Shown here one piece after another: positions 1 through 64,000 of a DNA stretch of 64,000 bases. This DNA comes from Actinomycetota bacterium (GTDB lineage: Bacteria; Actinomycetota; UBA4738; HRBIN12). Location: assembly GCA_040881665.1 (NCBI GenBank), contig JBBECT010000005.1:388138-452137 (forward strand), written 5' to 3'. The position numbers were made by a program, and so were the translations under genes. How positions within the stretch are numbered: position 1 is the stretch's first letter; every line of letters starts with the position of its first letter. The notes beneath the pieces were generated by a model. The model ran no database searches and was not told the DNA's origin. It saw only the letters and a list, made by a program, of their open reading frames with translations.

Positions 1-1329
1 ACCGGCCAGGCCGGCCATCCCGGGCATGCGCTTGCCACCCATCATCGACCGCATCATCTTCCGGGCGCCCTCGAAGTCCTTCAGGAGCCCGTTGACCTCG
101 GCGGTCGTGGTACCCGACCCGCGAGCGATCCGCAGGCGTCGAGACCCCTGGATGATAGCGGGATTCTGTCGCTCCTCCGGGGTCATGCTCAGGATGAGCG
201 CCTCGGCCCGTTTGAGGTGGCCGTCGTCCACCTGACCCGCCAGATCCTTCATCGCGTTCTTGCCTCCGGGAACGCCGGGCAGCATCCCCAGGACGTCCTG
301 GATCGGCCCGAGCTTCTGCATCTCCCGCAGCTGCGTCAGGAAGTCCTCAAGGGTGAACTGCGCCTTCAGCAGGCGCTCGGCCGACTCCTTGGCCGAGTCG
401 GCGTCCATCTTCTCCTGTGCCTTGTCGATCAGGGTCAACACGTCACCCATCCCGAGGATCCGAGAGGCCATCCGGTCCGGATAGAACGGCTCGAGATCGT
501 CGGGACGCTCCCCCGTTCCCACGAAGAAGACGGGGCGCCCCGTGACGCCCGTGATCGACAACGCCGCTCCGCCGCGGGCATCACCGTCGATCTTCGTCAG
601 CACGAAGCCGGTCGTGTCGACCGTGTCCATGAACGCGCGGGCCTGGATGACCGCGTCTTGTCCGACCATCGCGTCACAGGCCATGAGGACGTGATGCGGG
701 CGGATCGTGTCGCGAACGCGGCGTGCCTCGCGCATCATGTCCTCGTCGACGTGGAGCCGTCCGGCGGTGTCGACGATCACGACATCGGCGGCCTGGCGGG
801 AAGCCTCCTTCAACGCGCTCTTCGCCACCTTCACGGCGTCCTTGCCGTCGGACACCACTGGCACGCCGATCTCCGAACCGAGCGTGATCAGCTGATCGAC
901 CGCGCCCGGACGGTGTAGGTCCGCCGCCACGAGCAGAGGACGCTTGCCCTTGGACTTGAGGAGTTTGGCGATCTTCGCGCACGCCGTCGTCTTCCCCGAG
1001 CCCTGGACACCGGCCATCATCACGACGGCGGGACTGGCACCCGGGAGCTGGAAGGGGACCATCTCGCCTCCGAGCGTCACCTGGAGCTCGTCCCGAACGA
1101 CCTTCACGATCTGTTGACCCGGCGTGAGGCTGTTCATGACCTCCTCGGACAGGGCGCGTGTGCGGACACGGTCCAGGAAGTCGTCGGCCACCTCGACCGC
1201 GACGTCGGCGTCGAGCAGGGCGAGGCGGATGTCTCCCAGGGCCGTCTCCACCTGCTTCGGATGGAGCTTGCCGCGAGAGCGGACCTTCTTGAAGACCGCG
1301 TTCAAGCGGTCCGTGAGGGTGTCGAACAT
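1..1329 (-). CDS. ffh: Signal recognition particle protein Ffh (3' end outside window)
   Basis: GTPase subunit of the signal recognition particle, which binds 4.5S RNA and hydrophobic signal sequences and delivers ribosomes to the FtsY receptor at the membrane. Translation from the ATG at 1329 gives an N domain (MFDTLTDRLN...), a G domain with P-loop GVQGSGKTT at residues 107-115, DTAGR and TKIDG motifs, and a methionine-rich M domain that reaches MRSMMGGKRMPGM near the window edge. About 443 residues are visible, so only the extreme C-terminus is missing. An AAAGAG sequence just upstream fits a ribosome binding site. It lies downstream of smc-ftsY, the usual actinobacterial order, but a histidine kinase gene on the other strand separates it from them. 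Confidence 0.97.
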   Translation of the reverse strand, partial: MFDTLTDRLNAVFKKVRSRGKLHPKQVETALGDIRLALLDADVAVEVADDFLDRVRTRALSEEVMNSLTPGQQIVKVVRDELQVTLGGEMVPFQLPGASPAVVMMAGVQGSGKTTACAKIAKLLKSKGKRPLLVAADLHRPGAVDQLITLGSEIGVPVVSDGKDAVKVAKSALKEASRQAADVVIVDTAGRLHVDEDMMREARRVRDTIRPHHVLMACDAMVGQDAVIQARAFMDTVDTTGFVLTKIDGDARGGAALSITGVTGRPVFFVGTGERPDDLEPFYPDRMASRILGMGDVLTLIDKAQEKMDADSAKESAERLLKAQFTLEDFLTQLREMQKLGPIQDVLGMLPGVPGGKNAMKDLAGQVDDGHLKRAEALILSMTPEERQNPAIIQGSRRLRIARGSGTTTAEVNGLLKDFEGARKMMRSMMGGKRMPGMAGLAG

Positions 1330-1446
1330 CTCTTTTGAGGGTCTCCGAGCCTGTTGGGCACGCGCGCCCGGAGCGAGGGCGTCGCGGAGACGCAGAGTGT
1401 ACCCACGGCCGGGCGCTCACGGCCGGGTTCGACGACGGGAGAGCAG

Positions 1447-3267
1447 ATGCTGGTGAGGGGTCGGGACCTCGCCCAGGCGCGACGCCTCGAGACGGGCCTG
1501 ATCGGGCTCCGCTGGTTCGTCGTCATGCTCGGCGGCCTGCTCACGTTCCTGACGGCCCAGGATCGGACCGACGCTCCCGGCTATGCGGTTCCGCTCGGGT
1601 TCGGGCTCGTGGCGGTCCTCGCGATCGGCAACGTGCTCATCACCCTCGCGGTCGAACGCGCGAAGCGGCCGGAGGATCTCGCACCCGTGGGGTTCGGAGC
1701 GTTCCTCCTCGACATCGCCGTGATCACCGGCCTCGTGTGGATCGGAGCCGATCGCCCCGACGACGCCACGTGGGTGGTCGCCTATCTCCTCCCCCTCGAG
1801 GGCGCGATCCGCTACGGGCTCCCGGGAGCGCTGCTTCCGGTCGTGGTCAATCTCGTGTCGGAGATCGCCCGCGAGATGCGCCCGTCGGGCGACGGAGCCG
1901 ATCTCGCCACGATCGCCACGCGGGTCGGCATGGAGCTCGTGGTCGCGGTCGTCGCCGGGCTGATGGCGCGCTCGATGCAGCGTGAGGCGGATCGCGCACA
2001 GGAACGGGCGATGCACGCGGAGGATGCGGCCGTGCGTGAGCAATCCGCTCGGCGCGAACTCGCCGCGTTCCAGACGGCGATCCTGGCCGGCGTCGCGGCA
2101 GAGGACGCTGACGGCGGCCTCCAATCGATGGCCGAGACGATCTCCCGGGACCTGGGGTTCGATTCCTTCGCGATCCTGCTCGCCGAGGAACAGGGTCTCG
2201 TGCCGCGGGCGCTGCACGGCCAGACGGGCTTCGGGCCCGAAGGAGTCCTGGCGGTGGATGCCCCGGCCGCGGGGACTCCGGGCGTCGTGTCGCGGGCGCT
2301 CGAGACCGGAACGGCGCTCATGGCGCTGGACGAGCGCGGTGCCTCCGAGGCCGCGGCACCGCTCAAGGTGGGCGACGAGGTGATCGGCGTGCTCTACGAG
2401 CGGCGTTCGCCCCCCGAGGCGATCGACAAGGAACGGCTCGGGCTGCTGACGAGGCTCGCACAGCAGATCGCACTCGTCGTCCGCGCGGCACAACTCCACG
2501 CCCGTCAGGAGGAGACCCTGCAGCGACTGCGCGAGCTCGACGAGATGAAGTCGGACTTCGTGGCGATCACGAGCCATGAGCTGCGAACGCCGCTTGCCGC
2601 CGTTCGCGGGTTCGTCAACACCTTGCGTCGCCGTCTGGGCGAACTGTCTCCCGAGGAGATCGAGGAGTTCCTCGGGATCGTCGACCAGCAGACTGACCGC
2701 CTGATCCGACTCGTCGAGGATCTGTTGGTCGTCTCCCGGATCGAAGCCGGAAAGATCGCGTTCCATCCGGAATCGATCGAGCCACCGGTGTTCCTCGATG
2801 CGGTCGTCCAGGGCCTCGGCGACGGAGCCACACGGGTCGAGGTGTTCTGCGATCCGACCGGTCCCGAGCGAATGTTCGTCGACCCACACCGGCTCGGGCA
2901 GGTGCTGACGAACCTGCTGCAGAACGCGCTGAAGTTCTCACCGAGCGCCGAACCCGTCGCCCTGCGTTCCCGGTCGGACGGCGACACCGTCACCTTCGCC
3001 GTGATCGACCACGGCGTCGGCGTCCCCAACGACGAGCAGAAGCGGATCTTCGAGCGCTTCCACCAGACCGACGCCGCAAGCACACGGAAGGCCGAGGGCG
3101 CCGGGCTCGGCCTCTACATCACGCGGCGACTCGTGGAGGCGATGGGCGGAAGGATCGAGGTGAGCTCGGACGTCGGGAGAGGCGCGACGTTCAGCGTTCG
3201 TCTGCCGGTGAACCAGGCGGAGCTTCCAGCACCCGCTCCACTGTCCTCAGCAGGGCCAGCGGACTGA
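1447..3267 (+). CDS. Membrane sensor histidine kinase with GAF domain
   Basis: Sensor kinase of a two-component system. From the ATG at 1447 (preceded by GGGAG with 5-base spacing) it has 606 residues: about five hydrophobic segments in residues 15-170, a GAF-like domain around 205-340, a HisKA domain with phospho-acceptor His377 (SHELRTP), and a HATPase domain with N box (LLQNALKFSP), G1 (DHGVGVP) and G2 (GAGLGLYI) motifs. A TTG at 1354 could extend it by 31 residues but lacks a binding site. The facing response regulator gene overlaps its 3' end by 77 bases, which makes them a likely cognate pair. The signal is unknown; the GAF domain suggests a cytoplasmic ligand or cofactor. Confidence 0.9.
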   Translation: MLVRGRDLAQARRLETGLIGLRWFVVMLGGLLTFLTAQDRTDAPGYAVPLGFGLVAVLAIGNVLITLAVERAKRPEDLAPVGFGAFLLDIAVITGLVWIGADRPDDATWVVAYLLPLEGAIRYGLPGALLPVVVNLVSEIAREMRPSGDGADLATIATRVGMELVVAVVAGLMARSMQREADRAQERAMHAEDAAVREQSARRELAAFQTAILAGVAAEDADGGLQSMAETISRDLGFDSFAILLAEEQGLVPRALHGQTGFGPEGVLAVDAPAAGTPGVVSRALETGTALMALDERGASEAAAPLKVGDEVIGVLYERRSPPEAIDKERLGLLTRLAQQIALVVRAAQLHARQEETLQRLRELDEMKSDFVAITSHELRTPLAAVRGFVNTLRRRLGELSPEEIEEFLGIVDQQTDRLIRLVEDLLVVSRIEAGKIAFHPESIEPPVFLDAVVQGLGDGATRVEVFCDPTGPERMFVDPHRLGQVLTNLLQNALKFSPSAEPVALRSRSDGDTVTFAVIDHGVGVPNDEQKRIFERFHQTDAASTRKAEGAGLGLYITRRLVEAMGGRIEVSSDVGRGATFSVRLPVNQAELPAPAPLSSAGPAD

Positions 3268-3583
3268 ACGGCTTCGTGAAGTACTCGTCGGCGCCGAGCG
3301 CGATAACCTGATCGCGCCCCTCCTCGCCGGTGGCGGTGACGATGATCACGCGGACCGACGAGGTCTCCGGGTCGCTCTTCAACTCCCGAAGCACCTCCGC
3401 GCCCGGCGTTCCCGGGATGTTCAGGTCAAGGAACACCAGATCCGGAGGATCCGCGCGCACCTGCCCGAGCGCGGTCTGTCCGTCCGCCGCCTCGTCGATC
3501 GTGAACCCCTCGTGCTCGAGCACCATCCGCATCGCTTCGCGCATCGTCGGGTGGTCCTCGACGATCAGGATCCGCGTGCTCAC
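3191..3583 (-). CDS. Stand-alone response regulator receiver protein
   Basis: 130-residue CheY-like receiver with no output domain. The acidic pocket E9/D10, the phosphorylation site D53, T83 and K104 are all present. The start is GTG at 3583, overlapping the ftsY stop as GTGA, so it is probably translated with ftsY as the last gene of the smc-ftsY run. Its last 77 bases are antisense to the 3' end of the histidine kinase gene, its probable partner. Without an output domain it must act by protein contact or feed a phosphorelay; the target cannot be seen here. Confidence 0.92.
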   Translation of the reverse strand: MSTRILIVEDHPTMREAMRMVLEHEGFTIDEAADGQTALGQVRADPPDLVFLDLNIPGTPGAEVLRELKSDPETSSVRVIIVTATGEEGRDQVIALGADEYFTKPFSPLALLRTVERVLEAPPGSPADER

Positions 3584-4656
3584 ACGCCGCTCCCGAGCAG
3601 CCCGTCCGCGAACGACCGCGGATCGAACGTCTCGAGGTCGCCGATCGACTCCCCCATCCCCACGAGCTTGACAGGAACACCGAGTTCCTCACGGACGGCG
3701 AGTGCGATCCCTCCGCGTGCCGACCCGTCCATCTTCGTGAGTACGACCCCGGTGACGTCGGCCGCCTCGGTGAACGCCCGCGCCTGCGCGATCCCGTTCT
3801 GCCCGGTTTGGGCGTCCAACACGAGCAGGGTCTCGTCGATCCCCGCCCCCGTCTGCGCAGCGGCCTTCTCGGCGACCCGGCGGACCTTCTTCAGCTCGTC
3901 CATGAGCGGGATCTTCGTGTGGAGCCGTCCCGCGGTGTCGATGATGAGAACGTCGCTGCCCTTCGCCGCTGCGGAGGTCACCGCGTCGAACGCCACGGAG
4001 CCCGGGTCCGCGCCGCGTTCCTGCGCGACGAGCGCGACACCCGCGCGGTCGGCCCAGATCCCGAGCTGCTCGCCCGCCGCCGCACGGAAGGTGTCGCTGT
4101 TGGCGAGCATGACCTGCTTGCCCTCACCGCGCAGCTTCGCGGCCAGCTTGCCGATCGTCGTCGACTTTCCCGCGCCGTTGACCCCGACCACGATCACGAT
4201 CGCGAGCCGATCACCGGGAAGGATGAGTCCGGTGCTCTCACCGAGCAACCCGACGATCTCCTCGCGCACCAGTCCGACGGGGTCCGACTCGCTGTCGAAG
4301 CGCTCCTTCACGCGGGCGACGAGGTCGCTCGCCGCCCGGGGTCCCACATCGGCCCGGACCAGAGCCTGCTCGAGGCCGTGCCACTCGTCCTCGGTCGGGG
4401 CCGACCCGAGGAGTCTGCGGATCTTCGAACCCAACCCCGTGGAAGGGCTCGTCGCTGAGGGCGACGTAGAAGGCGTCGCCACGGTCGCGGAGCCACCGAC
4501 CTCGGTGCGCGCCTCGGGGCCGTCCGCCCGACGGCCGTCCCGATCCGACACGATCGGGGGCGTCGTGCCCGTTCGCGGTCTGCGGCGCCGCACCACGAGG
4601 GCGCCGATGACCGCGAGGGCGAGCACCACGACGGTGCCGATCAGAACGATCTCCAT
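3580..4656 (-). CDS. ftsY: Signal recognition particle receptor FtsY
   Basis: GTPase receptor for the Ffh/RNA particle at the cytoplasmic membrane. The 358 residues comprise an N-terminal membrane segment (residues 3-22) followed by Arg-rich residues, a low-complexity Ser/Thr/Pro linker (about 30-75), an N domain, and a G domain with P-loop GVNGAGKST (158-166), DTFRAAA, DTAGR and TKMDG. The membrane-anchored N-terminus is the form usual in actinomycetes. It starts 12 bases after the smc stop and ends in a 4-base overlap with the response regulator, indicating one operon. Confidence 0.97.
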   Translation of the reverse strand: MEIVLIGTVVVLALAVIGALVVRRRRPRTGTTPPIVSDRDGRRADGPEARTEVGGSATVATPSTSPSATSPSTGLGSKIRRLLGSAPTEDEWHGLEQALVRADVGPRAASDLVARVKERFDSESDPVGLVREEIVGLLGESTGLILPGDRLAIVIVVGVNGAGKSTTIGKLAAKLRGEGKQVMLANSDTFRAAAGEQLGIWADRAGVALVAQERGADPGSVAFDAVTSAAAKGSDVLIIDTAGRLHTKIPLMDELKKVRRVAEKAAAQTGAGIDETLLVLDAQTGQNGIAQARAFTEAADVTGVVLTKMDGSARGGIALAVREELGVPVKLVGMGESIGDLETFDPRSFADGLLGSGV

Positions 4657-4668
4657 CTCGGGGAGAGG

Positions 4669-7600
4669 CTAACGGACGGGGTCGGGCTCGGGCACCGCTA
4701 CCTCGATCCCGTCGCCGACGACGGTGACCACGCCGGTCTCCTCCCCATCGGAGGTGCTCCGCTCGGCGGGTTCGGTGGCCGGACCCGACGCGCTGCCCGC
4801 TGCGACGACCTCGGCGTGCGCACGTTCGGCGGCTTCGGACGCCGTGTCGCGATCCTCGAGCCGTTGGCACAAGACCCGCGAGGTGCCGTCGGAGGACATC
4901 GAGACGCCATACATCGTCGAGGCGATCTCCATCGTCCGCTTCTGGTGGGTCACGATCATCACCTGGGACCGCTCGGAGAACCATTCGAGCAGGCGCAGGA
5001 AGCGGTGCAGGTTCGCGTCGTCCAGGGCCGGTTCCACCTCGTCCATCAGGTAGAACGGGCTGGGCCGGGATCGGAAGATCGAGAACAGGAACGCCATCGC
5101 GGTCAGCGCTCGCTCGCCGCCCGACAGCAGCGAGATCCGTTTGACGCGCTTCCTGCCCGGTCGAGCCTCGATCTCGATCCCGCTCGTGAGCGGGCTCGAT
5201 GGATCGGTGAGGACCAGACGCCCCTCGCCTCCGGGGAACAGCTCTGCGATCAGGTTCTCGAACTCGACCGCAACGTCACGGTACGCGGCATCGAACGTGG
5301 TGAGGATCTCCCGCTCGATCTGCTCGATCACCTGCAGGAGGTCGCGCCGCGCCTTGCGCACGTCCTCGAGCTCGCGATGGAGGAAATCGTGCCGCTCTTG
5401 GAGCGCCTCGAACTCGCCCGAGGCCAGAAGGTTCACGCGTCCGAGCAGCGCGAGCCGCCGCTGAACGAGCTGCGCGCGCTTCTCGAGCTTGTCGACGGTG
5501 TCGCCGTCGGTAAGGGCCGCCACCGCCTCGTCGAGGTCCACGCCGTGACCCTCGACGACCAGCCGCTCGGCCTCGCGGATCCGGCGCTCGAGGTCCCCAC
5601 GGATCCGGTCGTCTTCCTCGTATTCCTCGCGGAGCCGATCGAGCTCGCCCGATGCCTCCCGCCACTCCTTGTTGACGAGCGCCTCGGCGTCGACCGCCGC
5701 GTGTTCGGCGACAGCAGCGTGCTCGCGTGCGACCGACGCTTCGTCCTGAGCGCTCCCGGCTCGCGCCAGGGCCTCCTCCGCTTCGGTCCGTGACCGCTCG
5801 GCGGTCGCCAACTCGGCCCGCAGCGCGTTCGGATCGTGCGCGGCGAGCTGGTCGCGCTCGAGGCGGAGAGCGGAGAGGCGCTCTTCGTGGGCGGCACGGT
5901 CGCGCCGGAGCGTCTCGACCGCGACCCGCTCCCGGATCGCAGCCTCGGGGACCGGCGGCAGGTCCGGCAGCTCCGGGGACTGCGTCGGCGCCTCGGCAAG
6001 GGTGCGGCGCCAGGCGTCCGCGGCGTCCTCGAGCCCCGTGAGCCGCTGGACGAGCATCTCCTCTTCCTTGCGTAGCGATGCCAGGCCGGCCGCAAGCGCA
6101 CCGCTTCGCTCGGCGGCCGCGGTCAACCGTCCGTCGGCCTCGTCCAGCTGTGCCACCAGCTGTTCGACCTCATCGACGATCTCCTCGAGCCGATGCTGCT
6201 TCGGAGCACGTTGGGCCGCCGCGGCGGCGAGGTCATGATCGAGGACCTGCAGCTCGCTGCGGATCTCGCGCGCTCGGTCGCCGGTCCCGGCGGCCGTGTG
6301 GATCACGGCCGGACCCACGAGGACCCCGTCCGCGGTGACGAACGACGCTTTCGGATGCACCGCGTGCTTGATCGCGGCTTCGTCGACGGATGCGGCCAGG
6401 TAGACATCACGCAGGACGGTGCTCGCGAGGCCCCGGGCCGGCGGCTCCGCGGTGACCGCGGACAGCAGGCTTCGTTCGCCGGGGAGTTTGAACGACACCG
6501 GGCCACCGGCGGCCACCGCCAGGATCGCCCCGTCGCCGCCGGGCGCGTCGGCCAGGGCGTGCTCGCCGTCGAGATAGACGACCGCGTCGGCGAGCGGTCC
6601 GAGCGCCGCAGACAGAGCACGCTCGAGACCGGATTCCGCGCGCACGAGGTCTCCGAGCAGGCCGAGCGCCCTTCCCTTGTGACCGGAGAGGAACCGCGAT
6701 CCCGGCGTCTCTTCGATGTCTCGCCGCCGCGCCTCGAGCAGGTCCCGGCGCGACCGGTTCCGACGGATCACCTCGTCGAGCTCGGCGACCTCGTCGATCA
6801 GTTCCCTGCGTTCGACGTCGAGCGAGGCGCGTCGCTCGGAGATCGGGGTCGTCGTCGCGTCGAGCCGCTCCACCTCGGCGTCGAGTTCGGTTCGATCGGC
6901 GTCGACCGCGGCGGCGCGCTCGCTCACCGTGGCGATCGTAGCCTCGAGGCGTTCGCGTTCATGGTCGTAGCCCGCGAGCGAGCGGCGGATCGCCTCGATC
7001 TCGGCGCGGCGAGCGGCACCTTCCTCGGACACCCGGCGACGCTCGTCCTCGGCGTCCCGACGCTGGGTCTCGAGCGCGTGGAACGCCTGCTCGGCAGCGT
7101 CGAGCTCCGCCTCGCCCTCGGCCAGCTGGGTCGTCAAGGTGGTGAGCTCGGACCCGAGCCTTTTCAGCTCGGAGTCGATCGCTCCGATCCGCGCGGTCTT
7201 CGTTGCCTCGTGCGCAAGCTCGGTCCGCGCGGCGGACTCACGCTCCACCGCCGACCGGAACGAGCGTTCCGCGTCGGACCGCGCCGTCTGTGCGTCGCGG
7301 AACGTGGTCTCGGCGGCCTGGAGCGCCCAGGTCGCCTGCGCCCGGGCATCGGCGGTCGCGACGACCCTCTCGTCGAGCCCGTCGAGCCGCGCACGGGCCT
7401 CGGTGCGTTTGACCAGCCCCTCGTCCCATCCCGAGCTTCGCTTGTCGCGCTCGATGCGCAGGTCACGCAGTCGCGCGGCCGCGAGCTTGATCGCGAACTC
7501 GTCGGCCTGTGCGGCGAGGGTCTCGTGCCGGCCCGCCATCTCCGCCTGCTGTTTGAGCGGCTTCAGCTGCCGCTTCAGCTCCGCCAGAACGTCCTGGAGA

Positions 7601-8169
7601 CGGAGCAGATCCTGATCGAGGTTCGCGAGCTTGCGCTCAGCCCGCTCCTTGCGCTTGCGGTGTTTCGCGATCCCGGCGGCCTCTTCGATGTACCGGCGAC
7701 GATCCTCCGGGCGCGCGGTGAGGACGTCCTCGAGCTGGCCCTGACCCACGACCGTGTGCAGCGCGCGGCCGATCCCGGTCTCGGACAGCAACTCCTGCAC
7801 GTCCATCAGGCGGACGACCTGGCCGCCGATCCGATACTCGCTTTCGCCCGAGCGAAAGATCGTGCGGCTGACCTCGATCTCCGACATCGGCACCGGGATC
7901 GTTCCGGCCGTGTTGTCGATCACGATCTTGGCCTCGGCCATCCCGAGCGCCGTCCGCGAGGGCGAGCCGGCGAAGATCACGTCCGCCATCTCGCCGCTGC
8001 GCATCGCGCGAGGGCCCTGCTGTCCGAGCACCCAGCTGATCGCGTCGACGAGATTGGACTTGCCGGACCCATTCGGGCCGACGATCACCGAAACGCCGGG
8101 GGTGAATTCCAGGACGGTCTTGTCGGCGAACGACTTGAAGCCCCGGATCGAGAGTTGCCGCAGGAACAT
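4669..8169 (-). CDS. smc: Chromosome segregation ATPase SMC
   Basis: Structural maintenance of chromosomes protein that compacts and segregates the nucleoid. It has 1166 residues, the usual length: N-terminal ATPase half with Walker A GPNGSGKS (31-38), two long coiled coils rich in Glu, Arg and Ala flanking a central hinge around residues 490-640, and a C-terminal half with signature LSGGERALTA and Walker B YLMDEVEPALDD. The start is ATG 8169, giving the typical N-terminus MFLRQLSIRGFKSF. A TAGCAT hexamer 11 bases upstream suggests a promoter of its own with a very short leader. ftsY follows after 12 bases. The kleisin partners ScpA/B are not in the window. Confidence 0.97.
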   Translation of the reverse strand: MFLRQLSIRGFKSFADKTVLEFTPGVSVIVGPNGSGKSNLVDAISWVLGQQGPRAMRSGEMADVIFAGSPSRTALGMAEAKIVIDNTAGTIPVPMSEIEVSRTIFRSGESEYRIGGQVVRLMDVQELLSETGIGRALHTVVGQGQLEDVLTARPEDRRRYIEEAAGIAKHRKRKERAERKLANLDQDLLRLQDVLAELKRQLKPLKQQAEMAGRHETLAAQADEFAIKLAAARLRDLRIERDKRSSGWDEGLVKRTEARARLDGLDERVVATADARAQATWALQAAETTFRDAQTARSDAERSFRSAVERESAARTELAHEATKTARIGAIDSELKRLGSELTTLTTQLAEGEAELDAAEQAFHALETQRRDAEDERRRVSEEGAARRAEIEAIRRSLAGYDHERERLEATIATVSERAAAVDADRTELDAEVERLDATTTPISERRASLDVERRELIDEVAELDEVIRRNRSRRDLLEARRRDIEETPGSRFLSGHKGRALGLLGDLVRAESGLERALSAALGPLADAVVYLDGEHALADAPGGDGAILAVAAGGPVSFKLPGERSLLSAVTAEPPARGLASTVLRDVYLAASVDEAAIKHAVHPKASFVTADGVLVGPAVIHTAAGTGDRAREIRSELQVLDHDLAAAAAQRAPKQHRLEEIVDEVEQLVAQLDEADGRLTAAAERSGALAAGLASLRKEEEMLVQRLTGLEDAADAWRRTLAEAPTQSPELPDLPPVPEAAIRERVAVETLRRDRAAHEERLSALRLERDQLAAHDPNALRAELATAERSRTEAEEALARAGSAQDEASVAREHAAVAEHAAVDAEALVNKEWREASGELDRLREEYEEDDRIRGDLERRIREAERLVVEGHGVDLDEAVAALTDGDTVDKLEKRAQLVQRRLALLGRVNLLASGEFEALQERHDFLHRELEDVRKARRDLLQVIEQIEREILTTFDAAYRDVAVEFENLIAELFPGGEGRLVLTDPSSPLTSGIEIEARPGRKRVKRISLLSGGERALTAMAFLFSIFRSRPSPFYLMDEVEPALDDANLHRFLRLLEWFSERSQVMIVTHQKRTMEIASTMYGVSMSSDGTSRVLCQRLEDRDTASEAAERAHAEVVAAGSASGPATEPAERSTSDGEETGVVTVVGDGIEVAVPEPDPVR

Positions 8170-8255
8170 GCTGGAACGCGATGCTACCAACGCAGGCACG
8201 TCGTATCTCGGGTTGGACCCCCCGATCTCACCGCTGGGCGGCGCCCGGGCCGTGC

Positions 8256-8525
8256 TCAGCCGGAGACGCGGAACCCTTCGGCTCCTGCCGGCGGCTCGGC
8301 TTCCAGTTCGAGACGTTCGACGACCGCTCCGGACGGACCGTGCCGGCACCACTCCACCAGGGCATCGACCGACGCGCCGTCGCCCTCGAATACGGCCTCG
8401 ACCGTCCCGTCGGGGCGGTTGCGCACCCAGCCCGCGAGACCCGCCGAGCGCGCCCGCTCGGCGCACGCAACCCGGAAGAACACGCCCTGCACGCGGCCGG
8501 AGACGACCGCGTGGATCCGCTTCAT
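8256..8525 (-). CDS. acyP: Acylphosphatase
   Basis: Small enzyme that hydrolyses carboxyl-phosphate bonds such as acetyl phosphate. The 89 residues carry the signature GRVQGVFFR with catalytic Arg18, and Asn36 within WVRNRPDG; the length is typical. The ATG overlaps the stop of the upstream metzincin-like gene (ATGA), so the two are translationally coupled. Acylphosphatase next to smc, mutM and rnc is a recurring actinobacterial arrangement. Confidence 0.95.
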   Translation of the reverse strand: MKRIHAVVSGRVQGVFFRVACAERARSAGLAGWVRNRPDGTVEAVFEGDGASVDALVEWCRHGPSGAVVERLELEAEPPAGAEGFRVSG

Positions 8526-9178
8526 CGTCGTTCGCGTTCCAGGGGCCACGGGTTGCGGACGCACGGTCGGACCCCCTTGGTTTGCTGCATCATCACGGGG
8601 GCCTTCCGGCCCCGAGCAGGACAGGTGCCGTGCCCGTGGCCGAGTGCGTGGCCCACCTCGTGGTTCACCAGATAGGTGCGGTACCCGTCGATGTCCCGGT
8701 GGTAGGCCGCCGCCCCGCGCCGCCACCGCCACGCGTTCAGCACCGAACGGCCTCGCATGTAACAGGAGTAGATCCTGTTCGTCGGCAACGGAGCGCAGAG
8801 ACGGTCGGTAAGGCTCGGGGCCGCGAGGGTGACGCGGAACGCCACAGGACCTCGCGACATGCGCTTGAGGGCGACGCCGCGACCGCCGATCCAGCTGCGA
8901 CGGTCGGAGAGGATCCGCTCGACCTGGTCGGCATAACGATCGCGATCGGTCCTCAGGCGTCGATCGATCTCGATCAGGTACCGCCGGACACGCGCGTTCT
9001 TCTTTCCGACCCGAGGACCCTCGCCTCGAACGATCGAGAGTCGCCGTCCGATCGACCGATCGGTGACCCGCTCGGATCGAGGCCGGGCGTCGGCGGACCC
9101 CTCGATCGCCGAGACCTCCGCCGCCGAGGAGGCGGCCACGAACGTGAACAGGAGCACGAGGAACAGAGCTCGTCGCAT
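8522..9178 (-). CDS. Secreted DUF3152 protein with metzincin-type zinc motif
   Basis: 218 residues from ATG 9178. An N-terminal signal peptide (hydrophobic residues 4-20, ending near AASSAA) is followed by a domain with HEVGHALGHGH at 173-183, an exact HExxHxxGxxH zinc motif, and Met-Met at 196-197 as a possible Met-turn. Cys129, Cys139, Cys186 and Cys206 could form disulfides. It matches what I know of the actinobacterial DUF3152 family, whose function is not established; a secreted zinc protease is inferred from the motif. A TATCCT box 6 bases before the ATG implies a leaderless transcript. Its stop overlaps the acylphosphatase start. Confidence 0.85.
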   Translation of the reverse strand: MRRALFLVLLFTFVAASSAAEVSAIEGSADARPRSERVTDRSIGRRLSIVRGEGPRVGKKNARVRRYLIEIDRRLRTDRDRYADQVERILSDRRSWIGGRGVALKRMSRGPVAFRVTLAAPSLTDRLCAPLPTNRIYSCYMRGRSVLNAWRWRRGAAAYHRDIDGYRTYLVNHEVGHALGHGHGTCPARGRKAPVMMQQTKGVRPCVRNPWPLERERR

Positions 9179-9252
9179 CCGGGCAGGATAGCGAGCCCGT
9201 CTCCCCCATCGGTCCCGGCTCCGGTGGTGCCGCAGCGATGGGATCCGCGTCG

Positions 9253-10095
9253 TCAGGACTGGCACTGCGGGCAGAAGTAGGCCGTGCGGTTCGAAATCCT
9301 CACCGTCTGGATCGGTGTCCGGCACCGACGACACGGCTCTCCCTTGCGCCCGTACACCTTGAGCTCCTTCTGGTACTCCCCCGGCTCGCCGAACAGATCG
9401 ACGTAAGCCTCGTCCTCCAACGTGGTGCCGCGGAACCGGATCGCCTCCTGCAGGGTCTCCTGGATCGCGCGGTACAAGCGCCGGACCTCCTGGGAGCTGA
9501 TCGTGTCGCTGAGCCGGTCGTAGCGGAGTCCGGCCGTGAAGAGCACCTCGTCGGAATAGATGTTGCCGAGCCCGCTGATGAACTTCTGGTCCATCAGCAG
9601 CGATTTCATCTTCGCCGCCTTCTCCGCCAGTCGCACCTGGAAGGCCGGCCACGTGAAGACCTGATCGAGAGGGTCGATCGCCAGGTGCTGCAGTTCCTTG
9701 ACCTTGTCGAGCTCGTCGGCGTCGGTGACGAACATCTCGCCGAACGTCCGCGGATCGATGAATCGAAGATCCCCCCCCTGCGTGAACGTCAGCACGACGT
9801 GCGTGTGCGGCGCTACGGGCATCCGCTTGTTCCTCCGGATGAACTGCCCGCTCATCCCGAAATGCACCACCAGCACGTCGCCCGAATCCAGGAACAGCAG
9901 GAGGTACTTGCCCTTGCGCTCGACCTTCTGGATCTTCGTGCCCTCGAGCCGGGATGTGAGGTCCTTGCGCTTGCTGTGACGCCGGATCGCCCGCATCGCG
10001 TTCTTCGAGGGACGTACCTCCGCGGTCTTGATCCGGCGACCGACGACGTCCTTCTCCAGATCGCGGCGCATCACCTCGACCTCTGGAAGCTCCAC
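9253..10095 (-). CDS. mutM: Fpg/MutM-family DNA glycosylase, N-terminal proline absent
   Basis: Formamidopyrimidine/8-oxoguanine DNA glycosylase family, 280 residues. Visible are ELPEVE at the N-terminus, the conserved lysine in KGKYLL, the MSGQF loop, the helix-two-turns-helix region (ISGLGNIYSDEVLF) and a C-terminal C4 zinc finger (CRRC...CPQC). The start is GTG 10095, directly after the rnc stop TAG, with GGGGGG six bases upstream. Known Fpg enzymes begin (M)PELPEVE and use the proline amine as nucleophile; here the start codon takes the place of that proline and an in-frame TAG rules out an earlier start. Either this clade uses an N-terminal Met amine or its activity differs. Confidence 0.9.
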   Translation of the reverse strand: MELPEVEVMRRDLEKDVVGRRIKTAEVRPSKNAMRAIRRHSKRKDLTSRLEGTKIQKVERKGKYLLLFLDSGDVLVVHFGMSGQFIRRNKRMPVAPHTHVVLTFTQGGDLRFIDPRTFGEMFVTDADELDKVKELQHLAIDPLDQVFTWPAFQVRLAEKAAKMKSLLMDQKFISGLGNIYSDEVLFTAGLRYDRLSDTISSQEVRRLYRAIQETLQEAIRFRGTTLEDEAYVDLFGEPGEYQKELKVYGRKGEPCRRCRTPIQTVRISNRTAYFCPQCQS

Positions 10096-10866
10096 CTAGT
10101 TCCCCCCGTCCATGGCCCTGCGCGTGGCGGTCAGCTTCTCGAACGCCTCACGGGCGGCCTGCTGCTCGGCCTCCTTCTTGGATCGACCACGACCCGTCCC
10201 CCACGGCGTCCCCGCCAGGAAGACGACCGCGGTGAACTCCTTCTCGTGGTCGGGCCCCACGTCACTCAGCCGATAGTCGGGCAGCTCACGCAGGTCCTGG
10301 GAGGCGAGCTCCTGCAGGATCGTCTTGTAGTCGCGCGCTCCCTCGCCGCGCGCGTAGGCCTCCATCCGAGGCCAGAACAACCGCTCGATCAGGGCGCGTG
10401 CGTCGTCGAGACCGAGGTCGAGGTAGACCGCTCCGAGCACCGCTTCGAGTCCGTCGGCGAGGATGCTCGCCTTGTCGCGGCCACCGGACAGCTCCTCGCC
10501 GCGACCGAGCAGCAGGACCGATCCGAGATCGAGCTCGCGAGCGACCTCCGCGAGCGACTGCATGTTCACGATCGCGGCGCGCAGCTTCGCGAGCTGTCCC
10601 TCGGACAGGTCGCGGAACCGTGTGAAGGCGAGATCGGTGACGACGAGCCCGAGCACGGCGTCGCCGAGGAACTCGAGGCGCTCGTTCGTGATGTCGAGGC
10701 CACGCTCGAACGCGTAGGAGCGGTGCGAAAGCGATGCCTCCCGCAACGCGACGTCGCGGAACCGGACACCGAGGGCCTCATCGAGCCGCTCGACGGGGGC
10801 TGCGCTGGAACGGTCCGCGGCGCGGTCGCGTGGAGCGGGATCCGTCCGGTTCCCTTGCTGGCCCAC
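10096..10866 (-). CDS. rnc: Ribonuclease III
   Basis: Double-strand-specific endoribonuclease for rRNA and mRNA processing. From GTG 10866 (GGAG four bases before it) it has 256 residues: a catalytic domain with the signature NERLEFLGDAVL and the downstream acidic residues in DGLEAVLGAVYLD, then a double-stranded-RNA-binding domain (DYKTILQELAS ... KKEAEQQAAREAF). It starts 10 bases after the rpmF stop and abuts mutM, the standard yceD-rpmF-rnc-mutM order. Confidence 0.96.
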   Translation of the reverse strand: MGQQGNRTDPAPRDRAADRSSAAPVERLDEALGVRFRDVALREASLSHRSYAFERGLDITNERLEFLGDAVLGLVVTDLAFTRFRDLSEGQLAKLRAAIVNMQSLAEVARELDLGSVLLLGRGEELSGGRDKASILADGLEAVLGAVYLDLGLDDARALIERLFWPRMEAYARGEGARDYKTILQELASQDLRELPDYRLSDVGPDHEKEFTAVVFLAGTPWGTGRGRSKKEAEQQAAREAFEKLTATRRAMDGGN

Positions 10867-10876
10867 GGCGCTCCTG

Positions 10877-11053
10877 CTACTCGACCTCGACGGCCTGGCG
10901 CCCGGCGTAAGATCCGCAGTTGCCACAGACCTTGTGAGGGAGCTTGGGCTGGTGGCACTGCGGGCATTCTGCGTAGGTGGCCGGCTGCGCCTTCCATTGC
11001 GCGGCCCGCTTGCGGCTTCGCGTCTTGCTCTGCTTCTTCTTGGGGACGGCCAT
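10877..11053 (-). CDS. rpmF: 50S ribosomal protein L32
   Basis: 58-residue ribosomal protein of the large subunit. It begins MAVPKKKQSKTRSRKR and contains a zinc ribbon CPQC...CGNC, so this is the zinc-binding (C+) form. It lies 27 bases after the yceD stop, the pairing found across bacteria. If the genome also carries a zinc-free L32 paralogue, a zinc-sensing regulator could control the switch; none is in the window. Confidence 0.97.
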   Translation of the reverse strand: MAVPKKKQSKTRSRKRAAQWKAQPATYAECPQCHQPKLPHKVCGNCGSYAGRQAVEVE

Positions 11054-11080
11054 CGTCGTGTACTCCTCACTCGCTCATCG

Positions 11081-11584
11081 TCAGTCGTCGAACGTCAGCC
11101 CCTGGAGAGGTGCCCACCGAGCGTCGATCCGCTCGGTGCACGAGCACTCCCCCGCGTTGCGGTCCGCGCCGCACCGCTCGCACAGACCCTTGCAGTCGGT
11201 GCGACACAAGGGGGCGAACGGCATCGCCAGACCGAGGGCGTCGCGCACCATCGGTTCGGGATCGAGCTCGCCCTCCGGGTCCAGCCGGTAGTCGTCTGCC
11301 TCGGGGTCGGGATCGGGAACGAACAGCTCCTCGACCTCGACCGCGACCGGCGCCGCGAACTCCCGGAGACATCGCGCGCACCGGAACGTCATCGGCGCCG
11401 ACAGGTGTCCGCTCACGAGGATCCCCTCGACGATGCTCTCCAGGAGGAGGTCGCCTTTGACCGGCTCGGCGTCGTCGAGCACGACGAGCTCGGTGCGCAG
11501 ACCGGCGAGCGGCTCGCGAACGGCGCTCGTCGTGGACGAGCCCGGACGGGCGAGAAGCTCGCGCACATCGATCGAACGCATCAT
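11081..11584 (-). CDS. yceD: YceD/DUF177 family protein
   Basis: 167-residue protein of the YceD family, which is linked to 23S rRNA accumulation and almost always precedes rpmF. An N-terminal beta-rich half contains RCARCLREF, an acidic stretch (VPDPDPEADDY) follows, and the C-terminal half has a second cysteine group (LCRTDCKGLC, ERCGADR, ECSC). The first of two consecutive ATG codons (11584) overlaps the stop of the coiled-coil gene as ATGA, and a start at 11581 is also possible. Confidence 0.93.
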   Translation of the reverse strand: MMRSIDVRELLARPGSSTTSAVREPLAGLRTELVVLDDAEPVKGDLLLESIVEGILVSGHLSAPMTFRCARCLREFAAPVAVEVEELFVPDPDPEADDYRLDPEGELDPEPMVRDALGLAMPFAPLCRTDCKGLCERCGADRNAGECSCTERIDARWAPLQGLTFDD

Positions 11585-12195
11585 CGGTCTCCCGGAACCC
11601 CGAGGTCGAGATCGATCTCCTGGGCGGGAAGCGGGCCGGTGTCGCTCGTCGCTTGATCGGCATCGATCGTCGCCGGCTCCGCATCGGTGCCGAACTCCTG
11701 CTCCGCCACGGTAGCCGAACGCAGCTTGTCGCGCCCGGCCTGCACGGACTCGATCGTCCGGACGATCTGCTGGGAGGAGTCCGAAAGGTCCTCGCTGACC
11801 TTGCGCAGCACATTCTCGAACTGCGCAAGCTTCCCGTCGACGTAGTTCTCCGCCTCGGAGCGCACCGTGCGCGCCTCCTCGTCGGCGACGTCGAGGATCC
11901 GCTCGGCCTCCTGCTTCGCGCGCTCGACGATCTCTTCCTTCTGCGCCATCTTCAGCTGCTCCGCGCGCGCCTGCTCGACGATCTGCTCGGCATCGCCGCG
12001 CGCCTTGGTCAGCAGCTCCTCGCGGTCCTTCACGACCCAACGCGCCTGCTTGATCTCTTCGGGCAGGGAACGCTTCATCTCGTCGACGACCTCGAGGATC
12101 TCCTCCTGGTTGACGAGAACCGACGACGACAGCGGCATCGACTTCGCGTCTTGAAGGAGCTGCTCGAGCTGATTGATCCGAGAAGTGAGGTCCAT
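11581..12195 (-). CDS. Coiled-coil (DivIVA-like) cytoplasmic protein
   Basis: 204 residues, start ATG 12195. Residues about 28-150 form a charged, heptad-rich coiled coil of Glu, Lys, Arg, Ala and Gln (for example EQARAEQLKMAQKEE), followed by an acidic tail. There is no membrane segment. Proteins of this kind between coaD and yceD in actinomycetes are usually annotated as DivIVA-like or ATP-synthase-b-like; the sequence supports the coiled coil but no specific role. It starts 2 bases downstream of the coaD stop... that is, coaD ends at 12198 and this frame opens at 12195, so the two are probably cotranscribed. Confidence 0.85.
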   Translation of the reverse strand: MDLTSRINQLEQLLQDAKSMPLSSSVLVNQEEILEVVDEMKRSLPEEIKQARWVVKDREELLTKARGDAEQIVEQARAEQLKMAQKEEIVERAKQEAERILDVADEEARTVRSEAENYVDGKLAQFENVLRKVSEDLSDSSQQIVRTIESVQAGRDKLRSATVAEQEFGTDAEPATIDADQATSDTGPLPAQEIDLDLGVPGDR

Positions 12196-12197
12196 CG

Positions 12198-12695
12198 TCA
12201 GGCGTTCCTTTGCAGTTGCGGGCCGAGCTTGCCGGACAGGCGGTCTCGAACGACGTCGGGCACCAGGCCGGTGATGTCGCCGCCGAACCGGGCGACCTCC
12301 TTCACCAGCGAGGACGACAGGAACGACCACTTCGGGTTCGTGGTCATGAACAACGTCTCGAGACCGGTCAAACGGTGGTTCATCTGGGCCATCTGGATCT
12401 CGTACTCGAAGTCGGTCACGGCCCGCAGGCCCTTCACGACAACGTCCACGTCGCGGTGTCGCGCGTAGTCCACCAACAGGCCGGAGAACGAGGCGACCTC
12501 GACCGCCGCCAGGTCGATCGTGGCTTCCTTCAGCATCGCCACCCGCTCCTCCACGGAGAACACCGGAGCCTTCCCCGGGTTCTCCAGCACCCCCACGATC
12601 AGCCCGTCGAACCGGCGGGCGGTCCGGACGATGATGTCGAGATGTCCGTTGGTCACGGGGTCGAACGTCCCCGGGCACAGGGCGGTCGGACCCAC
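12198..12695 (-). CDS. coaD: Phosphopantetheine adenylyltransferase
   Basis: Transfers AMP from ATP to 4'-phosphopantetheine, the fourth step of coenzyme A synthesis. The 165 residues include the nucleotidyltransferase motif GTFDPVTNGHLD near the start, KGLRAVTDFEYE, and the second ATP-binding element SSSLVKEVARFGGD. The start GTG 12695 lies 3 bases after the rsmD stop, and the GGGAGGAG at the end of rsmD can serve as its ribosome binding site. The rsmD-coaD pair is widespread in bacteria. Confidence 0.96.
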   Translation of the reverse strand: MGPTALCPGTFDPVTNGHLDIIVRTARRFDGLIVGVLENPGKAPVFSVEERVAMLKEATIDLAAVEVASFSGLLVDYARHRDVDVVVKGLRAVTDFEYEIQMAQMNHRLTGLETLFMTTNPKWSFLSSSLVKEVARFGGDITGLVPDVVRDRLSGKLGPQLQRNA

Positions 12696-12698
12696 GAT

Positions 12699-13310
12699 CT
12701 ACTCCTCCCGGCGGTAACAGATGATGAGGTTGTCGCCGTACTCCAGGCGCCGCGCGACGACCCATCCTATCGGAACCACACCGGTGGAACTCCTTCGGGG
12801 CCTTGTCAGGCATACCTTCCACCGATCCCGCCCGACCAACCACCCCTCGTCGAGCAGCCCGAGCAGCTCGGCGAGCACCCCTTCGGGCAGGTCGTAGGGC
12901 GGATCCATGAAGACCAGCTCTCCCACCTCCGGGCCGACGACGCCCGTGGCGTCCTCCCCGCCCGTCACGGTCGTGCTCGTGGCCGCGGCCGGTGCCGACC
13001 GGAGGAACCGCACGACGTCGGACCGCAGCACCGTTGCGCGGTCGCCGAGCCGGGTCCGCGCGAGGTTGCCCTCGATCGCCGCCACGGCGGCCGGGGATCG
13101 TTCCACGAAGGTCGCCGACGCCGCGCCGCGCGAGAGCGCCTCGATGCCCATGGCGCCGGTTCCGGCGAACAGGTCCAGGGCCCCCGCTCCGACCACGTCG
13201 CGTCCGAGGCTCGAGAACAACCCCTCGCGGGCGCGATCGGAGAGCGGACGCGTGCCATCGGGAACCTTCCCGAGGCGGAGACCACGAGCCGAGCCGGCGA
13301 CGATCCTCAC
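12699..13310 (-). CDS. rsmD: 16S rRNA (guanine966-N2)-methyltransferase
   Basis: SAM-dependent methyltransferase of 16S rRNA. The 203 residues have motif I (ALDLFAGTGAMGIEAL) and the catalytic motif IV MDPPYD, in the normal family length. The start is GTG 13310, and a TATCGT hexamer six bases upstream suggests that transcription begins at or next to the start codon. The insertion APAAATSTTVTGGEDATG around residues 107-125 is longer than in most homologues I know. Confidence 0.94.
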   Translation of the reverse strand: MRIVAGSARGLRLGKVPDGTRPLSDRAREGLFSSLGRDVVGAGALDLFAGTGAMGIEALSRGAASATFVERSPAAVAAIEGNLARTRLGDRATVLRSDVVRFLRSAPAAATSTTVTGGEDATGVVGPEVGELVFMDPPYDLPEGVLAELLGLLDEGWLVGRDRWKVCLTRPRRSSTGVVPIGWVVARRLEYGDNLIICYRREE

Positions 13311-13359
13311 GGATCGACGATACCGAGGCGCGGGCGACCCGGTCGCCGGGCCGGCCGGC

Positions 13360-15555
13360 TCAGCTGTGGAAGAGCCAGTCGATCGAAGCTACGAACCGAC
13401 GCTGCAGCTCGGCGAGCAGCTCCGGCCGCCCGGAGAGTTCGGGGTCGGACGCGATCAGATCGAACGCGCGGCCGCGGGCGCGCCGCACCAGGTCGAGGTC
13501 CTCGGCGAGCCGTGCCAGCTTGAGGTCGGGCATCCCCGACTGCCGGACATCGAACAAGGTTCCCTCGCCGCGCAGCCGCAGGTCCTCGTCGGCGAGGACG
13601 AAGCCGTCCTGCGTCGCCGCCATCGCTTCGAGACGCGCGCGTGCGTCGAGGTTGGCGGCATCGCTGTCGTCGACGAGGAAGCAGGTCGATCGATGCGTCC
13701 CGCGGCCGATCCGCCCGCGGAGCTGGTGCAGCTGGGCGAGGCCGAACCGTTCGGCGTTCTCGACGAGCATCACCGTCGCGTTCGGCACGTCGACCCCCAC
13801 CTCGATCACGGTCGTCGAGATCAGGACGTCGGCCTCGCCCGACCGGAAGGCCTCCATGCGCCGATCCTTGTCCGCGGGCCGCATCCGTCCGTGGAGCAGT
13901 TCGACGCGCAGGTCGGGGAACACGGTCGTCGCGAGGCGATCCGCTTCGGCCTCTGCGGCCTTGACCTGGGTGCGGTTCCCTTCGTCGATCGCCGCGCAGA
14001 CGACGAAGGCCTGGCGGCCTGCGGTGACCTCCTCGCGGATGACGCGTTCGGCACCTCGCCGCTGCGAAGCGCTGCGCACGATACGAGTCTCGATCGCCCG
14101 CCTGCCCTCGGGGAGCTCGTCAAGCGTGACGACGTCGAGGTCACCGTAATAGGTGAGCGCGAGCGTGCGCGGGATCGGAGTCGCGGTCATGATCAACACG
14201 TCCGGGTCGCCACCTTTGCCCTTCAGGGCGATCCGTTGGTGAACGCCGAACCGATGTTGCTCGTCCACGACGGCGAGCGAGAGGTCTTTGAACGCAACGC
14301 CCTCTTGCACGAGCGCGTGCGTTCCGATCACGAGGTCGATCGATCCGTCGGCGATCCCTTCGAGCACCTGCGTTCGCTGCCCACCCGTGACCGAGCCGGT
14401 GAGCGAGGCGTAGGTGAGCCCCGGCTGTGGGGGGTGGTCGTCTTCGAGGAGCGACGCCTGCGCGGCATCGCCTCGCGGCACGGGCGCGTCGAGGAACGCC
14501 ACGGCGCCGAGGGCCTCGAGCAACGCCCCCATCGATCGGAGGTGCTGGCCGGCGAGGACCTCCGTCGGGGCCATCACCGCCGCTTGGTGCCCGGCGTCGA
14601 TCGCGATCAGGGCAGCAGCGAGCGCGACGACCGTCTTGCCCGATCCCACGTCACCCTGCAACAACAGGTTCATCGGACGCGGACGCGCCATCGCCCGCGT
14701 GACATCGTCGATCGCGGCGGCCTGCGATCCGGTGAGCGTGTACGGCAACACGCCGAGCATCGCCGATGCCAGCGGTCCGCCGGTCTCGTGCTCGACGCCG
14801 GCCGTCTCGGTCTCCACGCGATGCTTCCGGAAGGCGACGCCGAGCTCGAGGACGAACAGCTCGTCGAACTTCAGACGTGCCTGCGCGCGCGCGAGCTCCT
14901 CCTGCGATCCGGGGAAGTGGATGTCGCGGATCGCCCGGTCATAGGAGGAGAGCGACTCCGCTTCGACGATGTCGGAGGGGATCGGATCGTCCAGCTCGGG
15001 GAGCTGCTCGAGCGCCCGGAACACCAGTTCGCGAATCGTCCTTGGCGAGATGCCGTCGGTCGCCGGATGCAGCGGCGTGATCCGGCCGGTGTGCACGGTG
15101 TCGTCGCTCCCTCGCAGCACCTCGATCTCGTGGTTCTGCAGTTGCAGCGTGCGTCCGAAGCGCGCCACCGTTCCCCACGCGGCGACCTCGGTCCCCACCG
15201 GGTAGCGCTTCGCGACCCACGGCTGGTTGAAGAACGAGACGTCGAGGGAACCGCTCCCGTCGCCCAGGGTGACGGTCACCATCGTGCGTCTGCGATCGAG
15301 CTTGCGCGCACGCACGTTCTTGACCCGTGCGATGACGGTCGCCCGCTCCCCCTCGGTGCAGTCCCGGATCGATCCGACCTGCGAACGATCGATGTAGGTC
15401 CGTGGGTAGTGGTGGAGCAGGGCGCCCACCGTGTCGATCCCGAGGCTCTCGCGCAGGACGTCAGAGGCGGGAGGACCCTTGCTGCGGCCCCCCGTGCGCC
15501 GGCCCGCGATCCGGACATCGATCGCGGTTGTCGGCGAGGAGGGGGTGAGGGTCAC
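13360..15555 (-). CDS. recG: ATP-dependent DNA helicase RecG
   Basis: Branch-migration helicase that remodels stalled forks and Holliday junctions. About 731 residues: N-terminal OB-fold wedge domain, helicase domain 1 with Walker A GDVGSGKTVVA, DEQH box (VVDEQHRFG) and TATPIPRT, and helicase domain 2 with TTVIEVGVDVPNA and QLRGRIGRG. The start is uncertain: GTG 15555 fits the length but has no Shine-Dalgarno sequence, and a -10-like TAGAAC around 15600-15605 argues against a start much further upstream. It is divergent from the thioredoxin gene. Confidence 0.95.
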   Translation of the reverse strand: MTLTPSSPTTAIDVRIAGRRTGGRSKGPPASDVLRESLGIDTVGALLHHYPRTYIDRSQVGSIRDCTEGERATVIARVKNVRARKLDRRRTMVTVTLGDGSGSLDVSFFNQPWVAKRYPVGTEVAAWGTVARFGRTLQLQNHEIEVLRGSDDTVHTGRITPLHPATDGISPRTIRELVFRALEQLPELDDPIPSDIVEAESLSSYDRAIRDIHFPGSQEELARAQARLKFDELFVLELGVAFRKHRVETETAGVEHETGGPLASAMLGVLPYTLTGSQAAAIDDVTRAMARPRPMNLLLQGDVGSGKTVVALAAALIAIDAGHQAAVMAPTEVLAGQHLRSMGALLEALGAVAFLDAPVPRGDAAQASLLEDDHPPQPGLTYASLTGSVTGGQRTQVLEGIADGSIDLVIGTHALVQEGVAFKDLSLAVVDEQHRFGVHQRIALKGKGGDPDVLIMTATPIPRTLALTYYGDLDVVTLDELPEGRRAIETRIVRSASQRRGAERVIREEVTAGRQAFVVCAAIDEGNRTQVKAAEAEADRLATTVFPDLRVELLHGRMRPADKDRRMEAFRSGEADVLISTTVIEVGVDVPNATVMLVENAERFGLAQLHQLRGRIGRGTHRSTCFLVDDSDAANLDARARLEAMAATQDGFVLADEDLRLRGEGTLFDVRQSGMPDLKLARLAEDLDLVRRARGRAFDLIASDPELSGRPELLAELQRRFVASIDWLFHS

Positions 15556-15602
15556 GAGGTCATGCGATCGTCGGGGCACCGGGCGTCCGTCCGGTCCGGT
15601 TC

Positions 15603-15608
15603 TACCAT
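15603..15608 (+). promoter_or_regulatory. -10 box TACCAT, leaderless start of thioredoxin gene
   Basis: TACCAT ends six bases before the ATG at 15615, and there is no purine-rich ribosome binding site. Transcription starting 6-7 bases after the box would put the start codon at the 5' end of the mRNA. Confidence 0.5.
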
Positions 15609-15614
15609 GACCCC

Positions 15615-16181
15615 ATGCCACGACCGCGCGCGATCGTGCTGACCGGAACGATCTGGGGCGTTCTCATGCTTCTGGCCGCCTGCACCGGGGATGGCGAACC
15701 GACGCTCCCCGGAGCACCGTCTGCCGGCGCACCCGCGCGGAACGCGACGACAGCCCCCCTGCTGCCGACGACGGTCGACGCGCTTCCCGAGCTCGATCCG
15801 GCCGGCTACCAGCAGCTCCTCGAACAACTCGAGGGAACACCCGTCGTCGTCAACTTCTGGGGCTCCTGGTGCGGTCCCTGCAAGGACGAAGCGCCGGACC
15901 TGCGGGCGGCGGGGGAACGGTACGGCGACCGGGTCCAATTCCTCGGCGTCGACATCCTCGACGAGCGCACCTCGGCGGCCGCGTTCATCGAGCGGGCGGG
16001 ATGGACCTACCCGAGCGTGTCGAACCCGAACGGCGACGTCCGCGACAGCCTCGGATTCCTCGGACAACCGATCACCCTGTTCTACGACAGCTCCGGCGAG
16101 CTCGTGCACCAGCGGCAGGGCGCGATCGGGCCCGACGAGCTCCGCGACGGGATCGAGCTGATCCTCGCGTCCGCGCCCTGA
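15615..16181 (+). CDS. Thioredoxin-fold lipoprotein (TlpA/ResA-like)
   Basis: Extracytoplasmic thiol-disulfide oxidoreductase, 188 residues. A lipoprotein signal peptide ends in the lipobox LLAAC, a Ser/Pro/Ala-rich linker follows, then a thioredoxin fold with active site WCGPC in NFWGSWCGPCK and the cis-proline region LGQPITLFYD. The likely job is reduction or oxidation of exported proteins, for example in cytochrome c maturation, but no cytochrome genes are nearby, so the substrate is open. Confidence 0.93.
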   Translation: MPRPRAIVLTGTIWGVLMLLAACTGDGEPTLPGAPSAGAPARNATTAPLLPTTVDALPELDPAGYQQLLEQLEGTPVVVNFWGSWCGPCKDEAPDLRAAGERYGDRVQFLGVDILDERTSAAAFIERAGWTYPSVSNPNGDVRDSLGFLGQPITLFYDSSGELVHQRQGAIGPDELRDGIELILASAP

Positions 16182-16233
16182 CCTGCATCGACGCAGGGAA
16201 TAGGCAGGGGCGTCTGTTACCCTTGCCCGCGTC

Positions 16234-16425
16234 ATGGCCGCCGTCTGCGAGATCTGTCAGAAGAAGCCGTTCTTCGGCAAGAAGGTTTCCCACTCCCATC
16301 GTCGGAGCAATCGACGCTGGGATCCGAACATCCAGCGGGTCCGGGCGTTGGTCGACGGCTCGCCGAAGCGGCTCAACGTCTGCGTGAGCTGCCTCAAGGC
16401 CGGCAAGGTCCAGCGGGCCGGCTGA
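16234..16425 (+). CDS. rpmB: 50S ribosomal protein L28
   Basis: 63-residue large-subunit protein. It has CEIC and CVSC cysteine pairs (zinc-binding form), the conserved [14 protein letters not shown] segment and PNIQRVR. TACCCT at 16218-16223 lies ten bases before the ATG. Nine bases after its stop the convergent thiD gene ends. Actinobacterial genomes often carry two L28 copies that differ in zinc ligands; only this C+ type is here. Confidence 0.96.
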
Positions 16426-16434
16426 CCCTCCGGC

Positions 16435-17241
16435 TCAACGGTCGAGATCCCACAGCGGATCGACCGGCCCGATCCCGTCACCGAGCACGAGAGCGTGCCG
16501 GATCGCCCCGGTCACGAAGGCCTTCCCCGCCCAAACCGCATCCAGCAGGTCGTCGCCTCGTGCGAGCGACGCCGCGATCGACGCCGACAGCGTGCACCCC
16601 GTGCCGTGAGTGTGGGGTGTGTCGATCCGCTCGACCTCGAGCCATTCCTCCCGCGTCGGGTCCAGGAACAGATCGGCCGCCATCCCTCCCTCGAGGTGAC
16701 CGCCCTTGATCAGGACCGCGTCCGGACCCGTCGCGAGCAGCGCGATCGCGGCCCGCCGCATCTCGCCGCGGGAGCGGACGGGCTCACCGAGCAGCCCCGA
16801 CGCCTCATCGAGGTTCGGGGTGACGAGGGTCGCGAGCGGGAACAGGTCCGAACGGATCGCGTCGACCGCGTCGTCGGCGAGCAGCGTGTGACCGTGCTTG
16901 CTCACGAACACCGGATCGACCACCAGGTTCGGCAGCCGAGTCTCGCGGACGGCATCGACGACCGCGGCCACGATCGACGCCGACGCCAGCATCCCCGTCT
17001 TGGCGGCATCGACGCCGATATCGGTCGCGACCGCGCGGATCTGCGCCCCCACCGTGTCCGGCGATACCTCGTCGAACCCCGAGACACCCTTCGTGTTCTG
17101 CACCGTGACGGCGGTGATCGCGGTCATCCCGTACACGCCGAGCGCCGAGAACGTCTTCAGATCGGCCTGGATGCCGGCTCCGCCCCCGGGATCCGAACCC
17201 GCGATCGTCAGTGCACGCGGCAGACCGTCACCTGCCTGCAT
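16435..17241 (-). CDS. thiD: Hydroxymethylpyrimidine/phosphomethylpyrimidine kinase
   Basis: Phosphorylates HMP to HMP-P and HMP-PP for thiamine synthesis. The 268 residues show the ribokinase-fold signature TIAGSDPGGGAGIQADLKTF at the N-terminus and HTHGTGCTLSASIA with the catalytic GTGC at the C-terminus. ATG 17241 lies inside the thiL gene (14-base overlap), so thiL-thiD form a translationally coupled thiamine pair. No TPP riboswitch is recognisable upstream of thiL. Confidence 0.96.
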   Translation of the reverse strand: MQAGDGLPRALTIAGSDPGGGAGIQADLKTFSALGVYGMTAITAVTVQNTKGVSGFDEVSPDTVGAQIRAVATDIGVDAAKTGMLASASIVAAVVDAVRETRLPNLVVDPVFVSKHGHTLLADDAVDAIRSDLFPLATLVTPNLDEASGLLGEPVRSRGEMRRAAIALLATGPDAVLIKGGHLEGGMAADLFLDPTREEWLEVERIDTPHTHGTGCTLSASIAASLARGDDLLDAVWAGKAFVTGAIRHALVLGDGIGPVDPLWDLDR

Positions 17242-18196
17242 CGAAATGGTCCCACCCTTCCGCCTCGAGGGGGCGCGGCACGCCGTCGTCGTCGACGGCG
17301 ATGAGCCCCTCCTCGATGATGACGCCGATCCGCGTGAGCGCCACCCCGAACCCCTGCTGGAGATCGCGATTCGCGGCGTCGATCGCCTCGTCGGAGGGCA
17401 TCGTCGCGAGCAGCTCGTAGTCCTCCCCGCCGGCGAACGCTTCCGCCCGCGTCGCGCCGTCGGCGACGGGGACGGAGCGTGTATCGATCCGGGCACCGAC
17501 CCCGCTCGCGGCACACAACCGCCCCAGGTCGAGGCCGAGGCCGTCGGAAACGTCGAGCATCGCGGTCGCGCCGTGGCGGGCGAGCAGCGCCCCCTCCCCC
17601 AGCCGTGCGGTCGGTCGCAGATGAACACGGACCAGCTCGAGCTGTTCCGGGTCAGGAGCGCGGACCGTTCGCGCGATCCGCAGACCCGCCGCCGAGGCTC
17701 CGAGCGTGCCCGTCACGACGAGCCGATCCCCGACGCGCGCGCCCGAGCGCAGCACGGCCCGGCCCGGAGCGACCTCACCGGTCACGGTCACCACGATCGA
17801 GACGTCGGTGCCGCGGGCAAGGTTCCCTCCGACGAGCCAGAGCGCGTACTCGTCACACGCTTCGCGCATCCCGCCGAACAGCTCCATCACCCACGCGGCG
17901 TCGACGGCATCCGACAGGGTCAGCGCGCAGAGTGCGGCACGGGGGCTCGCACCCATCGCCGCCACGTCCGAGACGTTCACCGCGATCGCCTTCGCACCGA
18001 GGTCGTGGGCGGAGGTGCGTCCCAACTCGAAGTGCGTCCCCTCCACGAGCGCGTCGGTGGTCAGGACCTGTTCCCCCGCAGGCGGTGCCAGGACGGCCGC
18101 GTCGTCTCCGACACCGACGATCACCTCCGGACCGGCTCCCGAGAGGACGCGCGCGATCGCCGCCAGCAGTTCGTCCTCGCTGCGATCCACCGGCAC
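17228..18196 (-). CDS. thiL: Thiamine-monophosphate kinase
   Basis: ATP-dependent phosphorylation of thiamine monophosphate to thiamine diphosphate. About 322 residues of the AIR-synthase-like fold: GVGDDAAVL near the N-terminus, TTDALVEGTHF, NVSDVAAMGA, LDVSDGLGLDL and GGEDYELL. Two GTG starts are possible: 18196, only two bases after GGAGGGA, or 18190, which has better spacing and gives a product two residues shorter. First gene of the thiL-thiD pair, divergent from pckA. Confidence 0.95.
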   Translation of the reverse strand: MPVDRSEDELLAAIARVLSGAGPEVIVGVGDDAAVLAPPAGEQVLTTDALVEGTHFELGRTSAHDLGAKAIAVNVSDVAAMGASPRAALCALTLSDAVDAAWVMELFGGMREACDEYALWLVGGNLARGTDVSIVVTVTGEVAPGRAVLRSGARVGDRLVVTGTLGASAAGLRIARTVRAPDPEQLELVRVHLRPTARLGEGALLARHGATAMLDVSDGLGLDLGRLCAASGVGARIDTRSVPVADGATRAEAFAGGEDYELLATMPSDEAIDAANRDLQQGFGVALTRIGVIIEEGLIAVDDDGVPRPLEAEGWDHFDAGR

Positions 18197-18282
18197 TCCC
18201 TCCGGTCACGTTTGTCCGGTCCGTCCAACGGTGACCCGCCGCGTTCCCCCAGCGTGGCGAGGGTGCCCGACGACCGTTCGGG

Positions 18283-18288
18283 TAGACT
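18283..18288 (+). promoter_or_regulatory. -10 box TAGACT upstream of pckA
   Basis: TAGACT matches the actinobacterial TAnnnT -10 pattern and lies about 55 bases before the chosen pckA start, leaving a leader with a Shine-Dalgarno sequence. No convincing -35 hexamer is visible. Confidence 0.35.
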
Positions 18289-18342
18289 CTAGACCTCGTT
18301 CCCCAGGAGCAGGCCTATCCGTCACGCGTGAAGGAGACTCCA

Positions 18343-19866
18343 TTGGCGCTGGAGATGACCACCGGGACGCTCTACGACAACCCGTCCCCCGACGAGCTGC
18401 GGAAGTTAACCGAGGAGATGCCGCAGTGCCGCATCACCGAGTACGACAACGTCAACGTGCAGACCCGGGTGCTGTCCCGCAGCGCCGCCAGCACCCACGT
18501 CGTGACCGAAGACCCCTCGACCACGAGCGGCAAGAGTATCCCCCGGTCGGAGTACGAGCGCCTCGCCGCTCTGCAGGATGAGCACCTGACCTCCCGTGAT
18601 CTGATCCAGATCGACGGGTACATCGGCGACGACCCGGAGTTCCGAACGGCCGCTCGCCTCACGATCGAGAAGGCGAACGCGAACATCGCCGGCATGCAGC
18701 AGAAGCTGTATTTCCCTCGCGAGGGCGGCGACCCCGAGGTGCACGTGATCTACACGCCGAACCTGCCGATGCCTGGCTATCCCGACGACCGCATGATCGC
18801 CGTCGACCTCGAGGCCAACGTCACCCGCGTCTTCAACTCCGACTACTTCGGGGAGTCGAAGAAGGGTGGTCTGCGGATGTGGAACAACATCGTCTTCAAC
18901 CGAGGCGGGTTGTCGTTGCACGCCGGCCTCAAGGTGATCCCGACCGACAGGGGCGAGAAGGTCATGTTGATCATCGGCCTGTCGGGCACGGGCAAGACGA
19001 CCACGACGTTCACCACACAGAACGACTCCCTGCCGGTCCAGGACGACTTCGTGGCGCTGATGCCTGGAGGCGGCGTCTACGGCAGCGAGAACGGCTGCTT
19101 CGCCAAGACCTTCAGCCTCGATCCCGATTTCGAACCGAACATCTACAACGCGGTCGTGAAACCGAACGCTTACCTCGAGAACGTGTACCAGGACGAGAAC
19201 GGCACGGTCGATTTCTTCAACGAGAACTACACCCAGAACGGCCGTGCCGTCTTCGAGATGAGCGACCTCGCGCGCTACCGCCGGGCAGAGGGGATCGGCA
19301 CGGTCGACTACCTGCTGATCCTGAACCGGAACGAGAACATCATCCCCTCGGTCGCCAAGCTGACGCAGGCACAGGCCGCGGCGTACTTCATGCTCGGAGA
19401 GACGACGGGCACCTCGGCGGGAGGTGCGTCCGAAGCGGGCAAGTTCCTCCGGGTTCCCGGCACGAATCCGTTCTTCCCGCTGCCACACGGGTTCCAGGGC
19501 AATCGGATCCTGGAGCTCCTCGACTCCCACCCGATCGAGGTGTTCCTGCTGAACACGGGACGCGTCGGCGGCAAGGAGGACGACGACCGATCGAAGAAGG
19601 TGAAGATCCCGCACACGTCCGCCTGTGTGAAAGGCATCGCCGAGGGGACGATCGCCTGGACCGACGATCCGGACTTCGGCTACCAGGTCGCCGAGTCGGT
19701 CCCGGACTTCGACGATCCCGAGCTGCTCCAGCCCAAGCGTCTGTACGACAAGCAGGGTCGCACAGGTGAGTACGACGGAACCGTGGCCCGACTCAAGGCC
19801 GAACGACGGGCGCACCTCGAGCAGTTCCCGCAGCTGTCCGGCGACATCGTCTCGGCCGCCGGCTAA
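18343..19866 (+). CDS. pckA: Phosphoenolpyruvate carboxykinase (ATP)
   Basis: Converts oxaloacetate and ATP to PEP, CO2 and ADP, the gateway of gluconeogenesis. It has 507 residues from TTG 18343, which has AAGGAG six bases upstream; GTG 18328 and ATG 18355 are alternatives. Diagnostic features are the kinase-1a P-loop GLSGTGKTTT, the metal-binding DD in QDDFVALMPGG and the RYRRAEG region, all of the ATP-type family. Most studied actinomycetes use the unrelated GTP-type enzyme, so this is a lineage marker. Its TAA overlaps the stop of the convergent membrane protein gene. Confidence 0.95.
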   Translation: MALEMTTGTLYDNPSPDELRKLTEEMPQCRITEYDNVNVQTRVLSRSAASTHVVTEDPSTTSGKSIPRSEYERLAALQDEHLTSRDLIQIDGYIGDDPEFRTAARLTIEKANANIAGMQQKLYFPREGGDPEVHVIYTPNLPMPGYPDDRMIAVDLEANVTRVFNSDYFGESKKGGLRMWNNIVFNRGGLSLHAGLKVIPTDRGEKVMLIIGLSGTGKTTTTFTTQNDSLPVQDDFVALMPGGGVYGSENGCFAKTFSLDPDFEPNIYNAVVKPNAYLENVYQDENGTVDFFNENYTQNGRAVFEMSDLARYRRAEGIGTVDYLLILNRNENIIPSVAKLTQAQAAAYFMLGETTGTSAGGASEAGKFLRVPGTNPFFPLPHGFQGNRILELLDSHPIEVFLLNTGRVGGKEDDDRSKKVKIPHTSACVKGIAEGTIAWTDDPDFGYQVAESVPDFDDPELLQPKRLYDKQGRTGEYDGTVARLKAERRAHLEQFPQLSGDIVSAAG

Positions 19867-20174
19867 TCGCTCGGCGTCCGGCGACCAAGCAGCTGCCCCG
19901 CGACGAACTGGAGCGCCGACAGCCCGAGCAGGATGAGCAGGTACCAGCGGAACCGATCCGCCTGGCGCCCCAGTGAGGATTCCTCGCTCGTGGCGTAGAT
20001 CAGGAACAGTCCCGCGAACGCGAACCACAGCCCGATACGCGCGGTACGGAACAGGGCGTACAACAGCTGGTCGGTGACGTCCGTACTGTCGAACGGCCTG
20101 CGGGCCCAGTACACGAGGGAACGGATCCCGCCGAGTGCGAACAGGACCGCGAGTCCGGCCTCGAACCGGGTCAT
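19863..20174 (-). CDS. Small membrane protein, unknown function
   Basis: 103 residues from ATG 20174, which overlaps the phosphoribosyltransferase stop (ATGA). Three hydrophobic helices are apparent, at about residues 4-18, 42-60 and 76-95, separated by charged loops. I do not recognise a family. Translational coupling suggests it works with, or is merely cotranscribed with, the phosphoribosyltransferase. The stop TAG overlaps the pckA stop on the other strand. Confidence 0.75.
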   Translation of the reverse strand: MTRFEAGLAVLFALGGIRSLVYWARRPFDSTDVTDQLLYALFRTARIGLWFAFAGLFLIYATSEESSLGRQADRFRWYLLILLGLSALQFVAGQLLGRRTPSD

Positions 20175-20812
20175 CCGACCGTCCCGCCGCCGGCCAGCAA
20201 CCCGATGACCTCCTCGTCGCTCGTCTGATCGAACCGTTCGTACCATTCCCCGACCGATCCGAACCCACTCGGGGCCTCGAGCGCGACGACCTCGTCCGCC
20301 TCGCGGGATAACGCGGCGAGGGTCTGCGGCGGGGCGACGGGCACGGCCAGCGCGACCCGTTGCGCGTTGCGGGCCTTCGCCCACCGTACCGCGGCGATCG
20401 CCGTCCCTCCCGTCGCGACACCGTCGTCCACGATATGGACCAGTCGCCCCTCGAGTTCGAGTGGCGGACGCCCGACGCGATAGGTCTGCATGCGTCGCGC
20501 GATCTCCGCCTCCTGGCGCGCGACCTCCTCCTCGATGTACGCGCGGCTCACCCCGAGCGCACGGACCATGCGCACATCGAGGACACGCACCCCGGGTGCG
20601 ATCGCACCGATCCCGAGCTCCGGGTTGTGGGGAGCCCCGAGCTTGCGGGGAACCACCACGTCCAGCGGCAGCTCCAGCGCCCGCGCGACGGCGGCCGCCA
20701 CCACGACGCCACCACGCGGGATCCCCAACACGACCGGATCATCACCCTCGACGCGCCCCGAGAGTGCTTCGGCGAGCGCCTCCCCGGCTCCGGTGCGATC
20801 GACGAACCTCAT
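20171..20812 (-). CDS. Phosphoribosyltransferase family protein
   Basis: 213 residues with the type I PRTase PRPP-binding motif IVDDGVATGGTA, an N-terminal LGIPRGGVVVA loop, and PRKLGAPHNPELGIGA. This belongs to the stand-alone, predicted PRTases whose substrate is unknown and which are often next to dienelactone-hydrolase or membrane genes; a nucleobase-salvage role is not supported by any specific residue. The start is ATG 20812, with GATACT seven bases upstream as a likely -10 box of a leaderless message. Confidence 0.88.
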   Translation of the reverse strand: MRFVDRTGAGEALAEALSGRVEGDDPVVLGIPRGGVVVAAAVARALELPLDVVVPRKLGAPHNPELGIGAIAPGVRVLDVRMVRALGVSRAYIEEEVARQEAEIARRMQTYRVGRPPLELEGRLVHIVDDGVATGGTAIAAVRWAKARNAQRVALAVPVAPPQTLAALSREADEVVALEAPSGFGSVGEWYERFDQTSDEEVIGLLAGGGTVG

Positions 20813-20944
20813 GTGGGTCAGTATCCCGCCCCCGAGGTCGGCGCCTCGGGCGTCTTGCTCCGCAGCGTCGAACGCGGATAGCATGCTGCCCCCGGAGGCT
20901 CCGATCGACCCGGATCGGCCTCGATCAGCGAGGAGGGATCACCG

Positions 20945-21178
20945 ATGGTTCACGCGTACGTGTTGATCCAGACCGAGGTCGGCAAGGCGGCGCAGGTGGC
21001 CGACGAGGTTCGCGACATCGGTGGCGTCACCGAGGCTGAGGACGTCACCGGCCCCTACGACGTGATCGTCCGCGCGGAGGCCCAGAACGTCGACGAGCTC
21101 GGCAAGCTCGTCGTGGCGAAGATCCAGGGCGTCGACGGCATCACCCGAACACTGACCTGCCCGGTGGTCCACCTCTGA
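20945..21178 (+). CDS. Stand-alone Lrp/AsnC ligand-binding (RAM) domain protein
   Basis: 77 residues consisting only of the small-molecule/oligomerisation domain of Lrp/AsnC regulators (AYVLIQTEVGKA, ITRTLTCPVVHL), without a DNA-binding helix-turn-helix. GGAGGG with good spacing precedes the ATG. Such stand-alone domains form oligomers and may bind amino acids; whether this one modulates a full-length Lrp protein cannot be told. It lies between the PRTase and ddl, facing ddl. Confidence 0.9.
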   Translation: MVHAYVLIQTEVGKAAQVADEVRDIGGVTEAEDVTGPYDVIVRAEAQNVDELGKLVVAKIQGVDGITRTLTCPVVHL

Positions 21179-21191
21179 GCGCGGGCGCGGA

Positions 21192-22325
21192 TCAGCCGCG
21201 CGTTCCGCGTCCGGCGTCGCCCAGCTCGCCGGCAGCCGTCCCCTTCTTGCGTTCGAGATCGTGCCGCTCGATCGCGAGCTCGATCAAACGATCGATCAGC
21301 TCCGGGTAGGACAAGCCCGAGGCTTCCCAGAGCTTCGGGTACATCGAGATCGAGGTGAACCCTGGGATCGTGTTGATCTCGTTCAGCAGAAGCGTTCCGT
21401 CGACGGTCAGGAAGAAGTCCACGCGCGCCATCCCCGCTGCGTCGATCGCGCGGAACGCCGCCACGGCTACGCGCTGCACCTCTTCGAGCGTCTCGGCGGG
21501 CACCTCCGCCGGGATCGTGAGACGGGCTCCTTCGGCGTCGAGGTACTTCGCCGCGTAGTCGTAGAACTCGTGTCCGATCGGCACGATCTCGCCGGCCACG
21601 GACGCGACGGGATCGTCGTTGCCGAGCACCGAACACTCGATCTCGCGGGCGCCCTCGACAGACCGTTCGAGGACCGCCTTGCGGGCGTAGCGGAACGCCT
21701 CCTCGAGCGCGCTGCGAAGTTCCGGTGGATCGTTCACCTTCCGCACCCCCACCGAGGAGCCCAGGGTCGCGGGCTTGGAGAACAGTGGATAGCCGAGCGA
21801 CTGCGCCCGCGCCCGGATCGCATCCGGGTCCTCGGCCCACTCGGCCTCGCGCACCGGCTCCCAGGCGACGATCGGCAATCCGGCGGCTTCGAAGACCACC
21901 TTCTGGACGGCCTTGTCCATCCCGATGGCCGATGCGAGCACGCCGGCGCCCACGTACGGCACTCCCGCGAGCTCGAGCATCCCCTGGGTGGCCCCGTCTT
22001 CGCCGTAGGGACCGTGCAGCACCGGGAACACGACGTCGATCTCGGTCGGCACGCCGCCCGCATCGACGAGCGCGCAGGCACCGGGTTCCTGCGCGAGTGC
22101 AACGTCGTCGCCGTCGGTCGGAACGACGGCCGGCAGCGTTCCCGAGCCGGCGTCGAGCGCCGGTGGTCCGGACAGCAGGTGCCACGTGCCTCGTTTGCTG
22201 ATGCCCACCGGCACGACCTCGTAGCGCTCGGGGTCGAGGGCATCGATCACCGAGCGTGCGGAGATGCACGAGATCTCGTGCTCGGCGGAGCGTCCTCCGA
22301 ACAGCACCACGACCCGCCGCTTCAT
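21192..22325 (-). CDS. ddl: D-alanine--D-alanine ligase
   Basis: ATP-grasp enzyme that makes the D-Ala-D-Ala dipeptide of peptidoglycan. The 377 residues include VVLFGGRSAEHEIS at the start, GPYGEDGATQGMLEL, the ATP-grasp lysine region (FSKPATLGSSVGV) and the catalytic/metal segment LLNEINTIPGFT. The start is ATG 22325, after two GTG codons in tandem. It follows bioY and plsC on the same strand. Confidence 0.96.
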   Translation of the reverse strand: MKRRVVVLFGGRSAEHEISCISARSVIDALDPERYEVVPVGISKRGTWHLLSGPPALDAGSGTLPAVVPTDGDDVALAQEPGACALVDAGGVPTEIDVVFPVLHGPYGEDGATQGMLELAGVPYVGAGVLASAIGMDKAVQKVVFEAAGLPIVAWEPVREAEWAEDPDAIRARAQSLGYPLFSKPATLGSSVGVRKVNDPPELRSALEEAFRYARKAVLERSVEGAREIECSVLGNDDPVASVAGEIVPIGHEFYDYAAKYLDAEGARLTIPAEVPAETLEEVQRVAVAAFRAIDAAGMARVDFFLTVDGTLLLNEINTIPGFTSISMYPKLWEASGLSYPELIDRLIELAIERHDLERKKGTAAGELGDAGRGTRG

Positions 22326-22386
22326 CACCACCGTGCCCCTCTCGCCGGACGCCACAGCCTACCCCGCAGGTCTCGCTCGGGAGGCG

Positions 22387-23052
22387 CTAGGACCACCGAG
22401 CGGGATACCGCGAGCGGACGTCCCCGACCAGGCGGGTGAGATCGGCCATGACGTCGTCGGTGAGGGCACGCACCCGCGACTGGTCGTCGAGCCGATCCCT
22501 CTCGGCGGACAGGTCGATGGGCGGACCCGCCTTCACCCAGATCGGACGCCCGAACTTCAGGCTCCCTCTTCCGTTCTTCTGCCAGACGTGCTGTCCGCCC
22601 CAGGTCGCGATCGGCGTGATCGGCACTCCGGTCGCGAGTGCGAGGCGCACGACCCCGGTCTTGCCGTGCATCGGCAGGAAATCCGGTTGCCGCGTCACGG
22701 TGCCCTCCGGGTAGATCAGCACGCATTCCCCTTGGCGCAGCGAGTCCTCGGCACGTCGCAGGACCGCCGGATCCCCGGTCCCCCGTCGGACGGGGACCAT
22801 CTTCGCGTTGCTCAGCAGCCGACCGACCACCGGCACGTCGAACAGCTCGCTCTTGGCCAGGAAGCGCGGGCGCCTGCCCCGCTTGACCACAGCGTACCCG
22901 TGCGCGAACGCATCGAGGTAGGACACGTGGTTGCAGGCGGCCAGCACCGGGCCGTCGGCCGGGATCTCGTCCAGGCCCTCGAACCGCCAGTTGAACCACA
23001 GCTGCAACGGGGGAACGACCGTGCCCTTCGCGAGGTGGTAGGCGTACTCCAC
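22387..23052 (-). CDS. plsC: 1-acyl-sn-glycerol-3-phosphate acyltransferase
   Basis: Acylates lysophosphatidic acid in phospholipid synthesis. The 221 residues have the acyltransferase motifs NHVSYLDAF (H-x4-D) and YPEGTVTR, with the usual length. It starts with GTG 23052, 31 bases after the bioY stop. The specificity (glycerolipid or another acceptor) cannot be read from the sequence. Confidence 0.93.
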   Translation of the reverse strand: MEYAYHLAKGTVVPPLQLWFNWRFEGLDEIPADGPVLAACNHVSYLDAFAHGYAVVKRGRRPRFLAKSELFDVPVVGRLLSNAKMVPVRRGTGDPAVLRRAEDSLRQGECVLIYPEGTVTRQPDFLPMHGKTGVVRLALATGVPITPIATWGGQHVWQKNGRGSLKFGRPIWVKAGPPIDLSAERDRLDDQSRVRALTDDVMADLTRLVGDVRSRYPARWS

Positions 23053-23083
23053 GGTCGGCTCCTGTTCCTGCGCTCCTTCGATG

Positions 23084-23713
23084 CTAGGCCGTCGGTTCGT
23101 CGTTGCGACGCGCGAGCTTCCAGGCGAGGGGAAGCAGTCCCGCCGCGATGAGGAGTTTGATCGTGTCCCCGATCACGAACGGATACAGCCCGTCGGTGAG
23201 CGCATCGTTGAGGGTGTAGGGGAAGCCGCCCGCGCGCACCGATGCGAGCAACCACGGAACGCCCACCAGGTAGATCATGACCGATCCCAGGAACATCGCG
23301 CCGATCGCCGAACTCGCGGAGCGATCCCACCCGCGCCGCGAGAGCCACCCGACGAGAGCTCCCGCGAGGAGGAACCCGATCAGGTAGCCGCCGGTCGCCT
23401 GCGCGAGGGTGAAGATCTCCCACCCGGTGGCGTAGGCGCCCTCGGCGTCCGGTGCGAGCACGTGGAACCCGAGCACCGCGTACAGCAGGTAGAGCCCGAT
23501 CGAGAGGGACCCGAAAGCCGCGCCGAGCGACGCCCCGATCAGCAGGACGCCCAGAGTCTGTCCCGTGATCGGCACGGGTGTGAACGGGAGCTGGATCTGC
23601 AGCTGGGCGAGGCCGGCGAGGAGCACGGAACCGATCACCGCGAGGGAGAGCTGGTAGGCGAGCCCGTTGGCGCGAACCTTCGGTGGAGCTGCGGCGAGCG
23701 CGAGCGTGGTCAC
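23084..23713 (-). CDS. bioY: Biotin transporter substrate-binding component BioY
   Basis: S-component of the energy-coupling-factor biotin transporter: 209 residues with about six membrane helices and the family motifs PFTPVPITGQTLGVLL and GGYLIGFLLAG. The GTG start at 23713 has GGGAGG nine bases upstream. No bioN/bioM genes are adjacent, so it either works alone or shares an energising module; the cbiO/cbiQ proteins 38 kb away are more likely dedicated to cbiM. Confidence 0.95.
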   Translation of the reverse strand: MTTLALAAAPPKVRANGLAYQLSLAVIGSVLLAGLAQLQIQLPFTPVPITGQTLGVLLIGASLGAAFGSLSIGLYLLYAVLGFHVLAPDAEGAYATGWEIFTLAQATGGYLIGFLLAGALVGWLSRRGWDRSASSAIGAMFLGSVMIYLVGVPWLLASVRAGGFPYTLNDALTDGLYPFVIGDTIKLLIAAGLLPLAWKLARRNDEPTA

Positions 23714-23852
23714 AGTGGCGATCCTCCCGATATGAGCGTCATCCCGTGGACCGTGACGCGCGTTCGACGCCGCCGCGGCGGCGGCAGTCTACCGCGTCCG
23801 CCACCGGTGAGCCCCCCGAGATGGCCCACCTCCCCGCGACTGGTCCCTCCGC

Positions 23853-23858
23853 TACGCT
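23853..23858 (+). promoter_or_regulatory. -10 box TACGCT, leaderless start of cofC
   Basis: TACGCT ends six bases before the GTG at 23865 and no Shine-Dalgarno sequence is present, so the mRNA probably begins at the start codon. Confidence 0.5.
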
Positions 23859-23864
23859 GGCTCC

Positions 23865-24533
23865 GTGCGGATCCTCACCGTCCCCGTGGCGTCCTTGCCC
23901 CGGTCCAAGAGCCGGCTCGCACCCGTCCTGGCGCCGCTCGAACGCGCGGCGCTGACGCTCGCGATGCTCGAGGACGTCCTCGATGCGAGCTTGCAGCTCT
24001 CCGCGTGGGACACCTGGGTCGTCTCGCCGGACGAAGCCGTCCTCGAGATCGCGGCCCGTCGGGGCGTCCGACCGGTTCGCGACGACGGCGAGACCCTGCT
24101 GCGGGCGATCCGGCAAGTCGACGACGATGCGACCGAACGGGACGCCAACGCGCTCGCGGTGGTGCTCGGCGACACCCCGCTCGTGACCGCCGACGCCCTC
24201 GGGCGCGCGTTGGCGACCCTCGGTCCGGTCGTGCTGGCCCCGTCGTCCCCGCCGGCGAGGTCCGGCGGTGGAGAGGGGCCCGGGACGAACCTCTTGCTCC
24301 GCCGGCCGCCGCGGGCGATCCGCCCACGATTCGGTTCGGACTCCTACGCGAAGCATCGGGTCGAGGCCGAGCGCAAGGGTCTGCCCGTGGCATCGGTCGA
24401 TGAACCGGACCTGAGTTTCGACCTCGACGTCCCGGACGATATCCTCACCCTGCTCGAGACCGGCCGCTCCGGACGTACGCTCGCGGTGTGCCAGGAGCTC
24501 GATCTGGGATCGCGCCTGCAGGTGCGAACCTGA
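23865..24533 (+). CDS. cofC: 2-phospho-L-lactate/phosphoenolpyruvate guanylyltransferase (coenzyme F420)
   Basis: Activates 2-phospholactate or PEP with GTP in F420 synthesis (CofC/FbiD). The 222 residues begin RILTVPVASLPRSKSRLAPVL, with the glycosyltransferase-like nucleotide-binding segment, followed by the metal-site region VVLGDTPLVTADAL and FGSDSYAKHRVEAERKG near the C-terminus. It shows that the organism makes F420. The partners cofD and cofE are not in the window. Confidence 0.93.
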   Translation: MRILTVPVASLPRSKSRLAPVLAPLERAALTLAMLEDVLDASLQLSAWDTWVVSPDEAVLEIAARRGVRPVRDDGETLLRAIRQVDDDATERDANALAVVLGDTPLVTADALGRALATLGPVVLAPSSPPARSGGGEGPGTNLLLRRPPRAIRPRFGSDSYAKHRVEAERKGLPVASVDEPDLSFDLDVPDDILTLLETGRSGRTLAVCQELDLGSRLQVRT

Positions 24534-24572
24534 GCAGACACCAACGGGCGAACGATCAAGGAGCGAGACGCG

Positions 24573-24797
24573 ATGTCCCAGGGAACCGTGAAGGACTACG
24601 ACGAGGAGACGGGCTCCGGCTCTCTGCTGCTCGACGACGGCACCGAGATCGCGATCGATCCGGTCTCCACCCAGGGCGCCGACCTGCGAACGCTGCGGCT
24701 CGGACAGCGGGTGCGGTTCGAACTCGGCGAGCGGGACGGTGCGCCCGTCGCGCGCGGGCTCAACATCGTCACGTTCGAGGACACGCCCACCGACTGA
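24573..24797 (+). CDS. Cold-shock-domain-like small protein
   Basis: 74 residues with the outline of a cold-shock OB fold: GTVKDYDEETGSGSLLLDDG, a central strand IAIDPVS, and a GQRVRFELGERDGAPVARGLNI end. The aromatic RNA-binding motifs are altered: GFGFI-like RNP1 is GSGSLL and FVH-like RNP2 is IAID. The fold assignment is reasonable, but nucleic acid binding is doubtful. GGAGCGAG lies about 9 bases before the ATG. It follows cofC by 39 bases and may be cotranscribed with it. Confidence 0.85.
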   Translation: MSQGTVKDYDEETGSGSLLLDDGTEIAIDPVSTQGADLRTLRLGQRVRFELGERDGAPVARGLNIVTFEDTPTD

Positions 24798-24815
24798 CGC
24801 GGAGGGCGGAGCGCC

Positions 24816-25130
24816 TCAGCGCTTCCGCTTCTTCGCCGGCGAACGCCGGGCCTTGCTCGAAACGGCCTCGCGGAAGTCCTTGCCCGGATTGAACGAGGGC
24901 AGATCGCGGGACGGGACCACGATCGGAACGTCCGGCTTCCGGGGGTTCCGAGCGACCCTCTGGTTCCGGTGCTTACGCTCGAAGGTTCCGAAGCCGGACA
25001 GCGACACGCGGCTACCCTTCGAGACCGTTTCCCGGATCGTGTCCATCGACGCCTCGAGCATGCGCGAGACATCGGCCTTGCTGGCGCCCGTGCGCTTGGC
25101 TACTTCGGCGATCAGTCCGCTCTTGTTCAC
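24816..25130 (-). CDS. hup: HU-family DNA-binding protein
   Basis: Nucleoid-associated protein that bends DNA. It has 104 residues from GTG 25130 (AGGAGG seven bases upstream): the helical dimerisation part NKSGLIAEVAKRTGASKADV, the core SGFGTFERKHRNQRVARNP with the Asn-Pro of the DNA-intercalating arm, and a short basic tail ending SPAKKRKR. The tail is far shorter than that of mycobacterial or Streptomyces HupB/HupS. Confidence 0.96.
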   Translation of the reverse strand: MNKSGLIAEVAKRTGASKADVSRMLEASMDTIRETVSKGSRVSLSGFGTFERKHRNQRVARNPRKPDVPIVVPSRDLPSFNPGKDFREAVSSKARRSPAKKRKR

Positions 25131-25188
25131 GGCCGCCCTCCTCGGTGTCGGTCGGGCCTCGTGCACGCCGGTTCCGGTGCGCCGTTGC

Positions 25189-25218
25189 ACCGTAACGGTT
25201 GCTCGCCGCTACGGTCAA
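25189..25218 (-). promoter_or_regulatory. Promoter of hup (TTGACC-N18-TACGGT)
   Basis: On the minus strand a -35 TTGACC (25218-25213) and a -10 TACGGT (25194-25189) are 18 bases apart. Transcription would begin near 25182, leaving a leader of about 50 bases with AGGAGG in front of hup. It is the clearest two-box promoter in the window. Confidence 0.5.
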
Positions 25219-25268
25219 ACGCGGATCGGCTCGGTCCCGGGCTGGGGCCGCGGGGGCGTGTGGCTTGC

Positions 25269-25274
25269 TACGCT
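25269..25274 (+). promoter_or_regulatory. -10 box TACGCT upstream of tRNA-Gln
   Basis: A TACGCT hexamer lies 25 bases before the tRNA 5' end, a plausible distance for a short precursor leader. No clear -35. Confidence 0.35.
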
Positions 25275-25299
25275 TCCGTGCGCTCTCCCAGCGACGCGA

Positions 25300-25375
25300 T
25301 GGGCGGTAGTTCAACTGGCAGAACGCTTGATTCTGGATCAAGAGGTTGGAGGTTCGAGTCCTCCCCGCCCAGCCA
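25300..25375 (+). tRNA. tRNA-Gln (anticodon CTG)
   Basis: Cloverleaf of 76 bases with CCA encoded. The acceptor TGGGCGG pairs with CCGCCCA (U1-A72, as usual for tRNA-Gln), D stem GTTC/GAAC, anticodon stem CTTGA/TCAAG around loop TTCTGGA, T stem GGAGG/CCTCC around TTCGAGT, discriminator G. The anticodon CTG reads CAG. With GatCAB encoded at 47-50 kb it is probably first charged with glutamate. Confidence 0.97.
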
Positions 25376-25433
25376 GCCACCTCCCCGGAACCCCGACTGA
25401 AGGCGGGCACGGGAACGAGCCGATACCCGAAGG

Positions 25434-26432
25434 ATGCAGCCCATCCTCCCCCCCGGGCCCGCCACGCTCCCCCGCCACATCATCGTCGTCGTCACCACGC
25501 TGGTGGTGATCGCGGGGATCGGGGTTCCCGCTGCACCGGCCGGCAGCGGCCCACCACGGGCGGCGCGACCCGTGCCCGGCACCCCCTGCGCGCTGCTGCC
25601 CCACGACAACATCTGGAACACCGAGGTCGACGACCTCCCCGTCCACGACTCGAGCGAGACCTGGCTCGATTCGATGCATGCAAACGAGACGGATCTGCAC
25701 CCCGACTTCGGCCCACCCGACTACGGGATCCCGTATCGGGTCGTGGACCGAGACACGCCCCGGCGCGCGGTGCGATTCACCTATGCGAGCGAGAGCGACC
25801 GCAAGCGCTACCCGATCACGAAGGGAACACCGATCGAAGCGGGAAGCGACCGGCACGCGCTCATGGTCGATCGCGAACGTTGCGTGCTCTACGAGCTCTA
25901 CCGCGTGCGATGGCGTGGGAAGAAGGTCACGGCGGGCAGCGGCGCGATCTTCCGGCTCGGATCCAATGCCCTACGACCCGACGGATGGACCTCGGCCGAC
26001 GCCGCCGGTTTGCCGATCCTGCCCGGGCTCGTGCGATACGACGAGGTGGAGGCCGGTGAGATCGATCACGCGATCCGGATGACCGCCGAGGTGACGACCG
26101 ACGGCTACGTGTGGCCGGCGCGACATGAGGCGGGCGTCGACGACCCGGACGCGCCTCCGATGGGGGCCCGATTCCGTCTCGACGCGGACTACGACATCTC
26201 CGGTTTCGGCGAACGGGCGCAGATCGTGCTCCGAGCGATGCAGGCCTACGGGATGATCGTCGCCGACAACGGGTCGGACTGGTATTTCACCGGCACGCGC
26301 GACAAGCGATGGACGAACGGGCTGCTCGACCAATTGAAGCAGGTGCCCGCGGGGGCGTTCGAGGCCGTCGACACCTCGGACTGCATCGTCGACGCCGACT
26401 CGGGCGCGGCCGAGTGCCCTCCGGAGGCCTAG
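25434..26432 (+). CDS. Secreted protein of unknown function
   Basis: 332 residues. A hydrophobic segment at about 17-36 acts as signal peptide or anchor; the mature part has no transmembrane helix. Recognisable conserved patches are [56 protein letters not shown] and [17 protein letters not shown] have seen similar patches in uncharacterised secreted proteins of soil bacteria, but no function is known to me. Three cysteines ([21 protein letters not shown]) plus AECPP could form disulfides. It is tail to tail with a phosphoesterase lipoprotein, the two stops sharing CTAG. Confidence 0.85.
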
Positions 26433-27928
26433 GCCTCCCACTCCTCCATGTACTCGGGAGGGACGGGTACGGACCGCTGATGCGGACCGAGCGGCAAGGG
26501 GTCGAGGATCAGTGGATCGAGCGGCTCCTGGGAGAAGTCGAAGATCTTCCGGAGGTCTCCGAGGATCTTGACCTCCTCGCGCACGGTGGGGCGCGAGTCC
26601 GGTCGCGAGAGCGTCTCGGGATCGAGCCGCTCGGAGTCCAGGAACCGATCCTCGATCAACTTCAGGTACGAGTCGAACGAGTGGATCTGATGGTCGATCG
26701 CACCGGCCCGCACCCAGGGACTGATCACGAAGGCCGGCACGCGGATCCCGTAACCGTTCAGGTCGACGCGCGGCGGCCGCACGTGGTCGTAGAACCCTCC
26801 CCAGTCGTCCCAGGTCACGAAGATCGCGGTCGACTCCCAGTCGGGACCCTCCATCGCGGCGTTCACGACGTTCGTCACGTGCTCCATCCCGAGCGACATC
26901 GGTTCACCGGTGCCCGGATGTTCACTGATGCCTCCTCGCCCCGGCGTGACCCACGTGACGGACGGAAGCTCTCCCTCGGCGGCCGCCTGGTAGTACGCCC
27001 CGTGATCCTGGATCTTGTCCAGGCTGTCGTTCTGGATCACCGTCGTGAAGCCCGGGAGGACGTTCTGCGCCGGAGGAGGCCCGAACTTGCCCGGACAGGG
27101 CGGGTCCTCGCAGACTTCCTCCCCGGCGTAGTGCGCCCAGCTCACGTCGTTCTCGTCGAGCAGGTAGGTGATGTCGGTCCAGGCGTAGGTCGGTCTCGCG
27201 ACGCCCCGGCGGAGCCGCTTCAGGACGTCGGTCTGGATCAGATCCGAGGTGCAACTCATCGGGTCCCGCGGGTCGTCGCACCGAGCCGCCCACGCCGAGA
27301 ACAGAAACAGGTGCGCCGGGTGGGTCCAGGAGTCGGCCGGCGCGAACATCCGATCCTGCAACAGGAAGTTCTTCGCGTACGCCCAGTAGTTCGGGATCTC
27401 CTTGGCGGTGTGATAGCCCATCACGTCGGGCTCCCCGCCCGGTCCCGTAAGGTCGTCGCATCCGGACACGAACCGATCGCTCGCGCAGGGGTTCGGCGAG
27501 TCCACGACAGACTCGATGAACCCGTCCATCCTCCCGCCGTTCACGCTCTGGTCCGAGTCGGGCTTGGAGTGGGGGCCACCCAGATCCACGATCGAGCGAT
27601 CGTGGTAGGGGCACGAGGTGCCGCCGAGCACCGGGTCGGGCTGGCAGACACTCGCCTTGAAGTCCCCGTTCGGTTTCACCAGACCGTCCGCGCCCGGGAA
27701 CGTTCCGAAGTAGTGATCGAACGACCGATTCTCCTGCACGACGAAGATCAGGTGCTCGATCGTGTCCAGACCCGTCGGGCCGGACGGCGTCTCGATGGGC
27801 GAGGAGCCCTCCGCGGGTGACGAGGGAGCCGCGACCTCACGATCGGGAGACGACGCCGACGTGCAGGCCGCCGCGACGAGAGCGGCGACCACAAGGGTGA
27901 GGCCGGCGATCAACAGCCCACGACGCAT
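26429..27928 (-). CDS. Phosphoesterase-family lipoprotein (phospholipase C / acid phosphatase type)
   Basis: 499 residues from ATG 27928. A lipoprotein signal peptide ends in LVAAAC, a Ser/Pro-rich linker follows, then a phosphoesterase (PF04185-like) domain with the hallmark [20 protein letters not shown] containing the catalytic Asn-x-Ser/Asp-His region, [11 protein letters not shown], and [13 protein letters not shown] with the C-terminal metal-binding Asp/His. It is likely to release phosphate from phospholipids or phosphate esters outside the membrane; the substrate is not determinable. A TAGCAT box eight bases before the ATG implies a leaderless message. No PHO box is evident. Confidence 0.93.
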
Positions 27929-27936
27929 GGCGCACG

Positions 27937-27942
27937 ATGCTA
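27937..27942 (-). promoter_or_regulatory. -10 box TAGCAT, leaderless start of phosphoesterase gene
   Basis: On the minus strand TAGCAT ends eight bases before the ATG at 27928; no ribosome binding site lies between. Confidence 0.45.
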
Positions 27943-27978
27943 ACCGAACCCTCGCCGTTCGGAACCGGACCCTGCCGC

Positions 27979-27984
27979 TAGGAT
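27979..27984 (+). promoter_or_regulatory. -10 box TAGGAT upstream of icd
   Basis: TAGGAT overlaps the ATG at 27983, so that ATG would not be transcribed from this promoter. This supports GTG 28031, which has GGAGG five bases upstream, as the true icd start. Confidence 0.35.
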
Positions 27985-28030
27985 GACGCCGCAACAGCGA
28001 GAGATCCCGATCGACCCAGCGGAGGGAACC

Positions 28031-29500
28031 GTGGTGCAGGAAGGCATACAAGACCCCCAGGGTCGGCGGATCGTCACGGTGATCCCCGGAGACGGGATCG
28101 GCCCGGAGGTCGTCCGGAGCGCGCAACGCATCGTCGAAGCCACCGGTGCACGCGTCGCGTGGGAGGAGCAGCAGGCCGGGGCAGAGGTGTTCAAGCAGGG
28201 ACTCCCGTCGGGTGTGCCTCCCGAGACGATGGCCTCGTTGACCCGCACCCGCGTCGCGCTGAAGGGTCCGCTCGAAACGCCCGTCGGCTACGGGGAGAAG
28301 AGCGCGAACGTGACGCTGCGCAAGCTCTTCGAGACCTACGCCAACGTCCGGCCGGTCCGCGAGATGCCGGGGGTCACCACGCCCTACTCCGGCCGCGGCA
28401 TCGATCTCGTCGTCGTTCGGGAGAACGTCGAAGATCTCTACGCGGGGATCGAGCATATGCAGACACCCGGGGTCGCGCAGTGCCTGAAGCTGATCAGCGT
28501 GAAGGGCTGCGAGAAGATCGTCCGGTTCGCCTTCGAGCTGGCCCGGGCGGAAGGACGCCGGACCGTCCACTGCGCCACGAAGGCGAACATCATGAAGCTC
28601 ACCGAGGGGACCCTGAAGCGGGTGTTCGAGGAGGTCGCGCCCGAGTACCCCGAGATCGACGCGAATCACATCATCGTCGACAACTGCGCACACCAGCTCG
28701 TCAAGCGACCGGAGCAGTTCGACGTGATCGTCACGACGAACATGAACGGGGACATCCTCTCCGATCTCACGAGCGCGCTCGTCGGCGGCCTCGGATTCGC
28801 GCCGAGTGCCAACATCGGGAACGAGGTCGCGATCTTCGAGGCCGTGCACGGGTCGGCCCCGAAGTACGCGGGGAAGGACGTCATCAACCCGACCGCGGTG
28901 ATCCTGACCTCGGTGTTGCTGCTTCGCCACCTCGGCGAGTTCGACGCCGCTGCCGCGATCGAGCACGCCGTGTTCGTCACGATGGAGTCGGGCACCCTGA
29001 CACGCGACGTGGTCGGGGACGAGGGAGCCACCCCGACATCGGCCTACACCGACGCGATCATCGCCAACCTCGGACAGCGGTCGGCGACCTGGCAGGTACG
29101 CGACTACAAGCCGATCGCCCTGCCGCATCTTCGACCCGATCCCGACTACGTCAAGCCCACCGAGCGGGCCGTCGTCGGCATGGACGTCTTCGTGGAGTCT
29201 CCCCTGTCGAGCGCGGAGCTCGGCGCCAGCCTGATGGAGCTGACGGCCGACACCCGGCTGTCGCTGAAGATGATCTCCAGCCGCGGAACGAAGGTGTTCC
29301 CCCCGACGGGAGCGATCACCGACGAGCTCGACCACTGGCGATGCCGGTTCATCATCAAGGAGGAGCCGGGTGACCTCCCCGACGGGGACGTCCACGACCT
29401 GCTCGTGAGGATCTCGAGCCGGCATCGGTGGATGCACATCGAGAAGCTCCAGGAGTTCGACGACGAGCTTGGATTCACGCGGGACCAGGGCGAGAACTGA
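28031..29500 (+). CDS. icd: NADP-type isocitrate dehydrogenase, long form with C-terminal domain
   Basis: Oxidative decarboxylation of isocitrate to 2-oxoglutarate in the TCA cycle. From GTG 28031 it has 489 residues: an isocitrate/isopropylmalate dehydrogenase core ([75 protein letters not shown]) and about 150 extra residues at the end, as in the Thermus-type enzyme. The Ser usually phosphorylated in E. coli Icd lies in a different context here. It is monocistronic and followed by tRNA-Glu. Confidence 0.93.
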
Positions 29501-29540
29501 CGCCCCCGCGGCCGGCGGAGGAGGCCCGCGACCCGTTCGC

Positions 29541-29546
29541 TATCAT
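29541..29546 (+). promoter_or_regulatory. -10 box TATCAT upstream of tRNA-Glu
   Basis: TATCAT lies 45 bases before the tRNA 5' end and close to consensus TATAAT; no clear -35. Confidence 0.35.
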
Positions 29547-29591
29547 GGGATGCCCCCGGGCGGCCCTTGCCAGATCACTCCCGGAGGACGC

Positions 29592-29664
29592 GGTCCCATC
29601 GTCTAGAGGCCTAGGACATCACCCTCTCAAGGTGGAGACACGGGTTCAAATCCCGTTGGGACTA
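29592..29664 (+). tRNA. tRNA-Glu (anticodon CTC)
   Basis: Cloverleaf: acceptor GGTCCCA/TGGGACT with a G1-U72 wobble, D arm TCTAGAGGCCTAGGA, anticodon loop CTCTCAA with anticodon CTC (reads GAG), T arm CGGG/CCCG around TTCAAAT, discriminator A. The next bases are CCC, so CCA is not encoded. It lies tail to tail with gltX, whose product should charge it. Confidence 0.95.
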
Positions 29665-29677
29665 CCCCGCAACGCGG

Positions 29678-29709
29678 GAAGGTTCCGGACCGATCCGTCC
29701 GGGGCCTTC
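29678..29709. terminator. Hairpin between tRNA-Glu and gltX
   Basis: A 13-base-pair stem (GAAGGTTCCGGAC with GTCCGGGGCCTTC, two G-U pairs) closes a 6-base loop. It sits just after the tRNA and touches the gltX stop, so it can terminate transcription from both sides. There is no real U-tract, only TACTTTC on the plus strand. Confidence 0.65.
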
Positions 29710-31166
29710 TACGTACTTTCGGCTGCAGCCAACAGGCGCGCGACCGTGCGCGACCTGCCCAGGAGGTGGATCGAGCCGTCGAGCGGCGGGGAAACGGTGC
29801 TCCCGGAGATCGCGGCGCGGATCGGCTGCCACGCCTTGGTGCGAGACAGTCCGGCGCGCTGTGTCAGTTCGTCGAGCGCGGCCGCCACGCCCTCGACCGA
29901 CCAGGGCTCGACGCGCCCGAGGAGTTCGGCCGCCAGCTCGAGGTGCGTGGAACCGGCCTTCTCGATCAGCTTCGTGGCCTTCTCGTCCGGCTCGATATCG
30001 TCGGTGAACAGGAACCGGAGCAGCACCGGCGCCTCGGTGAGCGTCTTCATCCGTTCCCGAACCAGCGGCATCGCCGCGCGGAGTTCCTGGAGGTCGTCGA
30101 CCAGGAGGCCCGTCTCGGTCAGGAACGGCAACACGCGTGCCGCGAGCTCGTCGTCGCCGAGCTGCTGGACGTAGTGGTTGTTCATCCACTCCAGCTTCTC
30201 GGTATCGAAGGCCGCCGGGTTGTGCGAGACGCGACGCAGCTCGAACCGCTCGATCAGTTCAGGGAGAGAGAAGAATGTCGTCTCACCGTCGAACCCCCAG
30301 CCGAGTAGGGCGAGATAGTTCACGAGCGCCTCCGGGAGGAACCCGCGCTCACGGAACGCCTCGACCGAGGTCGAGCCGTGGCGCTTCGACAGTGGCTGCC
30401 GATCCGATCCGACGATCAGGGGGAGATGCGCGTAGGTCGGCACCTGCTCGTCGGTTGCGCCGAGCGCTCGCATCAGCGCCTGTTGGCGGGGCGTGGAGGC
30501 GAGAAGGTCCTCTCCACGGATCACGTGCGTGATCTCCATCAGCAGGTCGTCGACGCCGGCGGCCAACAGGTAGGTGGGCGATCCGTCGGAGCGGACCAGG
30601 ACGAAGTCGCGCAGTGCCCCCGGCGCGAACCGCACCTCGCCCTTCACCAGATCCTCGACCACGAACTCGCGCTCGGGCATCGCGAAACGCATCGCGTACG
30701 AGCGCCCCTCGGCCTCGAACGCCGCGCGCTGCTCGTCGGTGAGCGTTCGGCACCGGCCGTCGTACCCCGGGATCTCCCCCCGCGCGAGTGCGGCCTTGCG
30801 GCGTTCCTCCAGCTCGTCGGGGGTGCAGTAACATCGGTAGGCGTCGCCCGATCCCGCGAGCCGATCGAGGTGGTCGCGGTAGATGTCGGCCCGTTCCGAT
30901 TGCCGGTAGGGGCCGTGCGGTCCGCCCGTCTCGGGACCCTCGTCGTGATCCAGCCCCAGCCAGCGCAGCGACTCCAGCACGCCGTGAACGGCCTCCTCGG
31001 TGACCCGGCTGGCATCGGTGTCCTCGACCCGCAGGACGAAGATGCCACCGTGGTGCCGGGCGGTGAGCCAGCTGAACAGCGCGGTACGCGCGTTCCCGAC
31101 ATGGATCGAACCACTGGGGGCCGGGGCGAACCGGCAACGGACCGCGGCGCCGGTCGCGCTGCTCAT
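29709..31166 (-). CDS. gltX: Glutamyl-tRNA synthetase (probably non-discriminating)
   Basis: Class I synthetase that attaches glutamate to tRNA-Glu and, with GatCAB present, probably also to tRNA-Gln. The 485 residues begin with RFAPAPSGSIHVGNARTALF (SIHVG is the HIGH motif), then the KMSKS equivalent PLSKRHG, and a helical anticodon-binding end. The start ATG 31166 fits homologue length; an ATG at 31181 overlapping the upstream stop would add five residues. No glutaminyl-tRNA synthetase is seen. Non-discrimination is inferred from context, not from residues. Confidence 0.95.
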   Translation of the reverse strand: MSSATGAAVRCRFAPAPSGSIHVGNARTALFSWLTARHHGGIFVLRVEDTDASRVTEEAVHGVLESLRWLGLDHDEGPETGGPHGPYRQSERADIYRDHLDRLAGSGDAYRCYCTPDELEERRKAALARGEIPGYDGRCRTLTDEQRAAFEAEGRSYAMRFAMPEREFVVEDLVKGEVRFAPGALRDFVLVRSDGSPTYLLAAGVDDLLMEITHVIRGEDLLASTPRQQALMRALGATDEQVPTYAHLPLIVGSDRQPLSKRHGSTSVEAFRERGFLPEALVNYLALLGWGFDGETTFFSLPELIERFELRRVSHNPAAFDTEKLEWMNNHYVQQLGDDELAARVLPFLTETGLLVDDLQELRAAMPLVRERMKTLTEAPVLLRFLFTDDIEPDEKATKLIEKAGSTHLELAAELLGRVEPWSVEGVAAALDELTQRAGLSRTKAWQPIRAAISGSTVSPPLDGSIHLLGRSRTVARLLAAAEST

Positions 31167-31177
31167 GCCGGCATCTC

Positions 31178-31936
31178 TCATCCGGCGACGGGGTTGGCGA
31201 GGGTGCCGATCCCGTCGATCTCCACCTCGACGCGGTCGCCGGCTGCGAGGCGGCCCACGCCCTCGGGCGTTCCGGTCATCAGCACGTCCCCGGGGAGCAG
31301 GGTCATGAAGCCGGTGATGAACTCGATCAGCTCGGCGACACCGAAAACCATCAGCGCCGTGGTGGCCGACTGTCGGGTGTCGCCGTTGACCCGGGTCTCC
31401 ACCCGGACATCGATCGGGTCGAGCTCGGTCTCGACCCACGGGCCGAGCGGGCACGATCCGTCGAAGCCCTTCGCGCGCGTCCACTGCTGGTCCTTGCCTT
31501 GGATGTCGCGCAGGGTCACGTCGTTGCCGCAGGTGTAGCCGAGGATCACCTTGCCGGCCTCCTCGGCGGGCACCGAGCGCGCGAGTGCCCCGATCACCAC
31601 CGCGAGCTCGCCCTCGTAGTCCACCCGGCGGGAGAAGGGAAGCAACGGGATCGGATCACCGGGACCGCTCACGGCGGTCGTCGGTTTGAGGAACAACACT
31701 GGCTCCTCGGGAACCGCACCGCCGAACTCCGCGACGTGGTCCTCGTAGTTCTTCCCCACGCACACCACCTTCGAGGGCAACACCGGAGCGAGCAGTCGAA
31801 CGTCGTCGAGTGCGACCTCCTCCCCCGTCGGGACCGGGCTCTCGAAGAACGTTCCTTCGAGCACACGCACCGTGCCGCCCGGGTCGGCCACACCGTGGGC
31901 GATCCGATCACCGAAGCGGAAGCGCACCAGTCGCAT
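31178..31936 (-). CDS. Fumarylacetoacetate hydrolase family protein
   Basis: 252 residues of the FAH fold: VCVGKNYEDHVAEFG, the metal-site Glu residues in DYEGELAVVIG, GYTCGNDVTLRDIQ, KGFDGSCPLGPW and MTGTPEGVG at the C-terminus. Relatives hydrolyse or decarboxylate acylpyruvates, oxaloacetate or homoprotocatechuate intermediates. No aromatic catabolic genes surround it, so an acylpyruvase or oxaloacetate decarboxylase role is as likely as an aromatic pathway. TAGCCT nine bases before the ATG suggests a leaderless message. gltX follows 11 bases later. Confidence 0.92.
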   Translation of the reverse strand: MRLVRFRFGDRIAHGVADPGGTVRVLEGTFFESPVPTGEEVALDDVRLLAPVLPSKVVCVGKNYEDHVAEFGGAVPEEPVLFLKPTTAVSGPGDPIPLLPFSRRVDYEGELAVVIGALARSVPAEEAGKVILGYTCGNDVTLRDIQGKDQQWTRAKGFDGSCPLGPWVETELDPIDVRVETRVNGDTRQSATTALMVFGVAELIEFITGFMTLLPGDVLMTGTPEGVGRLAAGDRVEVEIDGIGTLANPVAG

Positions 31937-31945
31937 ACGGCGGGC

Positions 31946-31951
31946 AGGCTA
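31946..31951 (-). promoter_or_regulatory. -10 box TAGCCT, leaderless start of FAH-family gene
   Basis: On the minus strand TAGCCT ends nine bases before the ATG at 31936 with no ribosome binding site. Confidence 0.45.
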
Positions 31952-32009
31952 CCGCACGCGGGGACGAGCCCACTGCCTCTGCCTGCACGGCCGGACGGGT
32001 GGGCGGCGG

Positions 32010-32015
32010 TATCCT
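32010..32015 (+). promoter_or_regulatory. -10 box TATCCT, leaderless start of TMEM175-like gene
   Basis: TATCCT ends seven bases before the ATG at 32023; no Shine-Dalgarno sequence. Confidence 0.45.
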
Positions 32016-32022
32016 GCGGCCC

Positions 32023-32676
32023 ATGCCGGCCCGGCCGTCTCGTGACGAACGCGGTGGGTCCGAGTTCGACCGGGCCCTCTCGTTCTTCGATGCGACGTTC
32101 GCGCTCGCGCTGACGCTGCTCGTGACCACGCTCGACGTGGGGACCGAGACGAGGGTGTGGAGCAGTCTGGCCAACCTGAACGACGCCGTCGGCTCCCAGG
32201 CGGTTGCCTTCGTGATCAGCTTCATCGTGATCGGGGCCTACTGGTACGGCAATCACCGGTTCGTCGCACAGCTCGACGCGCTCGACGGCCGTCTGATCGT
32301 CGTCGAGCTCGCCATGATCGCGTCGATCGTGATCCTGCCGTTCTCCACGGAGGTGGTCGGCGACCCGACGATCGCCAACGAGCCACTTCCCGTCGCCGTG
32401 TATGCGCTGAACATCGCGATCGTGTCGATGCTCGACACGCTGCTGTCGGTCACCGCATACCGGCGGGGTTTGTTCGCGCACCCGCCGTCACCTTCGTACC
32501 ATCGGGCAGACGTGATCGACAGCGTGCTTCCGGCGATCGTGTTCCTCGCGTCGGTCCCGCTGGCCTACCTGTGGTCACCGATCGGGGCTCGGTACTCGTG
32601 GATCGCGCTCGTGCTGATCGGCCCGGCGACGGGACGATGGAAGGAACGCCGAGCGACGCTCAGTCGATCGGCGTGA
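32023..32676 (+). CDS. TMEM175-like (DUF1211) membrane protein
   Basis: 217 residues with six predicted membrane helices. The first helix carries RALSFFDATFALALTLLV, matching the R-x3-FSD signature of bacterial TMEM175 potassium channels except that Ser is replaced by Phe. YWYGNHRFVAQLD follows helix 2-3. Bacterial TMEM175 are K+ channels; the altered signature makes ion selectivity uncertain. The last 17 bases overlap the convergent ilvE gene. Confidence 0.85.
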   Translation: MPARPSRDERGGSEFDRALSFFDATFALALTLLVTTLDVGTETRVWSSLANLNDAVGSQAVAFVISFIVIGAYWYGNHRFVAQLDALDGRLIVVELAMIASIVILPFSTEVVGDPTIANEPLPVAVYALNIAIVSMLDTLLSVTAYRRGLFAHPPSPSYHRADVIDSVLPAIVFLASVPLAYLWSPIGARYSWIALVLIGPATGRWKERRATLSRSA

Positions 32677-33583
32677 GCCAGGAGCGATACTGCTCGAGCT
32701 CGCCCTTGGACGCCGCGAAGAACGTCCCCTGAAGCTCTTTCGTCACGGGTCCCCGTGAACCCTCGCCGACCTTCCGGTCGTCGACCTCACGGATCGGGGT
32801 GACCTCGGCCGCCGTCCCCGTGAAGAACACCTCATCGGCGTGGTACAGATCGGTGCGCACGAGGTTGTCCTCACGGACGTCGTAGCCCAGATCGCGGGCG
32901 ATCGTCATCACCGACTCGCGCGTGATGCCGTCGAGGCACCCCGCGGAGATCGGGGGGGTCGTGATCACGCGATCGCGCACGACGAAGATGTTCTCGCCGG
33001 ACCCATCGGTCACGAACCCGTGTTGGTTCAGCATGATCGCCTCGTCGTAGCCGGCATGGATCGACTCCAGCTTGGCGAGCACGCTGTTGATGTACTGCCC
33101 CGTCGCCTTCGCCGAGGTCGGCAGCGAATTCTGATCGTTGCGCTTCCACGAGGAGATCTTCACCCTGACGCCGTGCTCGAGCGCGTGCTCGCCGAGGTAG
33201 GCGCCCCAGGGCCACGTCGCCACGCACACGTTCAGCGGCGCCTGCAGCGGGTTCACACCCATCTCGCCGTACCCTCGGTACACGATCGGCCGGACGTAGC
33301 AGGTCGACAGGCCGTTGGCCTTGACCGTGTCGAAGATCGCATCGGTCAGCGCCTGGATCGAGTACGGGATCTCCATGTGATACAGGTGCGCCGACCGGAA
33401 GAGCCGCTTCAGGTGGTCGTTCACGCGGAAGACGGCCGGGCCCTGGGAGGTCTCGTAGACCCGGATACCCTCGAAGACGCCGCTGCCGTAGTGGAGGGCG
33501 TGGGACAGTACGTGGATCTGGGCCTTGTCCCAGTCCAGCAGCTCCCCATCCATCCAGATCTTCTCGACGGGCGTGATCGGCAC
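32660..33583 (-). CDS. ilvE: Branched-chain amino acid aminotransferase
   Basis: PLP enzyme exchanging amino groups between 2-oxoglutarate and Leu/Ile/Val keto acids. The 307 residues show ALHYGSGVFEGIRVY, GYGEMGVNP, the PLP lysine K159 in TSAKATGQYINS, DGSGENIFVV and VFFTGTAAEVTPI. The start GTG 33583 has GGGAGA upstream. Fold type IV, like the PabC part of the pabBC gene in this window, but with ilvE-specific motifs. Confidence 0.95.
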   Translation of the reverse strand: MPITPVEKIWMDGELLDWDKAQIHVLSHALHYGSGVFEGIRVYETSQGPAVFRVNDHLKRLFRSAHLYHMEIPYSIQALTDAIFDTVKANGLSTCYVRPIVYRGYGEMGVNPLQAPLNVCVATWPWGAYLGEHALEHGVRVKISSWKRNDQNSLPTSAKATGQYINSVLAKLESIHAGYDEAIMLNQHGFVTDGSGENIFVVRDRVITTPPISAGCLDGITRESVMTIARDLGYDVREDNLVRTDLYHADEVFFTGTAAEVTPIREVDDRKVGEGSRGPVTKELQGTFFAASKGELEQYRSWLTPID

Positions 33584-33673
33584 CGCGGTCTCCCTCTCCC
33601 AGATGTGTCCGCCGCTCCGTCCGGCGTCGGCGTGCCGACAAGGATACCGAACGCTGACCAGGCAGAACTGTGT

Positions 33674-34616
33674 CTAACTCCGATCGAGGAGAACCACCAG
33701 CCCGAAGAGGAACCAAGCCACGAGGATCAACGGCCCCGCCCCGGCCCAGAGTGTCCACGAGATTCGTCTCGATGTGGCGTACGCGATGCACGCGCCCGCT
33801 CCCAACACCGCGAGAGTGAAGACTCCGACGAACCATGCGGAACGCGTCACGCATCCGGTGACGAGGAGTCCGACCAGCACGCTCACGACGACCCAGAGGA
33901 ACCGCTGAGCGCCTTTCCCCGCAACGAAGCACCATCCGATGTACGGGCGCTCGGTTCGGGCACAGTACGCGCGCCACGCTTCCAACCCTCCTGCACGATC
34001 ATCGCATCCAGCCCTTGCGTGCGCTTCGAGATACAGGTCGGCAGAGGTTGGCTGGTCGAGGGAGACTGCTCGAAGTCGATCGGCTAGGGTTGCGGCTTCG
34101 CACGGGCCCTCGACGTCCAGCACGATCCACGTCAAAAGGCGAAGAGCCTGAATGTCCTCCGGATCTCGCTCGAGACGCTCCTCGCCGACCGCCCGGGCCC
34201 AGGCCCGATCTCGCTTCGTCTCCCGGGAGTCATGCCGGCGCGGATCGTGGAAGGCGACAGCCCACGCATACAGGAAACGGATCTGTTCGATGCCGGGATG
34301 AGCCTTCATGAGCTCGTACAGGCGGGCACGTTCTCCAGAAGACAAGTGCCCGAATCGCGGCCCGCTCCAGCAGATCGCGTACGCCTCGATCACCGGATCG
34401 GCAGGTGCAACTCGGCGCGCCTCAACGAGCGCCTGCAATGCTTCGTCACCTCGATCGAGGCGGGCCAGTGCAATGGCGAGGGACGAGAAGGTCTCCGGCC
34501 TCCGTCGCTCTCGTCAGACGAGCAACGAGGGATTCGGCGGGCTCGGCCGAGAGGACCGCCCGCAGACGGGCTTCGCTCGCAGCCGGCACCAGACTTCCTC
34601 CGTCGTCAGCGCTCAT
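33674..34616 (-). CDS. TPR-like membrane protein with apparent frameshift
   Basis: Two reading frames that join into one protein. Frame A opens at ATG 34616, which overlaps the methyltransferase stop (ATGA), and encodes an Ala-rich helical start (MSADDGGSLVPAASEARLRAV) before stopping at 34446. Frame B is open from 34513 and runs to 33674; it continues the helical-repeat pattern (SLAIALARLDRGDEALQAL), then DPEDIQALRLL, and ends with three to four membrane helices. The first start codon in frame B is TTG 34438, without a binding site. A +1 shift within 34449-34513 would restore a protein of about 313 residues. Third codon positions use more A/T than in neighbouring genes. Family unknown; pseudogene, sequencing error or programmed shift are all possible. 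Confidence 0.6.
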
Positions 34617-35416
34617 CTGGCTTCCAACTCATAGACGCGCCAGGCGAGGCGGTGTTCGGGTTCCGGTGGACCGTGCAGGGCGCCGAATCGCTCCTTGGCC
34701 CACGGTTGCACGACCTCGATCGCCGACTGCAGCCGATCATCGGGGACGCGCCACGTCCACGAGTACAGGCGTCGGCGGACCTCGTCGAACCAGCGCTCGA
34801 TCGAGCTGTGGTCGGGGCCGGTGATAAGCGGGGTGTCCGCGAGCCGGGCGCCGTGGGCGAGCAGGGCCGCATCCAGATCCGTCGCTCCGTGTCGCATGTT
34901 CAACCCGACGGCCTCGGCGTCCGGCCCCAGCTCTTCAACGAACCGCAGCCACAGGTCGCGCCAGCCTCCCTGGTAGCCCCCCGGCTCGATCACGACGTGC
35001 CCGCCGGGCACCACCACACGAACGAGCTCGGACACGGCGTCGCGCCACCCGGGGATCAGGTGGAGCACCCAGCGCAGGTACGCGCCACCGAACGCATCGT
35101 CTCCGAAGGGCAGCCGGGTCGCGTCGGCCTGCACGAGCGGGAAGGGTGGAGCGTCGCCGGCCTTGACGATGAGCCTGCGGAGCATCGGCTCCGAGAGATC
35201 CGCCCCCGCCAGCGAGATGCCGCGCTCGTGCAACGGGAGCGCGATCGCGCCCGTTCCCACACCGGTCTCGAGGATCGTACCCCTGCCGGCGAGCTCACCC
35301 TCGAGCAGATCGATCGAGCGCTCGAGGGCGACCGGATCGGTGATCCGGGTGGCGTCGTAGTAGTCGGCGGCACGATCGAACGAGACGGAATCGTGCCGAG
35401 GTGTCGGGCCGCTCAA
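34613..35416 (-). CDS. SAM-dependent methyltransferase (class I)
   Basis: 267 residues. Motif I is ILETGVGTGAIALPL, with the acidic residue in GADLSEPMLRR, ADATRLPFGDDAFGGAYLRWVLHLI as motif II, and a post-motif VVVPGGHVVIEPGG typical of UbiE/type 11 methyltransferases. The acceptor is unknown. The likely start TTG 35416 overlaps the Rieske-like gene's TGA (TTGA), and its own stop overlaps the next gene (ATGA), so it is part of the cluster. It could move methyl groups released in the pathway or modify the substrate, but this is inference. Confidence 0.85.
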   Translation of the reverse strand: MSGPTPRHDSVSFDRAADYYDATRITDPVALERSIDLLEGELAGRGTILETGVGTGAIALPLHERGISLAGADLSEPMLRRLIVKAGDAPPFPLVQADATRLPFGDDAFGGAYLRWVLHLIPGWRDAVSELVRVVVPGGHVVIEPGGYQGGWRDLWLRFVEELGPDAEAVGLNMRHGATDLDAALLAHGARLADTPLITGPDHSSIERWFDEVRRRLYSWTWRVPDDRLQSAIEVVQPWAKERFGALHGPPEPEHRLAWRVYELEAR

Positions 35417-36363
35417 CTCGCTTCGGCGGGGGCCTCGCGCCACACGGGGTTCGGGCTGGCCTCGTTCACGCCGCCGTCGCGGTAGCCGCGGGCGAACATC
35501 GTCACGATCATGTACGGACCCATCTCCCAGTCGGTCGACAACGGACCCGGGCGGAACCCGCGGGAAGTCACCCCCCGCTGCAGAGACTCGCATGCGGCCC
35601 AGTCCTCGCGGTTGGTCACGTCCCAGAAATCGACGGCCCAGCTCGGATCGAAGTCCTCGCGCTCCACGAGTTCGGGCGGGAACAACCACTCGCACTCCAC
35701 GTAGGAGCGTCCGGGTGACAGCGGCTCGATCCGGTGGGTCAAGACGTAGTCGGGGTGCGGCGAGACGAGCAGGTTCGGGAAGATCCCGAAGTAACCGACC
35801 TCGCGCAGTTGACGCTCCGACAGCCCGCGCAGCGGGATCCCGCGGGAACGGCCGTCCAACGACATCGTCTCGCAGCCCTCGCGCAGGTCCATCGGCCCCG
35901 CGACGTACAGGCCACGAAGCTCGAGCGAATAGCCGCTCTCGGGCGGGGTCACGCGACACAGCTCCGGATGGATCTGCGAGCAGTGGTAGCACTCCTGGTA
36001 GTTCTCGTGGATCAACTTCCAGTTCGCGGCGACCTCGTAGGAGTGGCGAGCGCCGACCACGAGCCGCTCCGGCTCGTACGGGCCCAGGTGCTCCATAACG
36101 TTGCCGAAGTGCTCCTCGAACGGCAGCGCGTCGCCCGAGCGATTCACGAAGGCCCAACCGCCGAACTCACGCTGCGACGAGTGCCGCTTCCGGACGCCCG
36201 CCCGGCCGGTGCACACCCACGAGGCGTCGAAGAACCGTTCGCGCTCCCATTCGAAGAGCTCCTCGGAGCTGTACGCCTCGCCGGGCAGGCCCCTGCTGCT
36301 GCCCCAGGGCCGCAGGACGGCTTCCAGGGCAGTCGGGTCGATCGGTGCGGAACGGGCACTCAT
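35413..36363 (-). CDS. Rieske-type oxygenase catalytic domain lacking the Rieske [2Fe-2S] domain
   Basis: 316 residues from ATG 36363, about 85 shorter than the Rieske monooxygenases it resembles (choline/stachydrine-monooxygenase-like alpha subunits). The N-terminal LPGEAYSSEELFEWERE and SWVCTGRAG (49-56) jump directly to FGGWAFVNRSGD (67-78); the entire CxH...CxxH iron-sulfur segment is absent, in frame. The mononuclear iron site is kept: ENYQECYHCSQIHPEL with His127 and His132, and Asp254 in REDWAACE. Without the cluster, electrons must come from elsewhere or the protein is inactive or non-oxygenase. TACCAT seven bases before the ATG suggests its own leaderless promoter. It follows the GcvT-like gene by 46 bases. 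Confidence 0.85.
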   Translation of the reverse strand: MSARSAPIDPTALEAVLRPWGSSRGLPGEAYSSEELFEWERERFFDASWVCTGRAGVRKRHSSQREFGGWAFVNRSGDALPFEEHFGNVMEHLGPYEPERLVVGARHSYEVAANWKLIHENYQECYHCSQIHPELCRVTPPESGYSLELRGLYVAGPMDLREGCETMSLDGRSRGIPLRGLSERQLREVGYFGIFPNLLVSPHPDYVLTHRIEPLSPGRSYVECEWLFPPELVEREDFDPSWAVDFWDVTNREDWAACESLQRGVTSRGFRPGPLSTDWEMGPYMIVTMFARGYRDGGVNEASPNPVWREAPAEAS

Positions 36364-36370
36364 CCCCCCG

Positions 36371-36376
36371 ATGGTA
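36371..36376 (-). promoter_or_regulatory. -10 box TACCAT, leaderless start of Rieske-like gene
   Basis: On the minus strand TACCAT ends seven bases before ATG 36363. The run of G between them could also act as a weak ribosome binding site at poor spacing. Confidence 0.45.
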
Positions 36377-36409
36377 CGCCCGACCGCCCTTCGCGGGCCA
36401 GTTCCTCTC

Positions 36410-37585
36410 CTACTGCTTGGGAACGTCTTTCTTCGGGTCGAGGAAGGGCAACGGCACGACCTCGGCATCCAGATCCCCCGCGGGAGACTCCAGGGCGACA
36501 TGCGTGCCGGTTCCCGCGAGCTCGATCGGCACCCAGACGTAGCCCATGTTGAACTCCAGCCGTGGTGAATAGCTCGCGGACGTCGTGCGGCCGACGACCT
36601 CCCCGCCCGACTTCACCGGCCAGAAGTTCTCGAGCCACATCGCCAAGGGATCGGAGTTGATCTTCACGCCGACGAGCTTGCGCTTCACCCCGTCCGCCTT
36701 GATCTTCTCCAGCGCGGCACGCGAGACGAACGTGGTGTCGGTGTCGAGCTCGACCAGGCGCTCGAGCCCGGTCACCTCGAAGGGGTTGTTCGTCACGTCC
36801 ATGTCGTTGCCGTAGTTGAAGATCCCGGCCTCCATGCGGCGCTGATCGCTCGGGGCGATCGCGCGGATATCGAACTCCTCGCCGGCGGCCATCACCTTGT
36901 CCCACAGCTCCCCGCCCCGGGCGGAATCCCGCAGGTACAGCTCGTAGCCGACCTCGCCGGTCCACCCGGTGCGCGAGATCACCAGTGGGATCCCGTCCAG
37001 CTCGGTCTGCGCGCACCAGTAGTACTTCAGGTTCATCACATCGTCGCCGAACAGCTTGTGGATCACCAGTTTGGACTTCGGTCCCTGTAGCTGCAGGGGG
37101 GAGACGTCCGGCTCGCGGATCTGTACGTCCATGTCCGCGAACGCGGCGACACCGAGTGCGTACAACAGAGCGTCGGAGTCGGCGAGCGAGAGCCAGAAGT
37201 GGTTCTCGCCGAGGCGAAGCAGGATCGGGTCGTTGACGATCCCGCCGTCGGGCGCACAGATCAGCACGTACTTACCCTGCCCGACCGCACAGGTCGACAG
37301 ATCACGGGGTGTCAACAGCTGGGTGAACCGCGCGGCGTCGGGACCGGTGATCTCCACCTGACGCTCGACCGCAACGTCCCACAGCGTCACATGGTTCAGC
37401 AGGTGCCAGTACTCCTTGACGTCGTCGTCGTAGAGCGTGGGGATCAGCATGTGGTTGTACAGATCCCAACTGGCGGCGCCGGCGTCGACCGTGCGATCGA
37501 AGTACGGCGACTTCTTGTACCAAGACGCGAAGTAGAAGGGGAACCACTTGTTGCGCTCACCCTGGGGTGCTTCGTTGCTACCCAT
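36410..37585 (-). CDS. GcvT/DmdA-like tetrahydrofolate-dependent enzyme
   Basis: 391 residues of the glycine-cleavage T-protein fold. It resembles DMSP-demethylase-like proteins more than true GcvT: YNHMLIPT (43-50), WDVAVERQVEITGPDA (69-84), LTPRDLS, GGIVNDP (114-120, the folate/catalytic region), EPDVSPLQLQGPKS, RTGWTGEVGYELYL and ERMEAG-like QRRMEAGIFNYGNDMD. Such enzymes move a methyl or methylene group from a methylated amine or sulfonium to THF. The substrate is unknown. The ATG overlaps the flavoprotein stop by eight bases, so these two are translationally coupled. No gcvH or gcvP is near, arguing against glycine cleavage. Confidence 0.88.
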   Translation of the reverse strand: MGSNEAPQGERNKWFPFYFASWYKKSPYFDRTVDAGAASWDLYNHMLIPTLYDDDVKEYWHLLNHVTLWDVAVERQVEITGPDAARFTQLLTPRDLSTCAVGQGKYVLICAPDGGIVNDPILLRLGENHFWLSLADSDALLYALGVAAFADMDVQIREPDVSPLQLQGPKSKLVIHKLFGDDVMNLKYYWCAQTELDGIPLVISRTGWTGEVGYELYLRDSARGGELWDKVMAAGEEFDIRAIAPSDQRRMEAGIFNYGNDMDVTNNPFEVTGLERLVELDTDTTFVSRAALEKIKADGVKRKLVGVKINSDPLAMWLENFWPVKSGGEVVGRTTSASYSPRLEFNMGYVWVPIELAGTGTHVALESPAGDLDAEVVPLPFLDPKKDVPKQ

Positions 37586-39206
37586 GCTCGATGAACCTCC
37601 TCATCGCGCTCCGCACGCGTTCGCGGTCCTTGCGGATCTCTCGGATGCAGTTGTAGGCGGGGATCCCACACACCCCTCCGCCGGCGTGCGTCGCCGACGA
37701 GCACTGGTACAGGCCGGCGATCGGCGTTCGATAGTCGGCGAACCCCGGTGCGGGACGCATGTGGAACAGCTGCTCGGCCGACAACTCGCCGTGGAAGATG
37801 TTGCCGCCGATCAGCCCCCACTCTTTCTCCATCTCATGCGGGCCGAGCACCTGCTTGTGGAGCATCGAATCCTTGAAGCCCGGCGCCAGCGCGTCGTACC
37901 CATCGATCACGCGATCGGCGTAGGCGTCGAGCTCTGCGGGATGCGGCTCCTCGCTCCACTCGTGGGGAACCCACTGGGTGAACAGCGACAGGATGTGCGT
38001 ACCCTCGGGGGCGAGGGTGTGGTCCCACACCGTCGGACACACCCCGTCCGAGAACGGTCGCGTCGAGGGGATCCCGGCGCGGGCCTGCTCGAATCCCGTC
38101 TCCAGGTACTCGATCGAGTGGGCGAGCTCGAACCCGCCTGACAGGTCGGTAAGCTCCTGGTTCGCGGTGAACCGCGGCAGCCGGTCGACGGCGAGGTTGA
38201 TCTTCACCACGCCCGAGCGCGACTTCCAGTTCTCGATGTCCCGGACGAAGTCGGCCGGCAGCTCGCTCCGGTCGAGCTGGCGCAGGAACGTGATCTTCGG
38301 GTGGATCGCCGTGACCACGAGCGGAGCGTCGATCTCCTCACCGCCCTGGAGCGTTACACCGGTCGCGCGCCCCGCCTGCGTCCGGATCTCGTCGACCCGT
38401 GCGTTCAGACGGATCTCGGCGCCGAAGCTGCGGGCCGCCGAGGCGATCGCATCCGAAACGGCGCCCATCCCACCCTCGGGAACCGCCCACGCGCCCAGGT
38501 GTCCGTCCCCGACGTCGCCGATCGAATGGTGGGCCATCACGTATCCGGTGCCGGGCTCGTAGGGGCCCGCCCACGTGCCGATCAGGCCGTTCAGGGCCAT
38601 CACGGTCTTGACCTGGTCCGATTCGAAGAACATGTCGAGCACGTCGGCGATGCTCATCGTCAGCAGCCGGGTCACGTCGCCGATCGCTCGCACGTCGAGT
38701 CCGCGGAACCGCCACGCGAGCCGCAACTGCTCGAACAGGTCTCCGGGCGCCTTGGATCCGAGCTTCGGCGGTGTGGCCATGAGCAGCGCGCCGAGCACCT
38801 CGGCCAGTCCGCCGATCCAGGCGTCCCACCGCTCGATCGCGTCGGCGTCGGCCTTCGAGAACTTGGCGAACTCCTCGTAGTTGCGCTGGGCGTCGTCGTC
38901 GTACTGCGTGATCGCACGCCCGTCCGGGAACGGCACGAGGTACGGTCCGACCGGGTAGACCTTGTAACCGTGCCGCTCGAGTTGCAGGTCTTTGAGGATC
39001 GTGTCCGGCATCAAGCTCATCACGTAGCTGAGCGTGGTGACCTTGAACTCAGGCGCCTCCGGCCACGGGATGTCGGTTGCGGCCGCACCGCCGACCTTGT
39101 GCCGGGCCTCCAGGACGATCGTGCGCGCGCCGAGCTTCGCGAGGTACGCGCCCGCCACGAGGCCGTTGTGCCCGCCACCGATGACGACGGCGTCATAGCG
39201 GTTCAC
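37578..39206 (-). CDS. FAD-dependent oxidoreductase, PYROXD2/phytoene-desaturase-like
   Basis: 542 residues from GTG 39206 (GAGG seven bases upstream). It opens with the Rossmann dinucleotide motif VVIGGGHNGLVAGAYLAKLG and ILEARHKVGG-type sequence, continues with CrtI/PYROXD2-family features (GYVMAHHSIGDVG, WAVPEGGMGAVSDAIA), and ends with the FAD-binding patch GLYQCSSATHAGGGVCGIPAYN. No carotenoid genes (crtB, crtE) are nearby, so desaturation of phytoene is unlikely; oxidation of an amine or similar substrate feeding the GcvT-like enzyme is more plausible. First gene of the cluster. Confidence 0.9.
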   Translation of the reverse strand: MNRYDAVVIGGGHNGLVAGAYLAKLGARTIVLEARHKVGGAAATDIPWPEAPEFKVTTLSYVMSLMPDTILKDLQLERHGYKVYPVGPYLVPFPDGRAITQYDDDAQRNYEEFAKFSKADADAIERWDAWIGGLAEVLGALLMATPPKLGSKAPGDLFEQLRLAWRFRGLDVRAIGDVTRLLTMSIADVLDMFFESDQVKTVMALNGLIGTWAGPYEPGTGYVMAHHSIGDVGDGHLGAWAVPEGGMGAVSDAIASAARSFGAEIRLNARVDEIRTQAGRATGVTLQGGEEIDAPLVVTAIHPKITFLRQLDRSELPADFVRDIENWKSRSGVVKINLAVDRLPRFTANQELTDLSGGFELAHSIEYLETGFEQARAGIPSTRPFSDGVCPTVWDHTLAPEGTHILSLFTQWVPHEWSEEPHPAELDAYADRVIDGYDALAPGFKDSMLHKQVLGPHEMEKEWGLIGGNIFHGELSAEQLFHMRPAPGFADYRTPIAGLYQCSSATHAGGGVCGIPAYNCIREIRKDRERVRSAMRRFIEHG

Positions 39207-39254
39207 CGCTGATCCTCACCCTTCTCCACGGCGCTCACCGCGGTCGGTTCCGGA

Positions 39255-39278
39255 ACCCTACTCCTGAATGGTCGTTCA
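39255..39278 (-). promoter_or_regulatory. Putative TetR-type operator and -10 box of the flavoprotein operon
   Basis: An imperfect palindrome TGAATGGTCGTTCA (39265-39278; 10 of 14 positions symmetric) directly precedes, on the minus strand, a TAGGGT -10 box (39260-39255), about 50 bases before the flavoprotein start. The site resembles operators of TetR/FadR-like repressors and would block the promoter. No regulator gene of this type is in the window. Confidence 0.4.
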
Positions 39279-39333
39279 GCGCTAGCTCATTGGGCCGAAC
39301 CGCCTCAACGCCGTTCAAACCTCTCGCCTGCCT

Positions 39334-40608
39334 TTACGTGATCGGAACGTCGTTGAGCGCGTGTTCAGCCTGCGGGACGGGATCGCTCGAGCGCTCCTCG
39401 GATCCACCCCCCTCGCGGCGGACATGCAGGACCGGGAGCAGCACCAGCGCCGCGAGCAGGCCGAAGACCCCACCGAGCACGTACACGGCGCGAGCGCCGA
39501 AGGCGCGGATGATCGAGCCCGCGAGGAGGAACGAGACGAGCATCGCCAACTGCCAGATCGACTCGGACGCGGCGAGTACGCGCGCGCGGAGCGCGTCGGG
39601 GGTCCGACGCTGGCGCATGCTCTGCTCGGCCACCAGGCCGATCGCATCGTTCGTCCCGTTCAAGAACAGGGCGACCAAAGCCACCCAGAACACCGGGGAC
39701 AGGCCGATCGCCGCCGAGGTGATCGCGATGCCGAGCGTCGAGAGCACGATCACGACCGGCTCGGTGCGAACGGTCATGAAGCGGCCGAGGATCGAACCGA
39801 CCACCGAGCCGGCCCCCCATGCCCCGATGATGTAGCCGTAGCCGTTGCCCCCCAGACCGAACTCCTCCGCGAGGGGGATATCCGCGATCATGCTCATCCC
39901 CAGACCGAGCACCAGGACGCTCCACGCCAGCGTGATCCGCCACAGCACCGGTTCGCGGCGGAGGAAGGAGATCCCCGCCCGGAGCGCCGCGAGGCCATGG
40001 TCGTGCAGGTCGTCCTCCGAGCGCTCGCGCGAGAAGTGCGCATGGATCGTCCACACGATCACCGCCGAGACGACGAACGAGATCCCGTTGATCAGGAACA
40101 CCCACGTCGGTCCCACCTGGTCGACGAGCACGCCACCGATCAGCGGTCCGACCGCGATCCCCGAGTAGCGGCCGATCGCGACGAGACTGTTGGCTTTCGC
40201 GAGGTCCTGCTCCCCTGCGAGGTTCGGGATCGCCGCGGCCGAGGAGGACTCGAAGGGCAGCTCCACGATCGCAGCGAAGAAGGCGAACCCGAGCAACAGC
40301 GCCGGACGATCGGTCACCGCCGACATCCCGAGGAAGAAGGCGGCTCCCAGCAGGTCGGAAACGATCATCACCCGGCGTCGATCGAACCGATCGCCGATCG
40401 CGCCGGCGAACGGGCCGGCGATGCCCTGGGTACCGAAGGTCAGGACGAGCGCCGCGGTGAGCCATGCGAACGATCCCGTCTGCGTGTAGACGGTGAAGTT
40501 CAGGGCGACGAACGCCGCGGCCCCACCCGTGATCGAGATCAGACGAGCCGTCGCGAGGCGTCGAACGGCGGAACGGGAACGGGAACGGGAACGTGGTCGG
40601 GTAGCCAT
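39334..40608 (-). CDS. MFS transporter (enterobactin-exporter/DHA3-like)
   Basis: 424 residues with about 12 membrane helices and the MFS loop 2-3 signature GAIGDRFDRRRVMIVSD. The arrangement resembles EntS/DHA3-type drug or siderophore exporters. The N-terminus is RSRSRSRS, encoded by a tandem hexamer (unit GGAACG on the plus strand, about four copies near 40570-40594). It lies 127 bases upstream of the flavoprotein start in the same orientation; whether it belongs to the same transcription unit is unclear because a promoter-like element lies between. Confidence 0.9.
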   Translation of the reverse strand: MATRPRSRSRSRSAVRRLATARLISITGGAAAFVALNFTVYTQTGSFAWLTAALVLTFGTQGIAGPFAGAIGDRFDRRRVMIVSDLLGAAFFLGMSAVTDRPALLLGFAFFAAIVELPFESSSAAAIPNLAGEQDLAKANSLVAIGRYSGIAVGPLIGGVLVDQVGPTWVFLINGISFVVSAVIVWTIHAHFSRERSEDDLHDHGLAALRAGISFLRREPVLWRITLAWSVLVLGLGMSMIADIPLAEEFGLGGNGYGYIIGAWGAGSVVGSILGRFMTVRTEPVVIVLSTLGIAITSAAIGLSPVFWVALVALFLNGTNDAIGLVAEQSMRQRRTPDALRARVLAASESIWQLAMLVSFLLAGSIIRAFGARAVYVLGGVFGLLAALVLLPVLHVRREGGGSEERSSDPVPQAEHALNDVPIT

Positions 40609-40765
40609 CGAAGCGGACTCCTGGTGCGGGCGGTCGAGGTGGGAAGGCTGGGCTAGCGGGTCCGGGCCGGCCGGGCAGCGCTATCGGCTGCGGGGCGGCC
40701 CATGGGATTCACCGAGTCCGTGGTCCACTTCATGCGGGGGATGCTAACACGCCGTCCGGACCGAT

Positions 40766-42349
40766 TCAGTCCGGGAGCGTGATGAAACGCGTGCGCTGGG
40801 CCCCGATCGCCCGGGAGAGCTCGTCGAGGATCTCGGATGACAGCGGTGCGTCGACCGTGAGCCCCATCAGGGCCTCTCCGCCGGCCGCCGTGCGGCCGAC
40901 CTCCATCGTGGCGATGTTGATGCCGCGGTCGCCCAGGACGGTTCCGACCTTGCCGATCACGCCAGCCTTGTCCTCGTAGGTGAAGAACAGCATGTACCGG
41001 GCGGGAGGGATCTCGATGTCGAAATCGAAGACCTGCATCACGCGCTCGGCGTTCCGCTTGCCGAGCAGGGTTCCCGCAACCGTGACGTCCCCGTCGTCGG
41101 TCTCGGCGCGAAGGCCGATCAGGCTGACGTAGTCACGGGAGACCGTCGAGGTGGTCTCCGACAGTTCGATCCCGCGCTCGCGCGCGATCACCGGCGCGTT
41201 CACGAACGAGATCGGCTCGTGGACGACGCCCGCCAGCGCTCCCTTCAGGATCGCCAGGGTGAGCACACGGGTGTCGCTCTCGGCGATCCGTCCCAGGAAC
41301 GAGGCTTCGATCGTGCGCACCGCGCCCTGTGCCAGACCCGTGAGGATCGATCCGAGGTGCTCGGCCAGCGGCAGGAACGGCCGCACCGTCTCGGATACCT
41401 CGGCCCCCGCCGACACGTTCACGGCGTAGGAAACGAACTCCCCGCGCAGGGCGAGCCCGACCATCTCGGCGATCGTGGTGCCCGCCTTGTCCTGCGCCTC
41501 GACCGTCGAGGCGCCCAGGTGCGGCGTCACGACCACCGAGTCGTATGCGAAGAGCGGGCTGTCGGTCGTCGGCTCGACCGCGAACACATCGAGCGCGGCA
41601 CCGGCGACCTGGCCGTCCTCGATCGCCTTCGCGAGCGCGTCCTCGTCGAGGATGCCGCCGCGAGCAGTGTTCACGATCCGAGCGCCCGGCTTCAGCATCG
41701 ACAGCTCCTTCGCGCCGATCAAACCCTCGGTCTCCGCCGTGCGCGGAAGGTGGAGCGTGACGAAGTCGGACTGCACCAGGAGCGCCTCGAGCGTCGGCAT
41801 CAGCTCGACCCCCATCTGTTTGGCTCGCTCCTTCGACACGTAGGGATCGAACGCGATCAAACGCATCCCGAACCCCGCGGCGCGCTCGGCGACCATCGCG
41901 CCGACCCGACCGAGGCCCACGATCCCGAGCGTCTTGCCGAGCAGCTCGACACCCTGGTACCGGGAGCGGGCCCATTCGCCCGCCTTCAACGCGGCGTGCG
42001 CCTGCGGAACGTTCCGGGCCTGTGCGAGCAGGATCGCGATCGTGTGCTCGGCGGCGGACACGATGTTGGACTGCGGCGCGTTGACCACCATCACACCGCG
42101 GCGCGTGGCCGCCTCGACATCGACGTTGTCCAAGCCGATCCCCGCTCGGCCGACGACCTTGAGGTTCTCCCCGGCCGCGAGGACCTCGGCGGTCACCTGG
42201 GTCTGCGATCGGACCACGAGAGCGTCGAACGGCCCGATCGCCCCGACGAGGTCTCCCGTCGCGAGGTCGGTGCGCAGCGAGACCTGGAAGTCCTCCTTGA
42301 GGAGATCCAACCCGAGCTCGGAGAGGGGCTCGGTGACGAGAACGCGCAC
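40766..42349 (-). CDS. serA: D-3-phosphoglycerate dehydrogenase
   Basis: Oxidises 3-phosphoglycerate, the first step of serine synthesis. The 527 residues are the long form: substrate/NAD domain with VVGRAGIGLDNVDVEAA, LGIVGLGRVGAMVAERA (NAD motif), NTARGGILDEDAL and TPHLGASTVEAQDKAG; an allosteric-substrate-binding domain; and a C-terminal ACT domain (YMLFFTYEDKAGVIGKVG) for serine feedback. GTG 42349 is four bases after the aminotransferase stop, so the two form an operon. Confidence 0.96.
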   Translation of the reverse strand: MRVLVTEPLSELGLDLLKEDFQVSLRTDLATGDLVGAIGPFDALVVRSQTQVTAEVLAAGENLKVVGRAGIGLDNVDVEAATRRGVMVVNAPQSNIVSAAEHTIAILLAQARNVPQAHAALKAGEWARSRYQGVELLGKTLGIVGLGRVGAMVAERAAGFGMRLIAFDPYVSKERAKQMGVELMPTLEALLVQSDFVTLHLPRTAETEGLIGAKELSMLKPGARIVNTARGGILDEDALAKAIEDGQVAGAALDVFAVEPTTDSPLFAYDSVVVTPHLGASTVEAQDKAGTTIAEMVGLALRGEFVSYAVNVSAGAEVSETVRPFLPLAEHLGSILTGLAQGAVRTIEASFLGRIAESDTRVLTLAILKGALAGVVHEPISFVNAPVIARERGIELSETTSTVSRDYVSLIGLRAETDDGDVTVAGTLLGKRNAERVMQVFDFDIEIPPARYMLFFTYEDKAGVIGKVGTVLGDRGINIATMEVGRTAAGGEALMGLTVDAPLSSEILDELSRAIGAQRTRFITLPD

Positions 42350-42353
42350 GGGC

Positions 42354-43547
42354 TCAGACCGCCTGGGCCTGCGCGAACACGTCCTCCGCGGCGGCGACCG
42401 CCGCACCCCGCTTGACCGGGTAACCGAGGCGCTCGAGCGTCATCTCCAGGCCCGCGAGGCCCCGGATCATGTCGAGCGGCGCGTAGTAGCCGAGGTGCCC
42501 GATCCGGAACACCGTCCCCTTCAACGGTCCCTGCCCGGGCGCCAAGACGATCCCGAAGTCCGACCGGATCCGCGCACAGATCGCGTCGGCGTCGAGCCCC
42601 TCGGGGGCGCGGATCGCCGTCACGGTGACCGCGTGCTCGAGGTCCTCCCCGAACAGATCGAGTCCGAGAGCGCGGACACCCTCCTTGATCGCGCGTGCGA
42701 GCACACGGTGTCGCTCGAGCGCGGCCTCGACACCGTCCTGCTCGTAGAGCTTCAGGGCTGCGTGCAATCCCTGGATCACCGAGATCGCCGGGGTCCACGG
42801 GCTCTCCGGATCGGGAAGGTCGTAGAACCGCTTCGTCGTCGCCCAATCGAAGTAGAAGCGTGGGTTGGTCGCCGAGCGCGACGCCTCCCACGCGGTCTCG
42901 GAGATGGCCACGAAGGCGACCCCGGGCGTGGCCGACAGCGCCTTCTGCGACCCGCTCACCGCGACGTCGATCCCCCACGCGTCGAAATCGAACGGAACCG
43001 CGCCGAGGCTGGACACCGCGTCGACCACGACCATCGCGCCGCGCTGTTTGGCGACCGGCGCGATCGCTCCGATGTCGTGGCACACGCCGGTCGAGGTCTC
43101 GCTCTGGGTCAGCAGGACCGCCTTGACCGGATGCTCGTCGAGCGCGGCAGCGACGTCGTCGGCCTTGACGGTCTGCCCCCACTCGTAGTCGATCGTTCGC
43201 ACTCGCAGCCCGTACGTTCCGGCGATCTTGGAGAACCGCTCGGCGAAGAACCCGGCGAGCGGCACGAGCACCTCGTCGCCGGGAGAGAAGCAGTTCGCGA
43301 TCGCGGACTCGAGTCCGCCGGTGCCCGACGAGCTGAACAGCAGAACGTCATCCTGCGTGCGGTACAGGCGCTGGAGCCCCTCGGTGACCTCGCGGAGCAG
43401 GTTCCCGAAGCCGGGACCGCGGTGATAGACGATCGGGCTGCCCTGGGCGACGTAGACCTCGGGCGGGATCGGGGTGGGTCCGGGGGCGAGGATGATCTCG
43501 GGCCTGTCCACGGTAGGTCCAGCTCCTTGCGTGTCGGTCGCGGGCAT
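42354..43547 (-). CDS. Class V aminotransferase (serine--glyoxylate / phosphoserine type)
   Basis: 397 residues, PLP fold type I. PLP lysine K202 in SGSQKALSATPG, VVVDAVSSLG with the PLP-binding Asp, QSETSTGV and YHRGPGFGNL near the N-terminus. The sequence resembles serine-glyoxylate/alanine-glyoxylate aminotransferases. Being cotranscribed with serA and with no serC in sight, it may act as phosphoserine aminotransferase, as proposed for related enzymes in other lineages; the alternative is serine-glyoxylate exchange. A TAGGCT box at 43571-43566 (minus strand) supports ATG 43547; GTG 43511 is a shorter alternative. Confidence 0.9.
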   Translation of the reverse strand: MPATDTQGAGPTVDRPEIILAPGPTPIPPEVYVAQGSPIVYHRGPGFGNLLREVTEGLQRLYRTQDDVLLFSSSGTGGLESAIANCFSPGDEVLVPLAGFFAERFSKIAGTYGLRVRTIDYEWGQTVKADDVAAALDEHPVKAVLLTQSETSTGVCHDIGAIAPVAKQRGAMVVVDAVSSLGAVPFDFDAWGIDVAVSGSQKALSATPGVAFVAISETAWEASRSATNPRFYFDWATTKRFYDLPDPESPWTPAISVIQGLHAALKLYEQDGVEAALERHRVLARAIKEGVRALGLDLFGEDLEHAVTVTAIRAPEGLDADAICARIRSDFGIVLAPGQGPLKGTVFRIGHLGYYAPLDMIRGLAGLEMTLERLGYPVKRGAAVAAAEDVFAQAQAV

Positions 43548-43602
43548 CGTCTGCGCCGAAGCTTCAGCCTAGCAGCCGCCCCGACCCCGACGGCGCCGCG
43601 TG

Positions 43603-43616
43603 GTGACGCGGGTCAC
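43603..43616. promoter_or_regulatory. CRP/GlxR-like palindrome GTGACGCGGGTCAC
   Basis: GTGA-N6-TCAC symmetry matches the core of CRP-family sites. Its centre (43609.5) is about 41.5 bases upstream of the start expected from the TAGGCT box at 43639-43644 of the rightward gene, the class II activator position. It lies between divergent genes and could act on both. Confidence 0.4.
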
Positions 43617-43638
43617 GGACTCCAGGGGCCGCGCGCCC

Positions 43639-43644
43639 TAGGCT
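43639..43644 (+). promoter_or_regulatory. -10 box TAGGCT of L,D-transpeptidase-like gene
   Basis: TAGGCT, with a leader of about 55 bases containing GAGGAGG before the ATG at 43707. Confidence 0.4.
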
Positions 43645-43706
43645 TGCTGAACCTCCCCTTCCCCGACGGCCCGGCCCCCACCGGTCCCCGAACGAGGAGG
43701 ACACCC

Positions 43707-44582
43707 ATGGCCCGACGAAGCGCGATCGCGATCGGCTGCGCGCTGGCGCTCTCGACCCTGTTCCCTGCCGCTCCTGCCGTGGCCGAGTGGACCGACCCCG
43801 TGTGCGAGGTTGACGGCGCGCCGGAGGCAGGCCTGTCCGGATGCGTTCCCCCCGCGGACGCCGGTGGCACTTCGTTCGACCCGAACTCCTGCGCGGGCGC
43901 GCGGACCTGCGAGCAGACCTACGCCGAACTCGAGGGAACGCAGTTCGCCGACCCGATCGTGCGCGACGAGGACGATCGGGCGATCGCCGAGCTCGACGTC
44001 CGGCTCTCGAGGGGCAGCGGAGTCGCGTATGCGGGATGGACGACGTTCGCGCTGTACGACGGCAAGCAATGCAGGGGCACGGTCCGCGACAACGGCCACT
44101 GCGGTTGGCTGTACCACAAGTTCCGCGCCGTCACCGACCAGGGACCCCGTCCCGGCGTGTTCGTGACCGCGTTCCCGGCGCGTTCGGGCAACAACTACCC
44201 CCCGCAGCGGTGGGTTCGCAACGTCGGCCCGGTTCCCGATCGCTTCAAGGGCTCTGCCGGCGGCAAGGTCCGCGACTCGTTCCGCTGGGGGCGTATGCAC
44301 GGCAGCTACACGGGATTCGAGTGGGACTCGCGATCGTCGTTCTTCCCGGGCAAATGGCGCCTCGATCCCTGGGTGATCTACAAGCCGGGCTCGTCTCGCA
44401 CCCGCAGCTCGTTCGAGATCCACGGCGGCCGGCGCTCCGACGGCGGCGCCAGCCTGTGGACGACCCGTACCGCCGGATGCATCCGGCTCTCGATCAAGGG
44501 GATCCGCGGCCTCAAGTCGAAGTGGGACAACCGCACGGACAACCGCCGCCGAGCCAGCCTCTACGTGGTCCATCATGGCTGA
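43707..44582 (+). CDS. Secreted L,D-transpeptidase-like (YkuD) protein
   Basis: 291 residues with an excellent ribosome binding site (GAGGAGG, six bases before ATG). A signal peptide (cleavage near PAVAEW) is followed by an Ala/Gly/Cys-containing N-terminal region with six cysteines, and a C-terminal YkuD-type active site: FEIHGG with the catalytic His and TAGCIRLS with catalytic Cys near residue 258. L,D-transpeptidases cross-link peptidoglycan stems or attach proteins. The N-terminal domain (about 30-150) is not one I recognise. The stop overlaps the next gene by eight bases. Confidence 0.87.
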   Translation: MARRSAIAIGCALALSTLFPAAPAVAEWTDPVCEVDGAPEAGLSGCVPPADAGGTSFDPNSCAGARTCEQTYAELEGTQFADPIVRDEDDRAIAELDVRLSRGSGVAYAGWTTFALYDGKQCRGTVRDNGHCGWLYHKFRAVTDQGPRPGVFVTAFPARSGNNYPPQRWVRNVGPVPDRFKGSAGGKVRDSFRWGRMHGSYTGFEWDSRSSFFPGKWRLDPWVIYKPGSSRTRSSFEIHGGRRSDGGASLWTTRTAGCIRLSIKGIRGLKSKWDNRTDNRRRASLYVVHHG

Positions 44583-45801
44583 GCGAGCCGATGCCGAGCG
44601 CTCCGACGTCCGGGGCCTGCGCCCGATCGCCGTCGCGTTGGGCGTGCTGCTCGCGCTCGCGGCATGCACCGACCGCGGCGCGGACGACCGTGCGGCTCGA
44701 GCCGGGTTCCACTCCCCCTCGGCGGGCACACCCGCACCATCTCCGGTTCCCTCGGGGCCGTTCGGAACCGCGCGCTGGAGCGGCGAACCGGTCCCGACCG
44801 GCGCGCTGCTGCATGACGACGGGCGCACGCTCTGGTCGATCGCGCTGGACGGAGACCGATCGGCCGTGTGGCGCCACCCCGAGGCGTTCGTGCATCGGGT
44901 GGCGGCCTCCGAGGACGGCCGCCGCGTCGCGCTCGCCGTGACCCGGGGCGACGACCGCTCGCTCGGACCCGAGGATCCGTCGGCTTTCCTCTACGTCCTC
45001 GAGCCGGACGGCTCGGTGCGAACGGTCGACGTCGTCGACGACTATCGCGTGATCGAGGCACCGACCTTCCTGCGCCCACCGACCACACCTCGCGGTCCCG
45101 AGCGCGTGTACTGGATCCGTTTCGCGGACGGGATCGACGACCGTGGTCGGCTCGAGACCGACGTCATGGTCGACGACGGCGGACCGCGGCGCGTGGCGCT
45201 CCCGCTGCGGTTCGCCGAGGGGGTGATCGACGTGTACGGCTACCCGGGCGCCTCGCGATTCTCGGTCACGCTGTTCCGGCAGAACGACGTGCCAACGCGG
45301 TTCGAGATCCTCCGCAACGACGACGAGGGCCGCAGCACGGACGCCGCGCTCACGCTCTGGGGGAACAACGAACCTCGCGCACAGACCGATTCGGGCGTGG
45401 GGGTCGCGTGGATCTCTCCCACCGACTACGTGATCCCGGTGGTCCACGAGTTCTTCGCACGCGGATACACGCTGCGTCGGTTCCGTGTCGGGTGCGAGGC
45501 GATGGGTTCCGAGGTCGTCTACCGGGGCACCGGCATCGACCGGGGGTACGAAGAGGTGCCCTGGCAGCTCCTTCCCGCGGGGGCGCGCCGAGTTCTGGTG
45601 CTGCGATCGGCCGACGTGCGCCGGATCGCCGATGGCCGGGCCGCGTTCGCCCGCTGGCACACGATCGACCTGCGTTCGGGACGGCTGATCGAGACGTCGA
45701 TCACCTGGCGGCCCGGCGAGGGCGGGTGGACCTGGGTTGCGCCCGCGTCGCGCGCGAACGACGAGGGACGGTGCGAGGGGATCGACTGGCGATTCCCCTG
45801 A
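44575..45801 (+). CDS. Lipoprotein with predicted beta-propeller fold, unknown function
   Basis: 408 residues from ATG 44575, inside the end of the L,D-transpeptidase-like gene. A lipoprotein signal ends in LALAAC; the rest shows repeated blade-like strand patterns (GRTLWSIALDGD, DGRRVALAVTRGD, SAFLYVLEPDGSV) reminiscent of TolB/WD-like propellers. No catalytic motif. Coupling to the transpeptidase suggests a shared envelope role, perhaps a scaffold or sensor. Confidence 0.8.
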   Translation: MAERADAERSDVRGLRPIAVALGVLLALAACTDRGADDRAARAGFHSPSAGTPAPSPVPSGPFGTARWSGEPVPTGALLHDDGRTLWSIALDGDRSAVWRHPEAFVHRVAASEDGRRVALAVTRGDDRSLGPEDPSAFLYVLEPDGSVRTVDVVDDYRVIEAPTFLRPPTTPRGPERVYWIRFADGIDDRGRLETDVMVDDGGPRRVALPLRFAEGVIDVYGYPGASRFSVTLFRQNDVPTRFEILRNDDEGRSTDAALTLWGNNEPRAQTDSGVGVAWISPTDYVIPVVHEFFARGYTLRRFRVGCEAMGSEVVYRGTGIDRGYEEVPWQLLPAGARRVLVLRSADVRRIADGRAAFARWHTIDLRSGRLIETSITWRPGEGGWTWVAPASRANDEGRCEGIDWRFP

Positions 45802-45832
45802 GGCGGGGACCGAACCGGCGGGAACCGAGCGG

Positions 45833-47179
45833 CTACTCCTCGGGGGGTCCGCGGCCACCGGGCTCCTTGCCGGAGGCCAGCCCCCGTTCGATACGGGGCC
45901 AGAGCAGGTACGACACGGCCACGATGGCGTAGAACGCCGCGAGCACGAGGATCCCTCCGCGGAACTCGATCGGCAGCAGCGCAGGCAGCAGCGCCCCCGC
46001 GACCCAGGCGAGCTGGAACTGCACCTCGTACCGGACGAAGACCCTCCCCAATGCTCCCTCGGGCGCCTGACGCTGCATCAAGCTCTGGAACGCCAGGCGC
46101 CCGAGCTCGCTCGCGCCACCCACCGCGAGTCCGAACAGGGCGAGCATCGGCAACGTGAACGCCTGGAAGGCGAGCAGCGCCCCGAGCCCGGCGCCGGCCA
46201 CACAGCCAACGACGACGAGCTCCTCACGGATCGTGTTCGGCAGCCGCGGGGCGAGGACGTCGGCCAGCAACACTCCGATCACCCCCGCCCCGAACAGCAC
46301 CCCGAACCAGTACGCGGGCTGGCCCTCTCGACGCAGGGCGAACGCGAGCAGGAAGATCATGAACCCGTTCGCGGCGCGCAGGCCCATCGCGCCGATCGCC
46401 GGCGTCGCGAGCGAGGCGATCCTCCCGCGCTTGCCCACCTGCTCCGTCCGCGGCGTCGGCGCGACCCGCGGTTGTGGCAGGCGAAGCATGAGCAAAGCCG
46501 TCGCGCCGTAGACGAACGACGCCAGGTACAAGGTGGTGGCGTCGCCGAACAGGCGAAGCACCACGATCCCCGGAACCGCCGCGAGCACGGCCCCGACCGC
46601 CGCCACGCGACCGAGCCGGGCGTTGGCCCGAACGAGTCCCTCCCCCGGCCCCGCATAGGCGAGCACGAGCGCGCTCCGGCTGACGCCGTGCACGCGCGAA
46701 CCGGCGAGCAACAGGAACACGGCCGGGAACAACAAGAGAGACCCGGTGCGAGGCGCCGCATAGAGCGCGAGGAACGCTCGTGCGGCCGCGGCCGCGACCG
46801 TGATCGCCCGTCGGGGTCCGGCACGGTCGAGAACGGGAACGAGCAGGGGCCCGGCGACGGCGAGCGGCGCCATCGTCAGGAGCAGGTACAGCGCCACCTC
46901 CCCCTCCGCCTCACCGACCGGGATCGAGAAGAAGACGGAGTTCGCGAGCGCCACCGCGACGAGCACGTCACCGCCGACGCTCGCCAGGTTCACGAGCGCG
47001 TATCCGTCGAGGGGGTTGTCCGAGCGCCACATCCGCCGCAGGGGCCAGACTGCCGTCGCGACCCCGGAGGCCGTCAGGACCAGCAGCACGGCCCACCACG
47101 GGCGCTTGTGGGAGCGCCGTCCGCCCCGTCCGTCGGACGGCCCCTCCGTGTCCCCGCGCTCGTCGCTGGGCGGCTCCAC
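45833..47179 (-). CDS. MFS-type membrane transporter, divergent
   Basis: 448 residues with about 12 hydrophobic segments and a charged, Arg-rich N-terminal tail (residues 1-27). Loop 2-3 has VPVLDRAGPRRAITVAA, a degenerate MFS signature, and the family appears close to uncharacterised actinobacterial MFS proteins near gatB. Substrate unknown. It follows gatB by 12 bases, so it probably shares the gatCAB transcript. Confidence 0.85.
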   Translation of the reverse strand: MEPPSDERGDTEGPSDGRGGRRSHKRPWWAVLLVLTASGVATAVWPLRRMWRSDNPLDGYALVNLASVGGDVLVAVALANSVFFSIPVGEAEGEVALYLLLTMAPLAVAGPLLVPVLDRAGPRRAITVAAAAARAFLALYAAPRTGSLLLFPAVFLLLAGSRVHGVSRSALVLAYAGPGEGLVRANARLGRVAAVGAVLAAVPGIVVLRLFGDATTLYLASFVYGATALLMLRLPQPRVAPTPRTEQVGKRGRIASLATPAIGAMGLRAANGFMIFLLAFALRREGQPAYWFGVLFGAGVIGVLLADVLAPRLPNTIREELVVVGCVAGAGLGALLAFQAFTLPMLALFGLAVGGASELGRLAFQSLMQRQAPEGALGRVFVRYEVQFQLAWVAGALLPALLPIEFRGGILVLAAFYAIVAVSYLLWPRIERGLASGKEPGGRGPPEE

Positions 47180-47191
47180 CGCGGATCCTCT

Positions 47192-48643
47192 CTAGGAGCG
47201 CAGGCGCTCGCGCAACAGTTCTCCGGCGAGCTTCGGATCGGCCGACCCGCCCGAGGCCCGCATGACCTGCCCGACGAGGAACCCGAGCGTCCCCTCGTTC
47301 CCGGCCCGGAACTTCTCCGCGGCATCGCTGTTCCCGGCGAGCACATCGTCGACGATCCTGCCGAGCTCGCCCGTATCGGAGACCTGCTGCAGGCCTTTGT
47401 CCTCGACGATCGCCTCGACCGTGCCGCCCGACGCCACGACGACCTCGAGCACCTGCTTGGCTGCTGCCGGGGAGATCGTCCGGTCATCGACCAGCCGCAC
47501 CAAATCGGCGATGTGGCGGGGCTCCACTCGGCTGCCGAGCAGCTGCGAGCCGTCCTTGTTCAGTGCCCCGGCGAGATCCTGCGTCACCCAGTTGGCCGCC
47601 GCTCCGGGATCGGCCCCGAGGGCGAGAACCGCCTCGAAGAACTCCGCCCACCCGCTCGACCCGGCAAGGATCCGGGCAGGATCCGGTTTGAGCCCGAGCT
47701 CGTCCTCGTACCGAGCGCGACGCGCCGCGGGGAGCTCGGGGAGCCCCTCCCGGACCCGGCCGACCCAATCGCTCGACGGGGCCAGCGGCGGGATGTCCGG
47801 CTCGGGGAAGTAGCGGTAGTCGAAGGCTTCCTCCTTCGAGCGCATCGACGTGGTCACCCCCGTGTCCTCGTTCCAGTGACGGGTCTCCTGCACGATCGCC
47901 TCCCCCGCATCGAGGGCCGCGCCCTGCCGCTGGATCTCGTAGCGGATCGCCCGTTCGAGGGAACGCACCGAGTTCATGTTCTTGATCTCGACCTTCGTCC
48001 CCAACGCCTCGGTCCCGACATCCCGGAGCGAGACGTTCGCATCGCATCGCAGCGACCCCTCTTCCATCCGAACATCGGATACCTCGAGCGATTCGAGCGT
48101 GGCCCGGAGCTCGCGCAGGTACGCACCCGCTTCCTCGGCCGAACGCAGATCGGGCTCGGACACGCACTCGACGAGCGGGACGCCCGCCCGGTTGTAGTCC
48201 ACCAGCGCGTACTCGGCCTCGGCGATCCGACCCGTTGCCCCGGCATGGGTCGTCTTGCCCGTGTCCTCCTCCATGTGAACGCGGGTAATCCCGATGCGGC
48301 GGGATCCGCTCGCGAGCTCGATGTCCAGATGCCCGCCGACGCACGTCGGGAGGTCGTACTGGGAGATCTGGAAGTTCTTCGGCATGTCCGGATAGAAGTA
48401 GTTCTTCCGGGCGAAGACCGACCTGGGCGCGATCTCGCTGCCGAGAGCCAGGCCGATCTTCACGATCGAGGCGATCGCCGCCTCGTTCGGGACCGGCAGC
48501 GTTCCCGGATGGCCGAGGCAGACCGGACAGGTGTTCGTGTTCGGTGGGTCGCCGAAGCCGTTGCGGCACCCGCAGAACATCTTCGTGGCCGTCGACAGTT
48601 CGACGTGGCACTCGAGCCCGATCACCGCCTCGCGCTCGGTCAC
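47192..48643 (-). CDS. gatB: Aspartyl/glutamyl-tRNA amidotransferase subunit B
   Basis: tRNA-binding kinase subunit that phosphorylates the misacylated Glu-tRNA-Gln or Asp-tRNA-Asn. The 483 residues contain VIGLECHVELST, the zinc-site cysteines (CGCRNGF, NTCPVC), GHPGTLPVPN, LVDYNRAGVPLVE and DYRYFPEPD, and the C-terminal helical/YqeY domain. GTG 48643 overlaps the gatA stop (GTGA). Confidence 0.97.
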   Translation of the reverse strand: MTEREAVIGLECHVELSTATKMFCGCRNGFGDPPNTNTCPVCLGHPGTLPVPNEAAIASIVKIGLALGSEIAPRSVFARKNYFYPDMPKNFQISQYDLPTCVGGHLDIELASGSRRIGITRVHMEEDTGKTTHAGATGRIAEAEYALVDYNRAGVPLVECVSEPDLRSAEEAGAYLRELRATLESLEVSDVRMEEGSLRCDANVSLRDVGTEALGTKVEIKNMNSVRSLERAIRYEIQRQGAALDAGEAIVQETRHWNEDTGVTTSMRSKEEAFDYRYFPEPDIPPLAPSSDWVGRVREGLPELPAARRARYEDELGLKPDPARILAGSSGWAEFFEAVLALGADPGAAANWVTQDLAGALNKDGSQLLGSRVEPRHIADLVRLVDDRTISPAAAKQVLEVVVASGGTVEAIVEDKGLQQVSDTGELGRIVDDVLAGNSDAAEKFRAGNEGTLGFLVGQVMRASGGSADPKLAGELLRERLRS

Positions 48644-50118
48644 GTTCCAGCAGCCTCCCGAACGATCGGAGGGGTCGGGTCGAACGCCAGTGCGCTCTCC
48701 ACCGCATGCGCCGCGCGAAGCAGGTCGGACTCGGCCAGCACGGGAGCGGTGAGCTGGAGCCCGACCGGCAACCCGTCGTCGAGTCCGCACGGCAGCGAGA
48801 TCGCCGGAACACCCGCGAGGTTCGCCGGGATCGTGAAGACGTCGTTCAGGTACATCGCGAACGGATCGTCGACCTTCTCGCCGAGCGCGAACGCCGTCGT
48901 TGGCGAGGTGGGCGACACGAGGACGTCGTGATCGGCGAACGCCGCCTCGTAGTCGCGGATGATCAGCGTGCGAACCTTCTGCGCCTGGCCATAGTAGGCC
49001 TCGTAGTACCCGGCCGACAGGGCATACGTGCCGAGCATGATCCGCCGCTTGACCTCCGCACCGAACCCTGCCCCACGGGTCTGCGTCATCATCGCGATCG
49101 AATCGGTCGCACCTTCGACGCGGTAGCCGTAGCGGACGCCGTCGTAGCGAGCGAGGTTCGACGACGCCTCCGACGGCGCGATCAGGTAGTACGCCGACAA
49201 CGCCGAGGCGGCATGGGGCAGCGACACCTCGTCCACGCGTGCACCGAGTCGCTCGAACGCATCGACGGCCGTTCGCACCCTATCCCGGACCCCCGGTTGC
49301 ACGCCCTCGCCGAACGTGTCCGCCAGGACGCCGACGCGGAGCCCCTCGACTCCGCCCTCGATCCCCTCGGCGAAGTCACGGCGCGGCTCGTCCAGGCTCG
49401 TCGCGTCGCGCGGGTCCCGTCCCGCGATCGAGGACAGCAACACCGCGGCGTCGCGGACGTTGCGGGTGAAGGTGCCGACCGTGTCGAGCGACGAGGCGAA
49501 CGCGATCAACCCCGAGCGGGACACCCTCCCGTACGTCGGCTTGAGTCCGACGACCCCGCACAGGGCCGAGGGTTGACGGACCGACCCTCCGGTGTCGGAG
49601 CCGAGCGCCCACACGGCCTCTCCCGCGGCGACCGAGGCGGCCGATCCGCCCGAGGATCCTCCCGGGACCGTCTCCAGGTCCCACGGGTTGTGGACCGGAC
49701 CGAAGGCCGAGTTCTCGTTCGACGAACCCATCGCGAACTCGTCACAGTTCGTCTTGCCGACGAGCACCGCGCCGTCGCCCGAGGCTCGGGACCACGCGGT
49801 GGCGTCGTAGGGAGGAACGTAGGACTCGAGGATCTTCGAAGCGGCGGTCGTACGGATCCCCTGGGTCGTGAAGACGTCCTTGACCGCCAGGGGGATCCCC
49901 GCGAGCGCGGTCTGGTCGGCACCGATCGACCGGTACTCGTCGAGGGCCGCGGCGCGTTCGCGGGCCACATCGGGAGTCACGGTCAGGAACGCCTTCACCC
50001 GCTCCTCGACCGCGTCGATGCGAGCGAGGCACGACTCGGTGATCTCGACGGCGGTGAGCTCTCCGCTCGCCAGCGCCGGCGCGAGCTCGGAAGCGGTTCG
50101 GTCGCAGAGTTCGGTCAC
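48640..50118 (-). CDS. gatA: Aspartyl/glutamyl-tRNA amidotransferase subunit A
   Basis: Glutaminase subunit of GatCAB with amidase-signature fold: catalytic Lys in PLAVKDVF, PGGSSGGSAASVAAG and SDTGGSVRQPSALCG with the Ser-cisSer triad. It has 492 residues from GTG 50118, four bases after gatC; TTG 50139, which would overlap gatC, is an alternative. Ammonia released here is channelled to GatB. Confidence 0.97.
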   Translation of the reverse strand: MTELCDRTASELAPALASGELTAVEITESCLARIDAVEERVKAFLTVTPDVARERAAALDEYRSIGADQTALAGIPLAVKDVFTTQGIRTTAASKILESYVPPYDATAWSRASGDGAVLVGKTNCDEFAMGSSNENSAFGPVHNPWDLETVPGGSSGGSAASVAAGEAVWALGSDTGGSVRQPSALCGVVGLKPTYGRVSRSGLIAFASSLDTVGTFTRNVRDAAVLLSSIAGRDPRDATSLDEPRRDFAEGIEGGVEGLRVGVLADTFGEGVQPGVRDRVRTAVDAFERLGARVDEVSLPHAASALSAYYLIAPSEASSNLARYDGVRYGYRVEGATDSIAMMTQTRGAGFGAEVKRRIMLGTYALSAGYYEAYYGQAQKVRTLIIRDYEAAFADHDVLVSPTSPTTAFALGEKVDDPFAMYLNDVFTIPANLAGVPAISLPCGLDDGLPVGLQLTAPVLAESDLLRAAHAVESALAFDPTPPIVREAAGT

Positions 50119-50122
50119 GGCC

Positions 50123-50413
50123 TCACTCGATCTCCGCAACGCGGGGAACCTTGAAGCGGTCGCCCTCGCGCTCAGGGGCGTTGGACAGGGCCTCCTCCAC
50201 CGGCAGCGAGGGCTCCAGCTCGTCCGTACGCATCACGTTCGAACGCGGGATCGCCGACGAGGTCGGCGAAACGGCATCGGTGGCGACCTCGCCGACCTTC
50301 GCCGCGTGCTCGAGGATCTGGCCGAGCTGCGCGGTGAGCTGGAGCCTCTCCTCCTCGGTCAGCGCCACCCGCGCGAGCTTCGCGACGTGCTCGATATCGA
50401 TCTCGACCGGCAT
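50123..50413 (-). CDS. gatC: Aspartyl/glutamyl-tRNA amidotransferase subunit C
   Basis: 96-residue small subunit that clamps GatA to GatB: HVAKLARVALTEEERLQLTAQL at the N-terminus, a Pro-rich linker and the C-terminal FKVPRV motif. First gene of gatCAB. A TAGACT box at 50427-50422 (minus strand) lies eight bases before the ATG. Confidence 0.96.
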   Translation of the reverse strand: MPVEIDIEHVAKLARVALTEEERLQLTAQLGQILEHAAKVGEVATDAVSPTSSAIPRSNVMRTDELEPSLPVEEALSNAPEREGDRFKVPRVAEIE

Positions 50414-50421
50414 GAACGCAG

Positions 50422-50427
50422 AGTCTA
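50422..50427 (-). promoter_or_regulatory. -10 box TAGACT, leaderless start of gatCAB
   Basis: On the minus strand TAGACT ends eight bases before the gatC ATG; no Shine-Dalgarno sequence between. Confidence 0.45.
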
Positions 50428-50457
50428 GTTGCCCGGCGCGAGGGCCCCCAGGCCGGA

Positions 50458-53178
<2,721 letters not shown>

Positions 53179-53182
<4 letters not shown>

Positions 53183-54327
53183 CCCGTCCGCACCTCCGCA
53201 CCCGGGACCGGCGCGTCGTCCCCGGGACCGTCCGAGGCGTGGCGATCGACCGGGAGGGCCTCCACGATCCGCGCGCCCCCGAGGAGCTCGTCACCCCGGT
53301 ACACCACGACGCTCTGCCCCGGTGCCACCCCTCGCTGCGGGGTCGCGAATCGGACGAGGACCGAGTCGCGCTCGGGTGAGATCCGCGCCGGGATCGGATC
53401 ACCCCGGTAGCGCAACTGCACCTCGGCCCGGAACGCGGCGGTCGACGGAGCCTCCCCCGCCACCCACGAGACACGATCGGCGACCAGGCCGCCCCGAGAG
53501 AGCAACTCGGAGGAGCCGACGAGGACGCGGTCGGTCGCGGTGTCAACATCGACCACGTAGGTCGGCTCCGGCCGGGAGACACCGAGGCCGCGGCGCTGCC
53601 CGACGGTGTAGCGGAAGGTTCCCCGATGCACACCGAGGACCGCTCCCGTCGACGCATCGACCACCTCGCCCTCGCGGATGAGATCGGGTGCATGCGTCTC
53701 GAGGAACGCCGCGTGGTCGGCCCCCGGCACGAAGCAGACCTCCTGGGAGTCCGGCTTGCCCGCGACCGGAAGTCCGAAACGCTCGGCGAGGCGCCGGGTC
53801 GTGGCCTTCGGCATCCCCCCGACCGGGAACAACGACCGTTCGAGCTCGCGCTGCCCGAGCATGTGGAGCATGTACGACTGATCCTTGCCCGCGTCGAGCC
53901 CTCGGCGGAGACCACGCAGGCCGCCCGCCTCACGCACGTTGCGGACGTAGTGGCCCGTCGCCACGAAGTCGACTCCCAGCTCGTCGGCGCGTTCGAGGAA
54001 CGCCCCGAACTTGATCTGTTCGTTGCAGCGGGCACAGGGGTTGGGCGTCCGCCCGGCCGCATGCTCGGCGAAGAAATCGGCGAGGACCGTTCGCGAGAAG
54101 CGCTCGCTCATGTCCACGACCTCGAATCCGAACCCCGCGATGCGAGCGACCTCGGCCGCGTCCGTCCTCGCCGTGGGCCCGCAGCACCCGTGATCGACCC
54201 CGTCGAGGTGAACCAGGGACAGGTGCGACCCCAGCACCTCGTAGCCCTGCTCGTGGAGCAGGCACGCTGCGACGGACGAGTCGACGCCGCCCGACATCGC
54301 CACGAGCACCTTCGGAGTCCCGGCCAT
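53179..54327 (-). CDS. mnmA: tRNA-specific 2-thiouridylase MnmA
   Basis: Thiolates U34 of tRNA-Lys, -Glu and -Gln. The 382 residues have the PP-loop AMSGGVDSSVAA, catalytic Cys in NPCARCN, GKDQSYML, the second catalytic Cys in SQEVCFV, and a C-terminal beta-barrel (GQRRGLGVSRPEP, QLRYRG). TACACT (54339-54334, minus strand) six bases before the ATG implies a leaderless transcript, first of mnmA-UPF0280-ligA. Confidence 0.96.
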
Positions 54328-54333
54328 CGGACA

Positions 54334-54339
54334 AGTGTA
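54334..54339 (-). promoter_or_regulatory. -10 box TACACT, leaderless start of mnmA
   Basis: On the minus strand TACACT ends six bases before the ATG at 54327. Confidence 0.5.
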
Positions 54340-54408
54340 GTCGCGCGTTGCGACCCGCCCTGCCCGGCGTTTCAGGCGTCGGCGGCACATCTGCCACCAT
54401 TGCCGGGC

Positions 54409-54447
54409 ATGGCCCCATCCACGCAGCCGGCGAGGCCCCAGCCGTGA
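54409..54447 (+). CDS. 12-codon leader frame upstream of pabBC
   Basis: ATG 54409 opens a short frame encoding MAPSTQPARPQP, whose TGA overlaps the pabBC GTG as GTGA. A CACCAT hexamer ends eight bases before the ATG, so it would be leaderless. Four of twelve residues are proline. It could couple translation to pabBC or act as an attenuator-type leader; there is no direct proof that it is translated. Confidence 0.4.
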   Translation: MAPSTQPARPQP

Positions 54448-56243
54448 TCGAAGCACGGTTCGACGACCTCGGTCCCACCCCTCGCTCGTTCCGCCTCGAG
54501 GAGCCCGTCGGTGTGATCGAAGCCCATCGGCCGGACGAGGTGAGGGACGCACTCGCCGCGGTCGAGGCCGCCACCGCGCGAGGGCTGTGGGCGGGAGGTT
54601 TCGTGAGCTATGAGGCGGCCCCAGGATTCGACCGCGCGCTCGTGGTGGCCTCGCGCCCTCCCGGCGACCCGTTCACCGAGCTTCCCCTGCTGTGGTTCGC
54701 CTTGTTCGACAGGGTCGAACCGACGGAGCTCCCGGAGGGCCCCGACGTCGACGAACCCGACGGGTCCGCGGACGCCCTCGGACAGACGTGGGTTCCGTCG
54801 ATCGATCGAGCACGCTTCGATGCGTCCGTGGGATCGATCCAGGAGCGGATCGAGGCGGGTGACACCTATCAGGTGAACTACACGCTGCGGCTACGCGCCG
54901 GACTCGCCGGCGACGAGCGTGGTCTGTACCGAGACCTGTGTCTCGCGCAGCGGGGAGCGTACGGTGCCTACCTGAACCTCGGCCGCTATCGCATCGTCTC
55001 CGCCTCTCCCGAGCTCTTCTTCCGGATCGAGGACGGACCCGAGGGCGAGCGGATCGTGACCCGTCCGATGAAGGGAACCGCCGCGCGCGGACGCTGGGCC
55101 GAAGAGGACCTCGAGGCGGCCTCGCGGCTCGGCGCATCGGCGAAGGACCGAGCCGAGAACGCGATGATCGTCGACCTGGTGCGCAACGATCTCGGCAGGA
55201 TCGCCCGGCCGGGCTCGGTCACGGTTCCCGACCTGTTCACCACCGAGCGGTACGAGACCGTGTGGCAGATGACCTCCAGGATCGAGGCCGACCTGGAACC
55301 GGGAACGAGCGTGACCGATGTGTTCGGTGCGCTGTTCCCGAGCGGATCGGTCACGGGTGCCCCGAAGATCGCCACGATGGAGCTGATCGCCACTCTCGAG
55401 GACTCGCCGCGGGGCGTGTACTGCGGAGCCGTCGGTCTGCTCGCACCGCCCGGGAGCCGCGAACCCCGGGCCGTGTTCAACGTCGCGATCCGGACCGTGA
55501 TGCTCGACACGCGGACCGGCACGGCGGAGTACGGGGTCGGAGGCGGGATCACCCACGATTCCCGCGCGGCGGCCGAGTACGACGAGGTCCTGGCAAAGGC
55601 ACGGGTCCTGGCGGTACGTCGCCCTCCCTTCGATCTGATCGAGACGATGCGCCGGCACCCCGGCGGCGGCGTCCACGGGTTCGAACGGCACCTCCGACGG
55701 CTGTCGTCCTCGGCCGCGTACTTCGGATTCGCGTTCGACGAGAGCCGTGTCCGCGAGGCGATCGAGGCGGCGACCGTCGGAGTGGACGAGGCAGTCCGCG
55801 TGCGGTTGCTCCTCGCCCGGGACGGAACCGTGACCACCGAATCGATGCCCATGGTTCCTCCGCGCACCGAGCCGGTCCGCATCGCGATCGACGACGTCGC
55901 GGTCCCCGTCGACGACGCGCTGCTGTTCCACAAGACCACCCGCCGTTCCCGCTTCGAGGAGGCCCGCGCCCGGCACCCCGAGGCCGAGGACGTTCTCCTG
56001 GTCAACGGTCGCGGGCAGATCACCGAGTCGACGATCGCGAACGTCGCCGTGCGGATCGACGGGATCTGGTACACACCCCCGCTCGGAGCCGGATGCCTGC
56101 CCGGAACGCGCCGGTCCGAGCTGCTCGAGGACGGCACACTGCACGAGCGAGCGATCATGGTCGACGAAGCGCGCGGTGCTCAGGAGATCGCGCTGATCAA
56201 CGCGACGCGGGGATGGAGACCTGCCGTCCTTATCGACGCGTGA
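54444..56243 (+). CDS. pabBC: Fused aminodeoxychorismate synthase component I and aminodeoxychorismate lyase
   Basis: Makes p-aminobenzoate for folate. From GTG 54444 (GAGG eight bases upstream) the 599 residues consist of a PabB part (about 1-380: GDTYQVNYTLRL, RPMKGTAARG, IVDLVRNDLGR, ALFPSGSVTGAPK, YGVGGGITHDS) and a fold-type-IV PabC part (about 390-599: HKTTRRSRFEEA, LLVNGRGQITESTIANV, GCLPGTRR). The PabA glutaminase partner is not in the window. The fused gene may also be annotated as anthranilate-like, but the PabC domain settles it. Confidence 0.94.
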   Translation: MIEARFDDLGPTPRSFRLEEPVGVIEAHRPDEVRDALAAVEAATARGLWAGGFVSYEAAPGFDRALVVASRPPGDPFTELPLLWFALFDRVEPTELPEGPDVDEPDGSADALGQTWVPSIDRARFDASVGSIQERIEAGDTYQVNYTLRLRAGLAGDERGLYRDLCLAQRGAYGAYLNLGRYRIVSASPELFFRIEDGPEGERIVTRPMKGTAARGRWAEEDLEAASRLGASAKDRAENAMIVDLVRNDLGRIARPGSVTVPDLFTTERYETVWQMTSRIEADLEPGTSVTDVFGALFPSGSVTGAPKIATMELIATLEDSPRGVYCGAVGLLAPPGSREPRAVFNVAIRTVMLDTRTGTAEYGVGGGITHDSRAAAEYDEVLAKARVLAVRRPPFDLIETMRRHPGGGVHGFERHLRRLSSSAAYFGFAFDESRVREAIEAATVGVDEAVRVRLLLARDGTVTTESMPMVPPRTEPVRIAIDDVAVPVDDALLFHKTTRRSRFEEARARHPEAEDVLLVNGRGQITESTIANVAVRIDGIWYTPPLGAGCLPGTRRSELLEDGTLHERAIMVDEARGAQEIALINATRGWRPAVLIDA

Positions 56244-56279
56244 GTTCGCCTCGAGCGCGAACTGCGCACCGCAGGGGCG

Positions 56280-56471
56280 TCAGTCGGCGTCCTTCCCGCG
56301 GGGCGCGGCCGGCGGTGACGGAGGCGGGAACTCGTACGGATGGGTCCGCTCGTCGTCGAGCGGGCAGTCACATAGCGGGCAGCGCGGAGGCTCCTGGTAC
56401 ACGAGCACGGTTCGCTCGCAGTACGGACACTCCGCCTCTCGCATCGAGGGGTCGTCTGTGCTGTTCGGCAT
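56280..56471 (-). CDS. Small zinc-ribbon protein
   Basis: 63 residues from ATG 56471: a zinc ribbon CPYCERTV...CPLCDCP (two CxxC pairs) followed by a Pro-rich tail (FPPPSPPAAPRGK). No known family. The start could also be the internal Met at MREAEC. It faces pabBC tail to tail. Confidence 0.6.
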   Translation of the reverse strand: MPNSTDDPSMREAECPYCERTVLVYQEPPRCPLCDCPLDDERTHPYEFPPPSPPAAPRGKDAD

Positions 56472-56655
56472 CCGGTTGGGAACGCCCCGGGGGGAGCGAT
56501 CCCTACAGTTGTCGGTCGACCGGGTGCTCGGCTTTACCGTTCGGGTGACCGACGCCTCCCCCACGGGAACCGATCAGGGTGATGCGGCCGATGCGGGACT
56601 GGCCACCTCGCACCCGCTCCCCCCTCGCACCGTGCGACATCACCCACGAACACGC

Positions 56656-56688
56656 GAACCCTCTCCGGCCCCGAGCCGGAGAGGGTTC
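56656..56688 (-). terminator. Strong hairpin downstream of small zinc-binding gene
   Basis: A perfect 14-base-pair stem (GAACCCTCTCCGGC / GCCGGAGAGGGTTC) with loop CCCGA lies 30 bases after the stop at 56719. There is no U-tract on either side, so it fits the I-shaped terminators of actinomycetes. The remaining 56472-56655 holds no gene I can support. Confidence 0.7.
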
Positions 56689-56718
56689 GGACGGATCTGT
56701 CTGGGGAGAGGGCTGGGT

Positions 56719-56922
56719 TCAGGCCGCCTCGGCCTTGCGTCGCCGCTTGCCTCGGGGGACGTAGCTGTGCACGGGTTCGTGCTGCCAGCAGAATTCCCAC
56801 TTGTTGTAGATCGAGAGCTTCGTGACGCATCCATCGGCGGCGCACTCGCGTCCTGCCTGGTAGGTGCGGTTGGGCTTGTTCAGCTGCCGGACCCTCGCTC
56901 CTCTGTAGCTCTGTTCGGCCAC
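56719..56922 (-). CDS. Small zinc-finger-like protein, unknown function
   Basis: 67 residues from GTG 56922, which has GGGAGG seven bases upstream. RECAADGCVTKLSIYNKWEF with following CWQH gives a C-x4-C-x11-C-x2-H pattern, compatible with one zinc-binding treble clef. The ends are basic (SYRGARVRQLNKPNR, PRGKRRRKAEAA), suggesting nucleic acid or ribosome contact. Its own strong binding site and terminator mark a well-expressed single gene. Confidence 0.75.
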   Translation of the reverse strand: MAEQSYRGARVRQLNKPNRTYQAGRECAADGCVTKLSIYNKWEFCWQHEPVHSYVPRGKRRRKAEAA

Positions 56923-57084
56923 GTCGGTTCCTCCCTTTGGTGACGAGCCTCGGGTATGTGCCATTGCTACCCACGCTGCAGCCTCGTCAAGCATTCGAAC
57001 CGTCGGAAGGGTCGGTTCATTCCCCGTCACGGGGGATCGAACGGGGGCCGCCGGAACCGGGATCCCGAGGGGCGGAGCGGCCGA

Positions 57085-57579
57085 TCAGGCCTGGTCGTCG
57101 CCGATCCGGCGTTCGAGGGCATCGGTCGAGGACGTGAGCTGCACCACCCGCGGCGTGAACCCGAGCTGCTCCCAGAACGTCATCGATCCTTCGTTCGGAG
57201 AGAAGGTCTTCAGGGTCACCCACGGGACGTTCCGCGCGGCAGCGAACCGCGTGGCCTCGCGCACGAGCGCTCGGCCCACACCCCTGCCTCGGTGGCCCGC
57301 GCGCACGACCACCCCCGAGAGCTCGAGCGCGCGCTCGTCGGAGAAACGCGAGGGGACGTTCACCTCGCCGTAGGCCATGCCCACGACTTCGCCGTCGTGC
57401 TCGGCCACCAGCACGACCTCGTCCGGCCTTCCCATCGCCGCTCGGTACTTGGCACCGACCTGATCGTAGAAGCCCGGGCGCGGGGTGAACACCCGCCAGT
57501 CACGCTGCATCGAGTCCAGCTCCTGGAACAATGCGACGAGCGACGGAACGTCGGGCGGCGTCGCCTGGCGAACCTGCAT
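57085..57579 (-). CDS. GNAT-family N-acetyltransferase
   Basis: 164 residues. The acetyl-CoA pyrophosphate loop is VVVRAGHRGRGVGRALVREA, followed by NVPWVTLKTFSPNEGSMTFWEQLGF. The acceptor is unknown. It is preceded by GGAGAGGGG. It follows the enoyl-CoA hydratase by 77 bases on the same strand. Confidence 0.9.
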   Translation of the reverse strand: MQVRQATPPDVPSLVALFQELDSMQRDWRVFTPRPGFYDQVGAKYRAAMGRPDEVVLVAEHDGEVVGMAYGEVNVPSRFSDERALELSGVVVRAGHRGRGVGRALVREATRFAAARNVPWVTLKTFSPNEGSMTFWEQLGFTPRVVQLTSSTDALERRIGDDQA

Positions 57580-57656
57580 CCAGATGCCCCTCTCCTTGCC
57601 TCTCGCACGCCGACCTCTGGGGAGATCCCCACGATCGCTGCGGTCCCCCGGGCCGG

Positions 57657-58424
57657 TCAGCTCCCCTGGAACCGAGGGTCGCGCTTGTCCAGGAACGCGC
57701 GCATCCCCTCTCGTTGGTCGCCCGTCGCGAACAATCCGATGAAGGCCTCACGTTCGGCCGCCAGGCGCCGGGACGCCTCCGGGTCGGCGGCGACAGAGCC
57801 CTTGATCGCCGCGATCGCCTGCCGGGGTCCCTCGGCGAGCCGTCGAGCACGTTCGACCGCGGCCTGATAGGTCCGGGTGGGAGACACGACCTCGCTCACC
57901 AGGCCGATCGAGAGCGCTTCGGCCGCGTCGACGCGACGGCCCGAGAGCATGAGGTCGGTCGCCCGCGCGACCCCAACGACCCGCGGCAGCCGCACCGTGC
58001 CTCCCGCCCCGGGCATCACGCCGATCAGCACCTCGGGCTGGCCGAACATCGCGTCGCTCGCCGCGATCCGAAGGTCACACGCCAGAGCGATCTCGCATCC
58101 TCCACCCAGGGCGAACCCGTTCACCGAGGCGATCGTTACGACGGCCGACGCCTCGAGGCGGATCAGTGCGTCGCCAAGCGCCGAGACGACGGGACGAACG
58201 CCGTCGGGGTCCAGCGATGCCATCGACTTGATGTCCGCGCCCGCTGCGAACAGGCTCGGACCACCCCAGACGACGATCGCTCCTACGTCCGCGTGTGCGC
58301 CAGCCTCGCGAACCGCCTCGTCGAGCTCCCTGCCGACCTGTTCGTCGATCGCGTTCGCGGGAGGCCGATCGAGTCGGATCGTCCCGACCCCCCGGTCGAC
58401 TTCCAGGTGCACGTACTCCCCCAC
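57657..58424 (-). CDS. Enoyl-CoA hydratase/isomerase family protein
   Basis: 255-residue crotonase-fold enzyme: oxyanion-hole segments AAGADIKSM and NGFALGGGCEIAL, catalytic Glu region FGQPEVLIGVMPGAGGT with the second Glu/Gly pair. Probably hydrates trans-2-enoyl-CoA in beta-oxidation of fatty or branched-chain acyl groups. It starts 11 bases after the NmrA-like gene, so both share a transcript. Confidence 0.93.
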   Translation of the reverse strand: MGEYVHLEVDRGVGTIRLDRPPANAIDEQVGRELDEAVREAGAHADVGAIVVWGGPSLFAAGADIKSMASLDPDGVRPVVSALGDALIRLEASAVVTIASVNGFALGGGCEIALACDLRIAASDAMFGQPEVLIGVMPGAGGTVRLPRVVGVARATDLMLSGRRVDAAEALSIGLVSEVVSPTRTYQAAVERARRLAEGPRQAIAAIKGSVAADPEASRRLAAEREAFIGLFATGDQREGMRAFLDKRDPRFQGS

Positions 58425-58435
58425 GGACGCAGAGC

Positions 58436-59323
58436 CTACCCCGCGTGGGGGCCGATGTGGGAGGCCACCCGCGCGAGCCCCTCCCGCAACGGCGTCATCG
58501 CGATCCCCAGCAGTTCGGCGGCATCCCGGAGTCGCGGGTCGGGCACCACCGGAGCGGCCAGGAGCTCGAGCGCGGCGGGAGCGACCGGGCGGCCGAGGAG
58601 GTCGGACAAGGTGGTGCGGGCCTGCATCGGGTCGAGTGAGCGCACGTCCGGCCGGCCCGAGATCATCCTCCCCAGCTCCGCGGCCGTGACGCGGTGGGGA
58701 CCGGACAGGGTCAGCGGCCCCTCGACCGGCGTCTGCCGGTCGTCCATCGCCGCCAAGGCCGCTGCGACGTCATCGACGAACACGGGAGTGACCGGTCGTG
58801 ACGGCTCACCCACGATCGCGGGTGGGTCGAGCTCGGCCAGGAGCACCGTCGCCGTGAACCAGAATCCGCCGGGCCCGTAGATCGGCGCCGTTCGGAGCAC
58901 CGAGTACTCCAACCCCGACGTCGCCACGAGGTGTTCGGCTCGTCCCTTCGCCCGGAGGAACGGATTGGGGGATTCGGGGGCGGCGCCGAACGCCGAGAGC
59001 AGCAGGATCCGGCGAACGCCGACCCTCGTGGCGACCTGCACCACACGCTCGGCGGATGCCCGGCTCGAGGCATCGTAGGCGTGCTCATCGGGCTCGTTGA
59101 CCCCTCCCACCAGGTGACACACCGTTTCGGAACCGCGCAGCACGGCCTCGAGGGTCGCGACGTCGTCGAGCTCGCCGACGGCCACTTTCGCCCCCGCGGC
59201 CCGCGCGGCATCAACGGCCTCGGGCCGGCGCACGAGGGCCTTCACGGACGGGTCACGAGCGGCCACGCTCGCCACCACGGCCGGGCCCACCACCCCCGAT
59301 GCCCCCACCACCGCAACGCTCAT
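58436..59323 (-). CDS. NAD(P)-binding NmrA/SDR-a5-like protein
   Basis: 295 residues with an N-terminal Rossmann motif AVVGASGVVGPAVVASV and DDVATLEAVLRGSETVCHLVGG, typical of atypical SDRs that lack the YxxxK catalytic pair. It ends with a helical domain (MTPLREGLARVASHIGPHAG). Role unknown (redox sensor or quinone-type reductase are common guesses). TACCAT at 59337-59332 (minus strand) lies eight bases before the ATG; this promoter is divergent from that of the Fur-family gene. Confidence 0.87.
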   Translation of the reverse strand: MSVAVVGASGVVGPAVVASVAARDPSVKALVRRPEAVDAARAAGAKVAVGELDDVATLEAVLRGSETVCHLVGGVNEPDEHAYDASSRASAERVVQVATRVGVRRILLLSAFGAAPESPNPFLRAKGRAEHLVATSGLEYSVLRTAPIYGPGGFWFTATVLLAELDPPAIVGEPSRPVTPVFVDDVAAALAAMDDRQTPVEGPLTLSGPHRVTAAELGRMISGRPDVRSLDPMQARTTLSDLLGRPVAPAALELLAAPVVPDPRLRDAAELLGIAMTPLREGLARVASHIGPHAG

Positions 59324-59331
59324 CGCGGCAG

Positions 59332-59337
59332 ATGGTA
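59332..59337 (-). promoter_or_regulatory. -10 box TACCAT, leaderless start of NmrA-like gene
   Basis: On the minus strand TACCAT ends eight bases before the ATG at 59323. Confidence 0.45.
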
Positions 59338-59385
59338 CGCGCGCCCGGAGCCCGTCCCGCGGATCCCTCGCATCTGCGGGAAGCA

Positions 59386-59399
59386 CTTGCAGATGCAAG
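59386..59399. promoter_or_regulatory. Palindromic operator CTTGCAGATGCAAG upstream of the Fur-family gene
   Basis: A palindrome with 6-base arms (CTTGCA-GA-TGCAAG). Its left arm sits where the -35 should be, 16 bases before TAGCAT (59408-59413), and the ATG follows after seven more bases. Binding would therefore repress the gene itself. The same core is found before cbiM. An additional outer repeat GCATCTGC (59370-59377) pairs with GCAGATGC inside the site. Confidence 0.65.
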
Positions 59400-59407
59400 G
59401 GCGCTGG

Positions 59408-59413
59408 TAGCAT
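59408..59413 (+). promoter_or_regulatory. -10 box TAGCAT, leaderless start of the Fur-family gene
   Basis: TAGCAT ends seven bases before the ATG at 59421; no ribosome binding site, so the mRNA probably begins at the start codon. Confidence 0.5.
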
Positions 59414-59420
59414 CGCCGCC

Positions 59421-59882
59421 ATGGCCACGACCACGATGCCGCCCGGAGACGTGATGGACCTGCTGCGCAGCCGCGGACTCCGCATGACCCCCCAGCGCCG
59501 CGCGATCGTCGCCGAGGTGATGCGTACCCAGGGCCACATCTCACCGACCGCGATCGCCCGGAAGGTCCAGGGCGAGATGCCCGGCGTCAACGCCTCGACC
59601 GTCTACCGGACACTGTCGCTGCTCGAGGAGATCGGCGTGCTGTCGCATTCCCACCTCGAGAGCGGAGCCGAGTACCACCGCGCCGAGGAAGCCGAGCATG
59701 TGCATCTGACGTGCTCGAGGTGCGGTGCCGAGGACGACCTCTCGATCGACGAGGCCCGCGCCCTCCACGAGGTGATCGAGCGCCACCACGGGTTCTCACC
59801 CGACCTGACGCACTTCGCGATCAGCGGACTGTGCGCCACCTGCCGCACCCGCTCCCAAGAGCGAGCGGCGGCGGGCGCCTGA
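59421..59882 (+). CDS. Fur-family metal-responsive transcription regulator
   Basis: 153 residues with a winged helix (LRMTPQRRAIVAEV, ASTVYRTLSLLEEIGVL), the regulatory-metal residues in EHVHLTCSRCG, and structural zinc cysteines CSRC and CATC. Family members sense Fe, Zn, Ni or Mn. Its own palindrome TTGCAGATGCAA recurs 4.2 kb away in front of cbiM, so a cobalt/nickel role (Nur-like) is the most economical reading; Streptomyces Nur sites are TTGCAA-N5-TTGCAA, similar half-sites with a longer spacer. Zn (Zur) cannot be excluded. Confidence 0.93.
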   Translation: MATTTMPPGDVMDLLRSRGLRMTPQRRAIVAEVMRTQGHISPTAIARKVQGEMPGVNASTVYRTLSLLEEIGVLSHSHLESGAEYHRAEEAEHVHLTCSRCGAEDDLSIDEARALHEVIERHHGFSPDLTHFAISGLCATCRTRSQERAAAGA

Positions 59883-59891
59883 CCCGCGTCG

Positions 59892-60812
59892 TTACGGGGC
59901 CGGCGGGGTCGCGATCCGGCTGTCGGCCCAGGGCGTGCTGGTCAGCTGCTTCTTGTGCTTGCCCTTCTGCACGTCCATCGCGAACAGTTGCACCCGGCCC
60001 TCGGAGAGCCCCTCGAACACGACCCGGTGACCCCCGGGCGAGAACCGTCCGAAGATCTCGTCACGCGAGGTGTTGTCGACGATCTTCTGATCGAGCCCCT
60101 GCGGCGAGACCGTGTAGAGATGCGCCTTGCCGTCCTTCTCCTTGATGAAGAGGATCCGCGAGCCGTCGGGGGACCAGTCGCAACCCGTCTCGGCTGCCGG
60201 CGCGGCGACGATCGGACGCCGGTTCTTGCCGTTGGGTTCACTGACGAACACGTCGCTCTCGGTCGGCGTAACGCGAGTGAACATGATCTGGGTACCACCC
60301 GGGCTGAAGACCGGGTAGCGCTCGTCGACGCTGTTGTTCGTCACGCGCCGCTGCTGCTTCCCATCGACGCGGATCGTGAACAGCTCCGAGCCCTTCGGAA
60401 GATCGCGTGCGAAGATCAACCGGCCGCTGCTGGGTCCCCAGGCCGGCCACAGCTCGTCGTGTGGTGTGTTCGTGATGCGCTTCGGCTTCGAGCCATCGGC
60501 GTTCGACACGAACAGCTCGAGGTTGCCTTCCTTGCGAGCGACGTACGCGAGCTTCTTGCGACTCGGTGACAGCCGTCCCGCATACGCGGCCGGAGGCTTG
60601 CCATCGGTGATGTTCGTCCGCTTCTTCCCCTCGAAGTTGACCGTGAAGATGTCGGAGACCTCTCGGCCTTCCCTCATCGCGATCCTCGAATACGGCACCT
60701 TGTTCGGTTCGCGCGGATAGGTCGCACCCGCCGGAGCGGCGGCGGCGATCAGCCCCGTCACGAGGATGCCACCGAGAACGGCCCTGCGGAGGAACGGTCT
60801 GCCCACGTGCAT
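59892..60812 (-). CDS. Secreted TolB-like beta-propeller protein
   Basis: 306 residues: signal peptide (residues 7-30, cleavage near AGATYP), then six or so repeats of the WD40-like/TolB pattern with a conserved S-P-x-G/D-x-K/R core (RLSPSRKKLAYVA, VFSPGGTQIMFT, DWSPDGSRILFI, RFSPGGHRVVFEG). No catalytic motif. It lies downstream of cbiO on the same strand, 124 bases apart, and its end faces the Fur-family gene. A link to metal uptake is not shown. Confidence 0.87.
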   Translation of the reverse strand: MHVGRPFLRRAVLGGILVTGLIAAAAPAGATYPREPNKVPYSRIAMREGREVSDIFTVNFEGKKRTNITDGKPPAAYAGRLSPSRKKLAYVARKEGNLELFVSNADGSKPKRITNTPHDELWPAWGPSSGRLIFARDLPKGSELFTIRVDGKQQRRVTNNSVDERYPVFSPGGTQIMFTRVTPTESDVFVSEPNGKNRRPIVAAPAAETGCDWSPDGSRILFIKEKDGKAHLYTVSPQGLDQKIVDNTSRDEIFGRFSPGGHRVVFEGLSEGRVQLFAMDVQKGKHKKQLTSTPWADSRIATPPAP

Positions 60813-60936
60813 CACAGCACCTTCCAGAACTCTGCGGACCGGGCTGCCCCGGCCGGGTTTCGCTCTTCGGGAACGATACCTTCCGGCGCGCGGAAGCGCC
60901 AGCGGACGAAGGGCTGATGCGCGTCGCGGCACGCGC

Positions 60937-61710
60937 TCAGGACGAGCGCGGGATCCCACCGAGGCGATCGGAAACCGACGAGGGAACGAAACCGAACGGC
61001 AGCTCCAGGCGGTTGGCCGCCATGAGGGCCTCGTCGCCCAGGATGTCGATCGTGCTGCCGTCGGCCACGATCCGCCCGGCGTTCATCACGACCGACCGAG
61101 GACAGAGCTCGAGCGCGTATGGCAGGTCGTGGGTCACCATGAGCATCGTGATCCCGAGCGACAAAAGGATGTCCGCGAGCTCGCGCCTGCCGGCCGGGTC
61201 CAGGTTCGAGGACGGCTCGTCGAGCACGAGGATCTCCGGGCGCATCGCGAGGACAGTGGCGACCGCCACGCGACGTCGCTGTCCGAAGCTGAGGTGGTGG
61301 GGGGCACGATCCACATGTTCTTCCATCCCGACCGCAGCCAGGGCCTCGAGGACGCGTTCCTGGAGATCGTCGCCGCGCAGTCCCAGGTTCGCCGGACCGA
61401 AGGCGACGTCCTCCCGGACGGTCGGCATGAAGAGCTGATCGTCCGGATCCTGGAACACGATCCCGACGCGCCGACGGATCTCCACCAGGTGTTCGCGCTC
61501 CACGGAGAGCCCTCCGACCTCGACGCGGCCCGCCTGGGTCGCGTGCACGCCGTTGAGATGGAGCACCAGCGTGGTCTTGCCCGCACCGTTGGGACCGAGC
61601 ACGGCGACGCGTTCCCCCGCATCGACGTGCAGGTCGACGCCGAACAGAGCCTGGTGCCCGTCCGGGTAGGCGAAAGCGAGTCCGGACACCTCGAGTGCGG
61701 CGGCGGTCAT
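60937..61710 (-). CDS. cbiO: Cobalt/nickel ECF transporter ATPase CbiO
   Basis: ATPase of the energy-coupling-factor metal transporter. The 257 residues have Walker A GPNGAGKTT, Q-loop FQDPDDQLF, signature LSFGQRRRVAVA (an atypical LSFGQ typical of CbiO), Walker B ILVLDEPSSNLDP and the switch His in MVTHD. ATG 61710 overlaps the cbiQ stop (ATGA). Confidence 0.96.
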   Translation of the reverse strand: MTAAALEVSGLAFAYPDGHQALFGVDLHVDAGERVAVLGPNGAGKTTLVLHLNGVHATQAGRVEVGGLSVEREHLVEIRRRVGIVFQDPDDQLFMPTVREDVAFGPANLGLRGDDLQERVLEALAAVGMEEHVDRAPHHLSFGQRRRVAVATVLAMRPEILVLDEPSSNLDPAGRRELADILLSLGITMLMVTHDLPYALELCPRSVVMNAGRIVADGSTIDILGDEALMAANRLELPFGFVPSSVSDRLGGIPRSS

Positions 61711-62474
61711 CGGGTCCCCCACCAGGCGACGAGGGCAACGAGAGCGGCCATCCCGGGCAGGCTCAACGACACGACCCAGGCGGACGTGTTCGCACCGTCC
61801 GCCCGGCCGCCGGGCATCGACCCCGTGTATCCGCGCGAGAGCATCGCGAGGTACACACGCTCCCCGCGCTCGTACGAACGGATGAACAGGGTGCCCGCGG
61901 ACGACGCGACGGCCCGCGCCTGCCAGATCCATCGCCCACGGAACCCGCGCGATTCACGGGCGACGCGCATCCTGCGCATCTCGTCGCTGATCACGTCCCC
62001 GTAGCGGATCATGAACGACGCGATCGAGGTGAACGCGCGCGGAACGTGGAGCCGGTCGAACCCTCGGAGGAACTCCGGCATCGTCGTGGTCGACGCCACG
62101 ACGATCGAGATACCGAGCCCCAGCGTCGCCTTCGCGGTGATGTTCCACAGCCCCCACAAGCCCTCCACCGAGAGGGACATCCCCGCGACGTCGACGCGCT
62201 CGCCTTGTCCCACCAGTGGCAGGAACAGTGCGAACGCGATGAACGGCAGCTCGAACGCCAACCGCCGCAGCACGAACGTCACCGGGAGGCGAGCAACCGC
62301 CATCAGAGCGACCACCGCCACCGCGTACAGACCGAACGCCCAGAACGCCTCGCGCGGTGTGGCGACGACCGCGACCACGAACAGGAACTGCGCGGCGAGC
62401 TTGCACTCGGGCGGGAGTCGGTGAAGCGGGGTGTGCCCGTGGACGTAGAGCGCGTGGGTGTGCGCTCCGCTCAT
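61707..62474 (-). CDS. cbiQ: Cobalt/nickel ECF transporter transmembrane component CbiQ
   Basis: T-component joining the substrate-binding CbiM/N to CbiO. The 255 residues have about five to six membrane helices and the two coupling-helix motifs ARESRGF and SRGYTG (A-R-G-like motifs) that contact the ATPase. It lies 14 bases after the PDGLE protein gene. Confidence 0.93.
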   Translation of the reverse strand: MSGAHTHALYVHGHTPLHRLPPECKLAAQFLFVVAVVATPREAFWAFGLYAVAVVALMAVARLPVTFVLRRLAFELPFIAFALFLPLVGQGERVDVAGMSLSVEGLWGLWNITAKATLGLGISIVVASTTTMPEFLRGFDRLHVPRAFTSIASFMIRYGDVISDEMRRMRVARESRGFRGRWIWQARAVASSAGTLFIRSYERGERVYLAMLSRGYTGSMPGGRADGANTSAWVVSLSLPGMAALVALVAWWGTR

Positions 62475-62488
62475 CCGAACCTCCTCAC

Positions 62489-62833
62489 CTATACGGTCGG
62501 AGCGCGCGACGGCGGAGGGAGATCGCCCCGACGACCGCGGATCGCGCGCAGGGTCCCGAACAGCAGCAACCCGACACCGAACGTGATCGCCACACCGATG
62601 ATCCCGGACAGGCCTGTGCTCAGCGACTCGTCCTCGACGCCCTCGACGGCGTAGTCCGCGAGCGGCCCCTCCCCTCGGTCGTGCTCCTCGGCGGTATCGT
62701 CGAAGCCCTCGTCGATCGCGACCTTCTCGAGCCCGTCGGGAGACCCGCTGGCGCGCGGGCTCACGAAGAACGCCAGTCCGAGGGCGACGAGCACACCACC
62801 CGCGACGAACAGCGCCAGGTTCTTGCGATCCAT
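62489..62833 (-). CDS. cbiN: CbiN-like PDGLE-domain membrane protein
   Basis: 114 residues with two membrane helices (about 6-24 and 74-96) and the extracytoplasmic loop SPRASGSPDGLEKVAIDEGF, the PDGLE signature of the accessory component that replaces classical CbiN or NikN. It helps CbiM load metal. It starts two bases after the cbiM stop. Confidence 0.9.
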   Translation of the reverse strand: MDRKNLALFVAGGVLVALGLAFFVSPRASGSPDGLEKVAIDEGFDDTAEEHDRGEGPLADYAVEGVEDESLSTGLSGIIGVAITFGVGLLLFGTLRAIRGRRGDLPPPSRAPTV

Positions 62834-62835
62834 GG

Positions 62836-63537
62836 TCAGTTCCCTCTCTGACTCGCAGGGTGCATCGCAGGGTCGAGGGTGAGCGGTTTCAGCAGATCCC
62901 GGGCGCCGTACACGAGATCGGGCCGGACGGCGAGCACGGCACCGACGGTGAGCGCGGTGATGATGCCCTCGCCCACCCCGATCAGGGAGTGCACACCGAT
63001 CATCGCGACGAACACGGCCGACAGAGGGGCCGCGCCCACGCCACCGAGCGCGTACTCGATCCAGAATCCGGTCGCGGCGAACACGACCGAGAGCGCGGCG
63101 GCGATCCCGGCCGCGCCGACGACCATCGGGCGCGTGGACGGCAGGAGTCTGCGCAACCACGCGAACACGACGTACCCGCCGAGCGTTCCGATCAGCGTCA
63201 TGTTCAACACGTTCAGCCCCAGGGCGGACAGCCCCCCGTCGGCGAAGAAGAGCGCCTGCACGAAAAGGACGAGCGCGACGCAGAGCGCGCCGGTCCACGG
63301 ACCGACCAGCACCGCCGCCAGAACGCCGCCCAGCAGGTGTCCGCTGGTCCCCGCGGCCACAGGGAAGTTCAGCATCTGGACCGCGAAGATGAACGCCGCG
63401 ACCAGGCCGGCCATCGGGGCCTGTCGGTCGTCGAGCTCCTCGCCCGCCTTCTTCAGGCAGACACCGACTCCGCACGCGGCGACCACCCCCGCGCCCACGG
63501 ACACCCCCGCGTTGATGAAGCCGTCAGGGATGTGCAC
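62836..63537 (-). CDS. cbiM: Cobalt/nickel ECF transporter substrate-binding protein CbiM
   Basis: S-component that binds Co2+ or Ni2+ with the mature N-terminus. From GTG 63537, with GAGGAGG five bases upstream, the 233 residues begin MHIPDGF, the invariant CbiM/NikM start where Met1-His2 coordinates the metal. Seven membrane helices follow, with AGTSGHLLGGVLAA and LGLNVLNMTLIG as conserved patches. Metal specificity is not readable, but the adjacent meaB (B12-enzyme chaperone) favours cobalt. Confidence 0.95.
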   Translation of the reverse strand: MHIPDGFINAGVSVGAGVVAACGVGVCLKKAGEELDDRQAPMAGLVAAFIFAVQMLNFPVAAGTSGHLLGGVLAAVLVGPWTGALCVALVLFVQALFFADGGLSALGLNVLNMTLIGTLGGYVVFAWLRRLLPSTRPMVVGAAGIAAALSVVFAATGFWIEYALGGVGAAPLSAVFVAMIGVHSLIGVGEGIITALTVGAVLAVRPDLVYGARDLLKPLTLDPAMHPASQRGN

Positions 63538-63560
63538 CGGTACCTCCTCGTTCGCGTCGA

Positions 63561-63574
63561 CTTGCAGATGCAAC
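63561..63574. promoter_or_regulatory. Operator copy TTGCAGATGCAA upstream of cbiM
   Basis: CTTGCAGATGCAAC shares 14 bases (ACTTGCAGATGCAA, with the base before) with the palindrome in front of the Fur-family gene. It lies 24 bases upstream of the cbiM start and just upstream of its ribosome binding site, within the 86-base gap between meaB and cbiM. Confidence 0.65.
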
Positions 63575-63623
63575 GACATGCAGGACGTGCTCGAAGGAAC
63601 GGTATCGGGGCGATCCGGGAGCG

Positions 63624-64000
63624 TCAAGGGAGCCGAGCGCGGAGCCTGGACGCGGCCCCGTACGGATCGACCGCGCGCGCGCGGAGATCCTCGAGCAGAC
63701 CCGGATCCTCATCGAGCAGCCGCTCGACCTGCGGGCGAACCGATCCCGCCACGAGGTTCTCGACCTCACGCCGGAGGCGGAGCACCCGCGCCGGTTCGAC
63801 GGCGTCGTGCTCCTCCAGATGCGCCCGGTGGAGCCCGATCGTGTCCCAGAGCGAGTCCATGCCGTCGCCCGCGTGGCTCGAGACCTCGAGCACCGGGGGC
63901 ATCCATGCGGGACGCCCTCCGAGACGCAGCATCGCCTCCAGGTCGCGCACGGTCTGATGCGCTCCCTCGAGGTCCGCCTTGTTGACGACGAAGACGTCGG
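63624..64000 (-). CDS. meaB: MeaB/ArgK-type GTPase for B12-dependent mutase (5' part outside window)
   Basis: C-terminal 125 codons of a G3E-family GTPase that guards methylmalonyl-CoA mutase and its adenosylcobalamin. Visible are the guanine-specificity motif NKAD at the edge of the window, VLEVSSHAGDGMDSLWDTI and the helical dimerisation arm ending RLRARLP. The Walker A is beyond the edge. It is upstream of cbiM in the same direction, with 86 bases between. Confidence 0.93.
   Translation of the reverse strand, partial: DVFVVNKADLEGAHQTVRDLEAMLRLGGRPAWMPPVLEVSSHAGDGMDSLWDTIGLHRAHLEEHDAVEPARVLRLRREVENLVAGSVRPQVERLLDEDPGLLEDLRARAVDPYGAASRLRARLP

Follow-up and report, generated by a model that had tools for sequence, protein, structure and literature searches.

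The window analysed here is a stretch of 64,000 nucleotides from the genome of an Actinomycetota bacterium (G000; other G numbers denote genomes of relatives, L numbers loci, and C numbers contigs). At 35413..36363 on its minus strand lies an unbroken ATG-TGA frame of 316 residues, identified from the frame, Pfam, the alignment and AlphaFold as a group V Rieske-oxygenase catalytic subunit that lacks the Rieske domain. The coordinates, strand and open frame were as reported in the first-pass annotation. The Pfam search of the protein matched PF00848 (Ring_hydroxyl_A) alone, at residues 99-282 with an E-value of 6.5e-47, and gave no match to PF00355 (Rieske). The N-terminal Rieske [2Fe-2S] domain of alpha subunits, with its CxH...CxxH ligands, was absent from the protein by translation, Pfam and alignment alike. 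The two blocks flanking the missing domain are SWVCTGRAG at residues 48-56, which had been numbered 49-56, and FGGWAFVN at residues 67-74, as first placed. In the full-length paralogue of this genome (G000:C5:81939-83132), which is 51% identical over residues 65-316, the segment from ..GDQ to EWxGW encloses 86 residues that make up the whole Rieske domain, while the 316-residue protein has none of them, only a short linker, AGVRKRHSSQREFG (residues 55-68; 36160..36201, minus strand, from the alignment). Thus, the earlier description of a cleanly missing domain of about 85 residues was borne out. A Rieske domain encoded nearby in another frame, gene or strand was ruled out, as no Rieske motif was encoded within ~20 kb of the gene in any frame, gene or strand; the sole C.H..C..H string in the window, at 58.9 kb, looks spurious.

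The gene is part of a block that is conserved across the family. In minus-strand order, the block consists of a class V aminotransferase (42375..43511), a SerA-type phosphoglycerate dehydrogenase (40769..42349), an MFS transporter (39334..40608), a CrtO/amine-oxidase-like FAD oxidoreductase that is a conserved neighbour (37578..39206), GcvT1 of the DmdA-like aminomethyltransferase/demethylase family (36410..37585), the Rieske-less oxygenase, a SAM-dependent methyltransferase (34613..35416) and, at the downstream end, a branched-chain aminotransferase (BCAT; 32660..33583), all on the minus strand. GcvT1 scored 345 bits against the DmdA model, the cut-off of which is 410. Neighbouring genes are coupled by overlaps, in agreement with the first reading of the locus: the TTG start of the methyltransferase overlaps the oxygenase stop (TTGA), and the FAD oxidoreductase and GcvT genes overlap as well. 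The CrtO-like FAD oxidoreductase has undergone a large expansion in G000, with ten copies (E<=1e-60) in a genome of 2.46 Mb. In G016, two copies that are 86% identical were found at the contig ends of C36 and C64 (L038 and L156), reflecting either a duplicate or a strain mixture. In genus g12, GcvT1 is separated from the Rieske-less gene by a YqgE/AlgH (DUF179) gene (L038:15867-17260), which is absent in G000; G016 has an additional phosphotransferase-like gene in this interval.

The active site of the catalytic domain is intact. The mononuclear-iron 2-His-1-carboxylate site was said at the outset to be retained, and His127, His132 and Asp254 are indeed invariant columns in the alignment of 45 relatives, as are the bridging Glu124 and the pair Cys125/Cys128. 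Five of these residues fall within the motif ECYHCSQIH (35968..35994, minus strand), which holds Glu124, Cys125, the Fe ligand His127, Cys128 and the Fe ligand His132, and the Fe ligand Asp254 was placed by the alignment at 35602..35604 on the same strand. A CxxC pair next to the first His ligand of the iron is a described group V motif (PMC10952381), and C125/C128 provide it here. The protein also has what characterizes an alpha subunit on the catalytic side, i.e., the PF00848 domain with the 2-His-1-carboxylate site and, in Glu124, the bridging carboxylate for intersubunit electron transfer. Glu124 aligns with E205 of carnitine monooxygenase CntA, in which all E205 mutants tested were inactive because the electron flow from the Rieske cluster of the neighbouring subunit was disturbed (PMC7948474). 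The retention of Glu124 could, on the other hand, be phylogenetic inertia. When the family alignment was supplied, AlphaFold predicted a complete catalytic domain with a pLDDT of 94.2, including the two strands that flank the excision (E50-54 and E64-67); the full-length paralogue of G000, Rieske domain included, was modeled equally well. The best PDB matches were the stachydrine demethylase Stc2, 3n0q and CntA, and the closest NCBIfam model was that of the glycine betaine monooxygenase GbcA, with a score far under its cut-off. In full-length relatives, 95 positions reach a conservation of 85% or more. All three Rieske-less proteins of the family (see below) keep 85 of these, and the altered ones include W67 and N74, both beside the excision, W153Y and G155A.

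The same gap, at the same alignment columns, was found in G015 and G016, two species of another genus of the same family, whose proteins are 70-72% identical to that of G000. In G016 the gene is located on C36 (L011/L038), and in G015 one part of it lies at the end of contig C77 and the other at the end of C259 (JAOUEA010000102.1), the two ends overlapping in sequence. The three Rieske-less proteins form a clade with 100/100 support and a long stem. For the G015/G016 pair, dN/dS of the Rieske-less gene was 0.061/0.452 = 0.14, compared with 0.083/0.557 = 0.15 for the full-length paralogue of the same two species, so the constraint on the Rieske-less gene is no weaker than that on the full-length one. 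The first-pass annotation had left room for a recent in-frame deletion or an assembly artefact, which would be confined to one assembly. Decay does occur in the oxygenase family, as a full-length relative in G156 has a one-base frameshift in its catalytic part. However, the gap lies at identical columns in three separately assembled genomes, the open frame is kept in all gapped copies, and the shared presence in two genera, the clade support and the low dN/dS together refute both a recent deletion and an assembly error at this locus. An artefact or a decaying pseudogene is therefore practically inconceivable, and most likely the Rieske domain was excised in an ancestor of at least two genera.

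A further gapped copy, of 309 residues, is encoded in G234, which belongs to another Actinomycetota family (f14; L084:9856-10782). The loss is again in frame and has nearly the same breakpoints. The nearest relative of this copy is the frameshifted gene of G156, from the same genus (L085:1281-2455), in which the Rieske domain is still present, and in the tree both sides of the G234 gap group with it. The hypothesis that the two gapped forms go back to one event was rejected (AU p=0.017), the G234 copy being sister to a Rieske-bearing one. The Rieske domain has thus disappeared on two or more occasions, at almost the same boundary. The G234/G156 pair is under purifying selection, with a dN/dS of 0.10. 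In both losses, the Gln at the position of ..GDQ before the Rieske domain is kept and the sequence resumes just before the GW.FxN strand. We infer that structure sets these boundaries: the two ends of the Rieske domain would lie close together, and the domain could drop out leaving the catalytic domain unharmed.

The position of the gene within the block bears on its function. In eight sister species (G001, G002, G003, G005, G006, G007, G010, and G012), the slot before the methyltransferase and BCAT is occupied by a second DmdA-like GcvT, GcvT2, or by fragments of it, G005 having a broken form. In G000, G015, and G016, the Rieske-less protein fills this slot, and a quick tree placed none of the GcvT copies examined from these three genomes in the GcvT2 clade. 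The slot, between GcvT1 or YqgE and the methyltransferase, corresponds to 35413-36363 of the window and to L152:5974-7146, L153:5135-6307, L163 and L164. One operon slot has therefore undergone a non-orthologous exchange, with GcvT2 in eight species and the Rieske-less oxygenase in three. The two proteins have unrelated folds, and the DmdA-like GcvT family is folate-dependent, not iron-dependent. Since they occupy one and the same position of the block, an equivalent demethylation step is plausible, and the exchange suggests that the Rieske-less protein does the job of a demethylase.

An oxygenase of this kind would have to obtain its electrons from elsewhere. No Rieske gene adjoins the Rieske-less gene in any of the genomes that hold it. 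Relatives carry a pair of genes for an HcaC-like Rieske ferredoxin and an HcaD-like reductase upstream in the same block, and in G015 and G016 the pair was found on contigs that match the upstream part of the block. The block of G000 has no such pair, unrelated plus-strand genes being found there instead, and an HcaC-like Rieske ferredoxin of this genome is encoded at C4:619163. The G000 genes at 43511-45905 of the window, the site of the pair in several sister species, include one for a lipoprotein, and one other looks by eye like a secreted L,D-transpeptidase. As a dedicated partner, the ferredoxin/reductase pair was rejected, because genomes that lack the Rieske-less gene have it as well and it is missing from the G000 block. 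The other candidate donor is the close full-length paralogue. All four genomes that encode a gapped protein have one, which is weak evidence because 8/17 family genomes hold one anyway, and the paralogue is located elsewhere, in a different operon, adjoining two other GcvT genes. A search of G000 (96% complete) for the FNR-type reductase domain PF00175 gave no match, and no Rieske-FNR fusion was seen among the Rieske proteins of this genome, so an NdmD-like reductase was discarded as a candidate.

Taken together, the reading we favour, at about even chances, is that of a working free-standing group V catalytic subunit that performs an O2-dependent demethylation in a one-carbon block, with its Rieske cluster supplied in trans. 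The Fe(II) 2-His-1-carboxylate site, together with O2, would remove a methyl group from a small N-methyl or onium compound, and the methyl carbon would move on towards the folate-dependent DmdA-like GcvT encoded beside it. The iron would receive its electrons via the retained Glu124 from a Rieske cluster in trans, provided either by a stand-alone HcaC-type Rieske ferredoxin docked in the vacated domain position or by the full-length paralogue, whose Rieske domain would serve both chains of a mixed trimer. The earlier proposal that the electrons come from another protein may accordingly hold, being the best supported of the options that remain. A bolder version, which we regard as unlikely, is that a generic stand-alone Rieske ferredoxin, and not a fused or dedicated domain, plugs into the vacated site and reduces the mononuclear iron directly. 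This would be a minimal three-protein oxygenase that has arisen at least twice by clean excision and can stand in for a folate-dependent demethylase while the rest of the block stays the same.

Other readings do without an electron donor of this type. After losing its electron input, the protein could have become, as the first-pass annotation also offered, a non-oxygenase iron enzyme that catalyzes a redox-neutral reaction, or one with electrons donated by the substrate, in the same pathway. The site has stayed intact although its electron source is gone, and a redox-neutral GcvT-type protein holds the slot in the sister species, but the large majority of family-conserved positions is unchanged, including Glu124 on the electron path, and nothing points to a remodelled active site; this outcome is thus improbable. 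Alternatively, H2O2, perhaps from the adjacent FAD oxidoreductase, might feed the mononuclear iron, and no Rieske domain would be needed. There is a precedent in the peroxide shunt of naphthalene dioxygenase, which involves only the mononuclear iron while the Rieske cluster stays oxidised (PMC6678576). The FAD gene is moreover a fixed neighbour, and no Rieske gene is close by. Nevertheless, full-length oxygenases, too, have relatives of the FAD gene next to them, and the gene was rejected as a marker of domain loss for this reason; such relatives occur in almost every genome of the order that lacks the Rieske-less gene, the closest families of the FAD protein are carotenoid ketolases and desaturases, which leaves H2O2 production putative, and the bridging Glu124 is kept. 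We therefore consider a peroxide-driven enzyme distinctly unlikely. The co-occurrence with the full-length paralogue would also fit a non-catalytic or regulatory subunit that takes one position in a mixed trimer with it. Against such a role stand the invariant iron ligands, the strong purifying selection and the separate operons of the two genes, which make it very unlikely.

Compared with known systems, the protein is closest to the group V Rieske monooxygenases Stc2, GbcA, and CntA, with which it shares the catalytic fold and sequence, the 2-His-1-Asp site, the bridging Glu and the ECYHC cysteine pair. It differs from them in being a 316-residue chain without the Rieske domain or its ligands, in a genome where the PF00175 search found no reductase domain. 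Split Rieske oxygenases are known from a couple of cases so far. NdmC of the 7-methylxanthine demethylase NdmCDE from Pseudomonas putida CBB5 is a monooxygenase subunit with non-haem iron and no Rieske cluster; the NdmD reductase fusion supplies the Rieske domain, and the GST-like NdmE is required as well (PMC4408171). The present protein, too, is a catalytic subunit without a Rieske domain, a likeness drawn from the published description of NdmC. Unlike for NdmC, no Rieske domain fused to an FMN/ferredoxin-type reductase was found in the genome, and no GST-like, NdmE-type gene was noticed among the neighbours examined. As neither a Rieske gene nearby nor a PF00175 domain was found in G000, the NdmC/NdmD arrangement appears not to be in use. 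The other case is the chlorophyllide a oxygenase of Micromonas, which consists of two polypeptides and still works (PMC9615114); it is a eukaryotic pigment enzyme with a partner chain, whereas no dedicated partner was identified for the 316-residue protein. A search of the open-access literature for oxygenases "lacking the Rieske domain" or "Rieske-less" returned no paper. A group V lineage reduced to the catalytic part, with no adjacent or fused Rieske partner, therefore looks new, and so do the recurrent loss at nearly the same boundary and the operon interchange with a folate-dependent demethylase-type protein.

What defines a Rieske oxygenase is the presence of two metal centres in a single chain. 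A catalytic-only form that is natural, selected and recurrent offers a direct test of whether the Rieske domain can be interchanged and of how far the electron path has to be covalent, as well as a simple scaffold for modular oxygenase engineering. For the family itself, the exchange with a DmdA-like demethylase in an otherwise conserved block points to the function that the Rieske-less protein may serve.
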